This document shows positions 1 through 64,000 of a stretch of DNA of 64,000 nucleotides, one piece after another; within the stretch, counting starts at the first letter, position 1; each line of letters begins with the position of its first letter. The translations under genes and the position numbers were made by a program. The DNA is from Pseudobdellovibrio exovorus JSS. Its GTDB lineage: Bacteria; Bdellovibrionota; Bdellovibrionia; Bdellovibrionales; Bdellovibrionaceae. The notes beneath the pieces were generated by a model, which was given only the letters and a program-made list of their open reading frames with translations, did not search any database and was not told the origin of the DNA. The DNA lies in assembly GCF_000348725.1 (NCBI RefSeq), contig NC_020813.1, positions 1,302,001 to 1,366,000 on the forward strand. Reading direction: 5' to 3'.

Positions 1-366
1 TTTTTTTGAAAACCATGAGTTATGAAAGTTATGAAAAGTAGAAATTAAGGCCTGATTTTCTGCTTCCGAAAGTTTAGGGTAGCTAGGATAGCGTGCGGCT
101 TTCAATTTATTATTATCTAAAAATTCAGATTGATGTATAAGCACAGCACAAGCTGCAGGGCCAGTGAGTCTTTTCGCAATAATATCGCTCATTAAGGTAT
201 TGCCTAAACTCGCCGTGCGAGGAACGACAGTCTTAAACATCTTCATATAACAGCGATTGAAAATCTCGCCATCTGACAGTCGGATGTTTTGAGTTTGGGC
301 CGTAGCAAAACTAGAAATTAATAATAATGCACCTAATGGCAAAAGATTTCCTTTTACGCGCAGCAT
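1..366 (-). CDS. Partial secreted protein, function unknown
   Basis: The reading frame opens at an ATG at 366 and runs open to the left edge, so only the first 122 or so residues are seen. A GGGGGA ribosome site lies just upstream. The first 24 residues look like a signal peptide: MLRVKGN, then a hydrophobic LLPLGALLLISS stretch and a cleavable ATAQ end. The mature part has two cysteines (in NRCYMK and in AACAVL). I do not recognise the family. It precedes no obvious partner; the next gene upstream is another envelope protein on the same strand, 112 bases away. Confidence 0.75.
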   Translation of the reverse strand, partial: MLRVKGNLLPLGALLLISSFATAQTQNIRLSDGEIFNRCYMKMFKTVVPRTASLGNTLMSDIIAKRLTGPAACAVLIHQSEFLDNNKLKAARYPSYPKLSEAENQALISTFHNFHNSWFSKK

Positions 367-478
367 ACGTTTCCCCCACCTTTACTTTACGGCTTTTTGA
401 GCTTTTAAGTAAAACGAATCCATTTAGATTCTAAAGATGAGACTAAAAAAACTTAATTAATTTCTAGAAATGGAAAAA

Positions 479-1240
479 TTAAAATTGGTAATTCATAGAG
501 GCATTCCATCCTGTATCAAGATGAGACTCTGTGAAGCTTGTGATTTTCTGCTCGAACGACCAATTGGATGAAATATGCCAGTTCAGTCGAAAAAGAGCGA
601 AAAATTTCATGGGCTTTGAATATTTGAATTCGTAGGTCGTGACCACAGAGGTGGGTGGTTCCAGTGTTAAAGAGTGAAAAAGAAGACCGGCTCCAAGCCC
701 CAAGGAAACATTGGTATGCGGGTAATAAGAAAAGCCTGCATCAAACAGAAAAGGAATATTTCCTTTAGCTTTGTCGCGGTATTGGATGCTGGTGTTAGTG
801 CTGCTGGCTTGTCCACTAAGCAAAAGAGCTTGCGCCTCAGTCCAAATAGACCATGAGGTCCATTTTAAACCTAATTCATAGCCCAGAAGCGCACCGCTGT
901 ATTTCATATCAATTTCTTCAGATCGCCCATCAGCAGCTAGAAGCTTTATGTTTTCACCCCAAAGTGCTAGACCAAATTTAAAAGCGTTCGTTGTATGGTA
1001 ATTGGGTTTAGGGGCCTGTTTGGGCGGAGCTCGTCTTGTTCTGACAGTACGTCTTGGCTGTTGCTGCTGTGGATTGGTTGTCCGGCGCATTTGAGGTTGT
1101 GAACCCGTGTTCTGCGAGCTTTGCGTCTGTGCGTAAGTATCATAGGCCAAGAATGAGCTTATTGCAAAAAAAGCAACAACACATAAAACAAATCGTGAAT
1201 ATCTTATAAAGATAGATGTATTTGTGATTGTATAATCCAT
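479..1240 (-). CDS. Predicted outer-membrane beta-barrel protein
   Basis: 253 residues. An uncleaved-looking N-terminus of about 15 residues is followed by a hydrophobic signal segment ending near AYDTYAQ. Residues 40-80 form a low-complexity Gln/Arg/Pro-rich linker. The remainder has alternating polar and aromatic strands, such as GYELGLKWTSWSIWTEAQALL, and ends in a C-terminal Phe (MNYQF), the usual end of outer-membrane barrels. The start overlaps the end of the upstream gene by 37 bases, which suggests translational coupling. No in-frame alternative start lies before the signal peptide. The function is not known; a porin- or OmpW-like small barrel is an inference. Confidence 0.7.
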   Translation of the reverse strand: MDYTITNTSIFIRYSRFVLCVVAFFAISSFLAYDTYAQTQSSQNTGSQPQMRRTTNPQQQQPRRTVRTRRAPPKQAPKPNYHTTNAFKFGLALWGENIKLLAADGRSEEIDMKYSGALLGYELGLKWTSWSIWTEAQALLLSGQASSTNTSIQYRDKAKGNIPFLFDAGFSYYPHTNVSLGLGAGLLFHSLTLEPPTSVVTTYEFKYSKPMKFFALFRLNWHISSNWSFEQKITSFTESHLDTGWNASMNYQF

Positions 1241-2364
1241 TGATCTTTTGCTGCCTCTGTTGCGTTATAAGTTTTCTGATTTACTCCCGAAAAACGAAGT
1301 TCAAGTCGTTGAATAGGAAAAGCTAAAAAGCCAAGATCCCATTTTAATAATTCTAAAGCACTGCCGCCGCTATCGTTTTTAGAAAACTCAAGCCCAGACA
1401 AGAAAAACAAACCACGAGTAAGATTCAAATTTCCTTGGGTAAAGACATAAGTTGTTTTGTTTTCAGCCGTCGAAGTTAAGAGTTTAATTTTTTCTTGTCG
1501 ATGACCTAGCTCCATCAACAGAGCATTACCATTTCCAAAACCCATCTTATTGTGAATTTCTAATAAGCTTTGATTGTAGTTTTCTTTTTGTTCATACAGG
1601 ACTGCGGCGCCGTAGGCGTTACTGTTTCCCCATTTTTGTTCAAAGAAGATGCTTCCACCTTTTAATTGATCTGGGCTGGGAAGATGCATATTTCCATTCC
1701 AAAACTGCAAGAAAAGATCTTCATTTGGACGGGCCCACTGAAATTGAAGAGCGTGAACTTGATCGTGTTGCCCAAGGCCCAGTTGTGCACGATTGACGGA
1801 GGTATGATTTGCTGTTTTTATGCCGAAGACTTTATCCATGAATCCAGCTTGTAGCCACCAATCCTTCGCGAACTGATACTTTAGAAAGTATTCTTTCATA
1901 AAGACACGCTCATTACCCGCAATAGCTTTGTTAGGGGCAATAGCAAGGGGGTTATCAAGATAACTGATGGTGTTGATCAATGCGAGAGTGCGTTTCTGGT
2001 TGCCATAGAAGTTTAAATTCAGATCATTCTGCATATTGTAATGCAGTTGTTGTTTTTGGCTCGAACCAGGGAATCGTTCAACAGTTAATGAACGATATTT
2101 AAGACCCATACGAACCCACCATGGAAGTTCAACAGAACCTAAAAAATTAGAGATTCCAACAGAAGTTTCTTCGTCTAAGCCGAAAGGATTAGCTGCGATT
2201 TCGGAAGCATAAACACCTCGAGCATAGTCCGTTAAGGCACCCCCGCCGCTACCGCTTTCATGACAGATCATGCAACTGCGATAGCCGAAACCTATGAATT
2301 CGGGGTAGGCAAAAGCTGGTGTGTTAAATATTAACAAACTGAAAAATAACAATGACCAATTCAT
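1204..2364 (-). CDS. Secreted haem-motif protein with barrel-like body
   Basis: 386 residues with a signal peptide (MNWSLLFFSLLIFNTPAFA). A single CxxCH c-type haem motif (CMICH) sits near residue 32, just after the cleavage site. The rest is rich in aromatic beta strands (for example the QLHYNMQNDLNLNFYG region) and suggests an outer-membrane barrel. A cytochrome-plug plus barrel arrangement would fit an electron-transfer role at the outer membrane, but that is inference from one motif. It overlaps the downstream barrel gene by 37 bases. No ribosome site is visible before its ATG; a promoter abuts the start. Confidence 0.7.
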   Translation of the reverse strand: MNWSLLFFSLLIFNTPAFAYPEFIGFGYRSCMICHESGSGGGALTDYARGVYASEIAANPFGLDEETSVGISNFLGSVELPWWVRMGLKYRSLTVERFPGSSQKQQLHYNMQNDLNLNFYGNQKRTLALINTISYLDNPLAIAPNKAIAGNERVFMKEYFLKYQFAKDWWLQAGFMDKVFGIKTANHTSVNRAQLGLGQHDQVHALQFQWARPNEDLFLQFWNGNMHLPSPDQLKGGSIFFEQKWGNSNAYGAAVLYEQKENYNQSLLEIHNKMGFGNGNALLMELGHRQEKIKLLTSTAENKTTYVFTQGNLNLTRGLFFLSGLEFSKNDSGGSALELLKWDLGFLAFPIQRLELRFSGVNQKTYNATEAAKDQWIIQSQIHLSL

Positions 2365-2372
2365 CTAACATC

Positions 2373-2401
2373 ATTAGACAACGTCAAAGTGGTGGGATCA
2401 A
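2373..2401 (-). promoter_or_regulatory. Promoter abutting the 2364 start (leaderless-type)
   Basis: Read on the minus strand: TTGATC at 2401-2396, 17-base spacer, TCTAAT at 2378-2373, then 8 bases to the ATG at 2364. No Shine-Dalgarno sequence lies between. The -10 matches TATAAT at 5 of 6 positions and the -35 matches TTGACA at 4 of 6. Transcription would be expected to start at or within a couple of bases of the A of ATG. Confidence 0.5.
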
Positions 2402-2447
2402 GAATTTGAGACGGGAAAATTCTAAACTAGCCCTACAAAAACTGTAG

Positions 2448-3041
2448 CTAGTGCATGTCCTCTTTTTTCTTTTTTTTCTTAAGAGTATCGTTTTCGTTGT
2501 CTGTGGGAACGCGGAAAATTTTAGGGCGAGACGTGTCGACATCTTCGTCATCCAGTAATCCGTAGGCCTCTAGATCTTCTTCAGTCTCTTTTAGTAAGGA
2601 CTCATCGTTATCATCAAGGCCTAAAAGCTTGTCAGCTTCAGCTTCTAGGTCAGAGTTGACGCTGCTGAATTGGAGCCAAATCTTCTGTTTTTCAAAGGGA
2701 TATTCTTGCCATGTGTAGGGCATTTCATGGTCTTCGCCATTGTCGAAATACTCCAGCATCAGGCTCGCTATAGCATCCACAGCCAGATGGATTTGTGGAA
2801 GAGTGTTTTGCTTTTCAGTGGAATGGTCTACGGAAACCTCGAAATTCAGGAATCTCAGCTCGCCTTTAACATTTATGCCAACCCGCATCAAAACCTCTGT
2901 AGGGTAAATTCTACCTTCTACTTTGAGGTTTTTGCCCTCGAGTTGTGACTTAAAGTTTTCTTCAAACAGGCTTTGAATTTGTCCGGTCAATTCGGGAGGT
3001 AAAGACGACCATTTTTTAGACTCTTTTTTACGCGGATTCAT
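2448..3041 (-). CDS. Acidic cytoplasmic protein, function unknown
   Basis: 197 residues, no signal peptide or membrane segment. Residues 10-120 look like a compact alpha/beta domain (PPELTGQIQSLFEENF, then VDAIASLMLEYF). Residues 125-180 are strongly acidic, with DLEAEADKLLGLDDND and related runs, and the C-terminus is a poly-Lys run. An AAGGAA site precedes the ATG. It diverges from miaB, about 107 bases away. I do not recognise a named family. Confidence 0.7.
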   Translation of the reverse strand: MNPRKKESKKWSSLPPELTGQIQSLFEENFKSQLEGKNLKVEGRIYPTEVLMRVGINVKGELRFLNFEVSVDHSTEKQNTLPQIHLAVDAIASLMLEYFDNGEDHEMPYTWQEYPFEKQKIWLQFSSVNSDLEAEADKLLGLDDNDESLLKETEEDLEAYGLLDDEDVDTSRPKIFRVPTDNENDTLKKKKKKEDMH

Positions 3042-3148
3042 TTGGAAATTCCTTCACTTTTATTGACTGAAACTCGACTTGTTTCTATAACTCATTTTCG
3101 TCATAAGTCACAATAAGAAAACGTTATAACTGTGGGAAAATATTGAAA

Positions 3149-4546
3149 ATGAGCGAAAATCAAATAAATCCGTCGTCACCCGCATCTGAAATTACTGTAG
3201 CTGATCCTGTGCGTCCGCAAATCAACCAAGATGTAGGGCAAGGTCGAGGTGTTTATATTTCCACTTATGGCTGTCAGATGAATGTGAACGATACCGAGCG
3301 TATGTATTCGCTTTTAGAGATGGCAAATTTTTCTGTAGTTAAAGAACCAGAAGAAGCGACATTGATTATTATCAATGCGTGCTCTATCCGCGAAAAACCA
3401 GTTCACAAGGTCTATTCGGAAGTTGGCCGTTACAGAAAATTGAAAGAAAAAAATCCAATGCTCAAAATCGGCGTTGGGGGCTGTGTTGGACAACAGGAAA
3501 AAGATAAATTGATTAAAAATCAGCCTATGATTGATTTCGTTTTCGGTACGGACAATATCGATGCCTTACCCAATCTGGTCGCTCAGACTTTTGAATCTTC
3601 AGATAAAGTCATTAATGCGAAATTTGAACATCGTGCTCCTTACCATGTTGAAACACTGGTGCGTAATCCGGGAGTTTCTACTTTTGTGAATATCACAAAA
3701 GGCTGCGATAACTTCTGCACATTTTGTATTGTGCCGTTCACTCGTGGACGTGAAAAATCGCGTCCACTTTCCCACGTGTTGATGGATGTTAGAAGCCTAG
3801 TGAAACGTGGGGTGAAGGAAGTCACTTTATTAGGGCAAAATGTGAACTCTTACGAATCTGAAGATGGAGCTGATTTTGCAGATTTATTGAAAAAAGTCGC
3901 CATGGAAACGGATATTCAACGTATTCGTTACACGACATCACACCCAAAAGATTTTAACGAAAAATTAATGCACGTGATGGCAGAACATCAGGATAAAGTT
4001 TGTGAGTACGTTCATCTTCCAGCGCAAAGTGGTAACTCACGTATTTTGCGTCAGATGAATCGTGGTTACACTCGTGAAGAGTATTTAGACAAAATTGCCT
4101 TAATGAAAAAATATATTCCTAACTTGGTATTGTCTACAGACATCATTGTGGGATTTCCAGGTGAAACAGAAGAAGAGTTTCAAGACACAGTCAGCTTAGT
4201 AAAAGAAGTGGGCTTTGAAACGATGTTTGCGTTTATGTATTCTCCACGCCCATTTACAAAGGCGGCTTCGTTTCCTGATCATGTAGCTGAGGAAGTTAAA
4301 AATCGTCGTTTGAATGAGCTTTTTGACTCTCACGAGAAGCAGGCTTTTGATCTTGCTAAAAAATATGACGGACAAGTTCTAAATGTCCTAGTTGAGCAAA
4401 TCAACGAGCAAGGGAAAGCGCAAGGTCGTAGCACACAGAATAAGTTGGTTTACTTCTTAGGAAGTGAAAGTCTTATCGGCAAAACAGTTCCAGTTAAAAT
4501 CAACTTTGCATCGCCTAATGTCCTTAGAGGAGAATTAGTTCAGTAA
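3149..4546 (+). CDS. miaB: tRNA-2-methylthio-N6-isopentenyladenosine synthase
   Basis: A radical-SAM methylthiotransferase that modifies position 37 of tRNAs reading UNN codons. The three domains are in order: an N-terminal UPF0004 domain with its three cluster cysteines (in GCQMN, NACSIRE and GGCVGQQ), a radical-SAM core with CDNFCTFC near residue 187, and a C-terminal TRAM domain (VLVEQINEQGKAQGRS and onward). The length of about 465 residues is normal. ATG 3149 is chosen; an in-frame TTG at 3143 sits closer to a GGGA site and is a real alternative. The stop overlaps the next start by one base (TAATG), so the two are translationally coupled. It opens a co-oriented run reaching lipB. Confidence 0.96.
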   Translation: MSENQINPSSPASEITVADPVRPQINQDVGQGRGVYISTYGCQMNVNDTERMYSLLEMANFSVVKEPEEATLIIINACSIREKPVHKVYSEVGRYRKLKEKNPMLKIGVGGCVGQQEKDKLIKNQPMIDFVFGTDNIDALPNLVAQTFESSDKVINAKFEHRAPYHVETLVRNPGVSTFVNITKGCDNFCTFCIVPFTRGREKSRPLSHVLMDVRSLVKRGVKEVTLLGQNVNSYESEDGADFADLLKKVAMETDIQRIRYTTSHPKDFNEKLMHVMAEHQDKVCEYVHLPAQSGNSRILRQMNRGYTREEYLDKIALMKKYIPNLVLSTDIIVGFPGETEEEFQDTVSLVKEVGFETMFAFMYSPRPFTKAASFPDHVAEEVKNRRLNELFDSHEKQAFDLAKKYDGQVLNVLVEQINEQGKAQGRSTQNKLVYFLGSESLIGKTVPVKINFASPNVLRGELVQ

Positions 4547-5115
4547 TGACATCGGATAAACCTCACAAACCTACATCTGATATCACAGCGGATATTTTAT
4601 TTACGAGACCGCAGGATGAAAATATCAATTTTGATGAAAAAGATTTAGTGGAACTATTCCCTTATGGTCTGTCTTTAACCAACGATGCCTCACGTCCCTT
4701 TATGATCTTAAAAGATAAAAGTGGAGAGATGGTTTTGCCAGTTCCTATAAATCAGATTGAAGCAGGCGTGACTTTGACTCAATCAGCTCAGGCGGCAACG
4801 CCTGTAAGCACTCACCAGTTTTCGACACGATTATTGGAAAGTCTTGATATTAAAATTGAACGCTGTGTTTTTGTTGAGATTAAAGGTGTGCACCAATATG
4901 TGCGCTTATATATGAGCGGCCACCCTCAATACCAAAGCATGAAGTTCCGTGCGGACGAAGTGATGAGTCTTTGTATTCATTTGAAAGTTTCTTTATTAGC
5001 TACAAAGAATTTTATTAATCGCTCTAAAGTGATGAGCGCTGAAATCGTGGGTTTAGCTCAAGGAGTAGTCAATAATCCACTGCTTTTGGCGAAGTCCCAT
5101 CAGTATTTAATGTAA
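4546..5115 (+). CDS. DUF151 / bifunctional nuclease-like protein
   Basis: 189 residues. The middle and C-terminal parts fit the DUF151 (BFN) fold: a strand-rich start (PYGLSLTNDASRPFMILKD), a substrate-analogue loop with VPINQIEAG, and a final helix pair (RADEVMSLCIHLKVSLLA) where the family has its DAIALALR segment. The usual family motif is diverged, so nuclease activity cannot be assumed. The first 35 residues are extra. It overlaps the miaB stop by one base and is followed by the carbonic anhydrase gene, and its role in the operon is unknown. Confidence 0.7.
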   Translation: MTSDKPHKPTSDITADILFTRPQDENINFDEKDLVELFPYGLSLTNDASRPFMILKDKSGEMVLPVPINQIEAGVTLTQSAQAATPVSTHQFSTRLLESLDIKIERCVFVEIKGVHQYVRLYMSGHPQYQSMKFRADEVMSLCIHLKVSLLATKNFINRSKVMSAEIVGLAQGVVNNPLLLAKSHQYLM

Positions 5116-5124
5116 AGGATGTTT

Positions 5125-5631
5125 ATGTCTTTGATTACAGCCCGTGGTGCGACTCCACAACTAGGTGAAGATGTGTTTGTTGCCGAAGGCGCAAAAATTA
5201 TCGGAGACGTTAAAATTGGCGACCGCTCTTCTATTTGGTTTAATACCACTTTGCGTGGTGATGTGATGCCTATTACAATTGGAACTGAAACTAATATCCA
5301 AGATGGCAGTGTTTTGCATGGGACCTATGGGAAATATGCATGCGAAATTGGTGATAGAGTAACTATTGGGCACAGTGTGGTCTTGCATGGCTGTAAAATA
5401 GGCACACGCTGCTTAATCGGGATGGGATCTATTGTTATGGACGGAGCCGAAGTCGGAGAGTTCTCGGTGGTAGGTGCCGGATCTTTGGTGACGGAAGGGA
5501 AGAAATTCCCACCTCGTTCATTGATTGTGGGCCGTCCGGCAGCGGTGAAACGCCCTCTGACAGAAGAAGAGCTTAGATTTTTGGAGCAGTCAGCCGATAA
5601 TTATCTTCTGTATAAAACTTGGTACAAATAA
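5125..5631 (+). CDS. Gamma-class carbonic anhydrase family protein
   Basis: A left-handed beta-helix protein of the YrdA/PaaY type with hexapeptide repeats (IGDVKIGDRSSIWFNTTLRGD, then IQDGSVLHG). Metal-binding histidines are visible in VLHGTYG, TIGHSVVLHGC. At 168 residues it is the usual size for the family. The family coordinates Zn or Fe at trimer interfaces; not all members have carbonic anhydrase activity. ATG 5125 is preferred over ATG 5119 because AAAGGA at 5114-5119 is then correctly spaced. Confidence 0.9.
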   Translation: MSLITARGATPQLGEDVFVAEGAKIIGDVKIGDRSSIWFNTTLRGDVMPITIGTETNIQDGSVLHGTYGKYACEIGDRVTIGHSVVLHGCKIGTRCLIGMGSIVMDGAEVGEFSVVGAGSLVTEGKKFPPRSLIVGRPAAVKRPLTEEELRFLEQSADNYLLYKTWYK

Positions 5632-5667
5632 GTTAGCATATTTTTACACTATTTAAGAGGGGGCATT

Positions 5668-7155
5668 ATGAATTCAACAGGGAATTCATCAGCGAATTCT
5701 ATTTTTGAATTAGCGCTGACGTTCGATGATATTTTGTTGGTACCTCAGTACTCTGAGATCGTTCCAACAGAGGTAATTCCTCGTACTTTTTTTGCGAACA
5801 ATATCTATTTGAATGCTCCACTGATTTCTGCAGCGATGGATACGGTTACTGAAAATAAAATTGCCCGTATTATGGCTCAAAATGGCGGTTTGGGAATCAT
5901 TCATAAAAATATGACGATTCAGGCGCAGGCCTTTGAAGTTGAAAAAGTAAAAAAATATGAAAGCGGCATGATTCAAGATCCTATCACATTGTCGCCAGAC
6001 CATTATGTCAGTGAAGCTTTACAGATTATGAGCCGTTATTCGATTAGTGGTGTACCTATCACTGTTCAAGGTAAGCTGGTGGGGATTCTGACAAATCGGG
6101 ATTTGCGTTTTGAAACTAACGTCAACCAGCCGATTAAAAATATTATGACGAAAGAGCATTTAGTTACAGCTCCAGTCGGAACCACTTTAGAGCAAGCCAA
6201 GAAAATCTTGCAGCAACATCGTATTGAAAAACTACCTGTAGTCGATCAAGAGGGTTTCCTTAAGGGATTAATCACGATTAAAGATATCGAAAAAGCTGAA
6301 GCTTATCCGCAGGCGACCAAAGATTCTAAAGGGCGCTTGGTCACGGGAGCTGCAGTTGGCGTTGGTGCGGACTCGATTGAACGTGTTGAGGCATTGGTAG
6401 CTTCTGGTGTTGATGTCGTCTGTATCGATACAGCCCATGGGCATTCAAAAAATGTAATTCAGATGGTAAAAAATGTTCGCAGTAAATATCAAGATGTGGT
6501 GATTGTTGCGGGCAATGTGGTGACATCAGAGGCGACAGAAGACTTAATTCAAGCTGGAGCTGATGTGGTTAAAGTCGGCGTCGGGCCGGGCAGTATTTGC
6601 ACGACTCGTGTTGTTGCCGGAGTAGGTGTTCCTCAAATATCTGCAGTGATGAAGTGTGCAGGCATTGCTAAAAAACATGGAAAAACAATTATTGCTGATG
6701 GTGGCGTGAAATTTTCTGGTGACATAACGAAAGCCCTCGCATTGGGTGCAAATACTGTAATGATTGGGAATCTATTGGCCGGAGCAGAAGAGTCTCCGGG
6801 TGAAACTATTTTATATCAAGGTCGTACATACAAAATGTATCGTGGAATGGGATCACTAGGAGCGATGGAAAAAGGCTCTAAGGATCGCTATGGTCAAATG
6901 GATACACATGATTTAGACAAACTCGTACCTGAGGGAATCGAAGGAAAAGTTCCATATAAAGGCAATGCCAGCGGAATTGTTCATCAGCTTATTGGTGGTT
7001 TGAAGTCCGGTATGGGTTACATTGGAGCCCGCAATATCGAAGAACTTCAAAGCAAGGCGAAGTTTGTGCAGATCACGGGGCAAGGGCTGAAGGAGTCTCA
7101 TGTGCATGATGTGAGTATTACGAAAGAAGCTCCTAATTACCGTCTTGAAAGTTAA
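5668..7155 (+). CDS. guaB: Inosine-5'-monophosphate dehydrogenase
   Basis: Catalyses NAD-dependent oxidation of IMP to XMP, the committed step to GMP. 495 residues with the TIM-barrel core split by a CBS pair (about residues 95-210, [17 protein letters not shown] and [16 protein letters not shown]). The catalytic Cys is at residue 311 in GPGSICTTR. The flap motif YRGMGS follows. A GAGGGGG ribosome site precedes the ATG. It sits 20 bases before guaA, the next enzyme of the pathway. Confidence 0.98.
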
Positions 7156-7175
7156 AAATAAAACGAGGTCGTATT

Positions 7176-8723
7176 TTGAAAAATGGATTTCTAATTCTTG
7201 ATTTTGGTTCACAGGTCACAATGCTAATTGCGCGACGTTTGCGCGATTTAGGATATTATTCGGAAATTCGTCCGTTTGATCTTTCCTTAGAAAAAATCAA
7301 AGAGTTCAATCCAGCCGGAATTATTTTAAGTGGTGGACCTAATTCTGTTTATGATTCAGCAAGCCCAAGTCGTGATGTAAATGAACTGTTACAAATGGCA
7401 CCTGTATTGGGTATTTGTTATGGGATGCAGCTTCTAGCCCACCAACTAGGTGGTAAAGTTGAAAAAGGTTCCACGCGTGAATATGGTTTAACTGAAATCG
7501 AATGGCATGCGGATTTGCACAAGGAATACAAAATGTCATGGCCTCGCCAGCATCGTATTTGGATGAGCCATGGCGATGTGGTGACTCAAATTCCAAGTCA
7601 AACTAAAGAATTACTTCGTACTGGAAAACATATAGCTGGATTTGCCGGAGACCGCGTTATGGGTCTTCAATACCATCCAGAAGTTTCGCATTCTGAGTAT
7701 GGCACTGAATTTTTACGCTTCTTTGCAGAGTGGTGCGGAGCTGAGGCCAACTGGCAACACGAACAAGTTCTGCATGCGGCCGAAAAGTATGTGCGTACCA
7801 CTGTGGGCGATAAGGATCATGTTCTTTGCGCTCTTAGCGGTGGTGTTGACTCTTCTGTGGTTGCAACGCTATTAACAAAAATTTTAGGAGCAGATAGAGT
7901 TCACTGCGTTTTTGTGAATAATGGACTCCTTCGTCTTAATGAATTTGATACTGTGATGCAGGCGTATAAGACTCTTGGTCTTAATGTTATTGGTGTTGAT
8001 GCAGAAGAGACATTTCTAACAGCTCTTAAAGGACTTTCTGATCCAGAAAAGAAACGCAAAAAAATTGGCGAACTATTTATTCAGATATTTGAAGAGACAA
8101 TCAAAAAACAACTTTCAAGCTATCAAGATAAAATTAAATTTTTGGCGCAGGGAACTTTATATCCCGATGTGATTGAAAGTGTATCTTCTTCGGGTGGCAG
8201 TGTGACAATTAAGTCCCATCACAACGTCGGTGGACTACCTGAAAAAATGAATTTGAAATTAGTGGAACCTGTTAGGAATTTATTTAAGGATGAAGTCAGA
8301 CGTCTGGGGGAAGATTTAGGTCTGCCACACGAATTCATTTCACGCCATCCATTCCCAGGACCGGGGTTAGCTATTCGTGTTCTTGGAGAAGTGACAAAAG
8401 AAAAACTAGATGTCATGCGTAAGGCCGACGACATTTATATTAAAGCCCTCCGTCGTGAAAACCTGTATGAAAAAATTTGGCAGGCATTCTGCGTGTTATT
8501 GCCAGTTCAAACTGTCGGAGTTCAGGGCGATGGCAGAACTTATGAAAATGTTCTGGCGTTAAGAGCTGTTACCTCTGTGGATGGAATGACCGCTGACTGG
8601 TATGATTTTGAAACAAAGTTTTTAAAGTCTATTTCTAATGAAATTACCAATCAAGTACGTGGTGTGAATCGCGTGGTCTATGATATAACAAGCAAACCGC
8701 CAGCTACGATCGAGTGGGAATAA
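7176..8723 (+). CDS. guaA: GMP synthase (glutamine-hydrolysing)
   Basis: Converts XMP, glutamine and ATP to GMP. The N-terminal class I amidotransferase has Cys81 (in GICYGMQ), then the His/Glu pair in GLQYHPEVSH. The ATP pyrophosphatase P-loop SGGVDSS is near residue 220. The C-terminal dimerisation domain ends with the family signature KPPATIEWE. The start is a TTG at 7176 with GAGG 7 bases upstream; the nearby ATG at 7183 is out of frame. It follows guaB by 20 bases and precedes dnaE by a single base. Confidence 0.98.
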   Translation: MKNGFLILDFGSQVTMLIARRLRDLGYYSEIRPFDLSLEKIKEFNPAGIILSGGPNSVYDSASPSRDVNELLQMAPVLGICYGMQLLAHQLGGKVEKGSTREYGLTEIEWHADLHKEYKMSWPRQHRIWMSHGDVVTQIPSQTKELLRTGKHIAGFAGDRVMGLQYHPEVSHSEYGTEFLRFFAEWCGAEANWQHEQVLHAAEKYVRTTVGDKDHVLCALSGGVDSSVVATLLTKILGADRVHCVFVNNGLLRLNEFDTVMQAYKTLGLNVIGVDAEETFLTALKGLSDPEKKRKKIGELFIQIFEETIKKQLSSYQDKIKFLAQGTLYPDVIESVSSSGGSVTIKSHHNVGGLPEKMNLKLVEPVRNLFKDEVRRLGEDLGLPHEFISRHPFPGPGLAIRVLGEVTKEKLDVMRKADDIYIKALRRENLYEKIWQAFCVLLPVQTVGVQGDGRTYENVLALRAVTSVDGMTADWYDFETKFLKSISNEITNQVRGVNRVVYDITSKPPATIEWE

Positions 8724-8724
8724 G

Positions 8725-11700
8725 ATGAGTTTTGTTCACCTTCACACTCATTCAGAATACTCTCTTTTAGAAGCCGCTTGCCGAGTTAAGGCTATAGCTA
8801 AAAAGGCAGCTGAATACCAGATGCCCGCAGTGGCTTTAACTGACAATGGGAATATGTTCGGAGCCATTGAGTTTTACTTTGCTTGCCGTGATAAAAACGT
8901 GAAGCCTATTTTAGGGCTAGATGCCTATATGGCGCCGGCTTCGCGCCATGAAAAAAAGCAGGACCCCAACCAAAGATTTTCCGAGATCGCTCTAGGGCCA
9001 CGCCGTTTAGTATTGTTAGCACAAAATTTTAAAGGCTATCAAAATCTATGCAAATTGAGTTCTATTGGGTATCAAGAGGGTTTTTATTGGAAACCTCGTA
9101 TTGATAATGAAGTTCTGAAGGAATATGGTTCCGATCTTATTTGTCTGACAGGTGGATTCCGCGGTGAGCTGGCTGATACTTTCTTTAAAGAAGGTCCAGA
9201 AGCGGCATTGAAGCGATTAAAAGAGCTAAAAGAAGTTTTTGATGATCGTCTTTATCTTGAAATGTGTCGTACAAAACCAGAATGGGATGATGTTAATAAC
9301 TTTATTCTAGAAGCTTCGAAAATATTACATCTTCCCGTTGTCGCAACTAACGATGTACATTACCTCAGCGCGGATGATCAAATTGCGCAAGAGGTTCTGG
9401 TTTGTATTGGAAGCAATAAAACATTGTCAGATGAATCTCGATTTCAACTTGGCAGTTCGGAATTTTATTTTAAAAACCCGAATCAAATGCAAGAGTTGTT
9501 TGCTGACATTCCAGATGCCGTTAAAAATACACTTGAAATCGCAGAAAGATGCGATGTTAAGTTCAAATTAAAAGACGAAAATGGAAAGCAAATTTATCAC
9601 TTACCGAGCTTTCCGACAGAAGAAGGGCGTAGTGTTGTTGAAGAGATCGCCTTCCGTGCTAAATCCGGTTTAGAAAAACGCTTCGAAGAATTAACGGCTC
9701 AAGGCCGCACATTTACTGAGGAAAACAAAAAAGATTACTATGATCGCCTCAGCTATGAGCTGAGTATCATTGATCGCATGGGTTTTAATGGATACTTTTT
9801 GATCGTCCAAGACTTCATCAACTGGGCGAAAAATCATGATATTCCTGTGGGACCAGGTCGTGGTTCGGGTGCTGGTTCTTTGGTGGCCTACAGCTTAAGA
9901 ATTACAGATTTAGACCCACTACCGAATTTTCTTCTATTCGAACGTTTCTTAAATCCCGAACGTATTTCGATGCCGGATTTCGATATCGATTTCTGTCAGG
10001 ATAGACGCCAAGAAGTGATCCAGTACGTTACAAATAAATATGGATCGGCTTCGGTTTCCCAGATTATCACTTACGGAAAACTACAGACGCGTGCGGCGAT
10101 TAAAGACGTCGGCCGCGTGCTGGGGCTAACGTTTGCTGAAGTGGATCAGGTATCAAAACTGATTCCAGATAAATTGGGCATCACTTTAAGTGAATCTTTA
10201 GAAATGGAACCGCGGATTCGTGAAATGATGGAAATGAATCCGACTATCGATACTTTAATAGGATTAGCCCTAAAAGTAGAAGGTATGGTTCGCCATGCGG
10301 GTATTCACGCCGCCGGAGTTATCATTGCCGATGGAGACTTAACATCTCATGCTCCCATGTACAAAGGGGCTGACGACGAAAACGTTGTTCAGTACGACAT
10401 GAAGCATGCCGAAAAAATCGGCCTTATTAAATTCGACTTCTTAGGTTTAAAAACACTAACTCATATCAATCAAGCCTTAAAGATTGTTGCGAAAAATCGT
10501 GGTGTTAAAATTACGGAAAGCGAAATCGATATCAATGATGGTAAAATTTATGAGTTACTTTCGCGCGGTGATACAGCTGGGGTCTTCCAGTTCGAGGGTG
10601 AGGGGATTACAGATGCCACTCGTAAAATTAAACCTTCGAGTTTTGCGGATATCACGGCGATTACCTCGTTATATCGTCCGGGTCCGATGGCAAATATTCC
10701 TGACTTCACTAAGCGTAAGCACGGGGAAAGTCCGGTTGAGTACCTATTAGACGACACAAAAAAAGTTTTGGAAGAGACCTATGGAATTATGGTCTACCAA
10801 GAACAAGTTATGGGTATCGCTTCTTTGATTTCAGGATATAGTCTTGGTGAAGCCGATATGCTTCGTCGTGCGATGGGTAAGAAGATCAAAGAAGAGATGG
10901 ATCAGCATCGCGTGCGCTTTATCAATGGCGCTGTCGAGCGCGGTCATGATCAGAAAAAATCAGAAGAACTTTTCGAATTGATGTATAAATTTGCCGATTA
11001 TGGATTTAATAAATCCCATGCGGCAGCTTACTCTGTTTTGACGGCTCAGACCGCATGGATTAAACATTATTATCCAGCAGAATTTTTTGCGGCCTTACTT
11101 TCAACAGAGGTCGCCAACACAGACAACGTCGTCAAGTACGTAAAAGATGCTCAAAAACGTGGTCTGGTGGTTCGGACTCCGAATGTGAATTTTTCGGATT
11201 ACCTGTTTACAGTAAATGGTGAAGAAATCTATTTCGGTTTGGGAGCCATTAAAGGCGTGGGGCAATCGGCAGTAGAGGCGATTTTAGAAGCGCGTAATAC
11301 TCTGGAAAATAAAAAATTCTCTTCTATGGAAGAGTTTTTCAATACAATAGATTTAAAACGCGTCAACAAACGTGTAATTGAAAGTTTAATTAAAGCCGGT
11401 GCTTTTGATGACTTTGAATATCATCGTGCTCAGTTGATGGCGGGATATCCTCAGTTTTTAGATCGTGCTGCCGAATCACAGAAAGATCGTGATTTAGGAC
11501 AAGTATCTTTATTTGAACTCGCTTCTAAAGAGGAATCCAAAGTCGTTTTACCAAAGGTAGATGTTTGGACGCGGATGGAAGCTCTGTCTTTTGAAAAAGA
11601 GGTTCTAGGGTTCTATCTGAGTGATCATCCTCTAAGAGGATTTGAAAATTTTTCGAAGGTCTGGTCTTCGTGTAGTGTTCTGGAGCTTCCTGAGTACTTT

Positions 11701-12261
11701 GAAAAAGCTAAAGGTGCACAAGCTGATAAACCGAAGGAAAAACCAAAGTGGGGCGAGCCTCGTAATAAAACACGTGTTATCCTTGCGGGTCTAATTGCTG
11801 AACATAAAGAGCTGATTACTAAAAAAGGAACGCGGATGGCGTTCGGTCGACTGGAAGATTTGACAGGTTCGGTAGAGCTTGTAATCTTTCCGGATACATT
11901 TTCAAAATATGGTCACCTCTTGAAAGAGGAAAAGCCCGTTCTTATTGGCGGTGGCCTAGAGGTAGAAGAGGGAAATCCTAAAATCATCGTCGATAGCTTT
12001 GCTCTTTTTGATGAGGTTCTTGTAAAAACTAAGAAAATCTCGATGAGGTTGGACAAGATCGATAAAGATGATTTTGAAAAACTTTCGCAGATGTTGGATG
12101 AGAATAAAGGGAACACAGACGTTTGTCTTATCATGAATATAGACGGCGAGCAGATTGAGCTGATTCCAGAAGAAGGTAAAAAAGTGCAGATATCAGATGG
12201 CTTTTTTGAGGGAATACACCAGCTTTTTGGCCGTACGGACTTTATTGAAGTGAATAATTAA
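8725..12261 (+). CDS. dnaE: DNA polymerase III alpha subunit
   Basis: The main replicative polymerase, 1178 residues. Domains in order: a PHP domain (FVHLHTHSEYSLLEA at the N-terminus), the palm with the catalytic aspartates in PDFDIDF near residue 417, fingers, a helix-hairpin-helix region, an OB fold (about residues 1000-1090, TRVILAGLIAEHKELITKKG) and a C-terminal tail. This is the DnaE1 type, with no exonuclease insertion as in PolC. It is co-transcribed with the guanine nucleotide genes, which is a tight and not universal neighbourhood. Confidence 0.98.
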   Translation: MSFVHLHTHSEYSLLEAACRVKAIAKKAAEYQMPAVALTDNGNMFGAIEFYFACRDKNVKPILGLDAYMAPASRHEKKQDPNQRFSEIALGPRRLVLLAQNFKGYQNLCKLSSIGYQEGFYWKPRIDNEVLKEYGSDLICLTGGFRGELADTFFKEGPEAALKRLKELKEVFDDRLYLEMCRTKPEWDDVNNFILEASKILHLPVVATNDVHYLSADDQIAQEVLVCIGSNKTLSDESRFQLGSSEFYFKNPNQMQELFADIPDAVKNTLEIAERCDVKFKLKDENGKQIYHLPSFPTEEGRSVVEEIAFRAKSGLEKRFEELTAQGRTFTEENKKDYYDRLSYELSIIDRMGFNGYFLIVQDFINWAKNHDIPVGPGRGSGAGSLVAYSLRITDLDPLPNFLLFERFLNPERISMPDFDIDFCQDRRQEVIQYVTNKYGSASVSQIITYGKLQTRAAIKDVGRVLGLTFAEVDQVSKLIPDKLGITLSESLEMEPRIREMMEMNPTIDTLIGLALKVEGMVRHAGIHAAGVIIADGDLTSHAPMYKGADDENVVQYDMKHAEKIGLIKFDFLGLKTLTHINQALKIVAKNRGVKITESEIDINDGKIYELLSRGDTAGVFQFEGEGITDATRKIKPSSFADITAITSLYRPGPMANIPDFTKRKHGESPVEYLLDDTKKVLEETYGIMVYQEQVMGIASLISGYSLGEADMLRRAMGKKIKEEMDQHRVRFINGAVERGHDQKKSEELFELMYKFADYGFNKSHAAAYSVLTAQTAWIKHYYPAEFFAALLSTEVANTDNVVKYVKDAQKRGLVVRTPNVNFSDYLFTVNGEEIYFGLGAIKGVGQSAVEAILEARNTLENKKFSSMEEFFNTIDLKRVNKRVIESLIKAGAFDDFEYHRAQLMAGYPQFLDRAAESQKDRDLGQVSLFELASKEESKVVLPKVDVWTRMEALSFEKEVLGFYLSDHPLRGFENFSKVWSSCSVLELPEYFEKAKGAQADKPKEKPKWGEPRNKTRVILAGLIAEHKELITKKGTRMAFGRLEDLTGSVELVIFPDTFSKYGHLLKEEKPVLIGGGLEVEEGNPKIIVDSFALFDEVLVKTKKISMRLDKIDKDDFEKLSQMLDENKGNTDVCLIMNIDGEQIELIPEEGKKVQISDGFFEGIHQLFGRTDFIEVNN

Positions 12262-12288
12262 GATAGTCTGTTACCTAGAGGAAACAAG

Positions 12289-13290
12289 ATGAAACAAAGA
12301 CTTATTTTTTTATTAGCTTTTGTCTTTTTGGGATCATCATGCTCGATTGTGCATAAACGAGGTGAAGAGCCAGCTCCTATTGCTCAAGAAGAGGTTCCTG
12401 TTGAAACTCCAGCTCCAAAGTTGGGTATCCGCAAAACTATCAGCAATCGCGATATCAAAAAAGATCAGGAAAGTCAGGAGCTTAAAAAAAGAGTAGTGGT
12501 ATTGCCCTTACTTGATCGCAAAGGAGTCCATGATGTTAAAGTTCTACGCCAATCGCGCGATGGTTTAGTAGATAGTCTGAATGCGACTGAAAATATGATC
12601 GCCTTGGATCCCTCTGTTTTAAAGTTATCACTGGATAAATACGTCAAAGATAATATGTATGATCTAAAGGCTATTGCTAAGGATTCAGAAACTGTTGGTG
12701 TGAGTGCCTTATTAGAAGGTCGTATTATTGATATGCGCTTCAAAGATGAAAAAGAAGCGGTGCTGAGTAATACAGTTTCTACGGCGACGAAGCCTGTGGC
12801 TTTTGATGTTGTGGTGCAAGCCCGACTTGTGAGTACGCGTTCAGGGCAAGAGTTATTCAACATGGTGAAAACAATCAGCGTGGATGACGATGAATCTAGA
12901 ATTCCAGAAAGCACCACTGCAGATAGTTTTTTTGCACGTAATTCTGAACTGTCTGAGATGTTAATCAAAGAAGCCTTTATGGATTATGCCGATCAATTGG
13001 AAGAGGCGCTAAAGGAAATCATATGGGAAGGCCGTATAGCGGCTTTTCATGGTGATAGAATCTATTTAAATGTAGGACGTATTTCTGGTGTTCAAGTTGG
13101 AGATATTTTAAAAGTAGTAGAAGATGGAAATGAAATCTACGATCCAGAGCTAGGCTATCATGTGGGTAAAGTGCGTGGGCGAGTTAAAGGCACCTTGGAA
13201 GTGGTAGATTTCTTTGGACAAGATGGTGCCGTTGGCGTCATTCATTCCGGAGCAGGTTTTAAAGAAAATGATCGAATCGAAATCTACTAG
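12289..13290 (+). CDS. FlgT/CsgG-like lipoprotein
   Basis: 333 residues. It has a lipoprotein signal (FVFLGSSCSI, Cys near residue 18). A proline/glutamate-rich linker follows. The middle (VVVLPLLDRKGVHDVKVLRQSRDGL and a strand-turn region with VGVSALLEGRI) recalls the CsgG/FlgT middle fold. The last 80 residues (RIYLNVGRISGVQVGDILKV) resemble the FlgT C-terminal domain found around the sheathed-flagellum basal body. A role in the flagellar outer ring or another periplasmic scaffold is inference. An AGAGG ribosome site precedes the ATG. Confidence 0.7.
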   Translation: MKQRLIFLLAFVFLGSSCSIVHKRGEEPAPIAQEEVPVETPAPKLGIRKTISNRDIKKDQESQELKKRVVVLPLLDRKGVHDVKVLRQSRDGLVDSLNATENMIALDPSVLKLSLDKYVKDNMYDLKAIAKDSETVGVSALLEGRIIDMRFKDEKEAVLSNTVSTATKPVAFDVVVQARLVSTRSGQELFNMVKTISVDDDESRIPESTTADSFFARNSELSEMLIKEAFMDYADQLEEALKEIIWEGRIAAFHGDRIYLNVGRISGVQVGDILKVVEDGNEIYDPELGYHVGKVRGRVKGTLEVVDFFGQDGAVGVIHSGAGFKENDRIEIY

Positions 13291-13906
13291 TTTGCAAATA
13301 GAGTCTTCTTATCTTGGCTGTGTTGAGTACGAAAAGTCCGTAGGAATTCAGCAAGATCTATTGGCTATCAGCCAAAATAAAAAGAGCCACTACATTATGG
13401 GCTTAGAGCATCCCGCCGTGTTAACTTTAGGATATCGCGCTCAATTAGCAGAAGAAGTTTTTGGAGCTAGTCTTCCTGTGGCGCGTTCGACCCGAGGAGG
13501 CTTGGCCACTGTTCACTCGGAAGGGCAGTTGGTGATCTATCCTGTTTTAAATCTGCGCGAGCTGGGGATAGGTGTGCGTGATTACGTGATGTTATTACTT
13601 CAGACAACACAGGAGCTTTTGCGACGATGTGGTATTGAGTCTCAGTTAGATGATAAAGCGGTGGGGCTCTATACACAAAAGGGGAAGATTGCGTTTTGTG
13701 GTGTGCAGATTAAAAATGGAGTTTCCCAACATGGACTGAGTCTGAATGTCCGTAATGACTTATCCCTATTTTCGGGACTACGGGCTTGCGGCGTATCTCA
13801 TCCACAGTTTGATTCCATGGCTCAACATGGAAGTACTCAGACATTGCAAGAACTCTATGTCGAGTGGGTTAAAATTTTTAAAAATCAATTGAATCAATTA
13901 CAGTAA
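13268..13906 (+). CDS. lipB: Octanoyl-[acyl-carrier-protein]:protein transferase
   Basis: Transfers octanoyl from ACP to lipoyl domains, the first step of lipoate synthesis. Motifs: RGGLATVHSEGQ (family RGGxxTxHxPGQ), KIAFCGVQI with the catalytic Lys, and the Cys of LRACGVSHP. ATG 13268 is the likely start and overlaps the upstream lipoprotein gene by 23 bases; an earlier in-frame start at 13214 would add 18 residues unlike the family. The Cys context (ACG) differs from the usual PCG. No lipA lies in the window. Confidence 0.9.
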   Translation: MIESKSTSLQIESSYLGCVEYEKSVGIQQDLLAISQNKKSHYIMGLEHPAVLTLGYRAQLAEEVFGASLPVARSTRGGLATVHSEGQLVIYPVLNLRELGIGVRDYVMLLLQTTQELLRRCGIESQLDDKAVGLYTQKGKIAFCGVQIKNGVSQHGLSLNVRNDLSLFSGLRACGVSHPQFDSMAQHGSTQTLQELYVEWVKIFKNQLNQLQ

Positions 13907-15756
13907 CGAAGAGCGACTTTTACTGCGATGGTCTGACTTTTAACTGAGTCAGATGATGTAGAAGCGATAACGTGGTAAGCACCGGAGCTATTCTCGTTTG
14001 CTCCGCTAATTTTATAATTTTTGCTCGTAGCTCCTAAGATGAGCTGGTTATTTCTGTACCACTGATAGCTGATAGTATTATTGCTCGTAGCTTCGATGTT
14101 TAATTCAATGTTTTCGCCGATGAGAAGTTGTCGATCCACTGGTTGCTGAGTGATGTTCAGATAATTTGTGCTCGTTGTGGGTGGAGGCGTGGTATTAGAC
14201 AAAGTGTAAATTTTATTTCTAATGTGGTTGTAAAACGAGGGTAAATTCAAAGAGTTGCCCGAAGATGAAAAATTAGTGTAGCTAGGGCTTTTTGCGGCAC
14301 TTGCTTTTAAAAGTGTTTTCAATTCTGTATTCGTCAAAGTAATCCCTTGAGATTTAGCCATAGAAATACCTGCTGCTAAAACTCCTGTAACTAAAGGTGC
14401 GGCCATTGATGTTCCTTGAATCGGTCCTGTTGACCCATCTTCGTATTTAACACGTGAAGCAAATCCAGCGCTGTTGCTAGCTGTTATGGGAATGGTCGAA
14501 GCGATACCTGTGCTGCCATTACTGCCGGGTGCTAGTATATCCACATAGGTTGAGGAATAACTACTAAAAGAACTAAGACCACCAGTGCTCGCATCTATTG
14601 AAGAAACTGTGACAAGGCCAGAAAACTGAGTGGAATACATTGCCGGATATTGAGGATTGGCTGAGCCTAATAGCTTACCTTCATTTCCTGCGGCGACAAC
14701 GAAGATGATATTTTTACTGATACCATAGCTGATCGCATTTTTGATCGAGCTGTACTCTGTAGGTGTGCCAAGGCTTAGATTGATAATATCAACACCTTGA
14801 TCGGCTGCCCAAATGATAGCATTCGCCAGATCAGCGATGCGAAATGTATCCCCATTGTTCGATCCACGCACGGGATATATCTTTATATTGCGTCCGTAGA
14901 CACCTGATCCATTAAGACCATTTTTATAAGTGGCTCCAATAAGACCAGCGACATGAGTTCCGTGGTAGCCAGAGTCAGATAAAAAATCATTGCTCGATTC
15001 CGTTGAGTTGTGCCCTATGATCTGTCCACTGGAATTGCGGGCGAACTGGGACTGTAGATCCGTATTGGTGGTATCTATACCTGTATCGATAATAGCGACC
15101 TTTACAGGATAAAGCTGTCCTGAGTTGTAGCTCATCAAAGTATCCAGAAAGCTTTCTGAAGCTCCAATATAACTTAAATGACGTTGAGATGAGAATTGTG
15201 GATCTTGAACATTTTTAATTTGTACAAGTCCATCTTTTTCCGCAGAAAGAAGGCATTCGCTATCTAGAGCTTGAGCTATGAAAAGTTTTAGATTCTTTAC
15301 CTTTTCCTTTTTGATGGTGTAAACAGTGTAGGGACGTTGTGTTTGTATATCTTGGCTGTCTATATAAGATAAAATAGGATCTGAAAAATCTTTTTCAACG
15401 ACACAGCTATTATCTAAAGTGACAATCAGGTCTTCATCTTGTTGCCAATCTAAAGAGGTAATTTTGCTGTCGACAGCAAGGCCATTCATTTTTACAGATT
15501 GGCTTAGTGAACTATTGATTTTAGCTGCATCTGATGACGAGATACACTGTAGATAATAAGGATTTGAAGGATTAACTGGAGTGTTCAGCTGAGTGTTTGC
15601 GGCCAGTGAGGAATTACCTTGTAAGCTTTCTTGAAATTGAGAATTCAGTTGGCCGCCGCAATTATTGAATTGCAATAGCAGGATAATAGAAAAAACAGCC
15701 GCTCCCAATAAACTGTAGCGATTAGATTCTGCCTGTCTTTTCCATTTAACTTTCAT
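13894..15756 (-). CDS. Subtilisin-like serine protease with Ig-like domain
   Basis: 620 residues. The N-terminus is a hydrophobic signal ending in LLQFNNCGG, which resembles a lipobox but with Asn rather than a small residue before Cys. The S8 catalytic triad is intact: Asp in VAIIDTGID (about residue 223), His in GYHGTHVAG (about 265) and Ser in GTSMAAPLVTG (about 449). Residues 530-615 are an Ig-like domain (ENIELNIEATSNNTISYQWY). It is probably surface or periplasmic, a candidate for predatory degradation, which is inference. The 3' end overlaps lipB convergently by 13 bases. Confidence 0.92.
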   Translation of the reverse strand: MKVKWKRQAESNRYSLLGAAVFSIILLLQFNNCGGQLNSQFQESLQGNSSLAANTQLNTPVNPSNPYYLQCISSSDAAKINSSLSQSVKMNGLAVDSKITSLDWQQDEDLIVTLDNSCVVEKDFSDPILSYIDSQDIQTQRPYTVYTIKKEKVKNLKLFIAQALDSECLLSAEKDGLVQIKNVQDPQFSSQRHLSYIGASESFLDTLMSYNSGQLYPVKVAIIDTGIDTTNTDLQSQFARNSSGQIIGHNSTESSNDFLSDSGYHGTHVAGLIGATYKNGLNGSGVYGRNIKIYPVRGSNNGDTFRIADLANAIIWAADQGVDIINLSLGTPTEYSSIKNAISYGISKNIIFVVAAGNEGKLLGSANPQYPAMYSTQFSGLVTVSSIDASTGGLSSFSSYSSTYVDILAPGSNGSTGIASTIPITASNSAGFASRVKYEDGSTGPIQGTSMAAPLVTGVLAAGISMAKSQGITLTNTELKTLLKASAAKSPSYTNFSSSGNSLNLPSFYNHIRNKIYTLSNTTPPPTTSTNYLNITQQPVDRQLLIGENIELNIEATSNNTISYQWYRNNQLILGATSKNYKISGANENSSGAYHVIASTSSDSVKSQTIAVKVALRYCN

Positions 15757-16012
15757 GGTTCTTCATCTTTCACTGTATATAATTGAGATAAGATTCTCAT
15801 CGGCAATCTTAAGCCTAAAGTAGAGGGATAGTCCGACTTAAAAGATTCGACCAACACAGTGATTAGATTTTTTTAGGCAGGTTTGAAAAACTTAGGCATT
15901 CAAAATGAGACATCCACTAGTGTATTCAACTAGTTAGACAGTAATCGTAGATGGCATAACTTTAGCAATATCACTCTTCAATAAGAGATTTAAAGCAATC
16001 CGGAGGATGATA
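15757..16012. other. Intergenic region between divergent genes
   Basis: 256 bases without a gene. It holds the 5' regions of the protease (minus) and the small secreted protein (plus). A possible minus-strand -10 (TATATA) lies about 20 bases from the protease ATG. A weak inverted repeat TGAGA-N6-TCTCA lies near 15786-15801. TTAGGCA occurs twice, at 15873-15879 and 15892-15898, 19 bases apart. None is strong enough to name. Confidence 0.4.
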
Positions 16013-16420
16013 ATGAAGCCAGTAATGATGATTTGTACTTTGATGATGTTCCCACTTGTATCTTTTGCTTCATTAGATTGCGAGGATGTTGTTTACATAT
16101 CACGCGAGTCTACTGTGTTAAGTTCAGAGGTTTCTCAGTTAAGACGTAGAGTCCAAAGCCAAGCTCATTACGACCAAGTTATCAGCACAGCACATAGAAT
16201 TGTTTTAGAGTTGGATGAAACTACAGGGTTACCTGCGGCCAATGTTTCAGATGCTGACTACACTCGTTTTAAAAAGATTCAAACAGACCTTGATAACAAT
16301 CCTAATGATGCACAATTAGCTCAACAGTTAGAGCGCGGCGATCTTCAGTATTTAAATAATTTAAGAGTCTCTGCCATGTCGAATATCCGCAGCTTGTATG
16401 CTCGTTGTTTAAAGAACTAA
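16013..16420 (+). CDS. Small secreted helical protein
   Basis: 135 residues. A signal peptide is clear (MKPVMMICTLMMFPLVSFAS). The mature protein is mostly helical, with SQLRRRVQSQAHYDQVIS and later runs, and has two cysteines (DCEDV and ARCLKN) that could form one disulfide. GGAGG at 16002-16006 fits ATG 16013 better than ATG 16007. The family is not recognised. It may be read with the HExxH protein 38 bases downstream. Confidence 0.65.
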   Translation: MKPVMMICTLMMFPLVSFASLDCEDVVYISRESTVLSSEVSQLRRRVQSQAHYDQVISTAHRIVLELDETTGLPAANVSDADYTRFKKIQTDLDNNPNDAQLAQQLERGDLQYLNNLRVSAMSNIRSLYARCLKN

Positions 16421-16458
16421 TTTCTACATTCTACAATAATTAAGTAAGCGCAAATCAC

Positions 16459-17187
16459 ATGATTAAAAATATTAATAAATCAGTATTCACTCTACTTCTT
16501 TTTATGTCAGGAATGGCATCAGCTCAGGGATTCGGCTTTGGATTTCCTGGTATGGTCGATCCAGATCATGTCCCTAAAGACCCATTTGTTAAAGAAACTC
16601 TGGCCGTGGAGGCATGCACTTTGTCTGCTCAAGGTAAACAGTGGCAATTAAATGAACCTGTCGGTAGTCATGAACGAGCCTTTGAGCTTTTGGAAATGAC
16701 GCCAACGGGTCGTGAGCTATTATCTCGGTTTCGCTCTTTGAATCATCAGCATCCACATGAGTTTATTCATCTTAATTACAACGTAAGACGCAGCTATGGC
16801 TTTTTACCAAAAGCCGGAGCTGTCTATATGTACGATGGTGAAAAACGTAAAATCTTTTTTGATCCCACAGATGATTTAGGTCTTGTGGCGATTATGTTGT
16901 CACACGAATTAATGCATGCAATTGATCCAGAAGTGCCAGAGGCATTTCATGAAGAAACGGCGGCTTACGGCAAAGTTAGCGCCGAAGAGTACTCGGAATT
17001 ACGTAAACGCAATAGCTTCCGTATCGAGCGCAGAGGCTTTGATATGCAAGACCGCGTATTGCCAGAACTACTACAGCTTTCAAGTTGTTATGGCAGCTTT
17101 ATTGAAAATCATCGCCGTTTAAATGGATTGAAACTCTTTAATCCGACGCCAGATTCCTATATTCGCGAAGCCTACGGCATCAATTAG
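16459..17187 (+). CDS. Secreted protein with HExxH metalloprotease motif
   Basis: 242 residues with a signal peptide ending at GMASAQ. A zinc-binding HExxH motif is at about residues 149-153 (SHELMHAID), followed by FHEETAAYG, where a Glu could be the third ligand. The sequence MLSHELMHAIDPEV is typical of zincin-type peptidases. No ribosome site is visible before the ATG; a TACAAT -10-like sequence lies about 15 bases upstream. The substrate is unknown. It could be a cell-wall or protein-degrading enzyme; only the motif supports this. Confidence 0.7.
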   Translation: MIKNINKSVFTLLLFMSGMASAQGFGFGFPGMVDPDHVPKDPFVKETLAVEACTLSAQGKQWQLNEPVGSHERAFELLEMTPTGRELLSRFRSLNHQHPHEFIHLNYNVRRSYGFLPKAGAVYMYDGEKRKIFFDPTDDLGLVAIMLSHELMHAIDPEVPEAFHEETAAYGKVSAEEYSELRKRNSFRIERRGFDMQDRVLPELLQLSSCYGSFIENHRRLNGLKLFNPTPDSYIREAYGIN

Positions 17188-17221
17188 ATATATCAATGTT
17201 TAGAAATTTCTGAATAGAAAT

Positions 17222-17297
17222 TGGTCGTCTCTACTGGACTCGAACCAGTGACCTTTCCCATGTCAAGGGAACGCGCTACCAACTACGCCAAGAGACG
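17222..17297 (-). tRNA. tRNA-Val (anticodon GAC)
   Basis: A 76-base cloverleaf including an encoded CCA at 17224-17222. The acceptor stem CGTCTCT pairs with AGAGACG, the D arm has GCGT/GCGC, the anticodon stem TTCCC/GGGAA encloses a loop TTGACAT giving GAC, and the T arm is ACTGG/CCAGT around TTCGAGT. A promoter-like TTGATA (17348-17343), 17-base spacer and TAGTTT (17325-17320) lies upstream. An AATTTCT-GAAT-AGAAATT hairpin at 17205-17222 follows the 3' end. Confidence 0.95.
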
Positions 17298-17319
17298 ACT
17301 GAGCTGAAAAGATTTGTAA

Positions 17320-17348
17320 AAACTAGCAGTTTTTAAAGGTCATATCAA
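17320..17348 (-). promoter_or_regulatory. Candidate promoter of tRNA-Val
   Basis: On the minus strand: TTGATA at 17348-17343, 17-base spacer, TAGTTT at 17325-17320, 22 bases before the mature tRNA 5' end. A perfect 7-base inverted repeat AAAAACT-AGC-AGTTTTT (17318-17334) overlaps the -10. Its -35 is only 7 bases from the -35 of the divergent plus-strand promoter at 17356. Confidence 0.45.
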
Positions 17349-17355
17349 GCACTCC

Positions 17356-17384
17356 TTGCCAAGCTACATTTAATTGATTAAAAA
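17356..17384 (+). promoter_or_regulatory. Candidate promoter abutting the 17394 start
   Basis: TTGCCA at 17356-17361 (5 of 6), 17-base spacer, TAAAAA at 17379-17384 (4 of 6), 9 bases before the ATG at 17394. No Shine-Dalgarno sequence lies between. The transcript would have a leader of 0-3 bases. Confidence 0.45.
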
Positions 17385-17393
17385 TTCGCTTTC

Positions 17394-18068
17394 ATGAGTG
17401 ATTTCAGTATATTGCCAATTCTTTTAACGGGTCTCTTTATTGCAGTTGTACACGCGATGATACCAACTCATTGGCTGCCTTTTGTTATGGCATCTCGCAC
17501 ACAAAAGTGGTCATGGTCCAAGACACAATCCATCCTGCTGATTGCGGGTTTCGGTCATGTGATTATGACCACATTGCTCGGAGCTGTGATTTTCGTTTTA
17601 GGATTGGGAGTTTATCACAGCCGTATTCAGACCTACTTTATTACGATTGCTAGCGCCTCAATAGCCTTGTTTGGTCTGTATCAGATCTATCAATACAAAC
17701 GTGGCTATAAGCACAGCCACTGTGAAGATAATCACGACCATAATCATCAAGATGATTTAAAACGTAAATCGCGGGATGGTTGGGCAATTTTAAGTTTGCT
17801 CTCTCTCTTGACGTTTTCGCCTTGCGAAAGTTTTTTGCCTGTCTACTTAAGTGCTGTTAGCTACGGGTGGAAAGGTTTTGTATTGCTGAGCTTGGTTTTG
17901 GCTGTGGGAACACTGGGAACTATGCTGGGATTTACATGGTTATCAGCTAAAACAATCGAGCGCTACAAAATGCACTGGCTAGAAGAACATGAAAAACTGG
18001 TTTCTGGCGTCGGACTTATCATTTTAGCAATAGTTTTATTTGTTATCGAACAGTCGCATGTAATATAG
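17394..18068 (+). CDS. His-rich multi-pass membrane protein
   Basis: 224 residues with about six hydrophobic segments. Features include HAMIPTHWLPF in the first membrane region, a histidine/aspartate-rich cytoplasmic loop (HSHCEDNHDHNHQDD, about residues 105-120) and TFSPCESFLPVYL. This layout matches a family of small membrane proteins related to the NicO/HupE/UreH group of metal permeases. Metal transport is therefore the best guess, not a demonstrated role. It is preceded by a promoter that abuts the start codon. Confidence 0.65.
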   Translation: MSDFSILPILLTGLFIAVVHAMIPTHWLPFVMASRTQKWSWSKTQSILLIAGFGHVIMTTLLGAVIFVLGLGVYHSRIQTYFITIASASIALFGLYQIYQYKRGYKHSHCEDNHDHNHQDDLKRKSRDGWAILSLLSLLTFSPCESFLPVYLSAVSYGWKGFVLLSLVLAVGTLGTMLGFTWLSAKTIERYKMHWLEEHEKLVSGVGLIILAIVLFVIEQSHVI

Positions 18069-18092
18069 TTGAGATATCTTAAGGAGGATAAG

Positions 18093-18425
18093 ATGAGAAA
18101 AGGATTTCTTATTATCTGTTCACTATTGTTATCGAGCTATGCTTTCGCCGCGGAATTTAAGTGTCGCACTTTGATCAACTTACAAGAGGTATCCAGTACA
18201 ACTGTGAAAACAGATGGGGCTAAGAAAATCGTGATTGACGATGGAACTGAAGCTATCTCTTATCTCAGTGAAAAGTCCAATGGAGGCTACACGGTAGAAG
18301 CTTATATGTATAACTACGATATGAGACTTTACAGTGAAGGTCCTGCAAGCAGCGAGCGTGATTTAAGCCTCAGCATGTGGTCACGTGATGTGATCTACGA
18401 AGTGAGCTGTCGCTCTTTAAAATAA
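18093..18425 (+). CDS. Small secreted protein, function unknown
   Basis: 110 residues from ATG 18093, which has GGAGG at 18083-18087; an upstream TTG at 18069 is rejected. The signal peptide is MRKGFLIICSLLLSSYAFAA. The mature 91 residues have two cysteines (FKCRTL near the start and VSCRSL near the end), a pattern suggesting one disulfide and a beta-rich fold. The stop codon overlaps the arfB start (TAATG). Confidence 0.65.
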   Translation: MRKGFLIICSLLLSSYAFAAEFKCRTLINLQEVSSTTVKTDGAKKIVIDDGTEAISYLSEKSNGGYTVEAYMYNYDMRLYSEGPASSERDLSLSMWSRDVIYEVSCRSLK

Positions 18426-18829
18426 TGAAGTTTATTATCCCTTGGAATGAAATTGAGATTTCTGTCACCCGCTCTTCAGGGGCGGGCGGACAGCATGTTA
18501 ACCGCACCAACTCAGCGGTCCAATTAAGATTTTCTATTTCAAAGTCTTTAGTACTGAGTGATCTTCAGAAACAAAGAGTATTAAAAAAGTTATCCCATCG
18601 ACTCGTGCAGGAAGATGAAATTTTGCTGCGTATTGAAGATGAACGTGACCAAAAAAGCAATAAACAGAAGGCTTATGAGTATCTTAATAAATTAATCTCG
18701 GATGCCCTCATTGTACCGAAAAAGCGTATCCCCACTAAACCTAAAAAAAGCTCAGTGCAGAAGCGCCTCGATAGCAAGAAAAAGCAGAGCGAAATTAAAA
18801 GAAATCGCTCTGAAAAAATTAAGTGGTAA
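18425..18829 (+). CDS. arfB: Alternative ribosome-rescue peptidyl-tRNA hydrolase
   Basis: 134 residues of the ArfB/YaeJ/ICT1 type. The catalytic GGQ is at GAGGQHVNRTNSAVQLRF, and the C-terminus has the basic tail (KPKKSSVQKRLDSKKKQSEIKRN) that enters the empty mRNA channel. It releases nascent chains on stalled ribosomes. Length and motif are typical. Its start overlaps the previous stop by one base (TAATG), so the two genes are likely cotranslated. Confidence 0.93.
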   Translation: MKFIIPWNEIEISVTRSSGAGGQHVNRTNSAVQLRFSISKSLVLSDLQKQRVLKKLSHRLVQEDEILLRIEDERDQKSNKQKAYEYLNKLISDALIVPKKRIPTKPKKSSVQKRLDSKKKQSEIKRNRSEKIKW

Positions 18830-18843
18830 TGGAACTGGTATTC

Positions 18844-20166
18844 TTACTTTAACCAGCTTAGGAGTTTATATTTAAATGGTGTGTAGGGTGGTAGAACCAA
18901 CTTACGTGTTACAGATAAGAACCTCTGCTCAATAACAGCGCGTTGATGGCTCAGCTCTAAAAACCCATAGTGCCCATGGTAACGGCCAGCACCACTTTGG
19001 CCGATTCCTCCGAATGGCAAATTATGATTTGCAAAGTGCATAAGGACCGAATTGATACCGACGCCGCCAGAAGTGAAATTATTTAAAATCCATTTGATAT
19101 TATCTTGTTTTTTAGAAAAGACATAAAGAGCTAAAGGTTTTTCCTTAGTATCAATTAAATTCTTAAGATCACTGAGTTGGCGATAGCGAAGAACGGGCAT
19201 GACGGGGCCAAAGACCTCTTCGGACATGATGCTGTGGGATGTACTTTCAATTTCTAAAACTTCTAATGTCTGAGCATTTAAATCACGATCCGTCCGCGCA
19301 AGTTTTTGTAGGCGCTGATGGTGGCGCTCACTGATGATGAGGGCTTTATCGCTGGCAGCATTGCTATCAGCTAAGAGACGCAGCTTCTGTGTAAATGTGG
19401 TCGCGACAGATTCGTGCACAAGAATGTAGTCCGGAGCGATACACGACTGTCCGCGATTAATGTATTTTCCCCAGAAGATTTTTTCTGCCGCTTCATCCAG
19501 ATCCGCAGTTTCATCTATAATCGTCGGGGACTTGCCGCCTAACTCAAGGGTAACAGGAATAAGTCTTTCCGCGCATGACTTCGCGATAATGCGTCCAACT
19601 TGAGTAGACCCCGTGAAAAACACATGGTCGAAGTTATAAGACATGAGCTCTTCAGTTTTTTCTTTGGCACCCAATTCGACTAAGACTTGATTCGCGGGAA
19701 AGCAGTCTTCAATAAGTCGTTTAATTAAGGCTGATGTATGTGGAGTCAACTCTGACGGCTTAATAACAGCCGTATTACCCGCCGCCAATGTGGGAATCAG
19801 TGGGCTGAGTGCCAATTGAAATGGATAGTTCCACGGAGAGATAATAAGAACGACACCTTTGTTTTCGTAGCGAATACGACTGCTATGACCAAAAAGAGTC
19901 GAGGGAGTACTAACGCATTTATCTTTCATCCATTTTTTAAGATGTTGCGACGTGTGTTGAATGTCTTCAAGGACTGGAGCGATTTCAGAAATAATGCTTT
20001 CAAAGCGAGGTTTTTTAAAATCTTTTTGAAGAGCTTCTATGATCTCTTCCTGATGGCTTTTAATCCAAACTGTGATTTTTTTTAAACGAGCAAGGCGCTC
20101 TTTTGCTGACTCTGTTCTGAAGGATAAAGCTGTGTTTTTTAATTCTTGAAATTGCTGTGAGTTCAT
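18844..20166 (-). CDS. Aldehyde dehydrogenase, ALDH3-like
   Basis: Oxidises aldehydes to carboxylates with NAD(P). 440 residues, the short length of class 3 enzymes. The general base Glu lies in LELGGKSPT (about residue 208) and the nucleophilic Cys in GQSCIAPDYILV (about 241). The C-terminus (RKLVLPPYTPFKYKLLSWLK) is of the class 3 type. The start ATGA overlaps the ttcA stop, so it is co-transcribed downstream of ttcA. The physiological aldehyde is not evident; fatty aldehyde is a common substrate of such proteins. Confidence 0.93.
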   Translation of the reverse strand: MNSQQFQELKNTALSFRTESAKERLARLKKITVWIKSHQEEIIEALQKDFKKPRFESIISEIAPVLEDIQHTSQHLKKWMKDKCVSTPSTLFGHSSRIRYENKGVVLIISPWNYPFQLALSPLIPTLAAGNTAVIKPSELTPHTSALIKRLIEDCFPANQVLVELGAKEKTEELMSYNFDHVFFTGSTQVGRIIAKSCAERLIPVTLELGGKSPTIIDETADLDEAAEKIFWGKYINRGQSCIAPDYILVHESVATTFTQKLRLLADSNAASDKALIISERHHQRLQKLARTDRDLNAQTLEVLEIESTSHSIMSEEVFGPVMPVLRYRQLSDLKNLIDTKEKPLALYVFSKKQDNIKWILNNFTSGGVGINSVLMHFANHNLPFGGIGQSGAGRYHGHYGFLELSHQRAVIEQRFLSVTRKLVLPPYTPFKYKLLSWLK

Positions 20167-20945
20167 AATTCCCTAAAGTTAAAAAGTTTATGGTCCATCA
20201 GGTGACTTGGTTTGGTGTTCTGTAAAGCATTCGCAAAAGAGGCTCCCAATTGGGGAATGTCACTTTCTAGATCGCGAATCAATCTCTTCATTTTTTGACG
20301 TTTCATACCTTCTTGTGAGCCGCAAAGGTTGCAAGGGATGATAGGGAAACCCCATTCGGTCGCGAGCTGGGATAAATCTTTTTCAGCTACAAAAATCATA
20401 GGACGAACAACAGTATTGCGATTGTCATCCGAGCGTAACTTCGGAGGCATTGTTGATAGTTGCCCAACATAGAAAAGATTCAATAAAGTTGTTTCGATCA
20501 CATCATCGCGGTGATGTCCTAAAGCCATTTTAGAAAACTTATTGTCAAAAGCATAATCGTAAAGAATAGCTCGGCGCATTTTTGAACACAAAGAGCAATA
20601 GACACCATCTTTAATTTTATCAGTCACTACAGAGTAGGTGTCTTTTTCTAAGATCGTCAGTTTAATGCCTTCGGATTCTAACCATGCTTGATAAGCTGTG
20701 GCATCAAAGCCGGGTTGTTTTTGATCCAGCATGACCGCTTCGAATTCAAACTCGATTTCGGCTCTTTTTCTAATTTCTTCCATAAGAATGGTCAGAATTG
20801 AAGAGTCTTTTCCGCCGGACACGCAGACCATTAATTTGTCGCCATTACTGAGCATGTTGAATTCAGCCAAGGCCTGTGTGATTTGCTTACGGATTTTAAC
20901 AGCAAGAGGGTGTTGGCGATTCACTTTTGGGATAGTTGGTGTCAT
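20163..20945 (-). CDS. ttcA: tRNA 2-thiocytidine synthetase
   Basis: 260 residues. Thiolates C32 of certain tRNAs using ATP and an Fe-S cluster. The PP-loop SGGKDSS is at about residues 44-50. The two CxxC pairs that bind the cluster are in CSLCSK and CNLCGSQ. GHHRDDVIETTLLN is a family signature. The 3' end overlaps the ALDH gene by four bases. Confidence 0.95.
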   Translation of the reverse strand: MTPTIPKVNRQHPLAVKIRKQITQALAEFNMLSNGDKLMVCVSGGKDSSILTILMEEIRKRAEIEFEFEAVMLDQKQPGFDATAYQAWLESEGIKLTILEKDTYSVVTDKIKDGVYCSLCSKMRRAILYDYAFDNKFSKMALGHHRDDVIETTLLNLFYVGQLSTMPPKLRSDDNRNTVVRPMIFVAEKDLSQLATEWGFPIIPCNLCGSQEGMKRQKMKRLIRDLESDIPQLGASFANALQNTKPSHLMDHKLFNFREL

Positions 20946-20957
20946 AAGCTCAGTCCG

Positions 20958-21995
20958 CTAAATTTGTTGTTGCACATGAAAACTAGGTCTGGCTGTTTGA
21001 ATACCATTTTTACTCAGTAAATCAAGAGCTGTTGTTAAAACTTTATTTCCTATTGCGAATTGGCGACCATAATTGTCAATGAAGTATATCAATTTTACAG
21101 CAAATCCTTGATCATTTGTCTCTAGAACAAAGGCTAATGGGGCAGGATGCGCGCGGATCTCAGAAATCTGTGTAGCCGCTTGTTCTAGCAGCAATAAGAC
21201 CTGAGGAATATCTGTTCCGAATGGAAATTTGATCGTTTGACTTCTCAGGATGGGAGTCCCTTCCGGAGAGAAGTTGGAAACCTGACACTGAGCAATTAGT
21301 TTGTTTGGTAAAGTGATCATTTCGTCAGAAAATCCAACAAGAACGGTTGAACGCCAAGTGAGCTCTTTGACTTGTCCTACGATTTTATTGGATGAATTCA
21401 TAACTTCCACCCAATCGCCAATTTCAAATGTCTTGTCGATCTGTAAAGAGATACCGGCGAACAGATTACCTAAAGTGTCCTGTAGGGCCAAACCGAGGAT
21501 AATAGAGAATGCGGCTGACGTGGCTAATAATGGAGTCAGTTGAACTCCAAAGATATTACTGAACGTCCATAGGGCAAGGACGATAGATAGTACCAGTGAA
21601 AAGATATTCACCAGCAGCATGGGAACGCCCGCACGCATAGAGCCGCGGAAAAGATACTGTAAAACTAGAAGGCGGCTGGATTTAACGAAACAAAGTGCTC
21701 CAGCGACAAAGGTGGCGAATCCCAGATAGGGGCGAAGTCTCAGCAGCGTTGGTGCAGCAAATAAATGGGTATGGTAAAGCAGGCGGTAGAGCAAAAAAAT
21801 GCCAACAAAAATAGCGTAGTATTTCGCCAGAGTTTTTAGATGTCCCTTGATGCTCTGGTGGCGCTCTGGAGTCGCATTCTTTAGGAAGAATTTGTAAAAT
21901 AAGAAGGCGGTCAGTCCTAATAAAAGAATCAGGATGAAGGTTTCAATATCGAGGATTTCGTAAAGAGATTGAGACTGAATAAAACGATCGTTCAT
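20958..21995 (-). CDS. MscS-family mechanosensitive channel
   Basis: 345 residues from ATG 21995; the TTG at 22022 is rejected because GGAAG is placed for 21995. About five hydrophobic segments precede the family core GLALQDTLGNLFAGISLQIDK (pore helix TM3), then a beta domain (EIGDWVEVMNSSNKIVGQV). Such channels release solutes on hypo-osmotic shock. The 3' end is 12 bases before ttcA, so they are probably co-transcribed. Confidence 0.9.
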   Translation of the reverse strand: MNDRFIQSQSLYEILDIETFILILLLGLTAFLFYKFFLKNATPERHQSIKGHLKTLAKYYAIFVGIFLLYRLLYHTHLFAAPTLLRLRPYLGFATFVAGALCFVKSSRLLVLQYLFRGSMRAGVPMLLVNIFSLVLSIVLALWTFSNIFGVQLTPLLATSAAFSIILGLALQDTLGNLFAGISLQIDKTFEIGDWVEVMNSSNKIVGQVKELTWRSTVLVGFSDEMITLPNKLIAQCQVSNFSPEGTPILRSQTIKFPFGTDIPQVLLLLEQAATQISEIRAHPAPLAFVLETNDQGFAVKLIYFIDNYGRQFAIGNKVLTTALDLLSKNGIQTARPSFHVQQQI

Positions 21996-22131
21996 GGAGC
22001 TTCCAAGGTTGTGATGTTCCAAGAATTCTACAGAGGAGAGCTCTTTTTGCCAACGAGAGCTAGACCGAGGTCTAGCCTCATATAGTCAACCCGAAATAAG
22101 TTGAATAAGCTATGGATGTTAGGAGAACACC

Positions 22132-22836
22132 ATGAGCCAAGCAGCTTTGAAGAAGCCCGTAGGAGTCTACATAATCGCCTTTTTATTTTTATTAGCTCCG
22201 ATAGGAAATATCCTGATCAGTTTTGCAGGATCCGGAGTTAAAAACTGGCACGATATAAACGTTTTAATTCCATTTATTCAAAGTATTCCGGCCTTGGATT
22301 GGATCTGGTTGGGTTTACTTTTTGTCACAGGAGTTTTGCTCTTTAGGCCACATAAGCTTTCATGGTCTATCGCCATTGGAACATTGCTGTTAGTGTTGTG
22401 TATCAATGCTTACCGCCTGTTTAATGTGGATGGGAACTCTATTGACCCTGCATTTTTAAAGATCTTTTCGGTCCTTGCTATTATCTGCACATTAAGCGTT
22501 TTGGTTATTGCCTCTTATTTCAGATTTCCTTACTTAGATCGTCGCGCAAACTGGTTTACCAATGTGAAGCGCTTTGATATTCGCACACCGGCAGTTGCCA
22601 ATGGTGTGAAAGCAACAACTGAGTCGATCTCTCATACGGGATGCCGATTATCCTTCGAGGAAACCAGTGAGTTTAAAAAAGGGGATATCTTAAAAGTTAA
22701 ATTCCTAGAAATTTCACAGGCGGAAGCGGATGCCGAAGTCGTAGAAAGATTGGAATTCGGCGCCAGAGTCGAGTTTAGACAACTCAGCGCAGAGTTTAAA
22801 CAAGACTTCGAGAGGTGGCTAAAGTCTAGAACTTAG
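22132..22836 (+). CDS. Membrane protein with C-terminal PilZ domain
   Basis: 234 residues. Four hydrophobic segments lie in residues 10-125, followed by a cytoplasmic PilZ-like domain (KRFDIRTPAVANGVKATTESIS). A partial RxxxR (KRFDIR) and an S-x-x-G (SISHTGC) are seen; the D/N of the D/N-x-S-x-x-G motif is replaced by Glu, so binding of cyclic di-GMP is not certain. GGAG precedes the ATG. The stop lies inside a TCTAGAAC-TTA-GTTCTAGA stem-loop (22825-22843). Confidence 0.8.
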   Translation: MSQAALKKPVGVYIIAFLFLLAPIGNILISFAGSGVKNWHDINVLIPFIQSIPALDWIWLGLLFVTGVLLFRPHKLSWSIAIGTLLLVLCINAYRLFNVDGNSIDPAFLKIFSVLAIICTLSVLVIASYFRFPYLDRRANWFTNVKRFDIRTPAVANGVKATTESISHTGCRLSFEETSEFKKGDILKVKFLEISQAEADAEVVERLEFGARVEFRQLSAEFKQDFERWLKSRT

Positions 22837-22843
22837 TTCTAGA
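22825..22843 (+). terminator. Stem-loop at the stop codon of the 22132 gene
   Basis: A perfect 8-base inverted repeat TCTAGAAC with loop TTA at 22833-22835; the stop codon TAG lies within it. No T-tract follows, so termination is uncertain and the hairpin may be an mRNA 3' stabiliser. Confidence 0.3.
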
Positions 22844-22984
22844 TACGCCAGAGCGCCTCAAAGTGAGACGTCGCATAATGATTTGTTTAAATGTCTCATA
22901 AAGTTAAATAGCTCTTGTACCGAAAAGATAATGTAAAAGAATTTTGTTTTTGATTACTTAAGTGTATCGGAATGAGGTCAAATG

Positions 22985-25450
22985 ATGGGGCAGTTCTATT
23001 TTAAAGCGATTAAAACTACAGCTATTGCGACAGCATGTTGGACGATGGTATTTTCTCCGGTGGCTCTCGGGCAGCAGGCAGAACGTATCTCTCGTGAAGA
23101 AGTCGCTCAATCTATTAAAGAGCTGAATTTAAATAGAAATACCACGCTGGATCACTTTTGGAAGAACATTAAGGCCTATACACCAGGTTATTCTTATAAA
23201 AATATCGACGATTTTGTTAAGCAAAATAAAAATGCAAAAATGCCTGAAGTTGAATTCAGTACTTTGCGCAATACTAGTGGCGAACAAATCCCAGTTATTC
23301 GTTTTACACAAAATGGAAAAACTCAAACCGTTCAGTTCTTTGGTGAAAAGAATAAGTGGGCGACATTTAATGGCGTTGTTTTAACTGAAAATGATTTGCA
23401 AGATATAGAGAAAATTTACTCTAAAATCGAGGCAAGTGATCCTAAGTATCGTCAAGAGGCGCAAGCTTATCGCGCTAGATCTTTAGCAGCTGCTCAACAG
23501 CCTAAGAATCAATTTGAAAAAGACATGTTACGTTTCCAAGGTTTCCCAAGAGTCACTCCATCTCTTTGGAAATCTATGACTAAAAATCAAAGAGCTGATT
23601 ACATCGTTAAGATGCGTATGATGCGTTTAAGTGCTAAACAAGTCGAAGCTGCATTCCAAAGAAAATCTGGCAGTGTTGCTCCAAAGAAAAACAAAGAGTC
23701 AGCGGTTATTGAAAATTTCTATCGGGCTATCTTTGGACAAGAGGCTTTTGCTCAAACAGCAGCGGGTGCATTTTCTGGACAGTGTGTAGTGGCTGGTTAT
23801 ATTGATGATGCTGATGGTTATGCTCCGGGAGTGAACTACCAAGGACAAAGAGCGCAAGTTTGTAATATCCAAAATGTTCTTCAAAATCCACGCTATCGTG
23901 AAGGTGGTGAGTTATCCTACGTGGCTGAAGCCGCAACAACTTGTGGTGCTTTAGACGTAAGAGCTAATCCAAGTCGTGAAGTTTCAAGTGATCGCGTTTA
24001 TGTTCCGTGTAATCCAGTTATCTATGGTTATCCAGGAGGTAATGGTTCGGGAGATACAGCTTCATCTGCAAAGGGAACACCTCTTTGTGTAAATAAAAAT
24101 GCTCGTGCCTTCCAAAACGTGACCACTTTCCCAGGTATTTGTGATCAAGGAAGTCGTTTAAATACATCTTCTTTTGATGTGACTTTATCTGAAGACGCAG
24201 CTGTTCGCCAAACTCAGTTACAAACAATTGAATCTGAACAGCGTGCAGAAGATTTCCGTCTGACAAAAGAGTACTTAGATGGCGTATTGGCTCATAAGGG
24301 TCATGGTGGTTTACAACAAATCCTAGATGGCGAATGGAATTTGGCAATCGATTCCGAGATGGTTCGTATCCAAAGCCAATTTGAAGCTGAAATCAACAGA
24401 GCCATTGGAATTTGCCGTGCTTCTTTGCGCGACAATGCGGGAAGACACGAAACCTACCAACAACAGGCCTGTGAACAGTTGCATCGTCGTTGGTTATTTA
24501 CTGAACGTGTGATAGCGCAATATCGTCAAAAAGCATGTCACGAAACAACGACTTATGTTGGTAAATACGACTCAGAAGAGTCTTCATTAAACAATCCAAA
24601 AACTGAGATCAATAAAACGCAAACTGACCAAGCAGGAACTAACCTATGTAAGTGTGAAGATGGTAGTCTTGTGAATTTTGGTCAAGCCTGCGGTGGTGCT
24701 ATTCCAACTCTTCCTCCAGTTGTAGTGACACCAACTTGTGAAGATCGTTATCCGGGAGCTTCTGGTTTAACTGAAGATTGCAAATGTTCTTCAGGTAAAG
24801 ATCCACAAGGGCCAGATTCAAAAGGTAAGTATAAATGTAGTAGTTCTTCAATTGTGCCAATAGCTTTAGCGGGTCTAGCGTTATTTGGTATCTTTGCCTT
24901 TGCGAAAAAGAAGAAGAAAAAGACACCTCCAACAGAGCCGCCTGTATTGTGTCCGGATGGATCACAAGCTCCAAATCGCAATGTGGAATTGTGTCCTAAG
25001 CCACCACAACAGTGTGTGTTACCTCAAGTAGGTACATATCCGAACTGTGCGTGTCCGAATGCTCAATCTTGCCCAACGGGATCAACTCATAATCCAAATA
25101 CGTGTGGTTGTGATCCAAATCCTCCGGTAAGTTGCCCAGGTATTAAAGTGGGTACGCCTCCAAATTGTGCGTGCCCGATTGAGGCCGTTAATGCATGTCC
25201 TAAACCATACAAGCTTTTTGATGCTAATACGTGTACATGTACAGATGTTCCACAGCCGCCAGAGTGTCCAGATGGAAGTAAGTTGGCACTTGGACAAAGT
25301 TTAACGTTGTGTCCGAAATGTCCAGATGGCACAACTTACATTACGACAGGACAAACTTGTCCAGTACAAAACGAGGGTGGATCAGGTAACAGCTGTCCAG
25401 CAGGACAAACTTGTAGCGGTGGATTGCCTCCTTCAGGAACAGGTAACTAG
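22985..25450 (+). CDS. Large secreted Cys-rich protein, tandem paralogue A
   Basis: 821 residues from ATG 22985 (GAGG 7 bases upstream; ATG 22982 is next best). Order: signal peptide ending near SPVALGQ; an N-terminal region (30-250); a conserved EAFAQ at about 252-256; a Cys-containing domain (about 260-540) with CNPVIYGYPG; a membrane segment (about 622-640, IVPIALAGLALFGIFAFA) followed by a poly-Lys run; and a tail of about 175 residues with 20 cysteines, in repeats such as VGTxPNCACP and CPDGS. It is 19 bases from its paralogue. I do not recognise the family. A surface or envelope protein is most likely. Confidence 0.8.
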   Translation: MGQFYFKAIKTTAIATACWTMVFSPVALGQQAERISREEVAQSIKELNLNRNTTLDHFWKNIKAYTPGYSYKNIDDFVKQNKNAKMPEVEFSTLRNTSGEQIPVIRFTQNGKTQTVQFFGEKNKWATFNGVVLTENDLQDIEKIYSKIEASDPKYRQEAQAYRARSLAAAQQPKNQFEKDMLRFQGFPRVTPSLWKSMTKNQRADYIVKMRMMRLSAKQVEAAFQRKSGSVAPKKNKESAVIENFYRAIFGQEAFAQTAAGAFSGQCVVAGYIDDADGYAPGVNYQGQRAQVCNIQNVLQNPRYREGGELSYVAEAATTCGALDVRANPSREVSSDRVYVPCNPVIYGYPGGNGSGDTASSAKGTPLCVNKNARAFQNVTTFPGICDQGSRLNTSSFDVTLSEDAAVRQTQLQTIESEQRAEDFRLTKEYLDGVLAHKGHGGLQQILDGEWNLAIDSEMVRIQSQFEAEINRAIGICRASLRDNAGRHETYQQQACEQLHRRWLFTERVIAQYRQKACHETTTYVGKYDSEESSLNNPKTEINKTQTDQAGTNLCKCEDGSLVNFGQACGGAIPTLPPVVVTPTCEDRYPGASGLTEDCKCSSGKDPQGPDSKGKYKCSSSSIVPIALAGLALFGIFAFAKKKKKKTPPTEPPVLCPDGSQAPNRNVELCPKPPQQCVLPQVGTYPNCACPNAQSCPTGSTHNPNTCGCDPNPPVSCPGIKVGTPPNCACPIEAVNACPKPYKLFDANTCTCTDVPQPPECPDGSKLALGQSLTLCPKCPDGTTYITTGQTCPVQNEGGSGNSCPAGQTCSGGLPPSGTGN

Positions 25451-25468
25451 TTAGTACTAGGAGTTAAG

Positions 25469-27655
25469 ATGAAAAGTGTTACGAATCTTATTAAGTGGAC
25501 TTTAATCTGGACATCAGCATGGTCAATGCTGATGTCTCCTTTGGCAGCTGCTCAACAGGTAAAAAAAATAACTCGCCAAGAGATGCAAGGTTACGTTAAT
25601 CAATTAGGACTTAATAAAAGTATCACTACCGGCGAGTTCTATCAGAAGAATAAACACTTATTTCCTCCGCGTATTCAAAAAGAAGTTGAAGCCGTTTTTA
25701 TGACATATAAAAACACGCCAATGCCTCGCTTTGAGGTTGCGACCTCTAAGAACACTCAAGGGGAAGAGGTTCCAGTTATTCGCGTGGCTTCAGCCGATGG
25801 GCAACTGATAAACATTCAGTGGTTGGGTGAAAGCGGTCGCCTGTTGAAGTTTCAAAATACATTCATCAGTGAAGTTGATGTTATTAACTATCAAGATATG
25901 ATCTATCGCGTACTCAATGGTGACGAAAAATTCCGTAAACAAATTCAATACACATCAAAACCTCAGGTTACAGCGTTAACAAATAAAGAAAAGTTCCGCC
26001 ATGTGGCTTATCCTGCAGTAAATGCTAACTCATGGAAGAATATGTCGGCTCGTCAAAAAGCAAGTTACATCGTAACGATGAGACAGCTATGGCAAGATGC
26101 GCGTGAAGTTTTAAAACAAAAAGAGCTGATAGATCAAAAGAAGAAAAAACGCGTTCAGATTTTTGAACAACAAAATCAGAGTTTCTTTACATTTTTGCAT
26201 TACCTAAATATCGGTGAAGCCTTTGCTGATAATATTGATGCCGCTCGAGGCGGAACTCGTAATTATGATCCAGGGCAATCTTGTATTATTGCAGGTTATG
26301 TAGCGGAACGGACGCAATCCGGTGGATGTAATTATCGTACAATTGATGCTCAATACAGCGGTGGCGGGCAGAACAGTATTTATGCTGCGGCTAAACAAGC
26401 TTGTAGTGGCGGACAAATTGCTTGTAATCCGTATGTTTTCGGTGCTCCGAACGGAAATCCTATCTGTGTAACACCAGATGCTAGTAGTAGCAGTGACTTT
26501 CAAAGAGCGACTCACTGGGATGGTCTTTGTGATTCACAAAGTAAATTAGCTACGAATAAAATTGATGTGGTTCGCGATACGTCCCGTACTCAAGGGCGTT
26601 TTGGTGCGGATAATATGTCGCAATCTGAATCTGAAAGAGTAAATGCGCTAAAATCTGATCAGGCGGCTAATAACTTCCAACTGACGGATCAGTACATCAC
26701 GGGCTTACTGAAATTCCGTGGTCTGACAACGGCAGATAGTATTTTCGGTCAAGGCGGGTCAATTGATAGTAACATGCTACAACAAGTGGTGTTGCTACGT
26801 GATGCCTTTAATAACGAAATTCGTACAGCACGTGCAAGCTGCCAAGTAGAATCAGATAATGATTTCGCACATGAGCGTAATTACTGGGAAGCCTGTGACA
26901 ATCTTTATCGCAGACAACTGTTTGTTAATGAATTCTTCGCAGCGAAATGTACTGATAATGGTGGTCAGTTAAATGAAGCCAACCTTATGTGTACATGTCC
27001 AGGAACTCCTGCAAGTGAAGTGACTCCAGGAACACGATGTGTGCCTGCTCAGGTGGCAACGGCGACTCCTCCACCTGTTGAAACTCCGGCTCCACCTCCA
27101 GCGGTGGAACCACCAGCAGCGCCTGCGGAACCGCCACCTCAAGCAAGAGAGCGCCAACGTGGTAATGAATGTAATTGGTTATGTAAACTTGGAAAAGTTG
27201 CTGTGCCAGTGCTGGTAACAGCAGGGGCGATTTATGCGATCACGAAATTGATCCCTAAAAATACAGTGGCAGGTCCACAGGCCGCTCCAGATTTATGCCC
27301 GAATGGACTTCCGGCTCCATGTCTTCAAACATGTACTCCGCCATTGGCATCTATTAATGGCCAGTGTGCATGTACGGCGTGTCCTCCGGGACAAAGTCGT
27401 GCGACAGGAACAACTTCTGATCCATGTCCAGTTTGTGCTACAACAGCGGCTCCAACAAATACTTACACATGTCCGGATCAATCTATCGTGACAGGTTCGA
27501 CATCAGAAGAAGCTTTGGCGAAATGTCCGTCATACTCATGTTGGAATGGACAAACGTATCAGAATCCAATGAACTGTCCTCCGGAATCAAGCACGACTGA
27601 AACAGGAACTTCAACTGGAACAGGATCTGGAAGCGGTAGTGGAACGGGTCGATAG
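25469..27655 (+). CDS. Large secreted Cys-rich protein, tandem paralogue B
   Basis: 728 residues, GGAG upstream. Same layout as paralogue A: signal peptide (SPLAAAQQ), N-terminal region (KITRQEMQGYVNQLGLN resembles A's ISREEVAQSIKELNLN), EAFAD at about 249-253, a Cys-containing domain (CNPYVFGAPNGNPIC), a Pro-rich linker (about 530-560), a membrane segment (about 577-597, VAVPVLVTAGAIYAITKLIP), then a tail with 12 cysteines (ACTACPPGQ, CPDQS) ending in Gly/Ser/Thr repeats. The sequences have diverged strongly outside the shared motifs, which implies an old duplication. Confidence 0.8.
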   Translation: MKSVTNLIKWTLIWTSAWSMLMSPLAAAQQVKKITRQEMQGYVNQLGLNKSITTGEFYQKNKHLFPPRIQKEVEAVFMTYKNTPMPRFEVATSKNTQGEEVPVIRVASADGQLINIQWLGESGRLLKFQNTFISEVDVINYQDMIYRVLNGDEKFRKQIQYTSKPQVTALTNKEKFRHVAYPAVNANSWKNMSARQKASYIVTMRQLWQDAREVLKQKELIDQKKKKRVQIFEQQNQSFFTFLHYLNIGEAFADNIDAARGGTRNYDPGQSCIIAGYVAERTQSGGCNYRTIDAQYSGGGQNSIYAAAKQACSGGQIACNPYVFGAPNGNPICVTPDASSSSDFQRATHWDGLCDSQSKLATNKIDVVRDTSRTQGRFGADNMSQSESERVNALKSDQAANNFQLTDQYITGLLKFRGLTTADSIFGQGGSIDSNMLQQVVLLRDAFNNEIRTARASCQVESDNDFAHERNYWEACDNLYRRQLFVNEFFAAKCTDNGGQLNEANLMCTCPGTPASEVTPGTRCVPAQVATATPPPVETPAPPPAVEPPAAPAEPPPQARERQRGNECNWLCKLGKVAVPVLVTAGAIYAITKLIPKNTVAGPQAAPDLCPNGLPAPCLQTCTPPLASINGQCACTACPPGQSRATGTTSDPCPVCATTAAPTNTYTCPDQSIVTGSTSEEALAKCPSYSCWNGQTYQNPMNCPPESSTTETGTSTGTGSGSGSGTGR

Positions 27656-27664
27656 GGTTCATGA

Positions 27665-28234
27665 ATGCTGAACCCAGAGATCATTCGACAAGATATACCT
27701 CAACGTCATCCAAATAAGTCTTATGACAAAATCTCTGGTCTTTTTAAAAAAGATCAGGGATTTGTTGATGCGGACACTGGCTTTCGCAGCGGGGCACGTA
27801 AAAAATCTGGCTTTAAATTAGCGTTATGGTCTTGGATGTCTGCCTCTATCGATACGCTCGTTCTTATTTCTTTGAGTTGTTTTAGTGTAGTTATTTTCTC
27901 TTTAATCATGAAAACACAAGCTCGCGAGTTTTTTAGAATTCTTGCAATTGATAATACAGCTGAATTGTTTGTCTTGGCCTTTCTTTTTAGTGCGTGGGGA
28001 TATTTGGTGATGATGCGTCTGTTTTTAGGTGCGTCTTTAGGAGAATGGACTTGTAGCTTGCGGTTAGGGCAACCAGCTCAAAGAGTTCAGAGGAACTACG
28101 CTTTAAAAGTGATTCTTAGAACAACAGTGGTCTTATTAACGGGTGTGATTGTGCTGCCTTTGCTGTCCTTAGTTTTTAAAAGGGATTTAGCTGGTAAGAT
28201 TTCCGGTTTACATGTTTATTCTTTAAATCCATGA
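27665..28234 (+). CDS. RDD-family membrane protein
   Basis: 189 residues. Residues 65-170 contain three hydrophobic segments typical of the RDD family (SASIDTLVLISLSCFSVVIF and later FVLAFLFSAWGYLVMMRLF). The first 60 residues are a polar N-terminal arm (PEIIRQDIPQRHPNKSYDKI). It begins 9 bases after the Cys-rich paralogue B and probably shares its transcript. RDD proteins have been linked to ion or fatty-acid handling, but the role here is unknown. Confidence 0.75.
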   Translation: MLNPEIIRQDIPQRHPNKSYDKISGLFKKDQGFVDADTGFRSGARKKSGFKLALWSWMSASIDTLVLISLSCFSVVIFSLIMKTQAREFFRILAIDNTAELFVLAFLFSAWGYLVMMRLFLGASLGEWTCSLRLGQPAQRVQRNYALKVILRTTVVLLTGVIVLPLLSLVFKRDLAGKISGLHVYSLNP

Positions 28235-29391
28235 TGCTGACGCTTCAATAAAGCTACGCTTTCATAATGATCTGTCTGTGGAAACTGGTCGACTATTTTC
28301 AAATCAATTAAATCATAACATGAACTCAACTGTTGAATATCTGTAGCCATACTTTGTGGATAGCAAGAAACATAAATAATATAATCTGCAGAAGATGCAA
28401 TGACTTGTTCTGTGAATTTTTTCAATCCCGATCTTGCAGGGTTTACAAAAGCCCATTCGTAGATAGATGAATCCGTCTGTTGAATGGGCATCGTATCGAC
28501 AATGGATTTCCGGTGGAAGTCAGCCACATGAATTTGTAACCTGTCACTAAGACCTAAATGTGCTGCATGCAAAGATAGATTCTGTGATGAGGATTGATCC
28601 ACTTCGCAGGCGGTAACGCGATGGCCAGATTTTAAAAATGACAAAGTAAACTGTCCTAGCCCACTGCCAAATTCCAAAATAGTTGATGTTTGGTTTTTAG
28701 AGAATTCATGCAGCCATTGATTCGTAATTTGAACCAGTAAAGAGGCACTTTCCCATGAGGGTTGTGTAAAATCCGAGATCAGACCTTGCATCGAAATCGG
28801 CTGGCCATATCTATCGTAAGTTTGAAACCAGCTTCGAGGTTGAGGATCAGCTAGCTTTAAATTCCCATTTAGTCTAATTAACGACTTTCCTTTTTGGCCG
28901 ATCTCAACAAAAAAATCTGAATCTAAAAGTTTTTGTAATAATATTTGGTCATCTAAAAGCTCTTTGATTTCGACATTCGAAAAGTCAAGCCAGCATCCTT
29001 TTTGACCATGAGGACTGACTCGCAGTCGGACAGATCCTTTTTTGATAGGAATGTCACCTTTGTAGAAAAAAGGAAGGCTTGTAAATTCCGAGTAGATGGA
29101 CTGTAGGCTCGGGGCCATTTGCAGGCATTTTTGAATATCCAAAAGTTGCTTATTCTGATTATAAAAGCCAAAGATGTGTTTCTGAGTCACTTCATCATAT
29201 TGAACAGTGAAGTCGACACGATGGCGTAGCTGAGATTCGCCGCAACTTAAGAACTCAATTTCACAATGAGGAAGTTCGTGTTGAACGATAAGATCCCGTA
29301 GATTCTGTATTTTTAAGGCCTGTTGTTCAGCATAGGGTTTGTCCCAGTGCGTACAACCACGACATTGAGGGAAATATGAGCAATCGTTCAT
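28216..29391 (-). CDS. Class I RNA m5U methyltransferase (TrmA/RlmC/RlmD type)
   Basis: 391 residues. Makes 5-methyluridine in tRNA or 23S rRNA with a Cys nucleophile (YVSCYPQSMATDI). An Fe-S cluster is suggested by C-x5-C-x2-C at the N-terminus (CSYFPQCRGC) and a fourth Cys in QKCLQMAP. The SAM site is LEFGSGLGQFTLSF. There is no TRAM domain, so RlmC- or TrmA-like is more likely than RlmD; the target cannot be assigned. Its 3' end overlaps the RDD gene by 19 bases convergently. No ribosome site precedes the ATG, and a GATAAT abuts it. Confidence 0.88.
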   Translation of the reverse strand: MNDCSYFPQCRGCTHWDKPYAEQQALKIQNLRDLIVQHELPHCEIEFLSCGESQLRHRVDFTVQYDEVTQKHIFGFYNQNKQLLDIQKCLQMAPSLQSIYSEFTSLPFFYKGDIPIKKGSVRLRVSPHGQKGCWLDFSNVEIKELLDDQILLQKLLDSDFFVEIGQKGKSLIRLNGNLKLADPQPRSWFQTYDRYGQPISMQGLISDFTQPSWESASLLVQITNQWLHEFSKNQTSTILEFGSGLGQFTLSFLKSGHRVTACEVDQSSSQNLSLHAAHLGLSDRLQIHVADFHRKSIVDTMPIQQTDSSIYEWAFVNPARSGLKKFTEQVIASSADYIIYVSCYPQSMATDIQQLSSCYDLIDLKIVDQFPQTDHYESVALLKRQHHGFKE

Positions 29392-29399
29392 TTCAATAC

Positions 29400-29428
29400 A
29401 TTATCAGAAAAAGATCTATTTGAATAGA
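29400..29428 (-). promoter_or_regulatory. Promoter abutting the 29391 start
   Basis: On the minus strand: GATAAT at 29405-29400, 8 bases before the ATG; 17 bases upstream is a weak -35, TCTATT. No Shine-Dalgarno sequence. The spacer and -35 overlap the palindrome at 29414-29429. Confidence 0.4.
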
Positions 29429-29429
29429 T
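29414..29429. promoter_or_regulatory. Perfect 16-base palindrome between divergent promoters
   Basis: ATCTATT-TG-AATAGAT, seven-base arms with two central bases. It lies between the divergent methyltransferase and M28 peptidase genes, one base before the -35 (29431) of the plus promoter and inside the minus promoter. A dimeric repressor site is the natural reading. Confidence 0.5.
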
Positions 29430-29430
29430 T

Positions 29431-29459
29431 TTGACATATTCACTCGTGATTCGTAGAAA
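29431..29459 (+). promoter_or_regulatory. Promoter abutting the 29466 start
   Basis: TTGACA at 29431-29436 (perfect), 17-base spacer, TAGAAA at 29454-29459 (4 of 6), 6 bases before the ATG at 29466. No Shine-Dalgarno sequence precedes the ATG. Confidence 0.6.
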
Positions 29460-29465
29460 TTAAGC

Positions 29466-32390
29466 ATGAAAAAATATCACTTCTTTTTGGTTTTTTTAGC
29501 CTCTGTTTTAGCCATAACTTTGTCTACAATTGAGGTTTTAGCGCAAAACACTTCAAAGCCTTTATTTATTGATAAGCCAAACACCCTTATTACGAATTCG
29601 AAGCAACTGACTTTTGTTGGCAGCCGATCTGGTGAAGGTTATTTCAGTGCAGATGGTAAAAAGATGGTCTATCAATCAGAAAGAGAAGAGGGGAACCCCT
29701 TCTATCAGATATTTTTACTAGATTTGGCCAGCGGTAAAAGCTCACGTATTTCGACAGGTAAAGGCATGACAACCTGTGCATGGCTACATCCAAATGGCAA
29801 AAAAGCAATGTGGTCTTCGACACACCTTGACCCTAAAATTGCGGAAAAGGTGAAAGCTGAATATACAGAAAGAGCACAACCAGTAAAAAAACGCTATTCA
29901 TGGAACTATGATGACCAATACGACATTTTTGAATCAGATCTTAGTGGTAAAAACATAAAGCGTTTAACTAAAGAATTGGGATACGATGCTGAAGGCTCTT
30001 ATTCTCCAGATGGAAAATGGATCGCCTTTGCATCTAATCGCTCTTTTTATACGGATGAACTGACTGCTGAAGAAAAAAAGATTGCAGAACAAGACCCATC
30101 TTACATGATGGAAATCTACATTATGAAGTCTGATGGGTCACAGGTTAAAAGACTCACTCATGCTCGTGGATATGATGGAGGTCCGTTCTTCAGTGCTGAT
30201 GGTAAGAAAATTACATGGAGACGCTTCACTCCGGATGGTAATCGCGCCGAAATTTACACAATGAATGTAGATGGTTCTGAACAGCAGTCAGTGACTCGTT
30301 TGAATGCCATGTCGTGGGCGCCATTTTACCACCCATCAGGTGAGTATATCATTTTTGGCTCCTCAATTTTAGGATATGCGAATTTTGAGTTGTTTATCGT
30401 AGATGCTAATGGGCAGGGGATACCTATACGTGTGACTTTTGCAGATGGATTTGACGGGCTTCCAACATTTACTCCAGATGGTAAAAAAATATCTTGGACC
30501 CATAGAAATGAAAAAGGTGAAAGTCAGATTTACTTGGCAGATTGGGATCACGAACAAGCTTTAAAGTTAGTGATAGAAAATAGACCTCTTAATAAGTCAG
30601 CTTTACATTTGTCTCCAGAGATCTCAGCTGACGACACCAAGCAAATCGTAGACTATTTGGCCTCTGAAGAGCTTAAGGGACGCATGACTGGCTCGGAAGA
30701 AGAGCGCTTATACACAGATCAAATTGTTAATTTGTTTAAACAATGGGGATTGGTTCCTGTCTTTGGAAACTCTTTTATTCAGAGCTTTGAGTTCACTTCA
30801 TCAGTTATTGCTACAGAAAATAACTCAATTGAATTCAAAGGACGTTTAGAAGCTAATTTAAAGCGTGGTGAAGATTATCAAGTGATCTCCTATTCACGCT
30901 CTGGGGACTTTAATGCGGCTCCAGTCGTATTTGCTGGTTATGGAATTAAAGCTCCTGCGACAGACAAACTAACGGCTTTTGATTCGTATAAAAATCTAGA
31001 TGTTAAAGATAAGTGGGTGATTCTTTTAGATCATCTGCCTATTGGTTCAAATAAAGAACTCAATCAGCATCTTCTAATCTACTCAAGACCGCAGCACAAA
31101 GTGACCGTGGCCAAGAACCAACAGGCCGCTGGTGTTATTTTTGTAACGGATGTCGGATTGAAGAATTTGAAATTCGAAGGAAGTATTTCTGAAAATACTT
31201 TACCAGTAATTAAGATCTCAACAAAAGCTTTCAACCGATTGCTCTCAGCCTCTGATGCTAAAGTTAAAAATTATTCTCAGTTAGAACAGTCCTTTTCGAC
31301 TGGTAAGCTGACGGAAGGCTTTTCTTTAAGCTCGCAGTATATCTCGGCCAAAATTGGGTTACAGCAACAGCGATCAACAGGTCGAAACATTGTCGGAAAA
31401 ATTCTACCCGCTGTGAAATCTAAAAAAACACCTAAATCAGTTATTATCGGGGCTCACGGCGACCACTTGGGACAAGGTACAGGAATTGATTCCTCTTTAG
31501 CGACGGCCACAGATAAGTCGGATATACATTATGGTGCCGATGATAATGCGTCTGGTGTCTCTGGGATTTTAGAGCTTGCACATTATTATTCATTAGATGC
31601 ACAAAAAAAGCAGCTCAAGAAACCTGTGTACTTTGCGGTTTGGTCAGGTGAAGAAATCGGAGTTTTAGGCTCGGCACATTTTACTAAAAGCTGGAAAAAA
31701 CAAACAGGGCGGGACTTTAATCAAGATTTTGAAGCGTCATTGAATATGGATATGATTGGTCGCCTTCGCGATAAACTTCAAGTTCAGGGCACTGGTTCGG
31801 CAAAAGAATGGGCGGGACTAAGTGAAGAGGTCGCTTTAGTTACGGGCGTGCCTTTAACACTAACTTCTGATCCCTACTTACCAACGGATGCTATGTCGTT
31901 CTATTTGGCCGAAATCCCATCGATTTCATTTACAACAGGCTCTCATGAAGAGTATCACACTCCGCGTGATACAGCGCAGACGATTAATCATTCTGGGCTT
32001 GTACGAGTCATAGATGTCGTCCGTGTCTTTACTTCAAAGTTAGCACATTTTAATTCTCAAATTGTAAATTACGCCCATGTTTCAGGAAATTCAGGATCTG
32101 GTGGTGGCGGTAGTAGAAACTTCCGTATCTACTTGGGTACTATACCTGATTACAGTCAGGAAGGTGTTAAAGGCGTTAAAATTTCTGGGGCTTCTAAAGA
32201 TTCTCCGGCTGAAAAAGCAGGTTTAAAAGCGGGTGATGTGATCATAGAATTCAACAATATCAATATAGAAAACTTGTATGATTATGTTTATGCTCTTCAG
32301 TCAGCTAAGCCGGACCTTGCTGTTACAATGGGCGTTGTTCGCCAAGGCAAAAAGTTAGAGCTCAACATCACGCCGGTTTTAAAAGAGTAA
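29466..32390 (+). CDS. Secreted M28 peptidase with TolB-like propeller and PDZ
   Basis: 974 residues, signal peptide at residues 1-26 (TIEVLAQ). Order: TolB/PD40-type propeller repeats (about 50-360, GKKMVYQSEREEGNPF and others), a PA domain (about 480-590), an M28 aminopeptidase core with zinc ligands in GAHGDHLG (about 664), ADDNASG (about 692) and WSGEEIGVLG (about 727), a distal His in EYHTPRD, then a PDZ domain (about 890-965, GLKAGDVIIEFNNINIEN). It is most likely a periplasmic or secreted exopeptidase. The fusion of propeller, peptidase and PDZ is a known architecture in Bacteroidota and Deltaproteobacteria-type organisms. Confidence 0.9.
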   Translation: MKKYHFFLVFLASVLAITLSTIEVLAQNTSKPLFIDKPNTLITNSKQLTFVGSRSGEGYFSADGKKMVYQSEREEGNPFYQIFLLDLASGKSSRISTGKGMTTCAWLHPNGKKAMWSSTHLDPKIAEKVKAEYTERAQPVKKRYSWNYDDQYDIFESDLSGKNIKRLTKELGYDAEGSYSPDGKWIAFASNRSFYTDELTAEEKKIAEQDPSYMMEIYIMKSDGSQVKRLTHARGYDGGPFFSADGKKITWRRFTPDGNRAEIYTMNVDGSEQQSVTRLNAMSWAPFYHPSGEYIIFGSSILGYANFELFIVDANGQGIPIRVTFADGFDGLPTFTPDGKKISWTHRNEKGESQIYLADWDHEQALKLVIENRPLNKSALHLSPEISADDTKQIVDYLASEELKGRMTGSEEERLYTDQIVNLFKQWGLVPVFGNSFIQSFEFTSSVIATENNSIEFKGRLEANLKRGEDYQVISYSRSGDFNAAPVVFAGYGIKAPATDKLTAFDSYKNLDVKDKWVILLDHLPIGSNKELNQHLLIYSRPQHKVTVAKNQQAAGVIFVTDVGLKNLKFEGSISENTLPVIKISTKAFNRLLSASDAKVKNYSQLEQSFSTGKLTEGFSLSSQYISAKIGLQQQRSTGRNIVGKILPAVKSKKTPKSVIIGAHGDHLGQGTGIDSSLATATDKSDIHYGADDNASGVSGILELAHYYSLDAQKKQLKKPVYFAVWSGEEIGVLGSAHFTKSWKKQTGRDFNQDFEASLNMDMIGRLRDKLQVQGTGSAKEWAGLSEEVALVTGVPLTLTSDPYLPTDAMSFYLAEIPSISFTTGSHEEYHTPRDTAQTINHSGLVRVIDVVRVFTSKLAHFNSQIVNYAHVSGNSGSGGGGSRNFRIYLGTIPDYSQEGVKGVKISGASKDSPAEKAGLKAGDVIIEFNNINIENLYDYVYALQSAKPDLAVTMGVVRQGKKLELNITPVLKE

Positions 32391-32392
32391 AA

Positions 32393-33073
32393 TTAAAAAC
32401 TCAGTTGTCCGCAGGAATAACGAAGAAACTCGATTAGATTTTCGTCGCCATAGCGGACAACAAAATTACCTTCTTTGTAGGCCAAATACTCTTGGTTTGT
32501 GAGGCGGCAAGATATAACGGAAGGGCTTTTGGCAGATCTTAAAACGGAAGTAGCCAATGGGTAGCTTAAAGGGCTAACTCCAACACGAAACCCTCCATCA
32601 AACCAGAAACCATCTTTTAGATAAAATTCAAATCCCCCAGAGTTATCGCGTGCTAAGGGACTTTCTTGAATGAGTCCCGGCGATAATTCCTTAACGGCAA
32701 AGTCGCGTCCAGCAATACGCAGAACATGTCCAGAAACTAATGTGACGCTGACATCGCGGTTAGATTCAATTTTGTATGTGGGTTTGTAGTTTTTTAAAGG
32801 CAGAATGAAAAACTCACGGTAGCCTTTATGCGTTTTTGCAGGCCCTAAACCATAAGAGTTTTGCACGACAAATAGCCCTGAACTGTCCACATAGAAAGAG
32901 CGATACTGAGAGCTTGGTGTATTACGAGGTTGAATATTCAAGGCGCAAGCCGCTCTATTTGTATTCCAAAATTGTGTGATTTGGATAATTCCTGAATAAG
33001 TCGTACTGTTTTCACAAATAGCCCATGCAGGTGAGGCAAAAAAACCTAAAGTAGCCAATAAAATCCATTTCAT
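32393..33073 (-). CDS. Secreted protein, function unknown
   Basis: 226 residues from ATG 33073, with GGGGGA 5 bases upstream; the TTG at 33085 is rejected. The signal peptide ends at SPAWA. Several cysteines are present (CENST, ACALNI, ISCRL, YSCGQL), giving two probable disulfides. Beta-strand-rich. It lies convergent to the M28 peptidase, two bases from its stop. I do not recognise it. Confidence 0.65.
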   Translation of the reverse strand: MKWILLATLGFFASPAWAICENSTTYSGIIQITQFWNTNRAACALNIQPRNTPSSQYRSFYVDSSGLFVVQNSYGLGPAKTHKGYREFFILPLKNYKPTYKIESNRDVSVTLVSGHVLRIAGRDFAVKELSPGLIQESPLARDNSGGFEFYLKDGFWFDGGFRVGVSPLSYPLATSVLRSAKSPSVISCRLTNQEYLAYKEGNFVVRYGDENLIEFLRYSCGQLSF

Positions 33074-33173
33074 AAAATCCCCCAAAAACGATCTATAAAA
33101 ATATAAAGAGATACTAAAAGCCTAAAAAAAGGCTCAATCAAAGTCTAGTTTTATAAGAATTAATTTATAGGGA

Positions 33174-33201
33174 TCGACTGCAAAAAAAGTGATCATATAA
33201 T
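33174..33201 (+). promoter_or_regulatory. Candidate promoter of the 33229 gene
   Basis: TCGACT at 33174-33179, 16-base spacer, a perfect TATAAT at 33196-33201. The leader to the ATG at 33229 is about 20 bases, with a GGAAG site in it. Confidence 0.45.
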
Positions 33202-33228
33202 AGATCTTTGGAAGAAATCGTCTGAATC

Positions 33229-33438
33229 ATGGAAAAAATCGAATTAAAAAAATCCATAGAACGTGAAAAAGCCTTATTAACTTTAGCATTTGTCTTAACA
33301 GTGCTGGCGGCTCCCTCTTTTTTGATAAGCATGCCTCAGGTACGTGTTCATGTGCTTCTGCTGGTAATGATGATATCTGCTACCATTTTCAAACGAATCA
33401 AAAGATTGAACTATAAGTTATCCATTTTAAGTAAATAG
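33229..33438 (+). CDS. Small two-helix membrane protein
   Basis: 69 residues. Two hydrophobic segments (about 16-35, LTLAFVLTVLAAPSFLIS, and 41-55, VHVLLLVMMISATIF) between charged ends. A Lys-rich C-terminus suggests both ends face the cytoplasm. It lies 10 bases before the methyltransferase gene and is a probable operon partner. No family is recognised. Confidence 0.6.
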   Translation: MEKIELKKSIEREKALLTLAFVLTVLAAPSFLISMPQVRVHVLLLVMMISATIFKRIKRLNYKLSILSK

Positions 33439-33447
33439 AGGTGATTT

Positions 33448-34260
33448 ATGTCCGAAGAGTATGTTCTAGGTAATGATCAAGAAGAGTTATCTAGACTGAA
33501 GCTTCAACACGATCTTTGGCGTGATGAACTATTAAAACTTTGGGATCAAAGCTCTTTGCGGGATGCAAAGAAGATATTAGATCTTGGATGTGGCCCTGGC
33601 TACACCAGTTTGGATCTCTTGAAATATAATCGTCAGCAGGCGCAAATGACCTCAATTGATATTTCAGATAACTTTATTAACTATTTGAATTATCAGCTTA
33701 AAGAAGAAAAACTCGACTCACGTGGGCAGGCTAAAAAATCCTTTATTGAAAACCTTAACTTAGAAGATACTGATTTCGACGCAGCTTTTTGCCGCTGGCT
33801 CATGATCTTTGTTCAAAATCCAGAAAAAGCCTTCCAACAAGTTTATCGCCATTTAACCAGTGGATCTGAGTTTATTCTGCAAGAATATGTCAGCTATGAC
33901 AGTATGGATCTTGTTCCTGATTATCCATCGATGAAGCCAGTTGTTGATGCCATTTTTAAAAGTTGGAAAGCTCAAGGCGGGGATCCAAATCGGGGAAAAC
34001 ATTTGCCCAGTCTACTGGAAAAAGTAGGTTTTAAGGTCACGCACTTACAGCCCGTGGCCAAGTTTGCACAACCTCAAGACCCATTCTGGCAATGGCCTGA
34101 TAGTTTCTATCGAAGTTTTTTACCGAGACTTCAAAAGTCAGGTTATTTAAATGAACAGCAAGTTCAAGATTTCTTTGCTGATTGGCAGGCTGCTGAAAAG
34201 AGTCCCGGATCTTTTTTTGTAGCTCCGACAGTTATTAATATCATCGCTAAGAAATTGTGA
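33448..34260 (+). CDS. SAM-dependent class I methyltransferase
   Basis: 270 residues. Motif I is LDLGCGPGYTSLDLL (about residues 45-58), then the acidic motif MTSIDIS and a helix FDAAFCRWLMIF. The fold resembles ubiquinone/menaquinone-type or small-molecule methyltransferases. The substrate is unknown. AGAGG lies before the ATG. It lies between the small membrane protein and a radical SAM gene, which may act on the same substrate. Confidence 0.85.
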   Translation: MSEEYVLGNDQEELSRLKLQHDLWRDELLKLWDQSSLRDAKKILDLGCGPGYTSLDLLKYNRQQAQMTSIDISDNFINYLNYQLKEEKLDSRGQAKKSFIENLNLEDTDFDAAFCRWLMIFVQNPEKAFQQVYRHLTSGSEFILQEYVSYDSMDLVPDYPSMKPVVDAIFKSWKAQGGDPNRGKHLPSLLEKVGFKVTHLQPVAKFAQPQDPFWQWPDSFYRSFLPRLQKSGYLNEQQVQDFFADWQAAEKSPGSFFVAPTVINIIAKKL

Positions 34261-34275
34261 TAGTATTGTAACATA

Positions 34276-35172
34276 ATGTTTGAAAGACTTTACATCGAAA
34301 TTAGCAATATCTGTAACTTGCAATGTAAGTTCTGTCCGGAAGTTATCCGAGAGAAAAAAATATTGGCTCCATCTGATTTTCGTAAATTTGCTACTCAAGC
34401 GAAACCCTTAACCAAACAGATCTGCCTGCATTTAATGGGTGAACCTTTAGCCCATCCTCAGTTCGCTGAAATCATGGATATCTGTGATGAATTAGGTCTT
34501 AAGATCTTTTTAACGACCAATGGAACACTTTTAAAACGCCATTCTGAAAAGCTACTGAACTGGAAGTCTCTCGAGCAGATCAATTTTTCAGTACATTCTT
34601 ATTTTGCCAATCCAGCGCGATTAACCCTTCAGGATTATTTAGCCCCCATATTAGATTTTTGCGATAAATCATTGGAAAAACATGAAAAAAAGCAGACGGA
34701 TTTCTACATTAATTTGCGACTTTGGAATCTGGCTAAGTCCAATCAGCAAAAAGATCAAAACCTACAAGTCTTTGATGTTTTGAATCGGCATTTCGGTATC
34801 GAATTGAACGAAAATGTCGATATTAAGATGAATAAATCGAAGAAAATTCAGCACAAATTATACGTGCACTTCGATACAGAATTTATCTGGCCCGACCTCA
34901 GTCAGATGAAACGATCTGAACAGGGAAGTTGCTACGGACTTCGTAAACAGCTCGCCATCCATGCCAACGGCGATGTTGTTCCGTGCTGTTTGGACAAGGA
35001 AAGTCTGCTTAAAATCGGCAATGTCTATGAAAATACTCTATCAGAAGTTATGAAATCCGATCGGGCCAAAAGAATTAGAACAGGCTTTGAAAATGGACGA
35101 CTGGTGGAAGATTTATGTCAAAAATGTCAGTATGCAGACAGGTTTCGAAGTCAAAATACACAGACAGGTTAA
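34276..35172 (+). CDS. Radical SAM protein with SPASM-like C-terminus
   Basis: 298 residues. The cluster motif is CNLQCKFC (Cys 13, 17, 20). The C-terminal third has the SPASM-type cysteines (GSCYG, PCCLDKE, LCQKCQYADRF), as in enzymes that bind auxiliary Fe-S clusters. It is short for the family (many are 350-400). The 15-base gap after the methyltransferase suggests co-transcription. Possible substrates include peptides or modified small molecules; no precursor peptide was seen nearby. Confidence 0.82.
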   Translation: MFERLYIEISNICNLQCKFCPEVIREKKILAPSDFRKFATQAKPLTKQICLHLMGEPLAHPQFAEIMDICDELGLKIFLTTNGTLLKRHSEKLLNWKSLEQINFSVHSYFANPARLTLQDYLAPILDFCDKSLEKHEKKQTDFYINLRLWNLAKSNQQKDQNLQVFDVLNRHFGIELNENVDIKMNKSKKIQHKLYVHFDTEFIWPDLSQMKRSEQGSCYGLRKQLAIHANGDVVPCCLDKESLLKIGNVYENTLSEVMKSDRAKRIRTGFENGRLVEDLCQKCQYADRFRSQNTQTG

Positions 35173-35265
35173 CCCCGCAAAATATCCGATAAGTTATATT
35201 ATGTTACAATAGGTATTGGGCTATGTTTAAAAGGACCTGAAAATCTGGCTTATTCACCAAATATC

Positions 35266-35655
35266 TCAGTCCCCAATCCATTTGTTGAAACCTAGTTTTG
35301 TAGCGGCTGCTAGGTCTTTTTCATCTATTTCATAGACATTACTCAATCCAGTTGGTTGGCCACAAACTTGGATTCGCATCATGCCATCATGTTTATTTTC
35401 TGAAGAAAAAACTTCGATATTTCCAAGTTCTTTGCGCATAGCCTGCAAATCTATCTTAGTTCCCATACCACATTGAAGAGATCCATCTGGCTTATAGACA
35501 AAAACTCTTTTAGTGAGATCTTTCTTAGATGATGAGACTTTTTCATTTCCAGTCATCACGATATCCGTTCTATCTTCGATTCTACAAGGTTGATTTGAAC
35601 ATGCACTCAACAGTAAAACCACTGCAAGACCAATAATACCTATATATTTCATCAT
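35266..35655 (-). CDS. Small lipoprotein, function unknown
   Basis: 129 residues with a lipobox (LAVVLLLSACSNQP, Cys about 19). The mature part has further cysteines (PCRIEDR, LQCGMG, VCGQPTG), so disulfides are possible. AGAGG precedes the ATG. It lies 10 bases after the BamB-like gene and probably ends that operon. Confidence 0.65.
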   Translation of the reverse strand: MMKYIGIIGLAVVLLLSACSNQPCRIEDRTDIVMTGNEKVSSSKKDLTKRVFVYKPDGSLQCGMGTKIDLQAMRKELGNIEVFSSENKHDGMMRIQVCGQPTGLSNVYEIDEKDLAAATKLGFNKWIGD

Positions 35656-35665
35656 AAAAAGACCT

Positions 35666-36811
35666 CTATTTTAAATAGTAAATCGAAGACTTCGTATCAT
35701 AATAAGCTTTTAGTCCGTAAATGTTGCCTTCGCCAGATATGAAGTAAAATCTATCGCCCTCTAAACTCGGTTTAGAGAAAACACCACGGCCAGGTTCAAA
35801 TGAATTAACGATAGCGCCGCTGTCTTTTTGTAAGAACAACAATTTACCACGGGATTCACCTGTAACAATTAAATCCTCGTAGGCGAGGGGATCGGTCAGG
35901 ATTCCATTTTTAGAAGAGTATTTCCACTTCTCCTGCCCGCTTTTCTTATCCAGAGCTGCGATCTCCCCTCTTGATGAGGTGACATAGACCACTTCTGATG
36001 TAACCAAAGGAGTGCTGAAGCCCCCAATAGGAGACTCCCAGATAATTTGACCATCGGACTTCGCAATACAGTACAAATGATCATCGTAGCTATTGATATA
36101 GATGAAATCGCCATCAAAAACAGGGCTCGCATCAATATCTCTGAATCGGGTATTGCGATTTAAGGATACTTCCCATTGCTCAGTCCCCGTTTTAGCATTC
36201 AATGCCACTAATGTTCCATCGCTGAAGCCAGCGTAGATCAAGCCATCTTTAAATGCAGGCTTTGAGCCACCTCGAACTGTCATAATATTCGATGTTTCTT
36301 GGCGATTATGAACCCACAATTGTTTTCCAGTCGAGGCGTCTAATGCATAAAGAGACTGACTTCCAGATACAAAGTAAAGGATTCCATCCTGCAAAAGAGG
36401 TTCGGCTACAATTTCAGACTTCGTATCAAAAGCCCAAACCTCTACCCCTTTAGACAGATCAATCGAATACATTTTTCCGTTATTTGATCCAATAAATAGA
36501 AAATCACTGACAGAAATAGCACTAGCTTCTACGCCTAAATCAATAGGAATACGCCATTTTTCGTATTTGGTTTCTTTATCGTAAGCCACCAGTCCATCAT
36601 AAGCATTGCCGATAATAATCAGGTTTTCATGGATAACAGGAGTCATACGATTCACTTTACGGAACGCATGATTGGCTTTAGCAAGAGTATCTTGAGCCCA
36701 ATAAGCATTAACTCGAAATTCTTTGTTAGGTTCAACCCTGTCTTTTAAAGACGAGACACAACCCACTAAAAAAATCGAACTACAGAAAGTAAGGGCTCGA
36801 AAGAATTTCAT
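35666..36811 (-). CDS. bamB: BamB-like PQQ beta-propeller lipoprotein
   Basis: 381 residues. The lipobox is at IFLVGCVSS. Propeller repeats follow, with the typical DxxTGxxxW pattern (YALDASTGKQLWVHN, VALNAKTGTEQWEVS, AALDKKSGQEKWKYS). BamB binds BamA in the beta-barrel assembly complex. The upstream TPR gene, as in the yfgM-bamB order of Enterobacteria, supports the assignment. It follows that gene by 5 bases. Confidence 0.88.
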   Translation of the reverse strand: MKFFRALTFCSSIFLVGCVSSLKDRVEPNKEFRVNAYWAQDTLAKANHAFRKVNRMTPVIHENLIIIGNAYDGLVAYDKETKYEKWRIPIDLGVEASAISVSDFLFIGSNNGKMYSIDLSKGVEVWAFDTKSEIVAEPLLQDGILYFVSGSQSLYALDASTGKQLWVHNRQETSNIMTVRGGSKPAFKDGLIYAGFSDGTLVALNAKTGTEQWEVSLNRNTRFRDIDASPVFDGDFIYINSYDDHLYCIAKSDGQIIWESPIGGFSTPLVTSEVVYVTSSRGEIAALDKKSGQEKWKYSSKNGILTDPLAYEDLIVTGESRGKLLFLQKDSGAIVNSFEPGRGVFSKPSLEGDRFYFISGEGNIYGLKAYYDTKSSIYYLK

Positions 36812-36816
36812 TCGGA

Positions 36817-37491
36817 TTATGTTCCGCTTACTTTTTTGAATTGGATTAATCTTAGATATTTTTCAGCTTCTTTTGGTACAGATGAGTTGCCGAAGTCTGG
36901 GTTTACAGTTTCATTTGCCAACCCAGTTAAAATCTCCTCAGCCTTTTGAAGTTGATTTAGTTTTGTTAAACATAGCGCTTGCTGCAATTTGCTTTCACCA
37001 TGCAAGAAAGAAGCTTCTTTACGTTTGATCACTTGTTCCCAAGACTGAATAGCTTCTTCGCATTTACCCATATCAGCTAAAAGCTGAGCTTTTTGTTGCT
37101 GTACTAGTGTGTTTGTCAGGTTTTTAGAGCCCGTTTCAACTTTTTCCAAAGTACTTAGAGCTTGAGCTGCGTTATTTTCTAAAACAAGAATATGAGCTAA
37201 ATGCAATCCAGCCATTTGCGCTGCAATCGAGCCTTCATATTCATTTACGATCTTTTCAAAATCTGCTTTCACTGAGCTGTAGTCAGCAGCAACAGCTTGA
37301 GTTCCTTGCTGTTGACGACTTTTAACATCAACAAGTTTTTTCTCTGCCATGAAATAGCTCTCTTGAGCCATTTTTTCTTTTTTTGCAGCATTAGAGCTGA
37401 TTAAAGCAACTGCCCCAACCGCAACAATAACAACCACAACTACACCAAGGATTAATTTCCATTGTTTTTCTACTACGTTAGCTAAGCTCAT
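36817..37491 (-). CDS. YfgM-like TPR membrane-anchored protein
   Basis: 224 residues: a signal-anchor (about 13-32, LILGVVVVVIVAVGAVALIS), then TPR-type helices (FEKIVNEYEGSIAAQMAGLHLA, LSTLEKVETGSKN). This matches YfgM, a periplasm-facing chaperone-type partner next to BamB in other proteobacteria. AGAGG precedes the ATG. It sits 18 bases downstream of the dehydrogenase, hence one operon. Confidence 0.82.
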   Translation of the reverse strand: MSLANVVEKQWKLILGVVVVVIVAVGAVALISSNAAKKEKMAQESYFMAEKKLVDVKSRQQQGTQAVAADYSSVKADFEKIVNEYEGSIAAQMAGLHLAHILVLENNAAQALSTLEKVETGSKNLTNTLVQQQKAQLLADMGKCEEAIQSWEQVIKRKEASFLHGESKLQQALCLTKLNQLQKAEEILTGLANETVNPDFGNSSVPKEAEKYLRLIQFKKVSGT

Positions 37492-37509
37492 TGTTTCCTC
37501 TTTAAATAA

Positions 37510-38625
37510 TTAGCGGTTGTAAACTTCTTTTAAAGTCGTGAACGCGCGGTTTGATTTACCTGGATGTTTTTGTTTCAGTTTACCAATAGTTTGAATACGC
37601 TCTTCCGCAACACGATCAGCAGCTGTGTGAGTTCCGATATTATCGCGCTTTGCAATTTCGATAACTTTTTTAACATTATCATAAACTTTTCTTGTTTTCT
37701 CAAAAGCTCTTTCTGGAGAATATCCTTCAAGCTCTACGAAAACGTTCATCAAACCGCCAGCATTAACGACGTAGTCTGGAGCATATAAAATACCCAATTC
37801 ACGCAATTGATCGCCATGACGAGCTTCAGCTAATTGGTTGTTAGCTCCACCCGCGATAACTTTACATTTAAATTCACCGATAGTTTTATCGTTAACGATC
37901 GCACCCAAAGCACAAGGAGCCTGAATATCACATTCAATTCCTAAAATTTGGTCCGGAGACACCACATCTACTTTATAAACATCATGGTGATATTTCACGC
38001 GAGTTTGATCGATATCTGAGACGATAACTTTAGAGCCTTCTTCAGTTAAATATTTCACAAGATTTGAACCTACGTTCCCTAATCCCTGAACAGCAATACG
38101 CATACCTTTTAAAGAATCTGTGCCAAACTTTTCATGAGCAGCAGCTTTAATTCCCATTAATACGCCATGAGCTGTGTATGGTGATGGATCACCCGATCCA
38201 CCGAAATCTTTAGGAATACCAGTTACCCACTGTGTTTCCATGTAGACATGTTCCATGTCATCAACACATGTTCCTACGTCTTCAGCTGTAATGTATTTAC
38301 CATTTAATGAGTTAACATATTGTCCAAAGGCTCTGAAAAGTCCTTCAGATTTTTGCGTCTTTGGATCACCAATGATAACAGCTTTACCACCACCAAGATT
38401 CAATCCTGCAGCAGAAGCTTTGTAAGTCATACCTTTAGAAAGACGTAAAACATCCACTAACGCTTCTTCTTCAGATTTGTAATTCCACATGCGAGTGCCG
38501 CCCAAAGCTGGCCCCAACGATGTGTTATGGATAGCAATAATCGCTTTAAGACCTACGCTCTTATCATGACAAAAAACAACCTCTTCGTGGTCCCCGTGTT
38601 TAGAAATCAACTCAAATGGTCCCAT
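37510..38625 (-). CDS. Leucine-type amino acid dehydrogenase
   Basis: 371 residues of the Glu/Leu/Phe/Val dehydrogenase family; oxidative deamination of a branched-chain amino acid with NAD. The catalytic Lys lies in LGGGKAVI (about residue 80). The dinucleotide site is [12 protein letters not shown]. The length and [10 protein letters not shown] segment are most like leucine dehydrogenase. GGAG precedes the ATG. Predators grow on prey amino acids, so the enzyme fits a catabolic role; the exact substrate is inferred. Confidence 0.9.
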
Positions 38626-38721
38626 TACGCTCTCCTTTTTTAGATTAGAAAATAATAGCCAACAGGGTCTGTCTTTTTGCAGAAAAACACCAGTTGTTAC
38701 ACTTTGCGAAAAGAATCTGCC

Positions 38722-38750
38722 TCATTTAGTAGCTAGTGAATACTAAATGA
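38722..38750. promoter_or_regulatory. 10-base inverted repeat upstream of the dehydrogenase
   Basis: TCATTTAGTA, 9-base loop, TACTAAATGA. It lies 97 bases before the dehydrogenase start (38625) and 25 bases after the stop of the minus-strand 39080 gene. There is no good T-tract on either side. It could be a terminator of the latter or an operator of the former; both are weakly supported. Confidence 0.4.
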
Positions 38751-38774
38751 CAATTCCCTTCCAACTCTCTTCCG

Positions 38775-39080
38775 TTATTCAACAATTTTTAGTTCTTCAT
38801 TTAGAAAGTTAAACTCTTTTTGCTCAACGCGCGCACTATTTTCGATATCCGTGCGCACTGCTGTCGTTGTTGTAACGGCAACCACCGGAATATTCGGTAA
38901 AGATACTGTCACTTTTTCACGAACTTCTTCTCGATTATTCAGATCCAGCTCTTCACTCATTTTTTCATGAGTTTCTTGCTGCACTTGTATTTGTTGCTTG
39001 ATCAACAAACCAAAATCTAAGCTCGCAAAAGCCACACTCGATAACCATAAAACACTTATAAGGATAGAAATTGTTTGCAT
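38775..39080 (-). CDS. Small secreted protein, function unknown
   Basis: 101 residues: signal peptide (ISILISVLWLSSVAFAS), then a short, helical, Glu/Gln-rich mature part (LIKQQIQVQQETHEKMSEELD). A TATAAG at 39092-39087 lies 6 bases before the ATG with no ribosome site, so it may be leaderless. No family recognised. Confidence 0.6.
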   Translation of the reverse strand: MQTISILISVLWLSSVAFASLDFGLLIKQQIQVQQETHEKMSEELDLNNREEVREKVTVSLPNIPVVAVTTTTAVRTDIENSARVEQKEFNFLNEELKIVE

Positions 39081-39086
39081 GCGAAG

Positions 39087-39092
39087 CTTATA
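39087..39092 (-). promoter_or_regulatory. -10 abutting the 39080 start
   Basis: TATAAG on the minus strand, 6 bases before the ATG; 5 of 6 matches. The -35 at 17 bases is poor (TTTCAT). Weaker than the other cases. Confidence 0.3.
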
Positions 39093-39154
39093 ACCTAAAG
39101 TCTACCGAGATGAAACTGCAAAAAATAGCGTTTTTGAGCAAAATCTGACCATGA

Positions 39155-39171
39155 CAAACACTGTCTGTTTG
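39155..39171. promoter_or_regulatory. 17-base inverted repeat before the 39186 oxygenase
   Basis: CAAACA-CTGTC-TGTTTG, six-base arms. It lies between ATGACA (39151-39156, 5 of 6 for a -35) and TAAATC (39175-39180), 18 bases apart, and 14 bases before the ATG. An operator over a promoter is plausible. Confidence 0.4.
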
Positions 39172-39185
39172 CGCTAAATCAAGGC

Positions 39186-39782
39186 ATGCACAAATTATTC
39201 GTAACACAGGTTTATCAAGCGAAAATCAAAACTGATTTAAAAGACTTAGAACAAGAAATTTATCAGATTCAAAACGCCGATATTGAGGGGAAAAAGTGGT
39301 CTTCAAGTCACTATCCAAATGGCTACACCTCTTACGGCTCTTGGGACCAACTTCAGCAGATGTCCTCTACATTTGCCAATCTTGAAAAGCGAATAGATTT
39401 ACATGTTCATAAATTCACTCAGGCCTTGGGTTATGACTTACCGAAAAAGAGTCTTCGAATGAATTCTTTCTGGGTCAATATTATGCCCGCTGGGGCCTTA
39501 CACACCGCCCATATTCATCCGCATTCAGTCGTCAGCGGCACTTACTATGTTTCTATTCCTCCACGCGCAAGCGCTATTAAATTCGAGGACCCTCGGCTCG
39601 TTTCATTTATGAACTCTCCGCTTGTAAAACCCAAAGCAGCTAAGGAATTACAGCGTTTTTTCAGTCTCGCTCCAAAGGCTGGGGATGTTGTTTTATTCGA
39701 AAGTTGGCTCAAACATGAAGTGCCTATGAACCAAAGCAAGCAGCCACGTATTAGCGTGAGTTTTAACTACGATTGGGCCTAG
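39186..39782 (+). CDS. 2OG-Fe(II) oxygenase family protein (TIGR02466-like)
   Basis: 198 residues. The fold segment NSFWVNIMPAGALHTAHIHPHSVVSG carries the likely iron ligands (histidines in HTAHIHPH), and the distal part LKHEVPMNQSKQPRISVSFNYD carries a His and the Arg that binds 2-oxoglutarate. This matches the putative 2OG-Fe oxygenase family seen in many marine and predatory bacteria; the substrate is unknown. No clear ribosome site. Confidence 0.8.
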   Translation: MHKLFVTQVYQAKIKTDLKDLEQEIYQIQNADIEGKKWSSSHYPNGYTSYGSWDQLQQMSSTFANLEKRIDLHVHKFTQALGYDLPKKSLRMNSFWVNIMPAGALHTAHIHPHSVVSGTYYVSIPPRASAIKFEDPRLVSFMNSPLVKPKAAKELQRFFSLAPKAGDVVLFESWLKHEVPMNQSKQPRISVSFNYDWA

Positions 39783-39820
39783 TAAGAAATTCTCAGTTCT
39801 TTCCTTGATTGGTTATTTCT

Positions 39821-39849
39821 TTGACCAAAAAAGCCCTATGCTGTAGCTT
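39821..39849 (+). promoter_or_regulatory. Promoter abutting the yceD start
   Basis: TTGACC at 39821-39826 (5 of 6), 17-base spacer, TAGCTT at 39844-39849 (3 of 6), 9 bases before the ATG at 39859. No Shine-Dalgarno sequence. It heads the fatty-acid operon. Confidence 0.4.
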
Positions 39850-39858
39850 CTTTCCGCT

Positions 39859-40392
39859 ATGAAAATTAAACTAAATGAAATCCCAGAAGATGGCAGACAA
39901 TACAGCCTTAATCGCGAAACAGCAGAGCTTAATGGAACCCTAGAAGATCTGATTAGCCAAAATGATTATAAGATCAGTTTGGATATCAGACCCCTTAATA
40001 GTCGTGATTTCACAGTAAATGGTCAGGTTTCAACAAAAACCCACGAACAATGCTCTCGGTGCGGTCAAGATTTCAATTTTGGTGTAGAAAAAACGATTCG
40101 TGAGATTTTAATCCCCACTCAAGAGCAAGGGCGCACAGGAAAGTACGCCAAGTCTGCTAGCCACCATGTGACAGATGCCGACGAGGAAGTTTCTGTGACG
40201 GAATACAGCAAACAGCAGTTTGATTTAGGCGAGTTCTTACACGAAGCTATTGCTTTAGAAGTCCCTTTTAATCCTTTTTGCGATGATTGCCTGCAACCTG
40301 AAAATAATAAGGCTTTCATTTATGATGAGAAAATGGGCGAAGAACAGAAGCCAAACCCTTTTAGTGCGCTAAAAGGTATAAAAATAGATTAA
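39859..40392 (+). CDS. yceD: YceD/DUF177 family protein
   Basis: 177 residues. Two CxxC pairs (EQCSRCGQ and NPFCDDCLQ) fit a zinc knuckle of the DUF177 family. The gene is next to rpmF in very many bacteria, and the family has been linked to 23S rRNA accumulation. It has no ribosome site; the promoter abuts the ATG. It heads a run to the M23 peptidase gene. Confidence 0.88.
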   Translation: MKIKLNEIPEDGRQYSLNRETAELNGTLEDLISQNDYKISLDIRPLNSRDFTVNGQVSTKTHEQCSRCGQDFNFGVEKTIREILIPTQEQGRTGKYAKSASHHVTDADEEVSVTEYSKQQFDLGEFLHEAIALEVPFNPFCDDCLQPENNKAFIYDEKMGEEQKPNPFSALKGIKID

Positions 40393-40449
40393 GCCTATTG
40401 ATTTTAAGAGAAGTTTGAAGGATAAATAAAACCTTTTGCGGAGGATAAC

Positions 40450-40641
40450 ATGCCAACACCTAAGAAGAAGACATCTAAGTCGCGCCGCGACATGAGACGT
40501 TCACACGATGGTTTAGAAGCGCCAGCAATGGCTATTGATAAAAAATCTGGAGAATTAGTTCGTCCACATCGCGCTTTTAAAGCTGCTGACGGTGCTCTTT
40601 ATTACAAAGGCAAACAAATCAGCGCTGCTAAATCTAAGTAA
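40450..40641 (+). CDS. rpmF: Ribosomal protein L32
   Basis: 63 residues, basic ([20 protein letters not shown] is typical of the family). It lacks the CxxC pairs of the zinc form. GGAGG precedes the ATG. It sits between yceD and fabH, and plsX, often located here, is absent. Confidence 0.95.
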
Positions 40642-40661
40642 TTCGACAGAAGTACACAGAT

Positions 40662-41648
40662 ATGCATCGCTCTAAAGTAGCTGGCGTAGGATCATTCTTA
40701 CCTGAAAAGGTTTTAACCAATCACGATCTTGAAAAGATGGTTGAGACCTCACATGACTGGATTGTTCAACGTACAGGAATTGAAAGACGTCACGTCATCG
40801 CTGATGGCGATGGTACGTCTGATATGTGCGTGCGCGCAGCTCAAAGAGCCTTAGAAGATGCAAAAATATCTGTGGATCAACTCGATCTTATTATCGTCGC
40901 GACTTTATCTGGCGACTATAAAATGCCGGCCACAGCCTGCTTAGTTCAATCTAAATTAGGCGCCAAAAATATCATGGCATTCGATCTGAATGCGGCTTGC
41001 TCTGGTTTCGTATACAGCCTACATATCGCCGACCAATTTATTAAAACAGGTGTTTACAAAAACATCCTCATTGTCGGAGCCGAAACTTTAACTCGCATGA
41101 TGAACTATCAAGATCGCGAGACTTGTATTTTATTTGGCGATGGAGCTGGTGCTTTTGTTATCACCCGTGCCGATGAATCCGACAAGAACGTCGTTATGAC
41201 TTCTCATACTCACGCTGAAGGTTCACTTTATGATTTATTGTGGGTCCCAGCAGGCGGCGCATTAGAGCCCTACAATGCCGAGACAGCAACCAACGGACGT
41301 GGTTTTATGCGTATGAAGGGAAAAGAAATCTTCAAAAACGCAACTCGCGCCATGGCCTCTTGCTGTAATGAAGCTCTTGAAGCTACCGCTACAAAAGTAT
41401 CTGACCTCGATTGGATTGTTCCACATCAAGCTAACTTGCGTATTACAGAAGCTGTTTCTAACTACTTTGATTTCCCAATGGATAAAATCATTTCCAGTGT
41501 ACACGAAACAGGTAATACATCAGCCGCTTCGATTCCAATAGCTTTCGACATGGCTTATCGTGATGGCCGCATTAAACGTGGTCAACTTATCATGCTAACT
41601 GCTTTCGGAGCTGGTTTAACATCAGGCTCGGCACTACTCAGATTCTAA
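40662..41648 (+). CDS. fabH: 3-oxoacyl-ACP synthase III
   Basis: 328 residues. Condenses acetyl-CoA with malonyl-ACP to start fatty acid synthesis. Cys113 is in AACSGFVY, His in VPHQANLR and Asn in GNTSAAS complete the Cys-His-Asn triad. The ribosome site is weak. It follows rpmF by 20 bases. Confidence 0.97.
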   Translation: MHRSKVAGVGSFLPEKVLTNHDLEKMVETSHDWIVQRTGIERRHVIADGDGTSDMCVRAAQRALEDAKISVDQLDLIIVATLSGDYKMPATACLVQSKLGAKNIMAFDLNAACSGFVYSLHIADQFIKTGVYKNILIVGAETLTRMMNYQDRETCILFGDGAGAFVITRADESDKNVVMTSHTHAEGSLYDLLWVPAGGALEPYNAETATNGRGFMRMKGKEIFKNATRAMASCCNEALEATATKVSDLDWIVPHQANLRITEAVSNYFDFPMDKIISSVHETGNTSAASIPIAFDMAYRDGRIKRGQLIMLTAFGAGLTSGSALLRF

Positions 41649-41679
41649 TATAAAATCTTTCTAAAACAGGGAGGATCGA

Positions 41680-42639
41680 ATGAATGCTTTTCTATTTCCA
41701 GGACAAGGCAGTCAAGCCCCTAACATGGGTGCGTTTTTATTTGAAAACTTCGAAATTGCACGCCGTACATTTGAAGAAGCCTCGGATGCCATCTCTTTAG
41801 ATTTAAAAAAGCTTTGCTTTAACTCTTCCGTCGAAGAGTTAGCACTCACTGAAAATACACAGCCAGCCCTATTAACTGTCTCAACAGCTACCGCTCGAGT
41901 GCTCACTCAGGACCTTGGGGTCAAACCGACGATCACAGCAGGTCACTCGATCGGTGAATACGCCAGCTTTGTGTTATCTCAATCTTTAATTTTTTCAGAT
42001 GCTGTTCGCGCTGTTCGCTTGCGTGGTCAAGCCATGCAGTCTGCTGTGCCTGTTGGCCAAGGCGGCATGACGGCCACTTTAGGACTGAACGAAGAGCAGG
42101 CTCAGTTCCTTTGTGATTGGGCGGTGAAAAACTCAGGTTCTGGCCCCCTATCGCCAGCCAACTACAACTGTGACGGACAAATTGTTATCAGTGGAAATAT
42201 GAAAACTTTGGATTGGCTTAAAACTAATTTTAAGGCCGATATCTTACCCGGTGAAGCTCGTCGTGCGAAATTGATTCCATTACAAGTTTCGGCACCTTTT
42301 CACTGTGAAATGATGAAGCCGGCTCAAGAAAAAATGGCAGAATTCTTCCTTTCTACAGAGGTTAAGAATGCGCAGATTCCTATTATTCAGAACGTTCATG
42401 CGCAAAGCGAAACCGACGCGGCCAAACTAAAAGAAAATTTGATTGCACAGGTTTCAGCTCCTGTAAAATGGACTCAAAGCATGCAGACTCTGAAATCTTT
42501 AGGTGGCAATGTCTGTTTTGAAGTCGGTCATGGAGCTGTTTTGAAGGGCCTTTTAAAGAAAATCGATGGTGATTTTTTTAAAGTTTATTCAACCTCAAGC
42601 ATGGATGACCTCAAGGCAATCGAAGGCCTATCTAAGTAG
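41680..42639 (+). CDS. fabD: Malonyl-CoA:ACP transacylase
   Basis: 319 residues. Ser90 in GHSIGEYAS is the nucleophile; the partner His is in SAPFHCEMM and the Gln in FPGQGSQ is present. GGGAGG lies before the ATG. It supplies malonyl-ACP to the neighbouring synthases. Confidence 0.97.
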   Translation: MNAFLFPGQGSQAPNMGAFLFENFEIARRTFEEASDAISLDLKKLCFNSSVEELALTENTQPALLTVSTATARVLTQDLGVKPTITAGHSIGEYASFVLSQSLIFSDAVRAVRLRGQAMQSAVPVGQGGMTATLGLNEEQAQFLCDWAVKNSGSGPLSPANYNCDGQIVISGNMKTLDWLKTNFKADILPGEARRAKLIPLQVSAPFHCEMMKPAQEKMAEFFLSTEVKNAQIPIIQNVHAQSETDAAKLKENLIAQVSAPVKWTQSMQTLKSLGGNVCFEVGHGAVLKGLLKKIDGDFFKVYSTSSMDDLKAIEGLSK

Positions 42640-42661
42640 CTATTTACCGAGGTATTTACTC

Positions 42662-42679
42662 AATGCGAAAATTTGCATT
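42662..42679. promoter_or_regulatory. 18-base near-palindrome between fabD and fabG
   Basis: AATGC-GAAAATTT-GCATT: perfect 5-base arms and a nearly symmetric AT core. It lies in the only larger gap of the fab run before acpP. No sequence match to a named regulator is claimed. Confidence 0.35.
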
Positions 42680-42726
42680 TATCACTTGAGCTATCACTCT
42701 AGTTCGTACAACCTTGAGCCATAAAT

Positions 42727-43464
42727 ATGATGAATTTAACTGGCAAAAAAATTTTCGTTACAGGTGGTAGCCGAGGTATCGGAGCAGGCATAGTAAAAAA
42801 GCTCTCTGACCTCGGAGCTCAGGTTGCATTCACCTACTCTACGAATGAAGCTAAAGCCCAAGAGTTATTAAAGTCTCTTAAAGGCGATGGACACCTTTGT
42901 TTCCAACTCGATATTTCAAATACGGAAGCTGTCGAAAACACAGTCGCACAATTATATTCCCAATGGACTCAAGTTGATGGCGTCGTTAATAATGCTGGAA
43001 TCACGAAAGACCAATTGCTTTTGCGTATGAAGACCGAGGATTTTACGCAGGTGATTCAAACGAATTTAACTGGTGCATTCGCCGTGACTAAAGCCTTTAG
43101 CAAACACATGTTGAAAGCCCGCAAAGGCAGCTTTGTAAATATATCATCTGTTATTGGCTCGACTGGTAATGCAGGTCAAACGAACTATGCAGCTAGTAAA
43201 GGCGGCCTTGAATCGTTCACAAAGTCAGTGGCTTTAGAGTTAGCTTCACGCGGAATTAGAGCCAACTGCATTGCTCCTGGCTATATCAAAAGTGATATGA
43301 CGGACGCACTTACTGAAGATCAATTAAAAGCCATGACTGAGAAAATCCCCTTACAAAGAGCCGGTGAACCATCTGAGATAGCATCTGCCGTTGCCTTTTT
43401 GTTAAGCGATGAGGCCTCTTACATTACGGGTCAAACCCTGCATGTAAATGGTGGGATGTATTGA
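42727..43464 (+). CDS. fabG: 3-oxoacyl-ACP reductase
   Basis: 245 residues, short-chain dehydrogenase. The NADP site is GGSRGIGAGIV, and the catalytic Ser-Tyr-Lys is in ISSVIGS and NYAASKGG. The C-terminus GQTLHVNGGMY is typical of FabG. It reduces 3-oxoacyl-ACP in elongation. There is no strong ribosome site (TTGAGCC). Confidence 0.96.
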   Translation: MMNLTGKKIFVTGGSRGIGAGIVKKLSDLGAQVAFTYSTNEAKAQELLKSLKGDGHLCFQLDISNTEAVENTVAQLYSQWTQVDGVVNNAGITKDQLLLRMKTEDFTQVIQTNLTGAFAVTKAFSKHMLKARKGSFVNISSVIGSTGNAGQTNYAASKGGLESFTKSVALELASRGIRANCIAPGYIKSDMTDALTEDQLKAMTEKIPLQRAGEPSEIASAVAFLLSDEASYITGQTLHVNGGMY

Positions 43465-43473
43465 GCTAGACAT

Positions 43474-43501
43474 TTGAATTAAATAAAAAATAGAATATAA
43501 C
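43474..43501 (+). promoter_or_regulatory. Candidate acpP promoter
   Basis: TTGAAT at 43474-43479, 16-base spacer, TATAAC at 43496-43501 (5 of 6), in an AT-rich gap. The leader is about 24 bases with AAAGGAG before the acpP ATG. An extra promoter for the abundant acyl carrier is common elsewhere. Confidence 0.5.
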
Positions 43502-43530
43502 TTTAAAAATACAAATAAAAGGAGACATCA

Positions 43531-43767
43531 ATGTCAATCAACACAAAAGTAAAAGATATTATCGTTGAACAACTTGGAGTAGACCCAGAGAAAGTAAAAG
43601 CAGAAGCATCTTTTATCGATGATTTAGGCGCTGACAGTCTTGATATCGTTGAATTAGTTATGGCTATGGAAGAGGAATTTGACTTAGAAATTCCTGATGA
43701 AGATGCTGAAAAACTAAAAACTGTAAACGATGTTCAATCTTACTTGAGCTCAAAAGGAAAAGTTTAG
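43531..43767 (+). CDS. acpP: Acyl carrier protein
   Basis: 78 residues, acidic. The phosphopantetheine attachment is Ser36 in [25 protein letters not shown] precedes the ATG. It is placed between fabG and fabF as in many bacteria and probably has its own promoter. Confidence 0.98.
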
Positions 43768-43770
43768 TCT

Positions 43771-45039
43771 TTGGCGACTTCCTTTGTTAGACCGAATGGT
43801 CAAAAGAGAGTGGTTATCACTGGTGTTGGAGCTATCTCGCCCTTGGGCAATAGTTTACAAGACTCTTGGCAAGCGGCCTTAAATGGTCAGTCAGGTATCG
43901 CCAACATCACCAAATTCGATACTGAAAAGTTCGATGTGAAATTTGCTGGGGAAGTAAAAAACTTTCCTGCAGATCAGTACATCGATAAAAAAGAACAAAA
44001 GAAAATGGATCTTTTTATTCAGTATTCGTTGGCCGCTACTAAAATGGCTTTTGATCAATCAGGTCTAAAAATTACGGAAGACAATGCAGAAACAACTGGT
44101 GTTTTCATCGGTTCAGGTCTCGGCGGTCTTCCTGTAATTGAAGAGCAGCACCTTAAGCTTGTTGAAAAAGGTCCGTCTCGCGTTTCCCCATTTTTTATTC
44201 CATCGTGTATTGCCAATCTAGCTCCGGGCTGGGTGTCGATGACCTATGGAATCAAAGGCCCCAACTTCACTCTGACTTCAGCATGCGCCTCTGGCGTTCA
44301 TGCATTAGGTGAAGCCTATAACTATATCCGCTTTGGACTTCTTGATAGCGTTGTTGCTGGTGGCTCTGAGTCCACTGTATCTCCAATGGCTATTGCCGGA
44401 TTTAGCAATATGCGCGCATTATCCACTCGCAATGAATCCCCATCCGAAGCTTCCCGTCCATGGGATAAAGACCGCGATGGTTTTGTTTTAGGTGAAGGCG
44501 CTGCTATTTTTATATTGGAATCTCTTGAGTCTGCGACTCGTCGTGGAGCTAATATTTTATGTGAAATTTCTGGTTATGGCGCCTCTTCAGATGCCTACCA
44601 TATCACATCACCAGATCCCGATGGAGCTGGTTTCGTTTCAGCAATGAAAGTAGCCTTAAAAGATGCTCAACTGAATCCTTCAGATATTCAGTATGTGAAT
44701 GCCCACGGAACAAGTACACCAGTTGGTGATCCTTTAGAATCTAACGCTGTAAAAAAAGTTATGGGTGATCACGCAAAAGACATTTGGATTTCATCTACGA
44801 AATCTATGACAGGCCACTTATTAGGTGCTGCAGGTGCGATTGAATCCGCTTTCTGTATTATGTCTATACAAGATCAAAAAGTAGCTCCAACAATCAACTT
44901 GAAAAATCCAAGCCCAGAGTGTGATTTAGATTACGTAGCTAATACGGCTCGTGATGGTAAAATCAAACACGTCTTGAATAATTCTTTTGGTTTTGGTGGC
45001 ACAAATTCATGTCTGGTTTTCTCGAAATACGAGGGTTAA
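43771..45039 (+). CDS. fabF: 3-oxoacyl-ACP synthase II
   Basis: 422 residues. The active-site Cys172 is in SACASGVHALG; His residues are in NAHGTSTPVGDP and KSMTGHLLGAAGA. The start is TTG 43771 with AAAAGGA upstream; a GTG at 43810 (giving MVITG) would match the shortest family members and is the alternative. It lies 3 bases after the acpP stop. Confidence 0.96.
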   Translation: MATSFVRPNGQKRVVITGVGAISPLGNSLQDSWQAALNGQSGIANITKFDTEKFDVKFAGEVKNFPADQYIDKKEQKKMDLFIQYSLAATKMAFDQSGLKITEDNAETTGVFIGSGLGGLPVIEEQHLKLVEKGPSRVSPFFIPSCIANLAPGWVSMTYGIKGPNFTLTSACASGVHALGEAYNYIRFGLLDSVVAGGSESTVSPMAIAGFSNMRALSTRNESPSEASRPWDKDRDGFVLGEGAAIFILESLESATRRGANILCEISGYGASSDAYHITSPDPDGAGFVSAMKVALKDAQLNPSDIQYVNAHGTSTPVGDPLESNAVKKVMGDHAKDIWISSTKSMTGHLLGAAGAIESAFCIMSIQDQKVAPTINLKNPSPECDLDYVANTARDGKIKHVLNNSFGFGGTNSCLVFSKYEG

Positions 45040-45495
45040 ATGAAGATTTTAGTAGCTTCTGATCACGCTGGCTTTGAATTAAAAGAACAGATCGTAAGCG
45101 CATTAAAATCTGCAAACAACGATGTCGAAGACTTCGGGACCCACTCCTTGGATTCTGTTGATTATCCTGATTATGCGGATCGCGTCTGTAAAAAATTAAA
45201 AGCCAGTTCAGAACAAGAATCAGAACTTTCTGAGTTTGGTATCCTTATCTGTGGCTCAGGACAAGGAATGGCTTTGCGAGCGAATAAATTCTCTCATGTT
45301 CGTGCCGCTCTTGTTTATAACGATGAAATTTCACGTCTTTCACGTGAGCACAACAATGCAAACATCATTTGCATTGGTTCACGCTTCTGCGACTTAGAAT
45401 CCGCATTACAATGGATAAATACCTTTAAAAAAACACATTTTTTACAGGGAAGACACCAAACTCGTGTTGCTAAAGTCGGGGCTCTGACTACATAA
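45040..45495 (+). CDS. rpiB: Ribose-5-phosphate isomerase B
   Basis: 151 residues. [12 protein letters not shown] and [13 protein letters not shown] with the active-site Cys are family signatures. Interconverts ribose-5-phosphate and ribulose-5-phosphate. The ATG directly follows the fabF stop (TAAATG). Confidence 0.95.
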
Positions 45496-45502
45496 TAAAA
45501 GA

Positions 45503-46762
45503 ATGAACATCACGAATCACTCATTGCAGCAAGACTCTGAGATTTTTGACCTTATTCAAAAAGAGACTATCAGACAAAGCGATGGCCTCGAAATGATCGC
45601 ATCAGAGAACTACACATCAAAAGCCGTTATGCAAGCTCAAGGCTCTGTTTTAACTAACAAGTATGCTGAAGGTTATCCGAACAAACGCTATTATGGTGGA
45701 TGCCATTATGTTGATGGAATTGAAACCTTAGCTATCGAGCGAGTAAAAAAACTCTTCAATGTGAGTTTCGCTAACGTTCAGCCCCATTCAGGTTCTCAAG
45801 CTAACATGGCTGTTTACTTAGCTGCGGTCAAAGCTGGTGAAACTATTTTAGGAATGGATCTATCCCATGGAGGTCACCTGACCCATGGCAGTCCAGTTAA
45901 CTTCAGTGGATTACTTTTCAAAGCCGCTTCTTATAAGCTGGATGAAGCCACAGGACTTATCAACTACGACACTATTCGCAAAACAGCATTAGAGGTAAAA
46001 CCTCGCTTAATTATCGCGGGCTACAGTGCCTATCCTCGCTTTTTAGATTTTGCCAAATTTCGTGAAATCGCCAACGAAGTCGGAGCCGATCTATTAGTGG
46101 ATATGGCTCACTTTGCAGGACTTGTCGCTACGGGCCACCATGAATCACCGGTTCCTTACGCTGACTATATCACCTCGACGACACATAAAACGTTAAGAGG
46201 TCCACGCGGTGGACTTATTCTGACAAACTCTGAAGAAAAAGCTAAAGCTATGAACTCGCGTATCTTTCCTGGTATTCAGGGCGGACCGCTAGAACACGTC
46301 ATTGCCGGCAAAGCCGTCGCTTTTGGTGAAGCTCTTCAACCTGAATTTAAAACCTACATCGAACAAGTCGTACGCAATGCGAAGGCTCTAGCTGAAGAGT
46401 TGAAATCTTTGGGATTTGCATTAGTAACAGGTGGAACCGACAACCACTTGATGTTAATTGATTTAAGCCAAAGCTCTGAAAGCTTTGCTACATTAACCGG
46501 AAAAGTCGCTGAAGCTGTCTTGGATGAAGCTGGAATTACAGTTAACAAAAACACTGTTCCTAATGAAAAGCGCTCTCCGTTCGTTACTAGCGGTATCAGA
46601 ATAGGAACTCCCGCTCTTACTACCCGTGGTATGAAAGAGCCTGAAATGAAAAAGATTGCAGCTTGGATCAGCCAAGTACTTAAAAATTCCGACAACACTG
46701 AAATCAAAAATAAAGTTAAAGGAGAGGTAAAAGAACTATGTCAAAGTTTTCCTATTTACTAA
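45503..46762 (+). CDS. glyA: Serine hydroxymethyltransferase
   Basis: 419 residues, PLP enzyme. Lys229 in [13 protein letters not shown] binds PLP. It makes glycine and 5,10-methylene-THF from serine and THF. The rpiB-glyA order is conserved in deltaproteobacteria-type genomes. The last 25 bases overlap the M23 gene. Confidence 0.98.
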
Positions 46763-47403
46763 TCCTCGGCGCTTTAGCAAGCACTCTTTCTTTGGTATCT
46801 TGCGTACACAGCGCAGATCGTAGCGGCAATAACAAAAGCGCTGTTCGAGAAACAGCTGTTTCTGACGATGAAGAAAGCCAAGTACTTGTTGACCGAGATA
46901 ACAACTCTATCAAAATTCAAAATAAAAACTCTATCCCCAGTTCACAGCGCTTAAAACCTATGTTTGACTGGCCTGTTTGGGAAGCGCGAATGACTCGCGG
47001 TTATTTACCAAGAGGCACTAAAAGACGTCGCCGTCCGCATAGAGGAATTGATTTAGCAGCAACTCGTGGTTCAGCTGTATTAGCTTCACATGACGCCGTT
47101 GTTATCTATACAGGCTCTGGATTTAATGGCTACGGCAAAATGGTCATGCTCGAATCTGTGGACCCACGTGATGGTGGGAATTGGGCTACATTGTATGCTC
47201 ACTTAGATAAAATTCTAGTCTATGAAGGTAAACGTATCAAACAAGGTGAAGTCATTGGTGCCTTGGGGAATACAGGCCGCTCTTCTGGACCACATCTACA
47301 TTTCGAGATCAGACGTTTAAATGGGCCTATTGACCCACTTCCACTTCTTCCTGCCGGAACTGCTTTAACTAATAATGTTGATAATGGTGCGGCTGCTGAA
47401 TAG
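46738..47403 (+). CDS. M23 (LytM-type) peptidase lipoprotein
   Basis: 221 residues. The lipobox is at [10 protein letters not shown] (Cys about 22). The M23 core has [12 protein letters not shown] and HLHFEIRRL, the usual zinc ligands. GGAGAGG lies inside glyA, with the ATG 25 bases before the glyA stop. It cleaves peptidoglycan cross-bridges or, if degenerate, regulates; the zinc ligands appear intact. Its presence after glyA is unusual. The stop is inside a hairpin at 47390-47409. Confidence 0.88.
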
Positions 47404-47409
47404 CAGCCG
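47390..47409 (+). terminator. Terminator-like hairpin after the M23 gene
   Basis: CGGCTGCT-GAAT-AGCAGCCG, an 8-base stem with a 4-base loop that includes the first base of the stop codon, followed by TTTAAAAG. The GC stem supports intrinsic termination of the fab run, but the T-tract is short. The next gene is convergent. Confidence 0.5.
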
Positions 47410-47421
47410 TTTAAAAGAAAC

Positions 47422-48024
47422 CTAGTTTCCAGCGCAATCATTCTGTGGAACAGCCGATGGATATTGACGAGGTATCATATTATCCGCCTCTGTAATGCTG
47501 CGATAAAAACTACCCGCATTTGCACTCGACGAAACTGAATAGAACTTACAGTCATCTTTATAAGACAAAGCCACTGACTGAAAAACCATTTGGTTATTTC
47601 TTAAAGCCGTTACCATAACAATATACTTATAACAGTTATCTGACGAACAACGGGCCTGCACATTCACCAGCACACCTCGGCTGCTATCCGTGTAATTGCC
47701 TTGTGAGTCCAAATAGCCATTTTCGTGCTGGGTTGTTACTGGCAACACTTTTCCATCTGGAGTTTGTAGCTCAACATTAACTGTATGACCCGATGTCGTT
47801 TGGTTGGGAACTGATACAGTTAATACAGTGTAGTTAGCATTCAAGCTGGCTGCTTGTGCTTCTGCCTGTGCTGATGTTGAAGCATTTAAGTCATTCTTTT
47901 GCGTTTTGACTTCAGCTCTAATTCCACTAGGTTTTTTCGAACAAGAACTCACTGACAACACTACAACTGCGGCTAAAACCAAAACTTTTAAGCTGCTTTG
48001 AATATAGTTTCTAGTCGACAACAT
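47422..48024 (-). CDS. Lipoprotein, function unknown
   Basis: 200 residues from ATG 48024, which has GGGAG upstream; the ATG at 48081 is too far from a site and would bury the signal. The lipobox is at VVLSVSSCSKKP. The mature part is beta-rich (ANYTVLTVSVPNQTTSGHTVN) with Cys pairs (RCSSDNC). I do not recognise a family. Confidence 0.65.
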   Translation of the reverse strand: MLSTRNYIQSSLKVLVLAAVVVLSVSSCSKKPSGIRAEVKTQKNDLNASTSAQAEAQAASLNANYTVLTVSVPNQTTSGHTVNVELQTPDGKVLPVTTQHENGYLDSQGNYTDSSRGVLVNVQARCSSDNCYKYIVMVTALRNNQMVFQSVALSYKDDCKFYSVSSSANAGSFYRSITEADNMIPRQYPSAVPQNDCAGN

Positions 48025-48202
48025 AGTTTCTCCCTTACTAATAACTCTCTTTAATTCTTTATTGTTCAAATTAGAGGCCAAAAGTTACGATTTCATAAAA
48101 TTGAATTCATGAGTTATTTCAATAGTGTTCTCAAAATGAGAAAATCAGCTCGATGTCTCACTCTGAGAACCTCGACTAAAACGTCACAGCATCGAAGTTT
48201 AT

Positions 48203-48232
48203 TTGACAGAGGAAAGTGCCTCTTCTTAGTAT
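48203..48232 (+). promoter_or_regulatory. Promoter abutting the patatin start, with inverted repeat
   Basis: TTGACA at 48203-48208 (perfect), 18-base spacer, TAGTAT at 48227-48232, 6 bases before the ATG at 48239. No Shine-Dalgarno sequence. Between them lies AGAGG-AAAGTG-CCTCT (48208-48223), a 5-base inverted repeat that may be an operator. Confidence 0.6.
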
Positions 48233-48238
48233 TTCATT

Positions 48239-49363
48239 ATGAGTCACAAAACAGCTTTGATTTTATCCGGTGGAGGTGCTCGTGGGGCCTATCAAGCCGG
48301 GGTCCTTAAAGGACTATCCGAAATTTTACCTGAAAAGAAAAAAAGTCCTTTTCAAATCATCTCAGGAGTCAGCGCCGGCGCTATTAACAGCGTTAAACTA
48401 GCCAGCGAGCTGGAGTCCTTTTCCAATGCTATCGAAAGAATGACTTTCCTCTGGTCACAGATGACTCCAGATCAGGTTTTTAAAACAGATTTGCTCTCGG
48501 TTAATCGTCTTTCTCTGGGGCTTTTCGGCAGTGGCTCTAAAGGCTTCGATGCCCTATTAGATACAGCTCCACTCAACCAGTTGCTGAATGCTCACTGTGA
48601 TTTTTCAGGCATTAAGCGAAATATCGATTCAGGAAATCTAGAGTCGCTGATCATCACAAGCAACAATTACAACAGTGGTGCGGCCACAAGCTTCATACAA
48701 AGCAGCAGCTCTAAACTGACATGGAAAGAAAGCCGTCGAATTGCCCAGTTATCTGAAATCAATTCAGATCATATTATGGCCTCTGCTGCTATTCCGATGC
48801 TATTCCCTGCTATCCGCATTGGTTCACAATACTATGGCGATGGATGTGTTCGTAATAATACTCCCTGCTCACCTGCTATCCGTATGGGCGCAGATAAATT
48901 ATTCGTTGTTGGAGTACGCACCCAACTTCATGCGGAAACTGCAGCTCGTGCAGATAAAAATGTGGCTGACACACACAAACCCAGTATCATCAGCATCTTC
49001 AATACTTTACTGAATGCAGTTTTGTTAGATTCAGTTGAACAAGATGTTCAGCGCATTCAAAGAATTAATCAGTTAATCGACCTGACAGGTTACAGTGGAA
49101 CGCAGAATAAAGGTTTCAAGAAAATTCCGGCTCTTTGTATTTCTCCGTCTCAAGATCTCGGAGAAATCGCACGTCAGCACGCACACAGATTGCCTCGTCT
49201 AATTCGTATGACGATCTCGGCGTTTGGATCTTTAGATGAAGCCAGTGAAATTTTAAGTTATTTACTTTTTGACCCGCATTTTTGTCGCAAAGCTATAGAA
49301 ATGGGCTACAATGATGCTATGGACTCAAAGTCTCAGATAGAGCAATTCTTTTTGGAATCATAA
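48239..49363 (+). CDS. Patatin-like phospholipase
   Basis: 374 residues. Oxyanion SGGGARGAYQAG, nucleophile Ser45 in GVSAG, and Asp201 in YGDGCVRNNTP form the Ser-Asp dyad. The patatin core is followed by about 150 residues of helices. Lipid acyl hydrolysis, possibly of prey membranes, is inference. Promoter abuts the start codon and no ribosome site is seen. The next gene follows by 10 bases. Confidence 0.9.
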   Translation: MSHKTALILSGGGARGAYQAGVLKGLSEILPEKKKSPFQIISGVSAGAINSVKLASELESFSNAIERMTFLWSQMTPDQVFKTDLLSVNRLSLGLFGSGSKGFDALLDTAPLNQLLNAHCDFSGIKRNIDSGNLESLIITSNNYNSGAATSFIQSSSSKLTWKESRRIAQLSEINSDHIMASAAIPMLFPAIRIGSQYYGDGCVRNNTPCSPAIRMGADKLFVVGVRTQLHAETAARADKNVADTHKPSIISIFNTLLNAVLLDSVEQDVQRIQRINQLIDLTGYSGTQNKGFKKIPALCISPSQDLGEIARQHAHRLPRLIRMTISAFGSLDEASEILSYLLFDPHFCRKAIEMGYNDAMDSKSQIEQFFLES

Positions 49364-49373
49364 GGACGGCAAC

Positions 49374-50156
49374 ATGAGCGACGCTAAATGGTTTATTCAA
49401 CTACATGGACAGATTCAAGGACCGCTTAACCAAAGCGACTTTGAAAATACCGTAAGTGGACTAAATGACGAAATCGCTCACTCAGCTATGGTCTGGAGAA
49501 AAGGCTTTTCTCAATGGGTGAAAGCCAATGAATGGACCATCGAAGATCAGCGCAACTCTTTACTTGGAGCCAAATCTGGAGTTAGTAAACCTGCAGAGCA
49601 AGACGGCGATGGCGACCTTTTTGAAAAAACATTTGGGCAAAGCTTTACCGAAGGGGAATTCTACCGTGTTCAACTGAACTATGTAGATCAGCCCCTGATG
49701 TCGAAAGAAGAACTCTTAACTTTTATTGCCAAACAGCCAGATGTCTCGGCGATCTCTATTCAAGATCCTAAAAGTAAAGAGTGGAAAGAGGTCTACGTAT
49801 TTGCTGATATCGTCGAAAAACTCGGTCTTTCTAGACGAAAACAAGCACGTGTTCCCATTCTAGCGCAATTTGCTGGAAAATCGAATAAAAGCGAAGATGT
49901 CTCTTATCGTGTGATCACTATCAGCCAAGGTGGAATGGGATTTACCGAGAACTTCGATCTTCAAATTGGTGACGAAGTCGAAGGTCAAATTTCAAGTCCA
50001 CACTTTTTCCAACCTGTTCAAGTAAAAGCCGAAGTTATTTATGCAGGCCAAGATGGTTATGTTGGTTTGAAATTTTCTCAGCTGACAGACGAAGCTAAGA
50101 CGGCCATTATCGATTACATCAAGAAGTTTGGTAAAAATTCGGCAAATACGCCTTAA
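49374..50156 (+). CDS. GYF_2 plus PilZ domain protein
   Basis: 260 residues. N-terminal GYF_2-type domain (WFIQLHGQIQGPLNQSDF and VWRKGFSQWVKANEW). C-terminal PilZ domain: RRKQAR (RxxxR) and ITISQGGMGF, where the D/N-x-S-x-x-G motif has Thr in the first position. Cyclic di-GMP binding is likely but not certain. AGGACGG precedes the ATG. The 3' end overlaps the convergent MnmC-like gene by 38 bases. Confidence 0.88.
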   Translation: MSDAKWFIQLHGQIQGPLNQSDFENTVSGLNDEIAHSAMVWRKGFSQWVKANEWTIEDQRNSLLGAKSGVSKPAEQDGDGDLFEKTFGQSFTEGEFYRVQLNYVDQPLMSKEELLTFIAKQPDVSAISIQDPKSKEWKEVYVFADIVEKLGLSRRKQARVPILAQFAGKSNKSEDVSYRVITISQGGMGFTENFDLQIGDEVEGQISSPHFFQPVQVKAEVIYAGQDGYVGLKFSQLTDEAKTAIIDYIKKFGKNSANTP

Positions 50157-50874
50157 GCTTGCCTCTTAATGCCAATGTGGAGTCGCTCTTTCCTTTAAAT
50201 CGCGTACGCTTAACAAATTCAAATCCACGAGACACCAGTACTCTCTTAAGAATCCCTGTACAAGCATAGGTTGTAAATACACAGTCCTCTTCGCAATGAT
50301 TGTCGATAAATTTTTGCAAAAAATCTTCCGTCCACAAATCCTGATTCGTTTTACTACTGAAGGCATCGTAACAAACTATATTCCAGCGCAGTGGTTTAGA
50401 CGGACTTACAAAATCTCTGAGATCATGCTCGATGGGGTTAAGCTGAAAGTTTTGCTTCAGATGCTGTTTTACCTGAATTTGAGGAGCACTGATGCCAAAC
50501 TCCTTTAGCGATTGATAAATATCATCGTAAAGAGTGTGTTCTAAAGCGTCTGTCGGAAGCTCTAGCCACGACATGAAGTTTTGACGTAGTGATTCCTCTA
50601 TTTCAAATGAAACCAAGCTATGCGCCTCTGTATTGGGAATAACTTGGGCCCATGATATTTCTATATACCCAAGTCCAAGACCTACCACGCAGGTTTTAGA
50701 GCGCTCTAGTAGCTGACTGGCCTCCTGTATGACGGATTTATAGATATAAAAGGTTTCACTGGCGGCTCCGCCAGAGTGATGCATGCTTTCACCCTGATCT
50801 GGCAGCCGCAAAGTAGGACTACCATCATTTGTGGATTCTACTGTAAATCTCATTTGCTCAAATCTATTCTTCAT
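50119..50874 (-). CDS. MnmC-like methyltransferase domain, standalone
   Basis: 251 residues from ATG 50874 (AGAGG upstream); 50940 would overlap the divergent neighbour. DGSPTLRL and MHHSGGAASET at the N-terminus, YDAFSSKTNQDLW and FTTYACTGILKRVL match the DUF752/MnmC methyltransferase domain, which methylates the 5-aminomethyl group of wobble uridine. The FAD oxidase half of MnmC is absent. The 3' end overlaps the PilZ gene. Confidence 0.82.
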   Translation of the reverse strand: MKNRFEQMRFTVESTNDGSPTLRLPDQGESMHHSGGAASETFYIYKSVIQEASQLLERSKTCVVGLGLGYIEISWAQVIPNTEAHSLVSFEIEESLRQNFMSWLELPTDALEHTLYDDIYQSLKEFGISAPQIQVKQHLKQNFQLNPIEHDLRDFVSPSKPLRWNIVCYDAFSSKTNQDLWTEDFLQKFIDNHCEEDCVFTTYACTGILKRVLVSRGFEFVKRTRFKGKSDSTLALRGKLKAYLPNFYQTS

Positions 50875-50903
50875 TCTATAAATGACCTCTGAAAAGGAGC
50901 CAA

Positions 50904-51905
50904 ATGGAAAAAGGCTGGAGCGGACTCCCCTATCATTCAATTTCAGAGCACTTTAGACGAATTTTTAACGAAAAAGTATATAAAATTCCAGTCAGTGTTG
51001 TGGATGATTGCCCTAATAGAATGGGCTTAAAGGGTATGAAAACATGCAGTTTCTGCGATGTCTGGGGTTCTGCTGCTCGTGAAGAGTCTTTCCAGATGAG
51101 CCTCGATCAGCAAATTGAAAAATACCACGATTTGATTTCAAAAAAATATAAAGCCAATAAATACCTTGTTTATTTTCAGGCCTATACAAACACGTTTACG
51201 AAAATTCCTGCCCTTAGGCACAACTTTGAAACAGCCTTAAAATACCCCTATGTCAGTGGATTTGTTCTTGGTACGCGCCCAGATTGCCTCTCTGAAGCCG
51301 TTTTACAACTTTGGCAAGAGTACTGCCAAAAAAGCTTCGTTGCCGTAGAACTCGGAGTGCAGAGCTTTTTCAACCCGCACTTAGAGTTTATGCGCAGAGG
51401 ACACACGGCTCAGGACTCTTTAAAAGCCATCACTAAAATTTCAGAAAAGACCTCTGTGGATCTTGGGATTCATTTGATTTTTGGCTCTCCGAATGAAACG
51501 GATGCCGAAATCATCGAAACTGCACGCATCTGCAACGATTTGCCTATTACCAATGTCAAATTACACAATATGCACGTCTTGAAAAACACAGCTCTTGAAG
51601 AGTGGTATAACGAAGGTAACTTTATTCCATTAGAGTTAGATGAGTATCAAAGAAAAGTTCAGTTGTTCTTATCCTATCTTCATCCGCGAATAGCCGTTCA
51701 CAGACTGGCAGCCTATGCCTCTAGATGGGATGAGCTTGTAGCACCTCAATGGACACGGGATAAAATGGGTCCACACCAAGCCATTGTCGATTTTTTACGA
51801 CAAGAAAAGACTTACCAAGGTTGCAAACTAGTTGCGCAGAATGATGTAGATCGCATCTTATTTCATCAAATGAGTCTGCGAGTTGAGCGAACAATTAGCA
51901 CATAA
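50904..51905 (+). CDS. YhcC-like radical SAM protein (TIGR01212-like)
   Basis: 333 residues. KTCSFCD carries two cluster cysteines; an N-terminal Cys (DDCPNRMG) is the first of CxxxxxxxxxxCxxC in this subfamily. LPYHSISEHFRRIF and the long VKLHNMHVLKNTALEEWYNEG are family features. The function of YhcC is unproven. AAGGAG lies before the ATG. Start codons diverge from the MnmC-like gene, 29 bases apart. Confidence 0.88.
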   Translation: MEKGWSGLPYHSISEHFRRIFNEKVYKIPVSVVDDCPNRMGLKGMKTCSFCDVWGSAAREESFQMSLDQQIEKYHDLISKKYKANKYLVYFQAYTNTFTKIPALRHNFETALKYPYVSGFVLGTRPDCLSEAVLQLWQEYCQKSFVAVELGVQSFFNPHLEFMRRGHTAQDSLKAITKISEKTSVDLGIHLIFGSPNETDAEIIETARICNDLPITNVKLHNMHVLKNTALEEWYNEGNFIPLELDEYQRKVQLFLSYLHPRIAVHRLAAYASRWDELVAPQWTRDKMGPHQAIVDFLRQEKTYQGCKLVAQNDVDRILFHQMSLRVERTIST

Positions 51906-52343
51906 CAGATAATGTAAGAAATCGGGTTTTTTGCACCTAGCTATTGAAAAAAAGTGAAATTCTGACTTAAAAAATATCAAAATTTTAGCGTTTTTCCGAG
52001 GGAAACGAATTACAGGACTTAGGGCTTAATAATTTCATTTTTCAAAAGACCACATGCTTTATTTTTGGGCTAGGTGAAAATTTTTTTATTTTTTTTCTTT
52101 GCAACTTTAGAAAAAAACATACAGTCTTGAATACAAGATATAGCGCCTGATTGGTGATTTCGATACTACAGACACTAGATATAGTGGTGAGGTTAAGAGG
52201 TCGCGATAAGACGCACGACCAGGACGGTCAACTTAAATATTTTAAATAAATGATAACTAGACTTTAGACTTTTCGAGGTTTCTGAGGGGGAACCTTGCAG
52301 GGAATTTTTGTCTCAAAAGGACAAAACCATTAACGGAGGGGCA
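51906..52343 (+). other. 438-base leader region of nrdAB
   Basis: No coding signal seen. It is AT-rich, with a long T-run at 52080-52100, two NrdR-like boxes and CACCTAGC/GCTAGGTG (51934-51941 and 52069-52076) as a long-range 8-base inverted pair that may be chance. The promoter cannot be fixed; a TTGCAA at 52099 lacks a convincing -10. The last bases hold GGAGGGG for nrdA. Confidence 0.5.
52131..52187. promoter_or_regulatory. Two NrdR-like boxes
   Basis: Box 1 (52131-52146, ATACAAGATATAGCGC) and box 2 (52172-52187, ACACTAGATATAGTGG) match the NrdR consensus acaCwAtATaTwGtgt at about 12 and 14 of 16 positions. Centres are 41 bases apart, close to four helical turns. NrdR normally represses ribonucleotide reductase genes through tandem boxes. 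Position before nrdA supports this. Confidence 0.7.
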
Positions 52344-54758
52344 ATGGACATTCTTAAACGTGATCAAATGACATCAATGGGATTCGGCGCAGACGGAGGA
52401 ACAACTTCTCCTCATATTATGCGTGTAAAAAAACGCGATGGCACACTAGAGCCAGTCGATGTAACTAAGATCGTAGAACGCGTTAATCGTTGCTGCCAAG
52501 GTTTAGTTCAAGTTGATCCTCTTCGCGTGGCGACTAAAGCTATCAGCGGTCTATATGATGGCGCTACTACTAAAGAACTAGATAATCTTTGCATCCAAAC
52601 AGCATCTTTACTGATTGGCGAAGACCCTGAGTATTCAAGATTAGCGGCTCGTCTATTAGCCACTTATGTTGAAGAAGAAGTTAAGTCTCAAAAAATCGGT
52701 TCTTTTGCTGACTCTATCCAATTCGGCTTCAGCAATGGCCTATTATCACAAACGACTTATGACTTTGTTATGCAACACAAAACAGAGTTATGTGCAGCTA
52801 TCGAACACTACAAAACAGATCGTTTTGAGTATTTCGGCTTAAGAACAATCTATGATCGTTATCTTTTGAAAAACCCAACTTCTCGTCAGGTTTTTGAGAC
52901 ACCACAATACTTCTTTATGCGTGTAGCTTGTGGTCTTTCTACAAACCCAACAGAAGCTATCGAGTTCTATAAATTGATCTCGTCTCACGATTATTTACCA
53001 TCGACCCCTACCCTTTTTAACTCAGGTACAATGAGACCTCAAATGAGCTCATGTTATTTATTAGACTCTCCTGAAGATGATTTAAGATCTATCTATGACA
53101 AATACACTGATGTGGCTTTGTTATCTAAATTCGCTGGCGGTATCGGTCTAGCTTATCACCGCATTCGCTCTCGTGGTTCTTTAATCAAAGGTACAAATGG
53201 TCACTCTAATGGGATCGTTCCTTGGTTAAAAACTTTAGATTCATCTGTAGCCGCAGTAAATCAAGGTGGAAAACGTAAAGGTGCCGCTTGTGTTTACTTA
53301 GAATCATGGCATGCAGATATCGAAGAGTTCCTAGAACTAAGAGATAACACAGGCGACGAAGCTAAACGTACACATAACATCAATATCGCTAACTGGATTC
53401 CAGACTTATTCATGAAGCGCGTTGAAGCTGATGCTCAGTGGTCTTTATTTGATCCGCGCGTAGTTCCTCATTTCACAGACCTTTTCGGAGCTGAATTCGA
53501 ACAGGCTTATGTAGAAGCTGAAGACAAAAAACTTTATTACAAGCAAGTGCCAGCTCGTGATCTTTATTCACGTATGATGAAAACATTGGCACAAACTGGT
53601 AATGGTTGGATGACGTACAAAGACGCTTCTAATATGAAGTCAAATCAGACTGGTCGCCCTGAAAATGTAATCCATCTTTCAAATCTATGCACAGAAATCT
53701 TAGAAGTTACTTCTAAAGACGAAACTGCAGTATGTAACTTGGGTTCAGTAAATCTTGGTCGTCACATTGTTAATGGACAATTTGATTTCGAAAAATTAGC
53801 AAAAACAGTTAAAACTGCTTTGAAATTTTTAGATCGCGTTGTTGATATCAATTTCTATCCAATTAACTCTGCAGCGTCTTCAAACAATCGCTGGAGACCC
53901 GTTGGTCTAGGTTTGATGGGTCTTCAAGATGCTTTCTTCCAACTTAAACTTCCTTTTGACTCTGCTGCTGCACAAAAACTTTCAGCTCAGATTCAAGAAG
54001 AGATCTACTTCCACGCTTTAACAGCAAGTGTTGATTTAGCTGAGGAGTTCGGTGCTCACCCCAATTTCTCTGAAACACGTGCAGCACAAGGTGCGTTCCA
54101 GTTTGAATTGTGGGGCGTTAAACCAACAGACACGGCTCGCTGGGAAGCTTTACGTGCAAGAATGTTGAAGCATGGTTTAAGAAACTCATTGATGATTGCA
54201 ATTGCTCCAACAGCAACTATCGCATCAATTGTTGGTTGCTATGAAGCAACTGAACCTCAAGTTTCAAATCTATTCAAAAGAGAAACTCTTTCTGGTGAGT
54301 TCTTGCAAATCAATCGCTACTTAGTAAGTGATTTGAAAGCTAAAGGTTTGTGGAACGAAGATGTTAGAAATGAAATTAAAATGAATGAAGGTTCTATTCA
54401 AGATGTTGCTATTATCCCGCAAGATCTAAAAGACCTTTATCGTACAGTTTGGGAAGTTCCAATGAAATCATTGATTGATATGGCCGCTGATCGTGGGGCG
54501 TTCATCGACCAATCACAATCTTTGAATCTTTTCATGGAATCACCAACTATCGGAAAGCTTTCTTCTATGTACATGTATGCATGGAAAAAAGGTTTAAAAA
54601 CGACTTATTACTTACGCTCGCGTCCAGCTACATCGATCGCGAAAACTACAGTAAAGAAAACACCAGCAGCAACTGAAGCTCCTAAAAAAGAGTACACAGA
54701 TGCCGAAGTGATTGCTTGTAGTTTAGAGAATCCAGAAGCTTGCGAAGCGTGCCAATAA
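52344..54758 (+). CDS. nrdA: Ribonucleoside-diphosphate reductase, alpha subunit
   Basis: 804 residues from ATG 52344, with GGAGGGG upstream; a TTG at 52308 is rejected. N-terminal ATP-cone (MRVKKRDGTLEPVDVTKIV), then substrate site with Cys in SSCYLLDSPEDD, NLCTEILEV and AVCNLGSVNL. The C-terminal redox pair is in CEACQ. Class I large subunit. Regulated by NrdR probably, from the boxes upstream. Followed by nrdB after 29 bases. Confidence 0.98.
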   Translation: MDILKRDQMTSMGFGADGGTTSPHIMRVKKRDGTLEPVDVTKIVERVNRCCQGLVQVDPLRVATKAISGLYDGATTKELDNLCIQTASLLIGEDPEYSRLAARLLATYVEEEVKSQKIGSFADSIQFGFSNGLLSQTTYDFVMQHKTELCAAIEHYKTDRFEYFGLRTIYDRYLLKNPTSRQVFETPQYFFMRVACGLSTNPTEAIEFYKLISSHDYLPSTPTLFNSGTMRPQMSSCYLLDSPEDDLRSIYDKYTDVALLSKFAGGIGLAYHRIRSRGSLIKGTNGHSNGIVPWLKTLDSSVAAVNQGGKRKGAACVYLESWHADIEEFLELRDNTGDEAKRTHNINIANWIPDLFMKRVEADAQWSLFDPRVVPHFTDLFGAEFEQAYVEAEDKKLYYKQVPARDLYSRMMKTLAQTGNGWMTYKDASNMKSNQTGRPENVIHLSNLCTEILEVTSKDETAVCNLGSVNLGRHIVNGQFDFEKLAKTVKTALKFLDRVVDINFYPINSAASSNNRWRPVGLGLMGLQDAFFQLKLPFDSAAAQKLSAQIQEEIYFHALTASVDLAEEFGAHPNFSETRAAQGAFQFELWGVKPTDTARWEALRARMLKHGLRNSLMIAIAPTATIASIVGCYEATEPQVSNLFKRETLSGEFLQINRYLVSDLKAKGLWNEDVRNEIKMNEGSIQDVAIIPQDLKDLYRTVWEVPMKSLIDMAADRGAFIDQSQSLNLFMESPTIGKLSSMYMYAWKKGLKTTYYLRSRPATSIAKTTVKKTPAATEAPKKEYTDAEVIACSLENPEACEACQ

Positions 54759-54787
54759 ATTAAATAAATTTGTTTTCGGAGGGGAAA

Positions 54788-55786
54788 ATGATTTTAGATC
54801 CAGGGTTTGACTTAACATTAAGACCAATGAAGTATCCGATTTTTTTCGAAATGTATAAAAACGGAATTAAAAATACATGGACAGTTGATGAAGTTGATTT
54901 CTCAACTGACCTTGTAGACTTGAACTCAAAAATGACTGATGCAGAAAAGCACTTGATTCATCGTCTAGTAGCTTTTTTCGCCACAGGTGACTCTATTGTT
55001 GCTAACAATTTAGTTCTGAACTTGTACAAACATATTAACTCTCCGGAAGCGCGCCTTTATTTAAGCCGTCAGCTTTACGAAGAAGCGTTACACGTACAAT
55101 TTTATCTAACTTTATTAGATAGCTACATTCCACACCCAGACGAACGCGCCAAAGCTTTCTCTGCAGTTGAAAACATCCCATCTATTAAGAAAAAAGCAGA
55201 CTTCTGCTTCAAATGGATGGACTCAATCAACGAGATTAATGAAATCAGAAGCCCTGAAGACAAACGTAAGTTCTTAATGAACTTGATCTGCTTTGCAACT
55301 TGTATCGAAGGTATGTTCTTCTTCGCTGCTTTTGCATACGTTTACTTCTTAAGATCTAAAGGTCTTCTTGCTGGTTTAGCATCTGGAACAAACTGGGTTT
55401 TCCGTGACGAAAGCATGCATATGGCATTCGCGATGAAAGTTATCGAAACTGTTCGTAAAGAAGACCCAACAATCTTCAATGAACAAATGGAAGATATGAT
55501 TGTTCAAATGTTAGAAGATGCAATCGATTGCGAAATGACTTTCGCTGAAGATTTACTAACAAATGGTATCGCAGGTCTTTCTTTAAATGATATGCGCCAA
55601 TACTTAGAGTATATCGCAGATCAACGTCTAGAAAGCTTGAATATTCCAGCTCGTTACAACACGAAAAATCCTTTCGCTTTCATGGAATTACAAGACATGC
55701 AAGAGTTAGCGAATTTCTTCGAAAGACGAGTTTCAGCTTACCAAGTTGGAGTTTCTGGAGCTGTTAGCTTCGACGAGAGCTTCTAA
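54788..55786 (+). CDS. nrdB: Ribonucleoside-diphosphate reductase, beta subunit
   Basis: 332 residues from ATG 54788 (GGAGGGG); TTG 54770 is rejected. Metal ligands and tyrosyl radical: E99-A-L-H102-V-Q-F-Y106, the same spacing as Glu115-His118-Tyr122 of E. coli NrdB, so a class Ia-type radical Tyr is present. It generates the radical for NrdA. Confidence 0.98.
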   Translation: MILDPGFDLTLRPMKYPIFFEMYKNGIKNTWTVDEVDFSTDLVDLNSKMTDAEKHLIHRLVAFFATGDSIVANNLVLNLYKHINSPEARLYLSRQLYEEALHVQFYLTLLDSYIPHPDERAKAFSAVENIPSIKKKADFCFKWMDSINEINEIRSPEDKRKFLMNLICFATCIEGMFFFAAFAYVYFLRSKGLLAGLASGTNWVFRDESMHMAFAMKVIETVRKEDPTIFNEQMEDMIVQMLEDAIDCEMTFAEDLLTNGIAGLSLNDMRQYLEYIADQRLESLNIPARYNTKNPFAFMELQDMQELANFFERRVSAYQVGVSGAVSFDESF

Positions 55787-55811
55787 TACTGAATTTTACT
55801 ATTCATGAGTT

Positions 55812-57422
55812 CTACTGAGCGGCAGGTGGTCGGCACGATACGATGTTCGACCACTTTCCGACTTGACCATAACCCACTTCACGTGTGGCTATATAATAAG
55901 TTACCCCAGGTGTTAAATTTGTTAAGTTACACCCTTGCGGCGTAATCCCACCACAAAATGCAGTCCCATCAACAAAAGCCGTTCCATTTCCAGCAACACC
56001 AGTCCAACCAGCAGATGTAGAATAACCCCACTGAGTCACAACCGTTCCTGTAGAAAAACCCGGATTAAATCTATCAATCATTGTTAAGTAGCATGTTCCA
56101 ACAGCGGGCCCCGGTGTCGCAGGTGTTGTTGTCGGTGTGGCTGCAGATGTGATACTCGGCTGCGGTAACTCACACGCCGCCGTGTTCGATGTCACCGTCG
56201 GTCTATTGGCCGGAGCGTAATAAAAATTATTATCTGTCGCAGACAAAGTATACGTGTATCTCACTCCCGCGATTAAACCCGCCACTACAGATGGATTGTG
56301 TGTTGCTAAGGAATTGTCATCCCGCCATTCGTAGACGGAATCTCCAATCGTCGTCACTGTTGTGCTGCGATTACTGAAAAGATTTGTATTTGCAGTCGTC
56401 CCTATAGAATCTGTAAAGCTACGATTTAATGTGTACAACACATTTGGATTAAATCTTGTCGGAGACATCTTAACAGTACATGCAAAGTTAGGATTATCTG
56501 AGGTAATGCTATCAATACTTGGAACTGTTAACCCGCGATCTACTACTAAACGGCTCCAGCCCGTATCGGCCAAGATCCCATCTAGAGTTCTGAGTTTAAA
56601 GCGAACTGTATATTTCTGATTAGGTAGTCCCGCAGTTGGATTCACTAAGATTCGGCCTAGCTTTACTGAAAAACCAAAGCGTCCATTGTGACACTGAGGA
56701 AAACTTCTTTCCACTGGAAGTCCCGCATCTTCGGTGATTCCAATTCCTTTCGTCACAGTAAAACAATTGCGCGTATTATTTGTTGCAATAGGCGTCGCCA
56801 AAGATGGCACTACCGTTACATAACTGTCAGAAAACTGCGGCGGCACACTGCTATCCGTTGAACGCACAACCACACTTCCTGGCGTTGGCCCTGCGATGAA
56901 AGCTCCTGTTGAAGCATTGATTAGTGAAGTTCCCGTCGTATCAGTATCAGCAATAACTGAGTAAGTGTAAGGAGGAGTTCCTGTTCCCGCGATACTTGAA
57001 AAGCTGTAAGCTCCACCTGTTTGAATCACAAGCGAGTAAGGATTTAATGTATTGTGTGACAGTTCTAATCCACTTTTTTGCGTACTTGCAGAAGTATCCA
57101 AACAGCGATTGCTGACCGCATTTGAAATATAAGGGTCTTGAGTCTCGTCCTCGCCAGCAAAAACTTCCACAAGGATGCGGTTATTTCTGCGATTTAGATC
57201 TTTACAACTGCCTGTAATTTCAATTTGATCAGAATGATCTATACTCAATGCCAGTGTGGTATTGTCAGCTTGGATATCTAACTGACCTTCCGTTGTCGTT
57301 CCACCCGAGTTATCCGTTGGTAAAACCTGTGACCCTGAAGTCAAAAGAGACGTTCCAACAGGCTGACTACAACCTATTAGAAATACAGATAAAACAGCGA
57401 AAAAGAACGGCTTGGTTTTCAC
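55812..57422 (-). CDS. Large lipoprotein with Ig/FN3-like strand repeats
   Basis: 536 residues from a GTG start at 57422. Lipobox at FLIGCSQPV. The body is Thr/Ser/Gly-rich beta sheet with Ig/fibronectin-like segments (RYTYTLSATDNNFYYAPA, GVTYYIATREVG). Cysteine pairs are scattered. A cell-surface adhesin or stalk is possible; no catalytic motif is seen. GATAAA at 57434-57429 abuts the start and there is no ribosome site. Confidence 0.72.
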   Translation of the reverse strand: MKTKPFFFAVLSVFLIGCSQPVGTSLLTSGSQVLPTDNSGGTTTEGQLDIQADNTTLALSIDHSDQIEITGSCKDLNRRNNRILVEVFAGEDETQDPYISNAVSNRCLDTSASTQKSGLELSHNTLNPYSLVIQTGGAYSFSSIAGTGTPPYTYSVIADTDTTGTSLINASTGAFIAGPTPGSVVVRSTDSSVPPQFSDSYVTVVPSLATPIATNNTRNCFTVTKGIGITEDAGLPVERSFPQCHNGRFGFSVKLGRILVNPTAGLPNQKYTVRFKLRTLDGILADTGWSRLVVDRGLTVPSIDSITSDNPNFACTVKMSPTRFNPNVLYTLNRSFTDSIGTTANTNLFSNRSTTVTTIGDSVYEWRDDNSLATHNPSVVAGLIAGVRYTYTLSATDNNFYYAPANRPTVTSNTAACELPQPSITSAATPTTTPATPGPAVGTCYLTMIDRFNPGFSTGTVVTQWGYSTSAGWTGVAGNGTAFVDGTAFCGGITPQGCNLTNLTPGVTYYIATREVGYGQVGKWSNIVSCRPPAAQ

Positions 57423-57428
57423 AGTTCT

Positions 57429-57457
57429 TTTATCGGAATAACTTTGATTTTAGTTAA
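57429..57457 (-). promoter_or_regulatory. Promoter abutting the 57422 GTG start
   Basis: On the minus strand: TTAACT at 57457-57452 (4 of 6), 17-base spacer, GATAAA at 57434-57429 (4 of 6), 6 bases to the GTG at 57422. No Shine-Dalgarno sequence. It follows the scpB terminator hairpin. Confidence 0.45.
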
Positions 57458-57460
57458 ATA

Positions 57461-57485
57461 GAAGTGTCTCGATTTAAGACACTTC
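57461..57485 (-). terminator. Terminator-like hairpin after scpB
   Basis: GAAGTGTCT-CGATTTA-AGACACTTC, a perfect 9-base stem with a 7-base loop, 26 bases after the scpB stop, followed on the minus strand by TATTTAACTAAAATC. Good stem, moderate U-tract. Confidence 0.6.
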
Positions 57486-57510
57486 CCCTATAGATTTGCT
57501 ATGAAGATAG

Positions 57511-58971
57511 CTAAACTAGACCTTCTTCTGAGGTTTCACCATCTTCTTCACCATAGAATGGGATCTCGTCTTCGATGTGCCCTTCGGTTTCCTCAACGTC
57601 TTCGGCAAACTCTAGACCTTCAGTTTCTTCTGAGAACTCCAGAGTTTCCACAACATCAGATCCCTCGTCAGCCCCAGCAGATACTTCCGCCTCGCTAGTG
57701 CTTTCAGCACCCTCTTCGGCTTCGGCTAACAGTTCCGTTACATCAGTGGCTTCACTTCCATCTGTCATTTCAGTCGAAGTCGCTTCTGTAGTAGCGCCAT
57801 TTTCAGCGGCTAAACGAGCTTCCTCGTAACGCTTTAACCAATTGATATCTTTTTTAGGAACTTCTTCGCCTACGGCCATTGCATCGCGAATATCTTGCGC
57901 TCTTTCTTCGTCGCGTTTCATTTTTTGTCTTTGTTTTTCTTGCTCAAAGAAATCAGACGATGTTGAAATCGCAGTCAATTGATCTTCAATTTCACCTAGC
58001 TCTTCTTCACCTTGAGAATAGCTGACGTCTTTAACTTCTGTCGCCATGCTATCTGTCACCATAGAAAGAGTTGGTTTTTCTTCTGGCTCTTCACCGATAC
58101 CCTCAGGCAATAACTCATCAATTTGTGATAATGTTGGCAACTCTTTTAAATTACGTAATCCGAAGATTTCTAAAAAGCGACGAGTCGTTCCGTATTGCAT
58201 TGGTTTACCCGGTAGGTTTTCTGCCTTACCTTCAAAACTCACCAAGCCTTTTTCCATTAAGGCGCGCAAAAGATGCCCTGACTCAACTCCACGGATTTGG
58301 TCGACTTCCATTTTTACTACTGGCTGCTTGTAAGCCACAATAGCTAATGTTTCCAAGGCCGGCCCAGAAAGCTTGAACGCACGTGTTTTCACCGTACGCT
58401 TAAGGAAATTCATATTATCTACTTTGGTGCGGATTTGATATCCACCTGTAACTTCTTCCAAAGCTACACCACGTCTACCCCCCGCATATTCAACTGCAAT
58501 GGCATCGATAGCACGTTTGATTTTTTCTTTTTTTACAGTCGTACCTTTAAAAACTTGCTGAATCGAAGCAAAACTCACAGGTCTATCTGAGGCAAATAAA
58601 ATACTTTCAACAATACTTTCGATTTGCTCATCTTCAACAAATTCAAGATCTTCAATTTGAGCCGCTTCATAGCCATCTAGTTCCGAACCTTCAACATCAA
58701 CAGCCATATCTTCAGATTCTGCATCTGCTGATAAAGCTGCCTCATCTTCAACTTCTGCTTCAGGTAAAAAGCCTTCAGTTTCAATTTCTTCTGCAAGAAA
58801 TATAGAGGCTTCTGTTTCCACATCGGCCGCAGTTACAGCTTCAATTTCATTGACGTCTTCTGACTGGGCTTGCATGTCTTCCATGCCAGCTTCTGTCATT
58901 TCTAAATTTGTATCTTGCTCAGTGGTCATATCTTGCTCTTCTGTTAAAGATTTTTTGTTTTTCTTTCCCAT
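57511..58971 (-). CDS. scpB: Chromosome segregation/condensation protein ScpB
   Basis: 486 residues. The winged-helix core (about 115-295, IESIVESILFASDRPVSF to FGLRNLKELPTL) is flanked by about 115 acidic residues at the N-terminus and about 190 at the C-terminus. ScpB is normally about 180-250 residues, so this is nearly doubled. It works with ScpA and SMC. AAGGAG precedes the ATG. A hairpin follows the stop. Confidence 0.95.
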   Translation of the reverse strand: MGKKNKKSLTEEQDMTTEQDTNLEMTEAGMEDMQAQSEDVNEIEAVTAADVETEASIFLAEEIETEGFLPEAEVEDEAALSADAESEDMAVDVEGSELDGYEAAQIEDLEFVEDEQIESIVESILFASDRPVSFASIQQVFKGTTVKKEKIKRAIDAIAVEYAGGRRGVALEEVTGGYQIRTKVDNMNFLKRTVKTRAFKLSGPALETLAIVAYKQPVVKMEVDQIRGVESGHLLRALMEKGLVSFEGKAENLPGKPMQYGTTRRFLEIFGLRNLKELPTLSQIDELLPEGIGEEPEEKPTLSMVTDSMATEVKDVSYSQGEEELGEIEDQLTAISTSSDFFEQEKQRQKMKRDEERAQDIRDAMAVGEEVPKKDINWLKRYEEARLAAENGATTEATSTEMTDGSEATDVTELLAEAEEGAESTSEAEVSAGADEGSDVVETLEFSEETEGLEFAEDVEETEGHIEDEIPFYGEEDGETSEEGLV

Positions 58972-58981
58972 TATCTACTCC

Positions 58982-60025
58982 TTAAACCACTGCCTCAGGG
59001 TCCTGAGGTGTTTCTTCTGATGATGAATCTAAATCCATTTCCGCGGCTAAAATCTCTTCATCTGTAGCCATTTCTTCTTCTACAAAATCCAAGTTTAAAT
59101 CTGAGCCCGACTCAAGAGCCAACGCAATTGCATCTTCGCCCATAGCTTCTGTTGAATTCATTTCTTCTTCTACTGCTGTGGCGATCTCTTCCGCCTCTAA
59201 AGCTTGTGCTTGAGCTGCGCGATTAAATAGATTGTCGGCCACTTCTTCATTGTTGATTTGCCCATATTCTTCTACGCGTGATAAAACATCGCCTTCGATA
59301 GCTTTTTTACCCTGAATGTGGATGTCACCATAAACATCTGTTTGGTATAAAGAGACAAAGCCCAATTTACCTAATTCAAGTAAAGACAAAAAGGTGATAA
59401 GCGCCTGTCTAGATTTTTGGACTTGATCCGTAACTTTATCTGACAGCAGCTCAACCATGCGCAAAGACGAGCCCGGTCGTAATACATCTTTAAGTTCTAA
59501 GATACGAGACGATATCGATTGTAGTTTAACCGACACCTTATGAACTTTTTTAGTCAAAGTTTTTAAAGCTTTACGATAAGACCCTATCAAAGAAAATAGT
59601 GCATTTTCCTCAAGCTCGATTTCGTTATCATCTACTTCGAGTTTTTCACGAATACCACGGGCCCACACATCACGATTTAATAACGTACGATCATAAAGTG
59701 ACTTTGCTGCCTCTTTAAATTTTTCATATTCCAATAGCTTTTGAACAAGTTCTTTTCTTGGATCTTCTTGTTCGACCACTTCACCATTTTCATCATATTG
59801 CGGAAGCAACATACGCGACTTGATTTGAATAAGCGTAGAAGCCATCGCGATAAAGTCCCCAGCCACTTCAAGATCAAACTCTTTCATCAGCTTGATATAT
59901 TCAAAGTACTGTTTTGTGATTTCTACGATATTGATATTAAAAATATCCATCTCTTCTTTACGAATTAAGTAAAGAAGTAGATCCAAAGGACCTTCAAACT
60001 GTTGTAACTGAACGCGAATACTCAT
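58982..60025 (-). CDS. scpA: Chromosome segregation/condensation protein ScpA
   Basis: 347 residues, kleisin subunit. FEGPLDLLLYLIRKEEMDI is the N-terminal signature; winged helix near residues 180-260. The last 75 residues form an acidic tail (ATAVEEEMNSTEAM and later runs) that most ScpA proteins lack. GGGAG precedes the ATG. The gene is 10 bases from scpB. Confidence 0.96.
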   Translation of the reverse strand: MSIRVQLQQFEGPLDLLLYLIRKEEMDIFNINIVEITKQYFEYIKLMKEFDLEVAGDFIAMASTLIQIKSRMLLPQYDENGEVVEQEDPRKELVQKLLEYEKFKEAAKSLYDRTLLNRDVWARGIREKLEVDDNEIELEENALFSLIGSYRKALKTLTKKVHKVSVKLQSISSRILELKDVLRPGSSLRMVELLSDKVTDQVQKSRQALITFLSLLELGKLGFVSLYQTDVYGDIHIQGKKAIEGDVLSRVEEYGQINNEEVADNLFNRAAQAQALEAEEIATAVEEEMNSTEAMGEDAIALALESGSDLNLDFVEEEMATDEEILAAEMDLDSSSEETPQDPEAVV

Positions 60026-60201
60026 TTAGCTCCCTTTTGGCCCTTTTCTGGTTTCAAAACCACAAAAGAAGACCGCTCGGATTACTCTTGATTCCTTTTA
60101 GTACCCCGCGTCCGTACGAGCTAAAATGCATCCTGCAAATGACATTGAAGCAAGCCGTTAGTCCTAATTCAACAAAATTCGTACTATTTTTAAGACTCTT
60201 T

Positions 60202-60243
60202 TTTATGCAAAAAGAAAGAGGAATTTCAGAGCAGAAATTCCTC
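60202..60243 (-). terminator. Intrinsic terminator of the M50 gene
   Basis: GAGGAATTTC-AGAGCA-GAAATTCCTC, a perfect 10-base stem and 6-base loop (60218-60243), followed on the minus strand by a U-rich tract TTTCTTTTTG (60217-60208). It is 35 bases after the M50 stop. Confidence 0.8.
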
Positions 60244-60277
60244 AGAATCCAGATAAAAAGCAGTTAAAAATTTAAAG

Positions 60278-60931
60278 CTAGGCAGCCCCAGCAAAAGACA
60301 TTAAAAATCTGAAGGAAGCGAAGACGGGAATTGATAAAATCTTTAGCATTCCTGTAAAGATCAGAACCATTAAAATAATTCCAGACAAATGCTCATTCTG
60401 TTCCAGCTTGTAATTCAGCGATGGAGGTAAAAACCTCGCCAATACTTTACCGCCATCCAAAGGATGAATCGGCAGCATATTAAAAATAGCCAAAAATAGA
60501 TTAATCAGAACAAATGTTTGCGCGATTTCAAATACGTATCGCGAGTAAGATCCTAAAAAACCATATCGTATAGCAAAAAACATGAACACTGTTGCCAAAA
60601 TAGCCAATAAAACATTCGATGCAGGCCCCGCTATGGCAATCCAAAACATGTCACTTCGAACATTCTTCAAATTACGAGGATTCACTGGGACCGGTTTGGC
60701 CCAGCCAAAGAAAATAGGCAGCTTAAAAATAATAGCCGCCATAGGAAGTAGCACTGTTCCCACCATATCTGCGTGGGCCATAGGATTCAATGTTAAGCGA
60801 CCTAGCTGTTCTGCTGTGTTGTCACCTCTCCATTTAGCCACTAAGCCATGGGCAAACTCGTGAAAACATAAAGCAAATAAAAAAGGCACGTACAAAAGCG
60901 CTAATTTTCCGCCGATTTCAACTAAATCCAT
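60278..60931 (-). CDS. Site-2-type M50 metalloprotease
   Basis: 217 residues, four to six membrane segments. The zinc site is HEFAHGLVAKWRGD (about 24-37) and the C-terminal Asp motif is HPLDGGKVLARF. No PDZ domain, so a short S2P-like family. Such proteins often neighbour scpA. Ends with a strong terminator. GGAG precedes the ATG. Confidence 0.9.
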   Translation of the reverse strand: MDLVEIGGKLALLYVPFLFALCFHEFAHGLVAKWRGDNTAEQLGRLTLNPMAHADMVGTVLLPMAAIIFKLPIFFGWAKPVPVNPRNLKNVRSDMFWIAIAGPASNVLLAILATVFMFFAIRYGFLGSYSRYVFEIAQTFVLINLFLAIFNMLPIHPLDGGKVLARFLPPSLNYKLEQNEHLSGIILMVLIFTGMLKILSIPVFASFRFLMSFAGAA

Positions 60932-61003
60932 ATAGGCTCCTAGAGTTCAGTGTTGGCCCAGCTTAAACAGAAGACCTAATAGCTGTCGAGAAAAACTCTT
61001 CTG

Positions 61004-61032
61004 TTGCTCGCCTGTCATTCAGGTATTATACC
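61004..61032 (+). promoter_or_regulatory. Candidate promoter abutting the globin start
   Basis: TTGCTC at 61004-61009, 17-base spacer, TATACC at 61027-61032, 7 bases before the ATG at 61040. Weak -35. No Shine-Dalgarno sequence precedes the ATG. Confidence 0.3.
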
Positions 61033-61039
61033 ACTTTCC

Positions 61040-61429
61040 ATGAGTGAAACTAAACCCCAAATCCAATCCAGACAGGAAATTATCCATATCGTCGACAGCT
61101 TTTATACAAAAGTCCGCGCCGATGAACTGATTGGTCCCATTTTCAATGATGTCGCCAAAGTAGACTGGGATGAGCATCTGCCAAAGCTCTATAACTTCTG
61201 GGAAGACCTGATTTTAGGCAGTGACAACTATCGTGGTCGCCCGTTTCCTCCCCATATAAAACTTGATTTAAAGATGGAACATTTTGAAAGATGGTTGGGT
61301 TTGTTTACTCAAACTGTCGACGAAAACTATTCAGGCTTAAAAGCCGAAGAAATTAAAGCCCGTGCCCGAAGAATAGCCTATAATTTCTCAATCAATTTAG
61401 GCCTCATTTCAACACCTCGTGTTACTTGA
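61040..61429 (+). CDS. Truncated haemoglobin, group III-like
   Basis: 129 residues. FYTKVRADELIGPIFNDV (helix B, with a Tyr in the distal position), HLPKLYNFWEDLILG, and EHFERWLGLFTQTVDE are group III features. Haem oxygen or NO chemistry is the family role. ATG 61040 is used; a TTG at 61004 would add 12 residues unlike the family and lies in the promoter. Confidence 0.88.
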   Translation: MSETKPQIQSRQEIIHIVDSFYTKVRADELIGPIFNDVAKVDWDEHLPKLYNFWEDLILGSDNYRGRPFPPHIKLDLKMEHFERWLGLFTQTVDENYSGLKAEEIKARARRIAYNFSINLGLISTPRVT

Positions 61430-61492
61430 TCAAAAGGCGCTAAAGGCTTATTTTATTTCGATAAATTGACAAAACTAAACCAAGGAGAATTC

Positions 61493-62659
61493 ATGTCAAC
61501 TCATGCTCAACACCCAGCCCTAACTATGTGGTCTGAAGACGAAATTGCTTTTCGTGATGCCGTTAGATCTTTTGCTGAAGCAGAAGTAAAACCACACGTT
61601 GTCCACATGGATGAACAAGCTGAGATGAAATCTGACATCGTTTCGAAATTATTCGAAATGGGTTTAATGGGTATCGAGTCTCCGGAACAATTTGGCGGCG
61701 CCGGCACAAGTTTTACTATGGCCTGCATCGCGATCGAAGAGCTAGGACGTGTTGATGGTTCTGTTTCTGTTCTATGTGATGTTCAAAATACACTTGTTAC
61801 AAATGCGATCATTAAATACGGAAGTCCTTCTTTAAAAGAAAAATACCTTCCAAAGTTAGCTCGTGAATGGGTTGGAGCTTACTGCCTATCTGAGTCATCA
61901 TCTGGATCTGACGCTTTCGCCTTAAAATGCCGTGCAGAAAAGAAAGATGGCAAATGGGTTTTAAATGGCAATAAACTTTGGATCACAAATGGTAAAGAAG
62001 CGAGCTTCTTTATCGTATTTGCTAATATCGATCCTTCTAAAGGCTACAAAGGCATCACGGCATTTATCGTCGAAAAAGGATTCAAAGGTTTCACTGTTGG
62101 TAAAAAAGAAGACAAATTAGGTATTCGCGCCAGCTCGACTTGCGAGTTAATTTTCGAAAACTGTGAAGTGCCAGAAGAAAATATTCTTGGCGAAATTGGC
62201 AAAGGGTACAAAATTGCGATTGAAACATTAAACGAAGGTCGTATTGGTATCGGTGCACAAATGATCGGTATCGCTCAAGGTGCTTACGACGCCACTTTAT
62301 CCTACATCAAATCGCGTGAACAATTTGGAAAAGCAATCGGACAATTCCAAGGGGTTCAATTCCAATTAGCTCAAATGCGTATTGAATTAGAAGCAGCTCG
62401 TTTGATGGTTTACAATGCAGCCCGTTTGAAAGATGCAGGACAAGATTTTATCGAGTCAGCAGCAATGGCTAAATACTACTCGTCTAAAGTAGCAGAAAAA
62501 ATCACTTCAACAGCTATCGATCTATTCGGCGGAAATGGTTTCACTAAAGAGTATCCTGTAGAAAAATTCTGGCGCGATGCTAAAATCGGTCAAATCTACG
62601 AAGGAACTTCTAATATGCAATTACAAACAATTGCAAAAATCGAAATGGATAAAGCCTAA
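61493..62659 (+). CDS. Acyl-CoA dehydrogenase
   Basis: 388 residues. The FAD site is CLSESSSGSDAFALK and ITNGKEASFF. The catalytic Glu is in YEGTSNMQLQTIAK. It oxidises acyl-CoA to enoyl-CoA; short-chain specificity is likely from similarity to butyryl-CoA-type enzymes but is not proven. AAGGAG precedes ATG 61493; TTG 61466 is rejected. Confidence 0.95.
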   Translation: MSTHAQHPALTMWSEDEIAFRDAVRSFAEAEVKPHVVHMDEQAEMKSDIVSKLFEMGLMGIESPEQFGGAGTSFTMACIAIEELGRVDGSVSVLCDVQNTLVTNAIIKYGSPSLKEKYLPKLAREWVGAYCLSESSSGSDAFALKCRAEKKDGKWVLNGNKLWITNGKEASFFIVFANIDPSKGYKGITAFIVEKGFKGFTVGKKEDKLGIRASSTCELIFENCEVPEENILGEIGKGYKIAIETLNEGRIGIGAQMIGIAQGAYDATLSYIKSREQFGKAIGQFQGVQFQLAQMRIELEAARLMVYNAARLKDAGQDFIESAAMAKYYSSKVAEKITSTAIDLFGGNGFTKEYPVEKFWRDAKIGQIYEGTSNMQLQTIAKIEMDKA

Positions 62660-62687
62660 TCGTTAAAGACCAGAAAGGCCTGTGAAC

Positions 62688-63443
62688 ATGACTTACGAAA
62701 ATCAAACAGTTTTGATCACAGGCGCCAGTTCTGGTATCGGTGCAGCTATCGCCAAACGCTTTGCTGCCGCTGGATACGAATTACTTCTTCTTGGGCGTGA
62801 CGAACAAAAATTAGAAAAAGTAAAGTCAGAGTGTAACAACTTAAAAACAGAAACTCTGGCTTTCGATCTTGCTGATTTCACAAACCATCAGACGATATTA
62901 AAAAACAAACTCTCTGAACTGGCCCCTGTCAGCATTGTGGTGAATTGTGCCGGAGTCTTCCATCAAAGCACTTTTGAAGAAACTACCGATGATATCTGGC
63001 TTCATCAATTTCAGGTGAATTTTTTCTCAGCGGTTCAATTGGTGCAGTTCCTATGGCCCACTTTCAAAAAAAACCGCAAAGGCTCTGTCGTCAACATTGC
63101 TTCAACATTAGGGATTAAACCCACAGCCCATACAACGGCTTATTCAGCTGCAAAAGCGGCTATGATAAATTGGACTCTATCTTTAGCTCAAGATGGCGGA
63201 CTCCATAATATTCGTGCTAATTGCATTTGTCCGGGGATTGTCGACACACCTATTCACCAGTTTCACTTTATGGACCCTGAACAGAAAAAAGAGAGCACAA
63301 ATCAAATTCTGAAAATGCAGCTTCTGCAAGAACTTGGGAAACCTGAGGACGTTGCTGAAGCCGCCTTCTTTTTGGGTTCGGATCTATCACGTTGGACTAC
63401 GGGCAGCCTATTGAATGTCGACGGCGGGATACATATCAAATGA
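62688..63443 (+). CDS. Short-chain dehydrogenase/reductase
   Basis: 251 residues from ATG 62688 (AAAGG 9 bases upstream; GTG 62682 is too close). NAD(P) site is GASSGIGAAIAKRF; the Ser-Tyr-Lys set is in NIASTLG and AYSAAKAA. C-terminus SLLNVDGGIH is typical. The substrate is unknown. It overlaps the following start (ATGA). Confidence 0.92.
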   Translation: MTYENQTVLITGASSGIGAAIAKRFAAAGYELLLLGRDEQKLEKVKSECNNLKTETLAFDLADFTNHQTILKNKLSELAPVSIVVNCAGVFHQSTFEETTDDIWLHQFQVNFFSAVQLVQFLWPTFKKNRKGSVVNIASTLGIKPTAHTTAYSAAKAAMINWTLSLAQDGGLHNIRANCICPGIVDTPIHQFHFMDPEQKKESTNQILKMQLLQELGKPEDVAEAAFFLGSDLSRWTTGSLLNVDGGIHIK

Positions 63444-64000
63444 GTGGAAAAAAAGAAGCTTCTAATTCTACCCTACGTCTTTCGAAACTGATGTCAGAAA
63501 GAGGACTTTGTTCGCGACGTGAAGCCGATGAGTATATCGCCAAAGGCCTTGTACGAGTAAATGGCGAAATCGTTAAAGAGCTGGGAACCAAAGTCACTCC
63601 TGATGTTCGCATTAGTTTAGAGGCTGAAGCCCTTAAAAAACAAAAAAAGCTAGTGACTATTATAGTGAATAAACCAATTGGATATGTATCCGGACAACCG
63701 GAACCTGGTTACGAGCCAGCTATTCGCTTAATCAATGATCGCAATCAATTTGGCCAACAGAAACGCATCCTGCAAAGAGGAGATCTGCAAGGCCTAGCTG
63801 TTATTGGTCGTCTAGATATAGACTCCCAAGGACTCCTGTTGTTTTCTCAGGATGGACGACTGGCAAAAAAGATTATCGGAGAGAATTCCGAGATCGAAAA
63901 AGAATATATCGTCCGTGTTCACTATTTAGGTCCCGAGGGACGACTTCCTGATTCTAAATTAAAACTACTCAATCACGGTCTTTCCATTGAGGGACAAGCT
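63440..64000 (+). CDS. RluB/RluF-like rRNA pseudouridine synthase (partial)
   Basis: The ATG at 63440 overlaps the previous stop; 187 residues are visible and the end is beyond the window. An S4 domain (RLSKLMSERGLCSRREADE) is followed by the catalytic core GRLDIDSQGLLLFSQDG with its Asp. It belongs to the RsuA/RluB/E/F family; the target uridine is not fixed. This family often neighbours scpAB, which here lie about 3.4 kb away on the other strand. Confidence 0.9.
   Translation, partial: MSGKKEASNSTLRLSKLMSERGLCSRREADEYIAKGLVRVNGEIVKELGTKVTPDVRISLEAEALKKQKKLVTIIVNKPIGYVSGQPEPGYEPAIRLINDRNQFGQQKRILQRGDLQGLAVIGRLDIDSQGLLLFSQDGRLAKKIIGENSEIEKEYIVRVHYLGPEGRLPDSKLKLLNHGLSIEGQA

Follow-up and report, generated by a model that had tools for sequence, protein, structure and literature searches.

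Paired Genes for Secreted-Type Proteins With One Hydrophobic Helix and a Cysteine-Rich Tail in Pseudobdellovibrio exovorus JSS

Results

The window (the whole stretch of 64,000 nucleotides of the P. exovorus JSS genome analyzed here) carries two long, adjacent genes, A and B, whose products share one layout of signal peptide, N-region, Cys domain, single hydrophobic helix and Cys-rich tail (Table 1), as a first-pass annotation of this DNA had proposed. Both open reading frames are present and the proteins are clearly paralogous, with 32% identity across residues 7-491 of B (E = 1.5e-44). Gene A has two ATGs at its start, at 22982 and 22985, the second of which the first-pass annotation took as its start, while gene B is preceded by an AGGAG-like ribosome site and separated from A by 18 bases, one fewer than the 19 given before. 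We recovered the reported 20 (A) and 12 (B) cysteines past the helix; the CPDG[ST] and PNCACP units described for both tails are literal only in A, whereas the units of B are looser, of C-x(n)-C-x-C and CxDG-like form. Similarly, the basic stretch noted after the membrane segment is evident in A, which has six lysines there, and amounts to a weak basic bias in B. Scans for terminators and promoters gave signals at or below chance. The next gene had been called RDD, an assignment that is weak for the window copy alone (17.2 bits against PF06271, below the cut-off of 24.1) and that is borne out by its orthologs, 6 of 15 of which match PF06271 at E = 0.001 or better (best E = 1e-8). Upstream of A, a membrane protein matches the PilZ domain (PF07238) at E = 6.8e-7, with 30.0 bits against a cut-off of 22.5.

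Table 1. Positions in the window of genes A and B, of their parts and of the two neighboring genes.
Feature	Position	Strand	Description and basis
PilZ membrane protein	22132..22836	+	C-terminal PilZ domain; 145 bases upstream of A
Gene A	22982..25450	+	822 aa; ORF, genus orthologs, tree
Gene A signal peptide	22982..23071	+	approximately residues 1-30; hydropathy; [TS]MxxSPVAxG motif conserved across family alignment
Gene A Cys domain	23765..24664	+	approximately residues 262-561; aligned to B domain, 8 invariant Cys
Gene A pre-helix Cys units, including C-x13-C-x-C	24647..24838	+	Cys-unit scan
Gene A hydrophobic helix	24851..24901	+	residues 624-640; hydropathy 2.49; followed by Lys642-647
Gene A Cys-rich tail	24923..25447	+	four C-x(8,14)-C-x-C units; ends in SGTGN
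Gene B	25469..27655	+	728 aa, paralog of A; ORF, AlphaFold model
Gene B Cys domain	26264..27013	+	residues 266-515; AlphaFold model
Gene B hydrophobic helix	27194..27250	+	residues 576-594; hydropathy and model
Gene B 12-Cys tail	27251..27652	+	ends in SGTGR
RDD-type membrane protein	27665..28234	+	189 aa; 9 bases past B; synteny and ortholog matches

The distribution of the family was surveyed by running a profile of its core against 66 genomes of the GTDB family, 61 of which were matched (51 of the 53 good ones, 18 of the 20 genera). Of the 14 genomes in the window's genus, 10 carry A and B side by side and the remaining four are incomplete or broken at contig ends; other genera have a single copy in the same place, with locus L077, which holds two family genes, as the main exception. 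Elsewhere in the class and phylum the matches were only partial, mostly to the Cys domain. Nearly all loci have an RDD-type gene directly downstream of the family gene, at a distance of -4 to +34 bases in 39 of 48, and a PilZ-type neighbor is often, not always, present. The widely kept order is ttcA, mscS, the PilZ-type gene, the family gene or genes, the RDD gene, a trmA-like gene and a gene for an M28-like peptidase, where ttcA, mscS, trmA and M28 are names read from the sequences and not profile matches. The locus is an old operon inherited vertically, not a mobile element. It had been asked whether the pair and the RDD gene co-occur only in predatory Bdellovibrionota; the A/B pair is indeed limited to one genus, while the single gene with its RDD neighbor is near-universal in a GTDB family with many uncultured members of unknown lifestyle, and the Cys domain alone extends to another class of the phylum. 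Two further observations concern these loci. PilZ-type genes code for about 165 aa in several relatives (L024:7303-7800, L026, L033, L034) and for 234-259 aa in others, and the short ones may be without a PilZ domain. Copy B of genome G008 (L027:10571-12721) has one in-frame TAA near its start, and the listed ORF is without a signal peptide; this is either a broken gene or a sequencing error.

Across the family, the conserved parts are the signal peptide, an N-domain, a globular domain with eight invariant cysteines and a Cys unit before the helix, followed by one Gly-rich hydrophobic helix, a tail that varies among lineages and a short C-terminal G-x-[RKQN] motif. On a quick tree of the core, with SH-aLRT support only, the copies of the window's genus form a single clade (support 99), which indicates that the A/B duplication is specific to this lineage. 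Within the clade the A and B copies are resolved from each other; the exceptions are L033 and L034, whose A cores cluster with the B cores even though their tails remain distinct, one of A type and the other of B type. (At L033:6219-10503 and L034:730-5016, the A core resembles the B core of its own genome.) Gene conversion limited to the core is the simplest reading, and under it there should be some reason for keeping the two tails distinct. Since orthologs outside the genus have short, mostly Pro-rich tails with 0-4 Cys, the Cys-rich tail is a genus-specific addition; the gene was duplicated in the window's genus, and both tails would have been extended by disulfide units like those found before the helix.

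The family had not been recognized from sequence, and we came to the same result: A, B and the other relatives were all without a match at the curated cut-offs of Pfam and NCBIfam, and neither search assigned the whole protein to a described family. Furthermore, no relative turned up when named genomes were scanned with the single sequence of A, a profile search against PDB sequences gave no match, and the tail alone as a query matched only tails of the window's genus. Searches of open-access article texts on the family, or on RDD or RCC1 in Bdellovibrio, returned nothing relevant, and no data on phenotype, localization or expression were found. The AlphaFold model of B has a pLDDT of 78.5 overall and of 92.2 over residues 266-515 (pTM 0.90), the segment within which the eight invariant cysteines fall. 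Fold searches with the whole model and with the domain gave no convincing PDB match, the best for the domain being a Foldseek E of 2.4 and, in a second search, a Z of 3.0 (rmsd 4.2, 95 aligned), although an absent fold match does not prove that the fold of the Cys domain is new.

The layout of these proteins poses a topological puzzle that the first-pass annotation rightly pointed out, as the charge bias and the Cys evidence conflict. When a signal peptide is cleaved and a single stop-transfer helix follows, the tail as a rule ends up in the cytoplasm. Both proteins would then be type I inner-membrane proteins, with a periplasmic N-part and a cytoplasmic tail whose cysteines bind metal or sense redox state, perhaps touching the cytoplasmic N-terminus of the RDD protein. 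Besides the signal peptide and the single helix, this reading is favored by the Lys-rich stretch past the helix in the A copies, by a neighboring gene that encodes a membrane protein and by the distribution of Lys and Arg, which average 3.8 in the 12 residues past the helix vs. 2.5 before it and are higher past it in 39 of 55 members. It fits the cysteines poorly, however. Their number in helix plus tail is even in all 55 members despite at least 17 changes on the tree (in two rows the helix start was manually shifted beyond a CxxxC pair, a change without effect on parity), and in the exported part past the signal peptide it is even in 50 of 55. Four-ligand zinc sites are at odds with counts such as 2, 10, 14 and 18; 24 of the 55 members have just two cysteines in helix plus tail, fewer than an ordinary zinc site needs, and no zinc-finger match was found up to E = 10. 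Moreover, the helix has matching Cys units on either side: C-x(8,14)-C-x-C was counted 24 times before it, vs. 1.7 in shuffles, and 46 times past it in 19 tails, vs. 4.9 expected and a shuffle maximum of 13. The units before the helix must be exported. The tails also contain few charged residues (10% and 8%, vs. a median of 23% in neighboring ORFs), and relative L091 (L091:2781-4709) has a collagen-like G-x-y tail past its helix, both of which argue against a cytoplasmic location.

The C-terminal motif provides another line of evidence. The G-x-[RKQN] ending recurs in relatives of two classes that have a signal peptide and the Cys domain and lack the helix, and is shared by only 2 of approximately 740 other genes of the fetched loci; it looks like a family-specific tag. 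Its presence in helix-less secreted proteins speaks, together with Cys parity, against a cytoplasmic tail. Such proteins of another class are encoded at L108:3946-6006, L109:3822-5813, L116:3985-5817 and other loci, and end in the family motif (e.g., DTSAVGIR). As for the two unrelated genes that fit it, one lies in the window at 16459-17187 and encodes a secreted protein of 242 aa with a HELMH motif (metallopeptidase-like), ending in YGIN. With regard to the machinery for disulfides, DsbB was not detected in the window's genome, which has a VKOR-type gene scoring above the cut-off outside the window (G000:C1:1288060-1288452, 388 aa open frame), and therefore disulfide formation in the envelope is plausible.

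Of the two options put forward initially for the tail, the evidence thus favors export over cytoplasmic metal binding, and we consider an exported tail somewhat more probable than a cytoplasmic one; the type I arrangement keeps an appreciable, if clearly smaller, share of the probability. Several points count against export. Even Cys counts would also be expected from duplication of a paired-Cys unit in any compartment, recognition of the C-terminal motif might take place in the cytoplasm ahead of export, and the collagen-like tail is a single case. Above all, the passage of the tail beyond the hydrophobic helix is left unexplained by the export model.

If the helix were placed in the outer membrane, as a single span or an oligomeric bundle, with the tail displayed on the cell surface, a single helix and an exported tail would be reconciled. 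Gly-rich helices suit packing, and family paralogs adjoin surface-type lipoproteins and adhesin-like genes; nevertheless, the helix is hydrophobic enough to be retained in the inner membrane and single-helix outer-membrane spans are rare, which makes this arrangement quite improbable. The remaining suggestion, that the segment acts as a sorting signal, finds no support here, with 133-181 residues following the helix and no match to the C-terminal sorting families. Cleavage near the helix, releasing the tail or the ectodomain, meets the same lack of matches to sorting-signal families and a C-terminal motif that is conserved along with the core; the tail varies independently of the core, which is no direct support, and we regard cleavage as very improbable.

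Discussion

Our preferred reading, to which we give a probability of roughly 0.45, is that A and B are duplicated copies of an envelope scaffold or stalk found throughout Bdellovibrionaceae, with exported, disulfide-bonded tails and an RDD partner. The protein would be exported by Sec and stapled by disulfides, presumably with the help of the VKOR-type oxidase encoded in the genome, and its helix would anchor it in a membrane, possibly together with the RDD protein. Its tail would most likely lie outside the cytoplasm, with its cysteines in disulfide bonds. That the RDD gene is the conserved partner of A and B we infer from gene order only. A role for the family can be suggested from the context of its paralogs, which lie directly downstream of RCC1/Calx-beta proteins at L039, L073, L081, L092 and L093 and beside Fn3/Ig and TSP1/VWA proteins at L080 and L095. 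Since paralogs adjoin RCC1/Calx-beta proteins with lipobox-like starts (ending in QNC in two RCC1 proteins), the arrangement suggests that the family serves surface proteins, by holding surface components or helping to assemble them. The two-gene unit of a lipobox-like RCC1/Calx-beta gene followed by a family paralog is recurrent (L073:3618-6632, L081:3161-6205, L039, L092, L093). A search for RCC1 in the window's own genome gave no match, but its control gave none either, so this does not establish that RCC1 is missing there. It is from the conserved RDD neighbor and these surface-type contexts that we propose a membrane-anchored envelope protein, serving as scaffold or stalk with a tail stapled by disulfides and acting jointly with the RDD protein.

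A bolder version of the exported-tail reading would have a family of the predator lineage with an unmatched, disulfide-locked domain, in which the parts on either side of the single helix are both outside the cytoplasm and the C-terminal G-x-R tag is a signal for export or assembly. The helix might then, for instance, span the outer membrane or be handled by the RDD partner. Taken as a whole, we find this version unlikely. In any case, the family gene and its RDD neighbor come close to being a core trait of the GTDB family of Bdellovibrio and are unnamed by curated models, and in the genus of the epibiotic predator B. exovorus the gene has been duplicated and its tails remodeled. Should the tails be exported, the family would contradict the textbook view of a signal peptide plus one helix and would offer a ready test case for envelope assembly in predators.

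Among known systems, the RDD family (PF06271), whose function is poorly known, bears on the downstream partner only, the likeness being that of small multi-helix membrane proteins. The collagen-like adhesins SclA, SclB and Lcl resemble L091 in its collagen-like repeat tail and the family in plan, with an anchored core and a repetitive stalk. However, neither LPXTG nor another anchor is present, the repeats of A and B are Cys units and not G-x-y, and the collagen-like matches of L091 are far below family cut-offs. The GlyGly-CTERM, PEP-CTERM and MYXO-CTERM proteins have a hydrophobic segment followed by basic residues, as do A and B, but the helix of A and B is not at the extreme C-terminus and no NCBIfam match was found. 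The tails of the window are without a Pfam match even at E = 10, and a sub-threshold match of one ortholog tail to CXCXC (E = 0.13) was the only one of its kind; nevertheless, the C-x(n)-C-x-C units, in their spacing and their Pro/Gly/Thr-rich composition, recall extracellular disulfide-rich repeats of the EGF, TIL and CXCXC type. The libraries searched appear to hold no description of the family, while envelope proteins that are anchored and rich in disulfides are already known as a broad kind.
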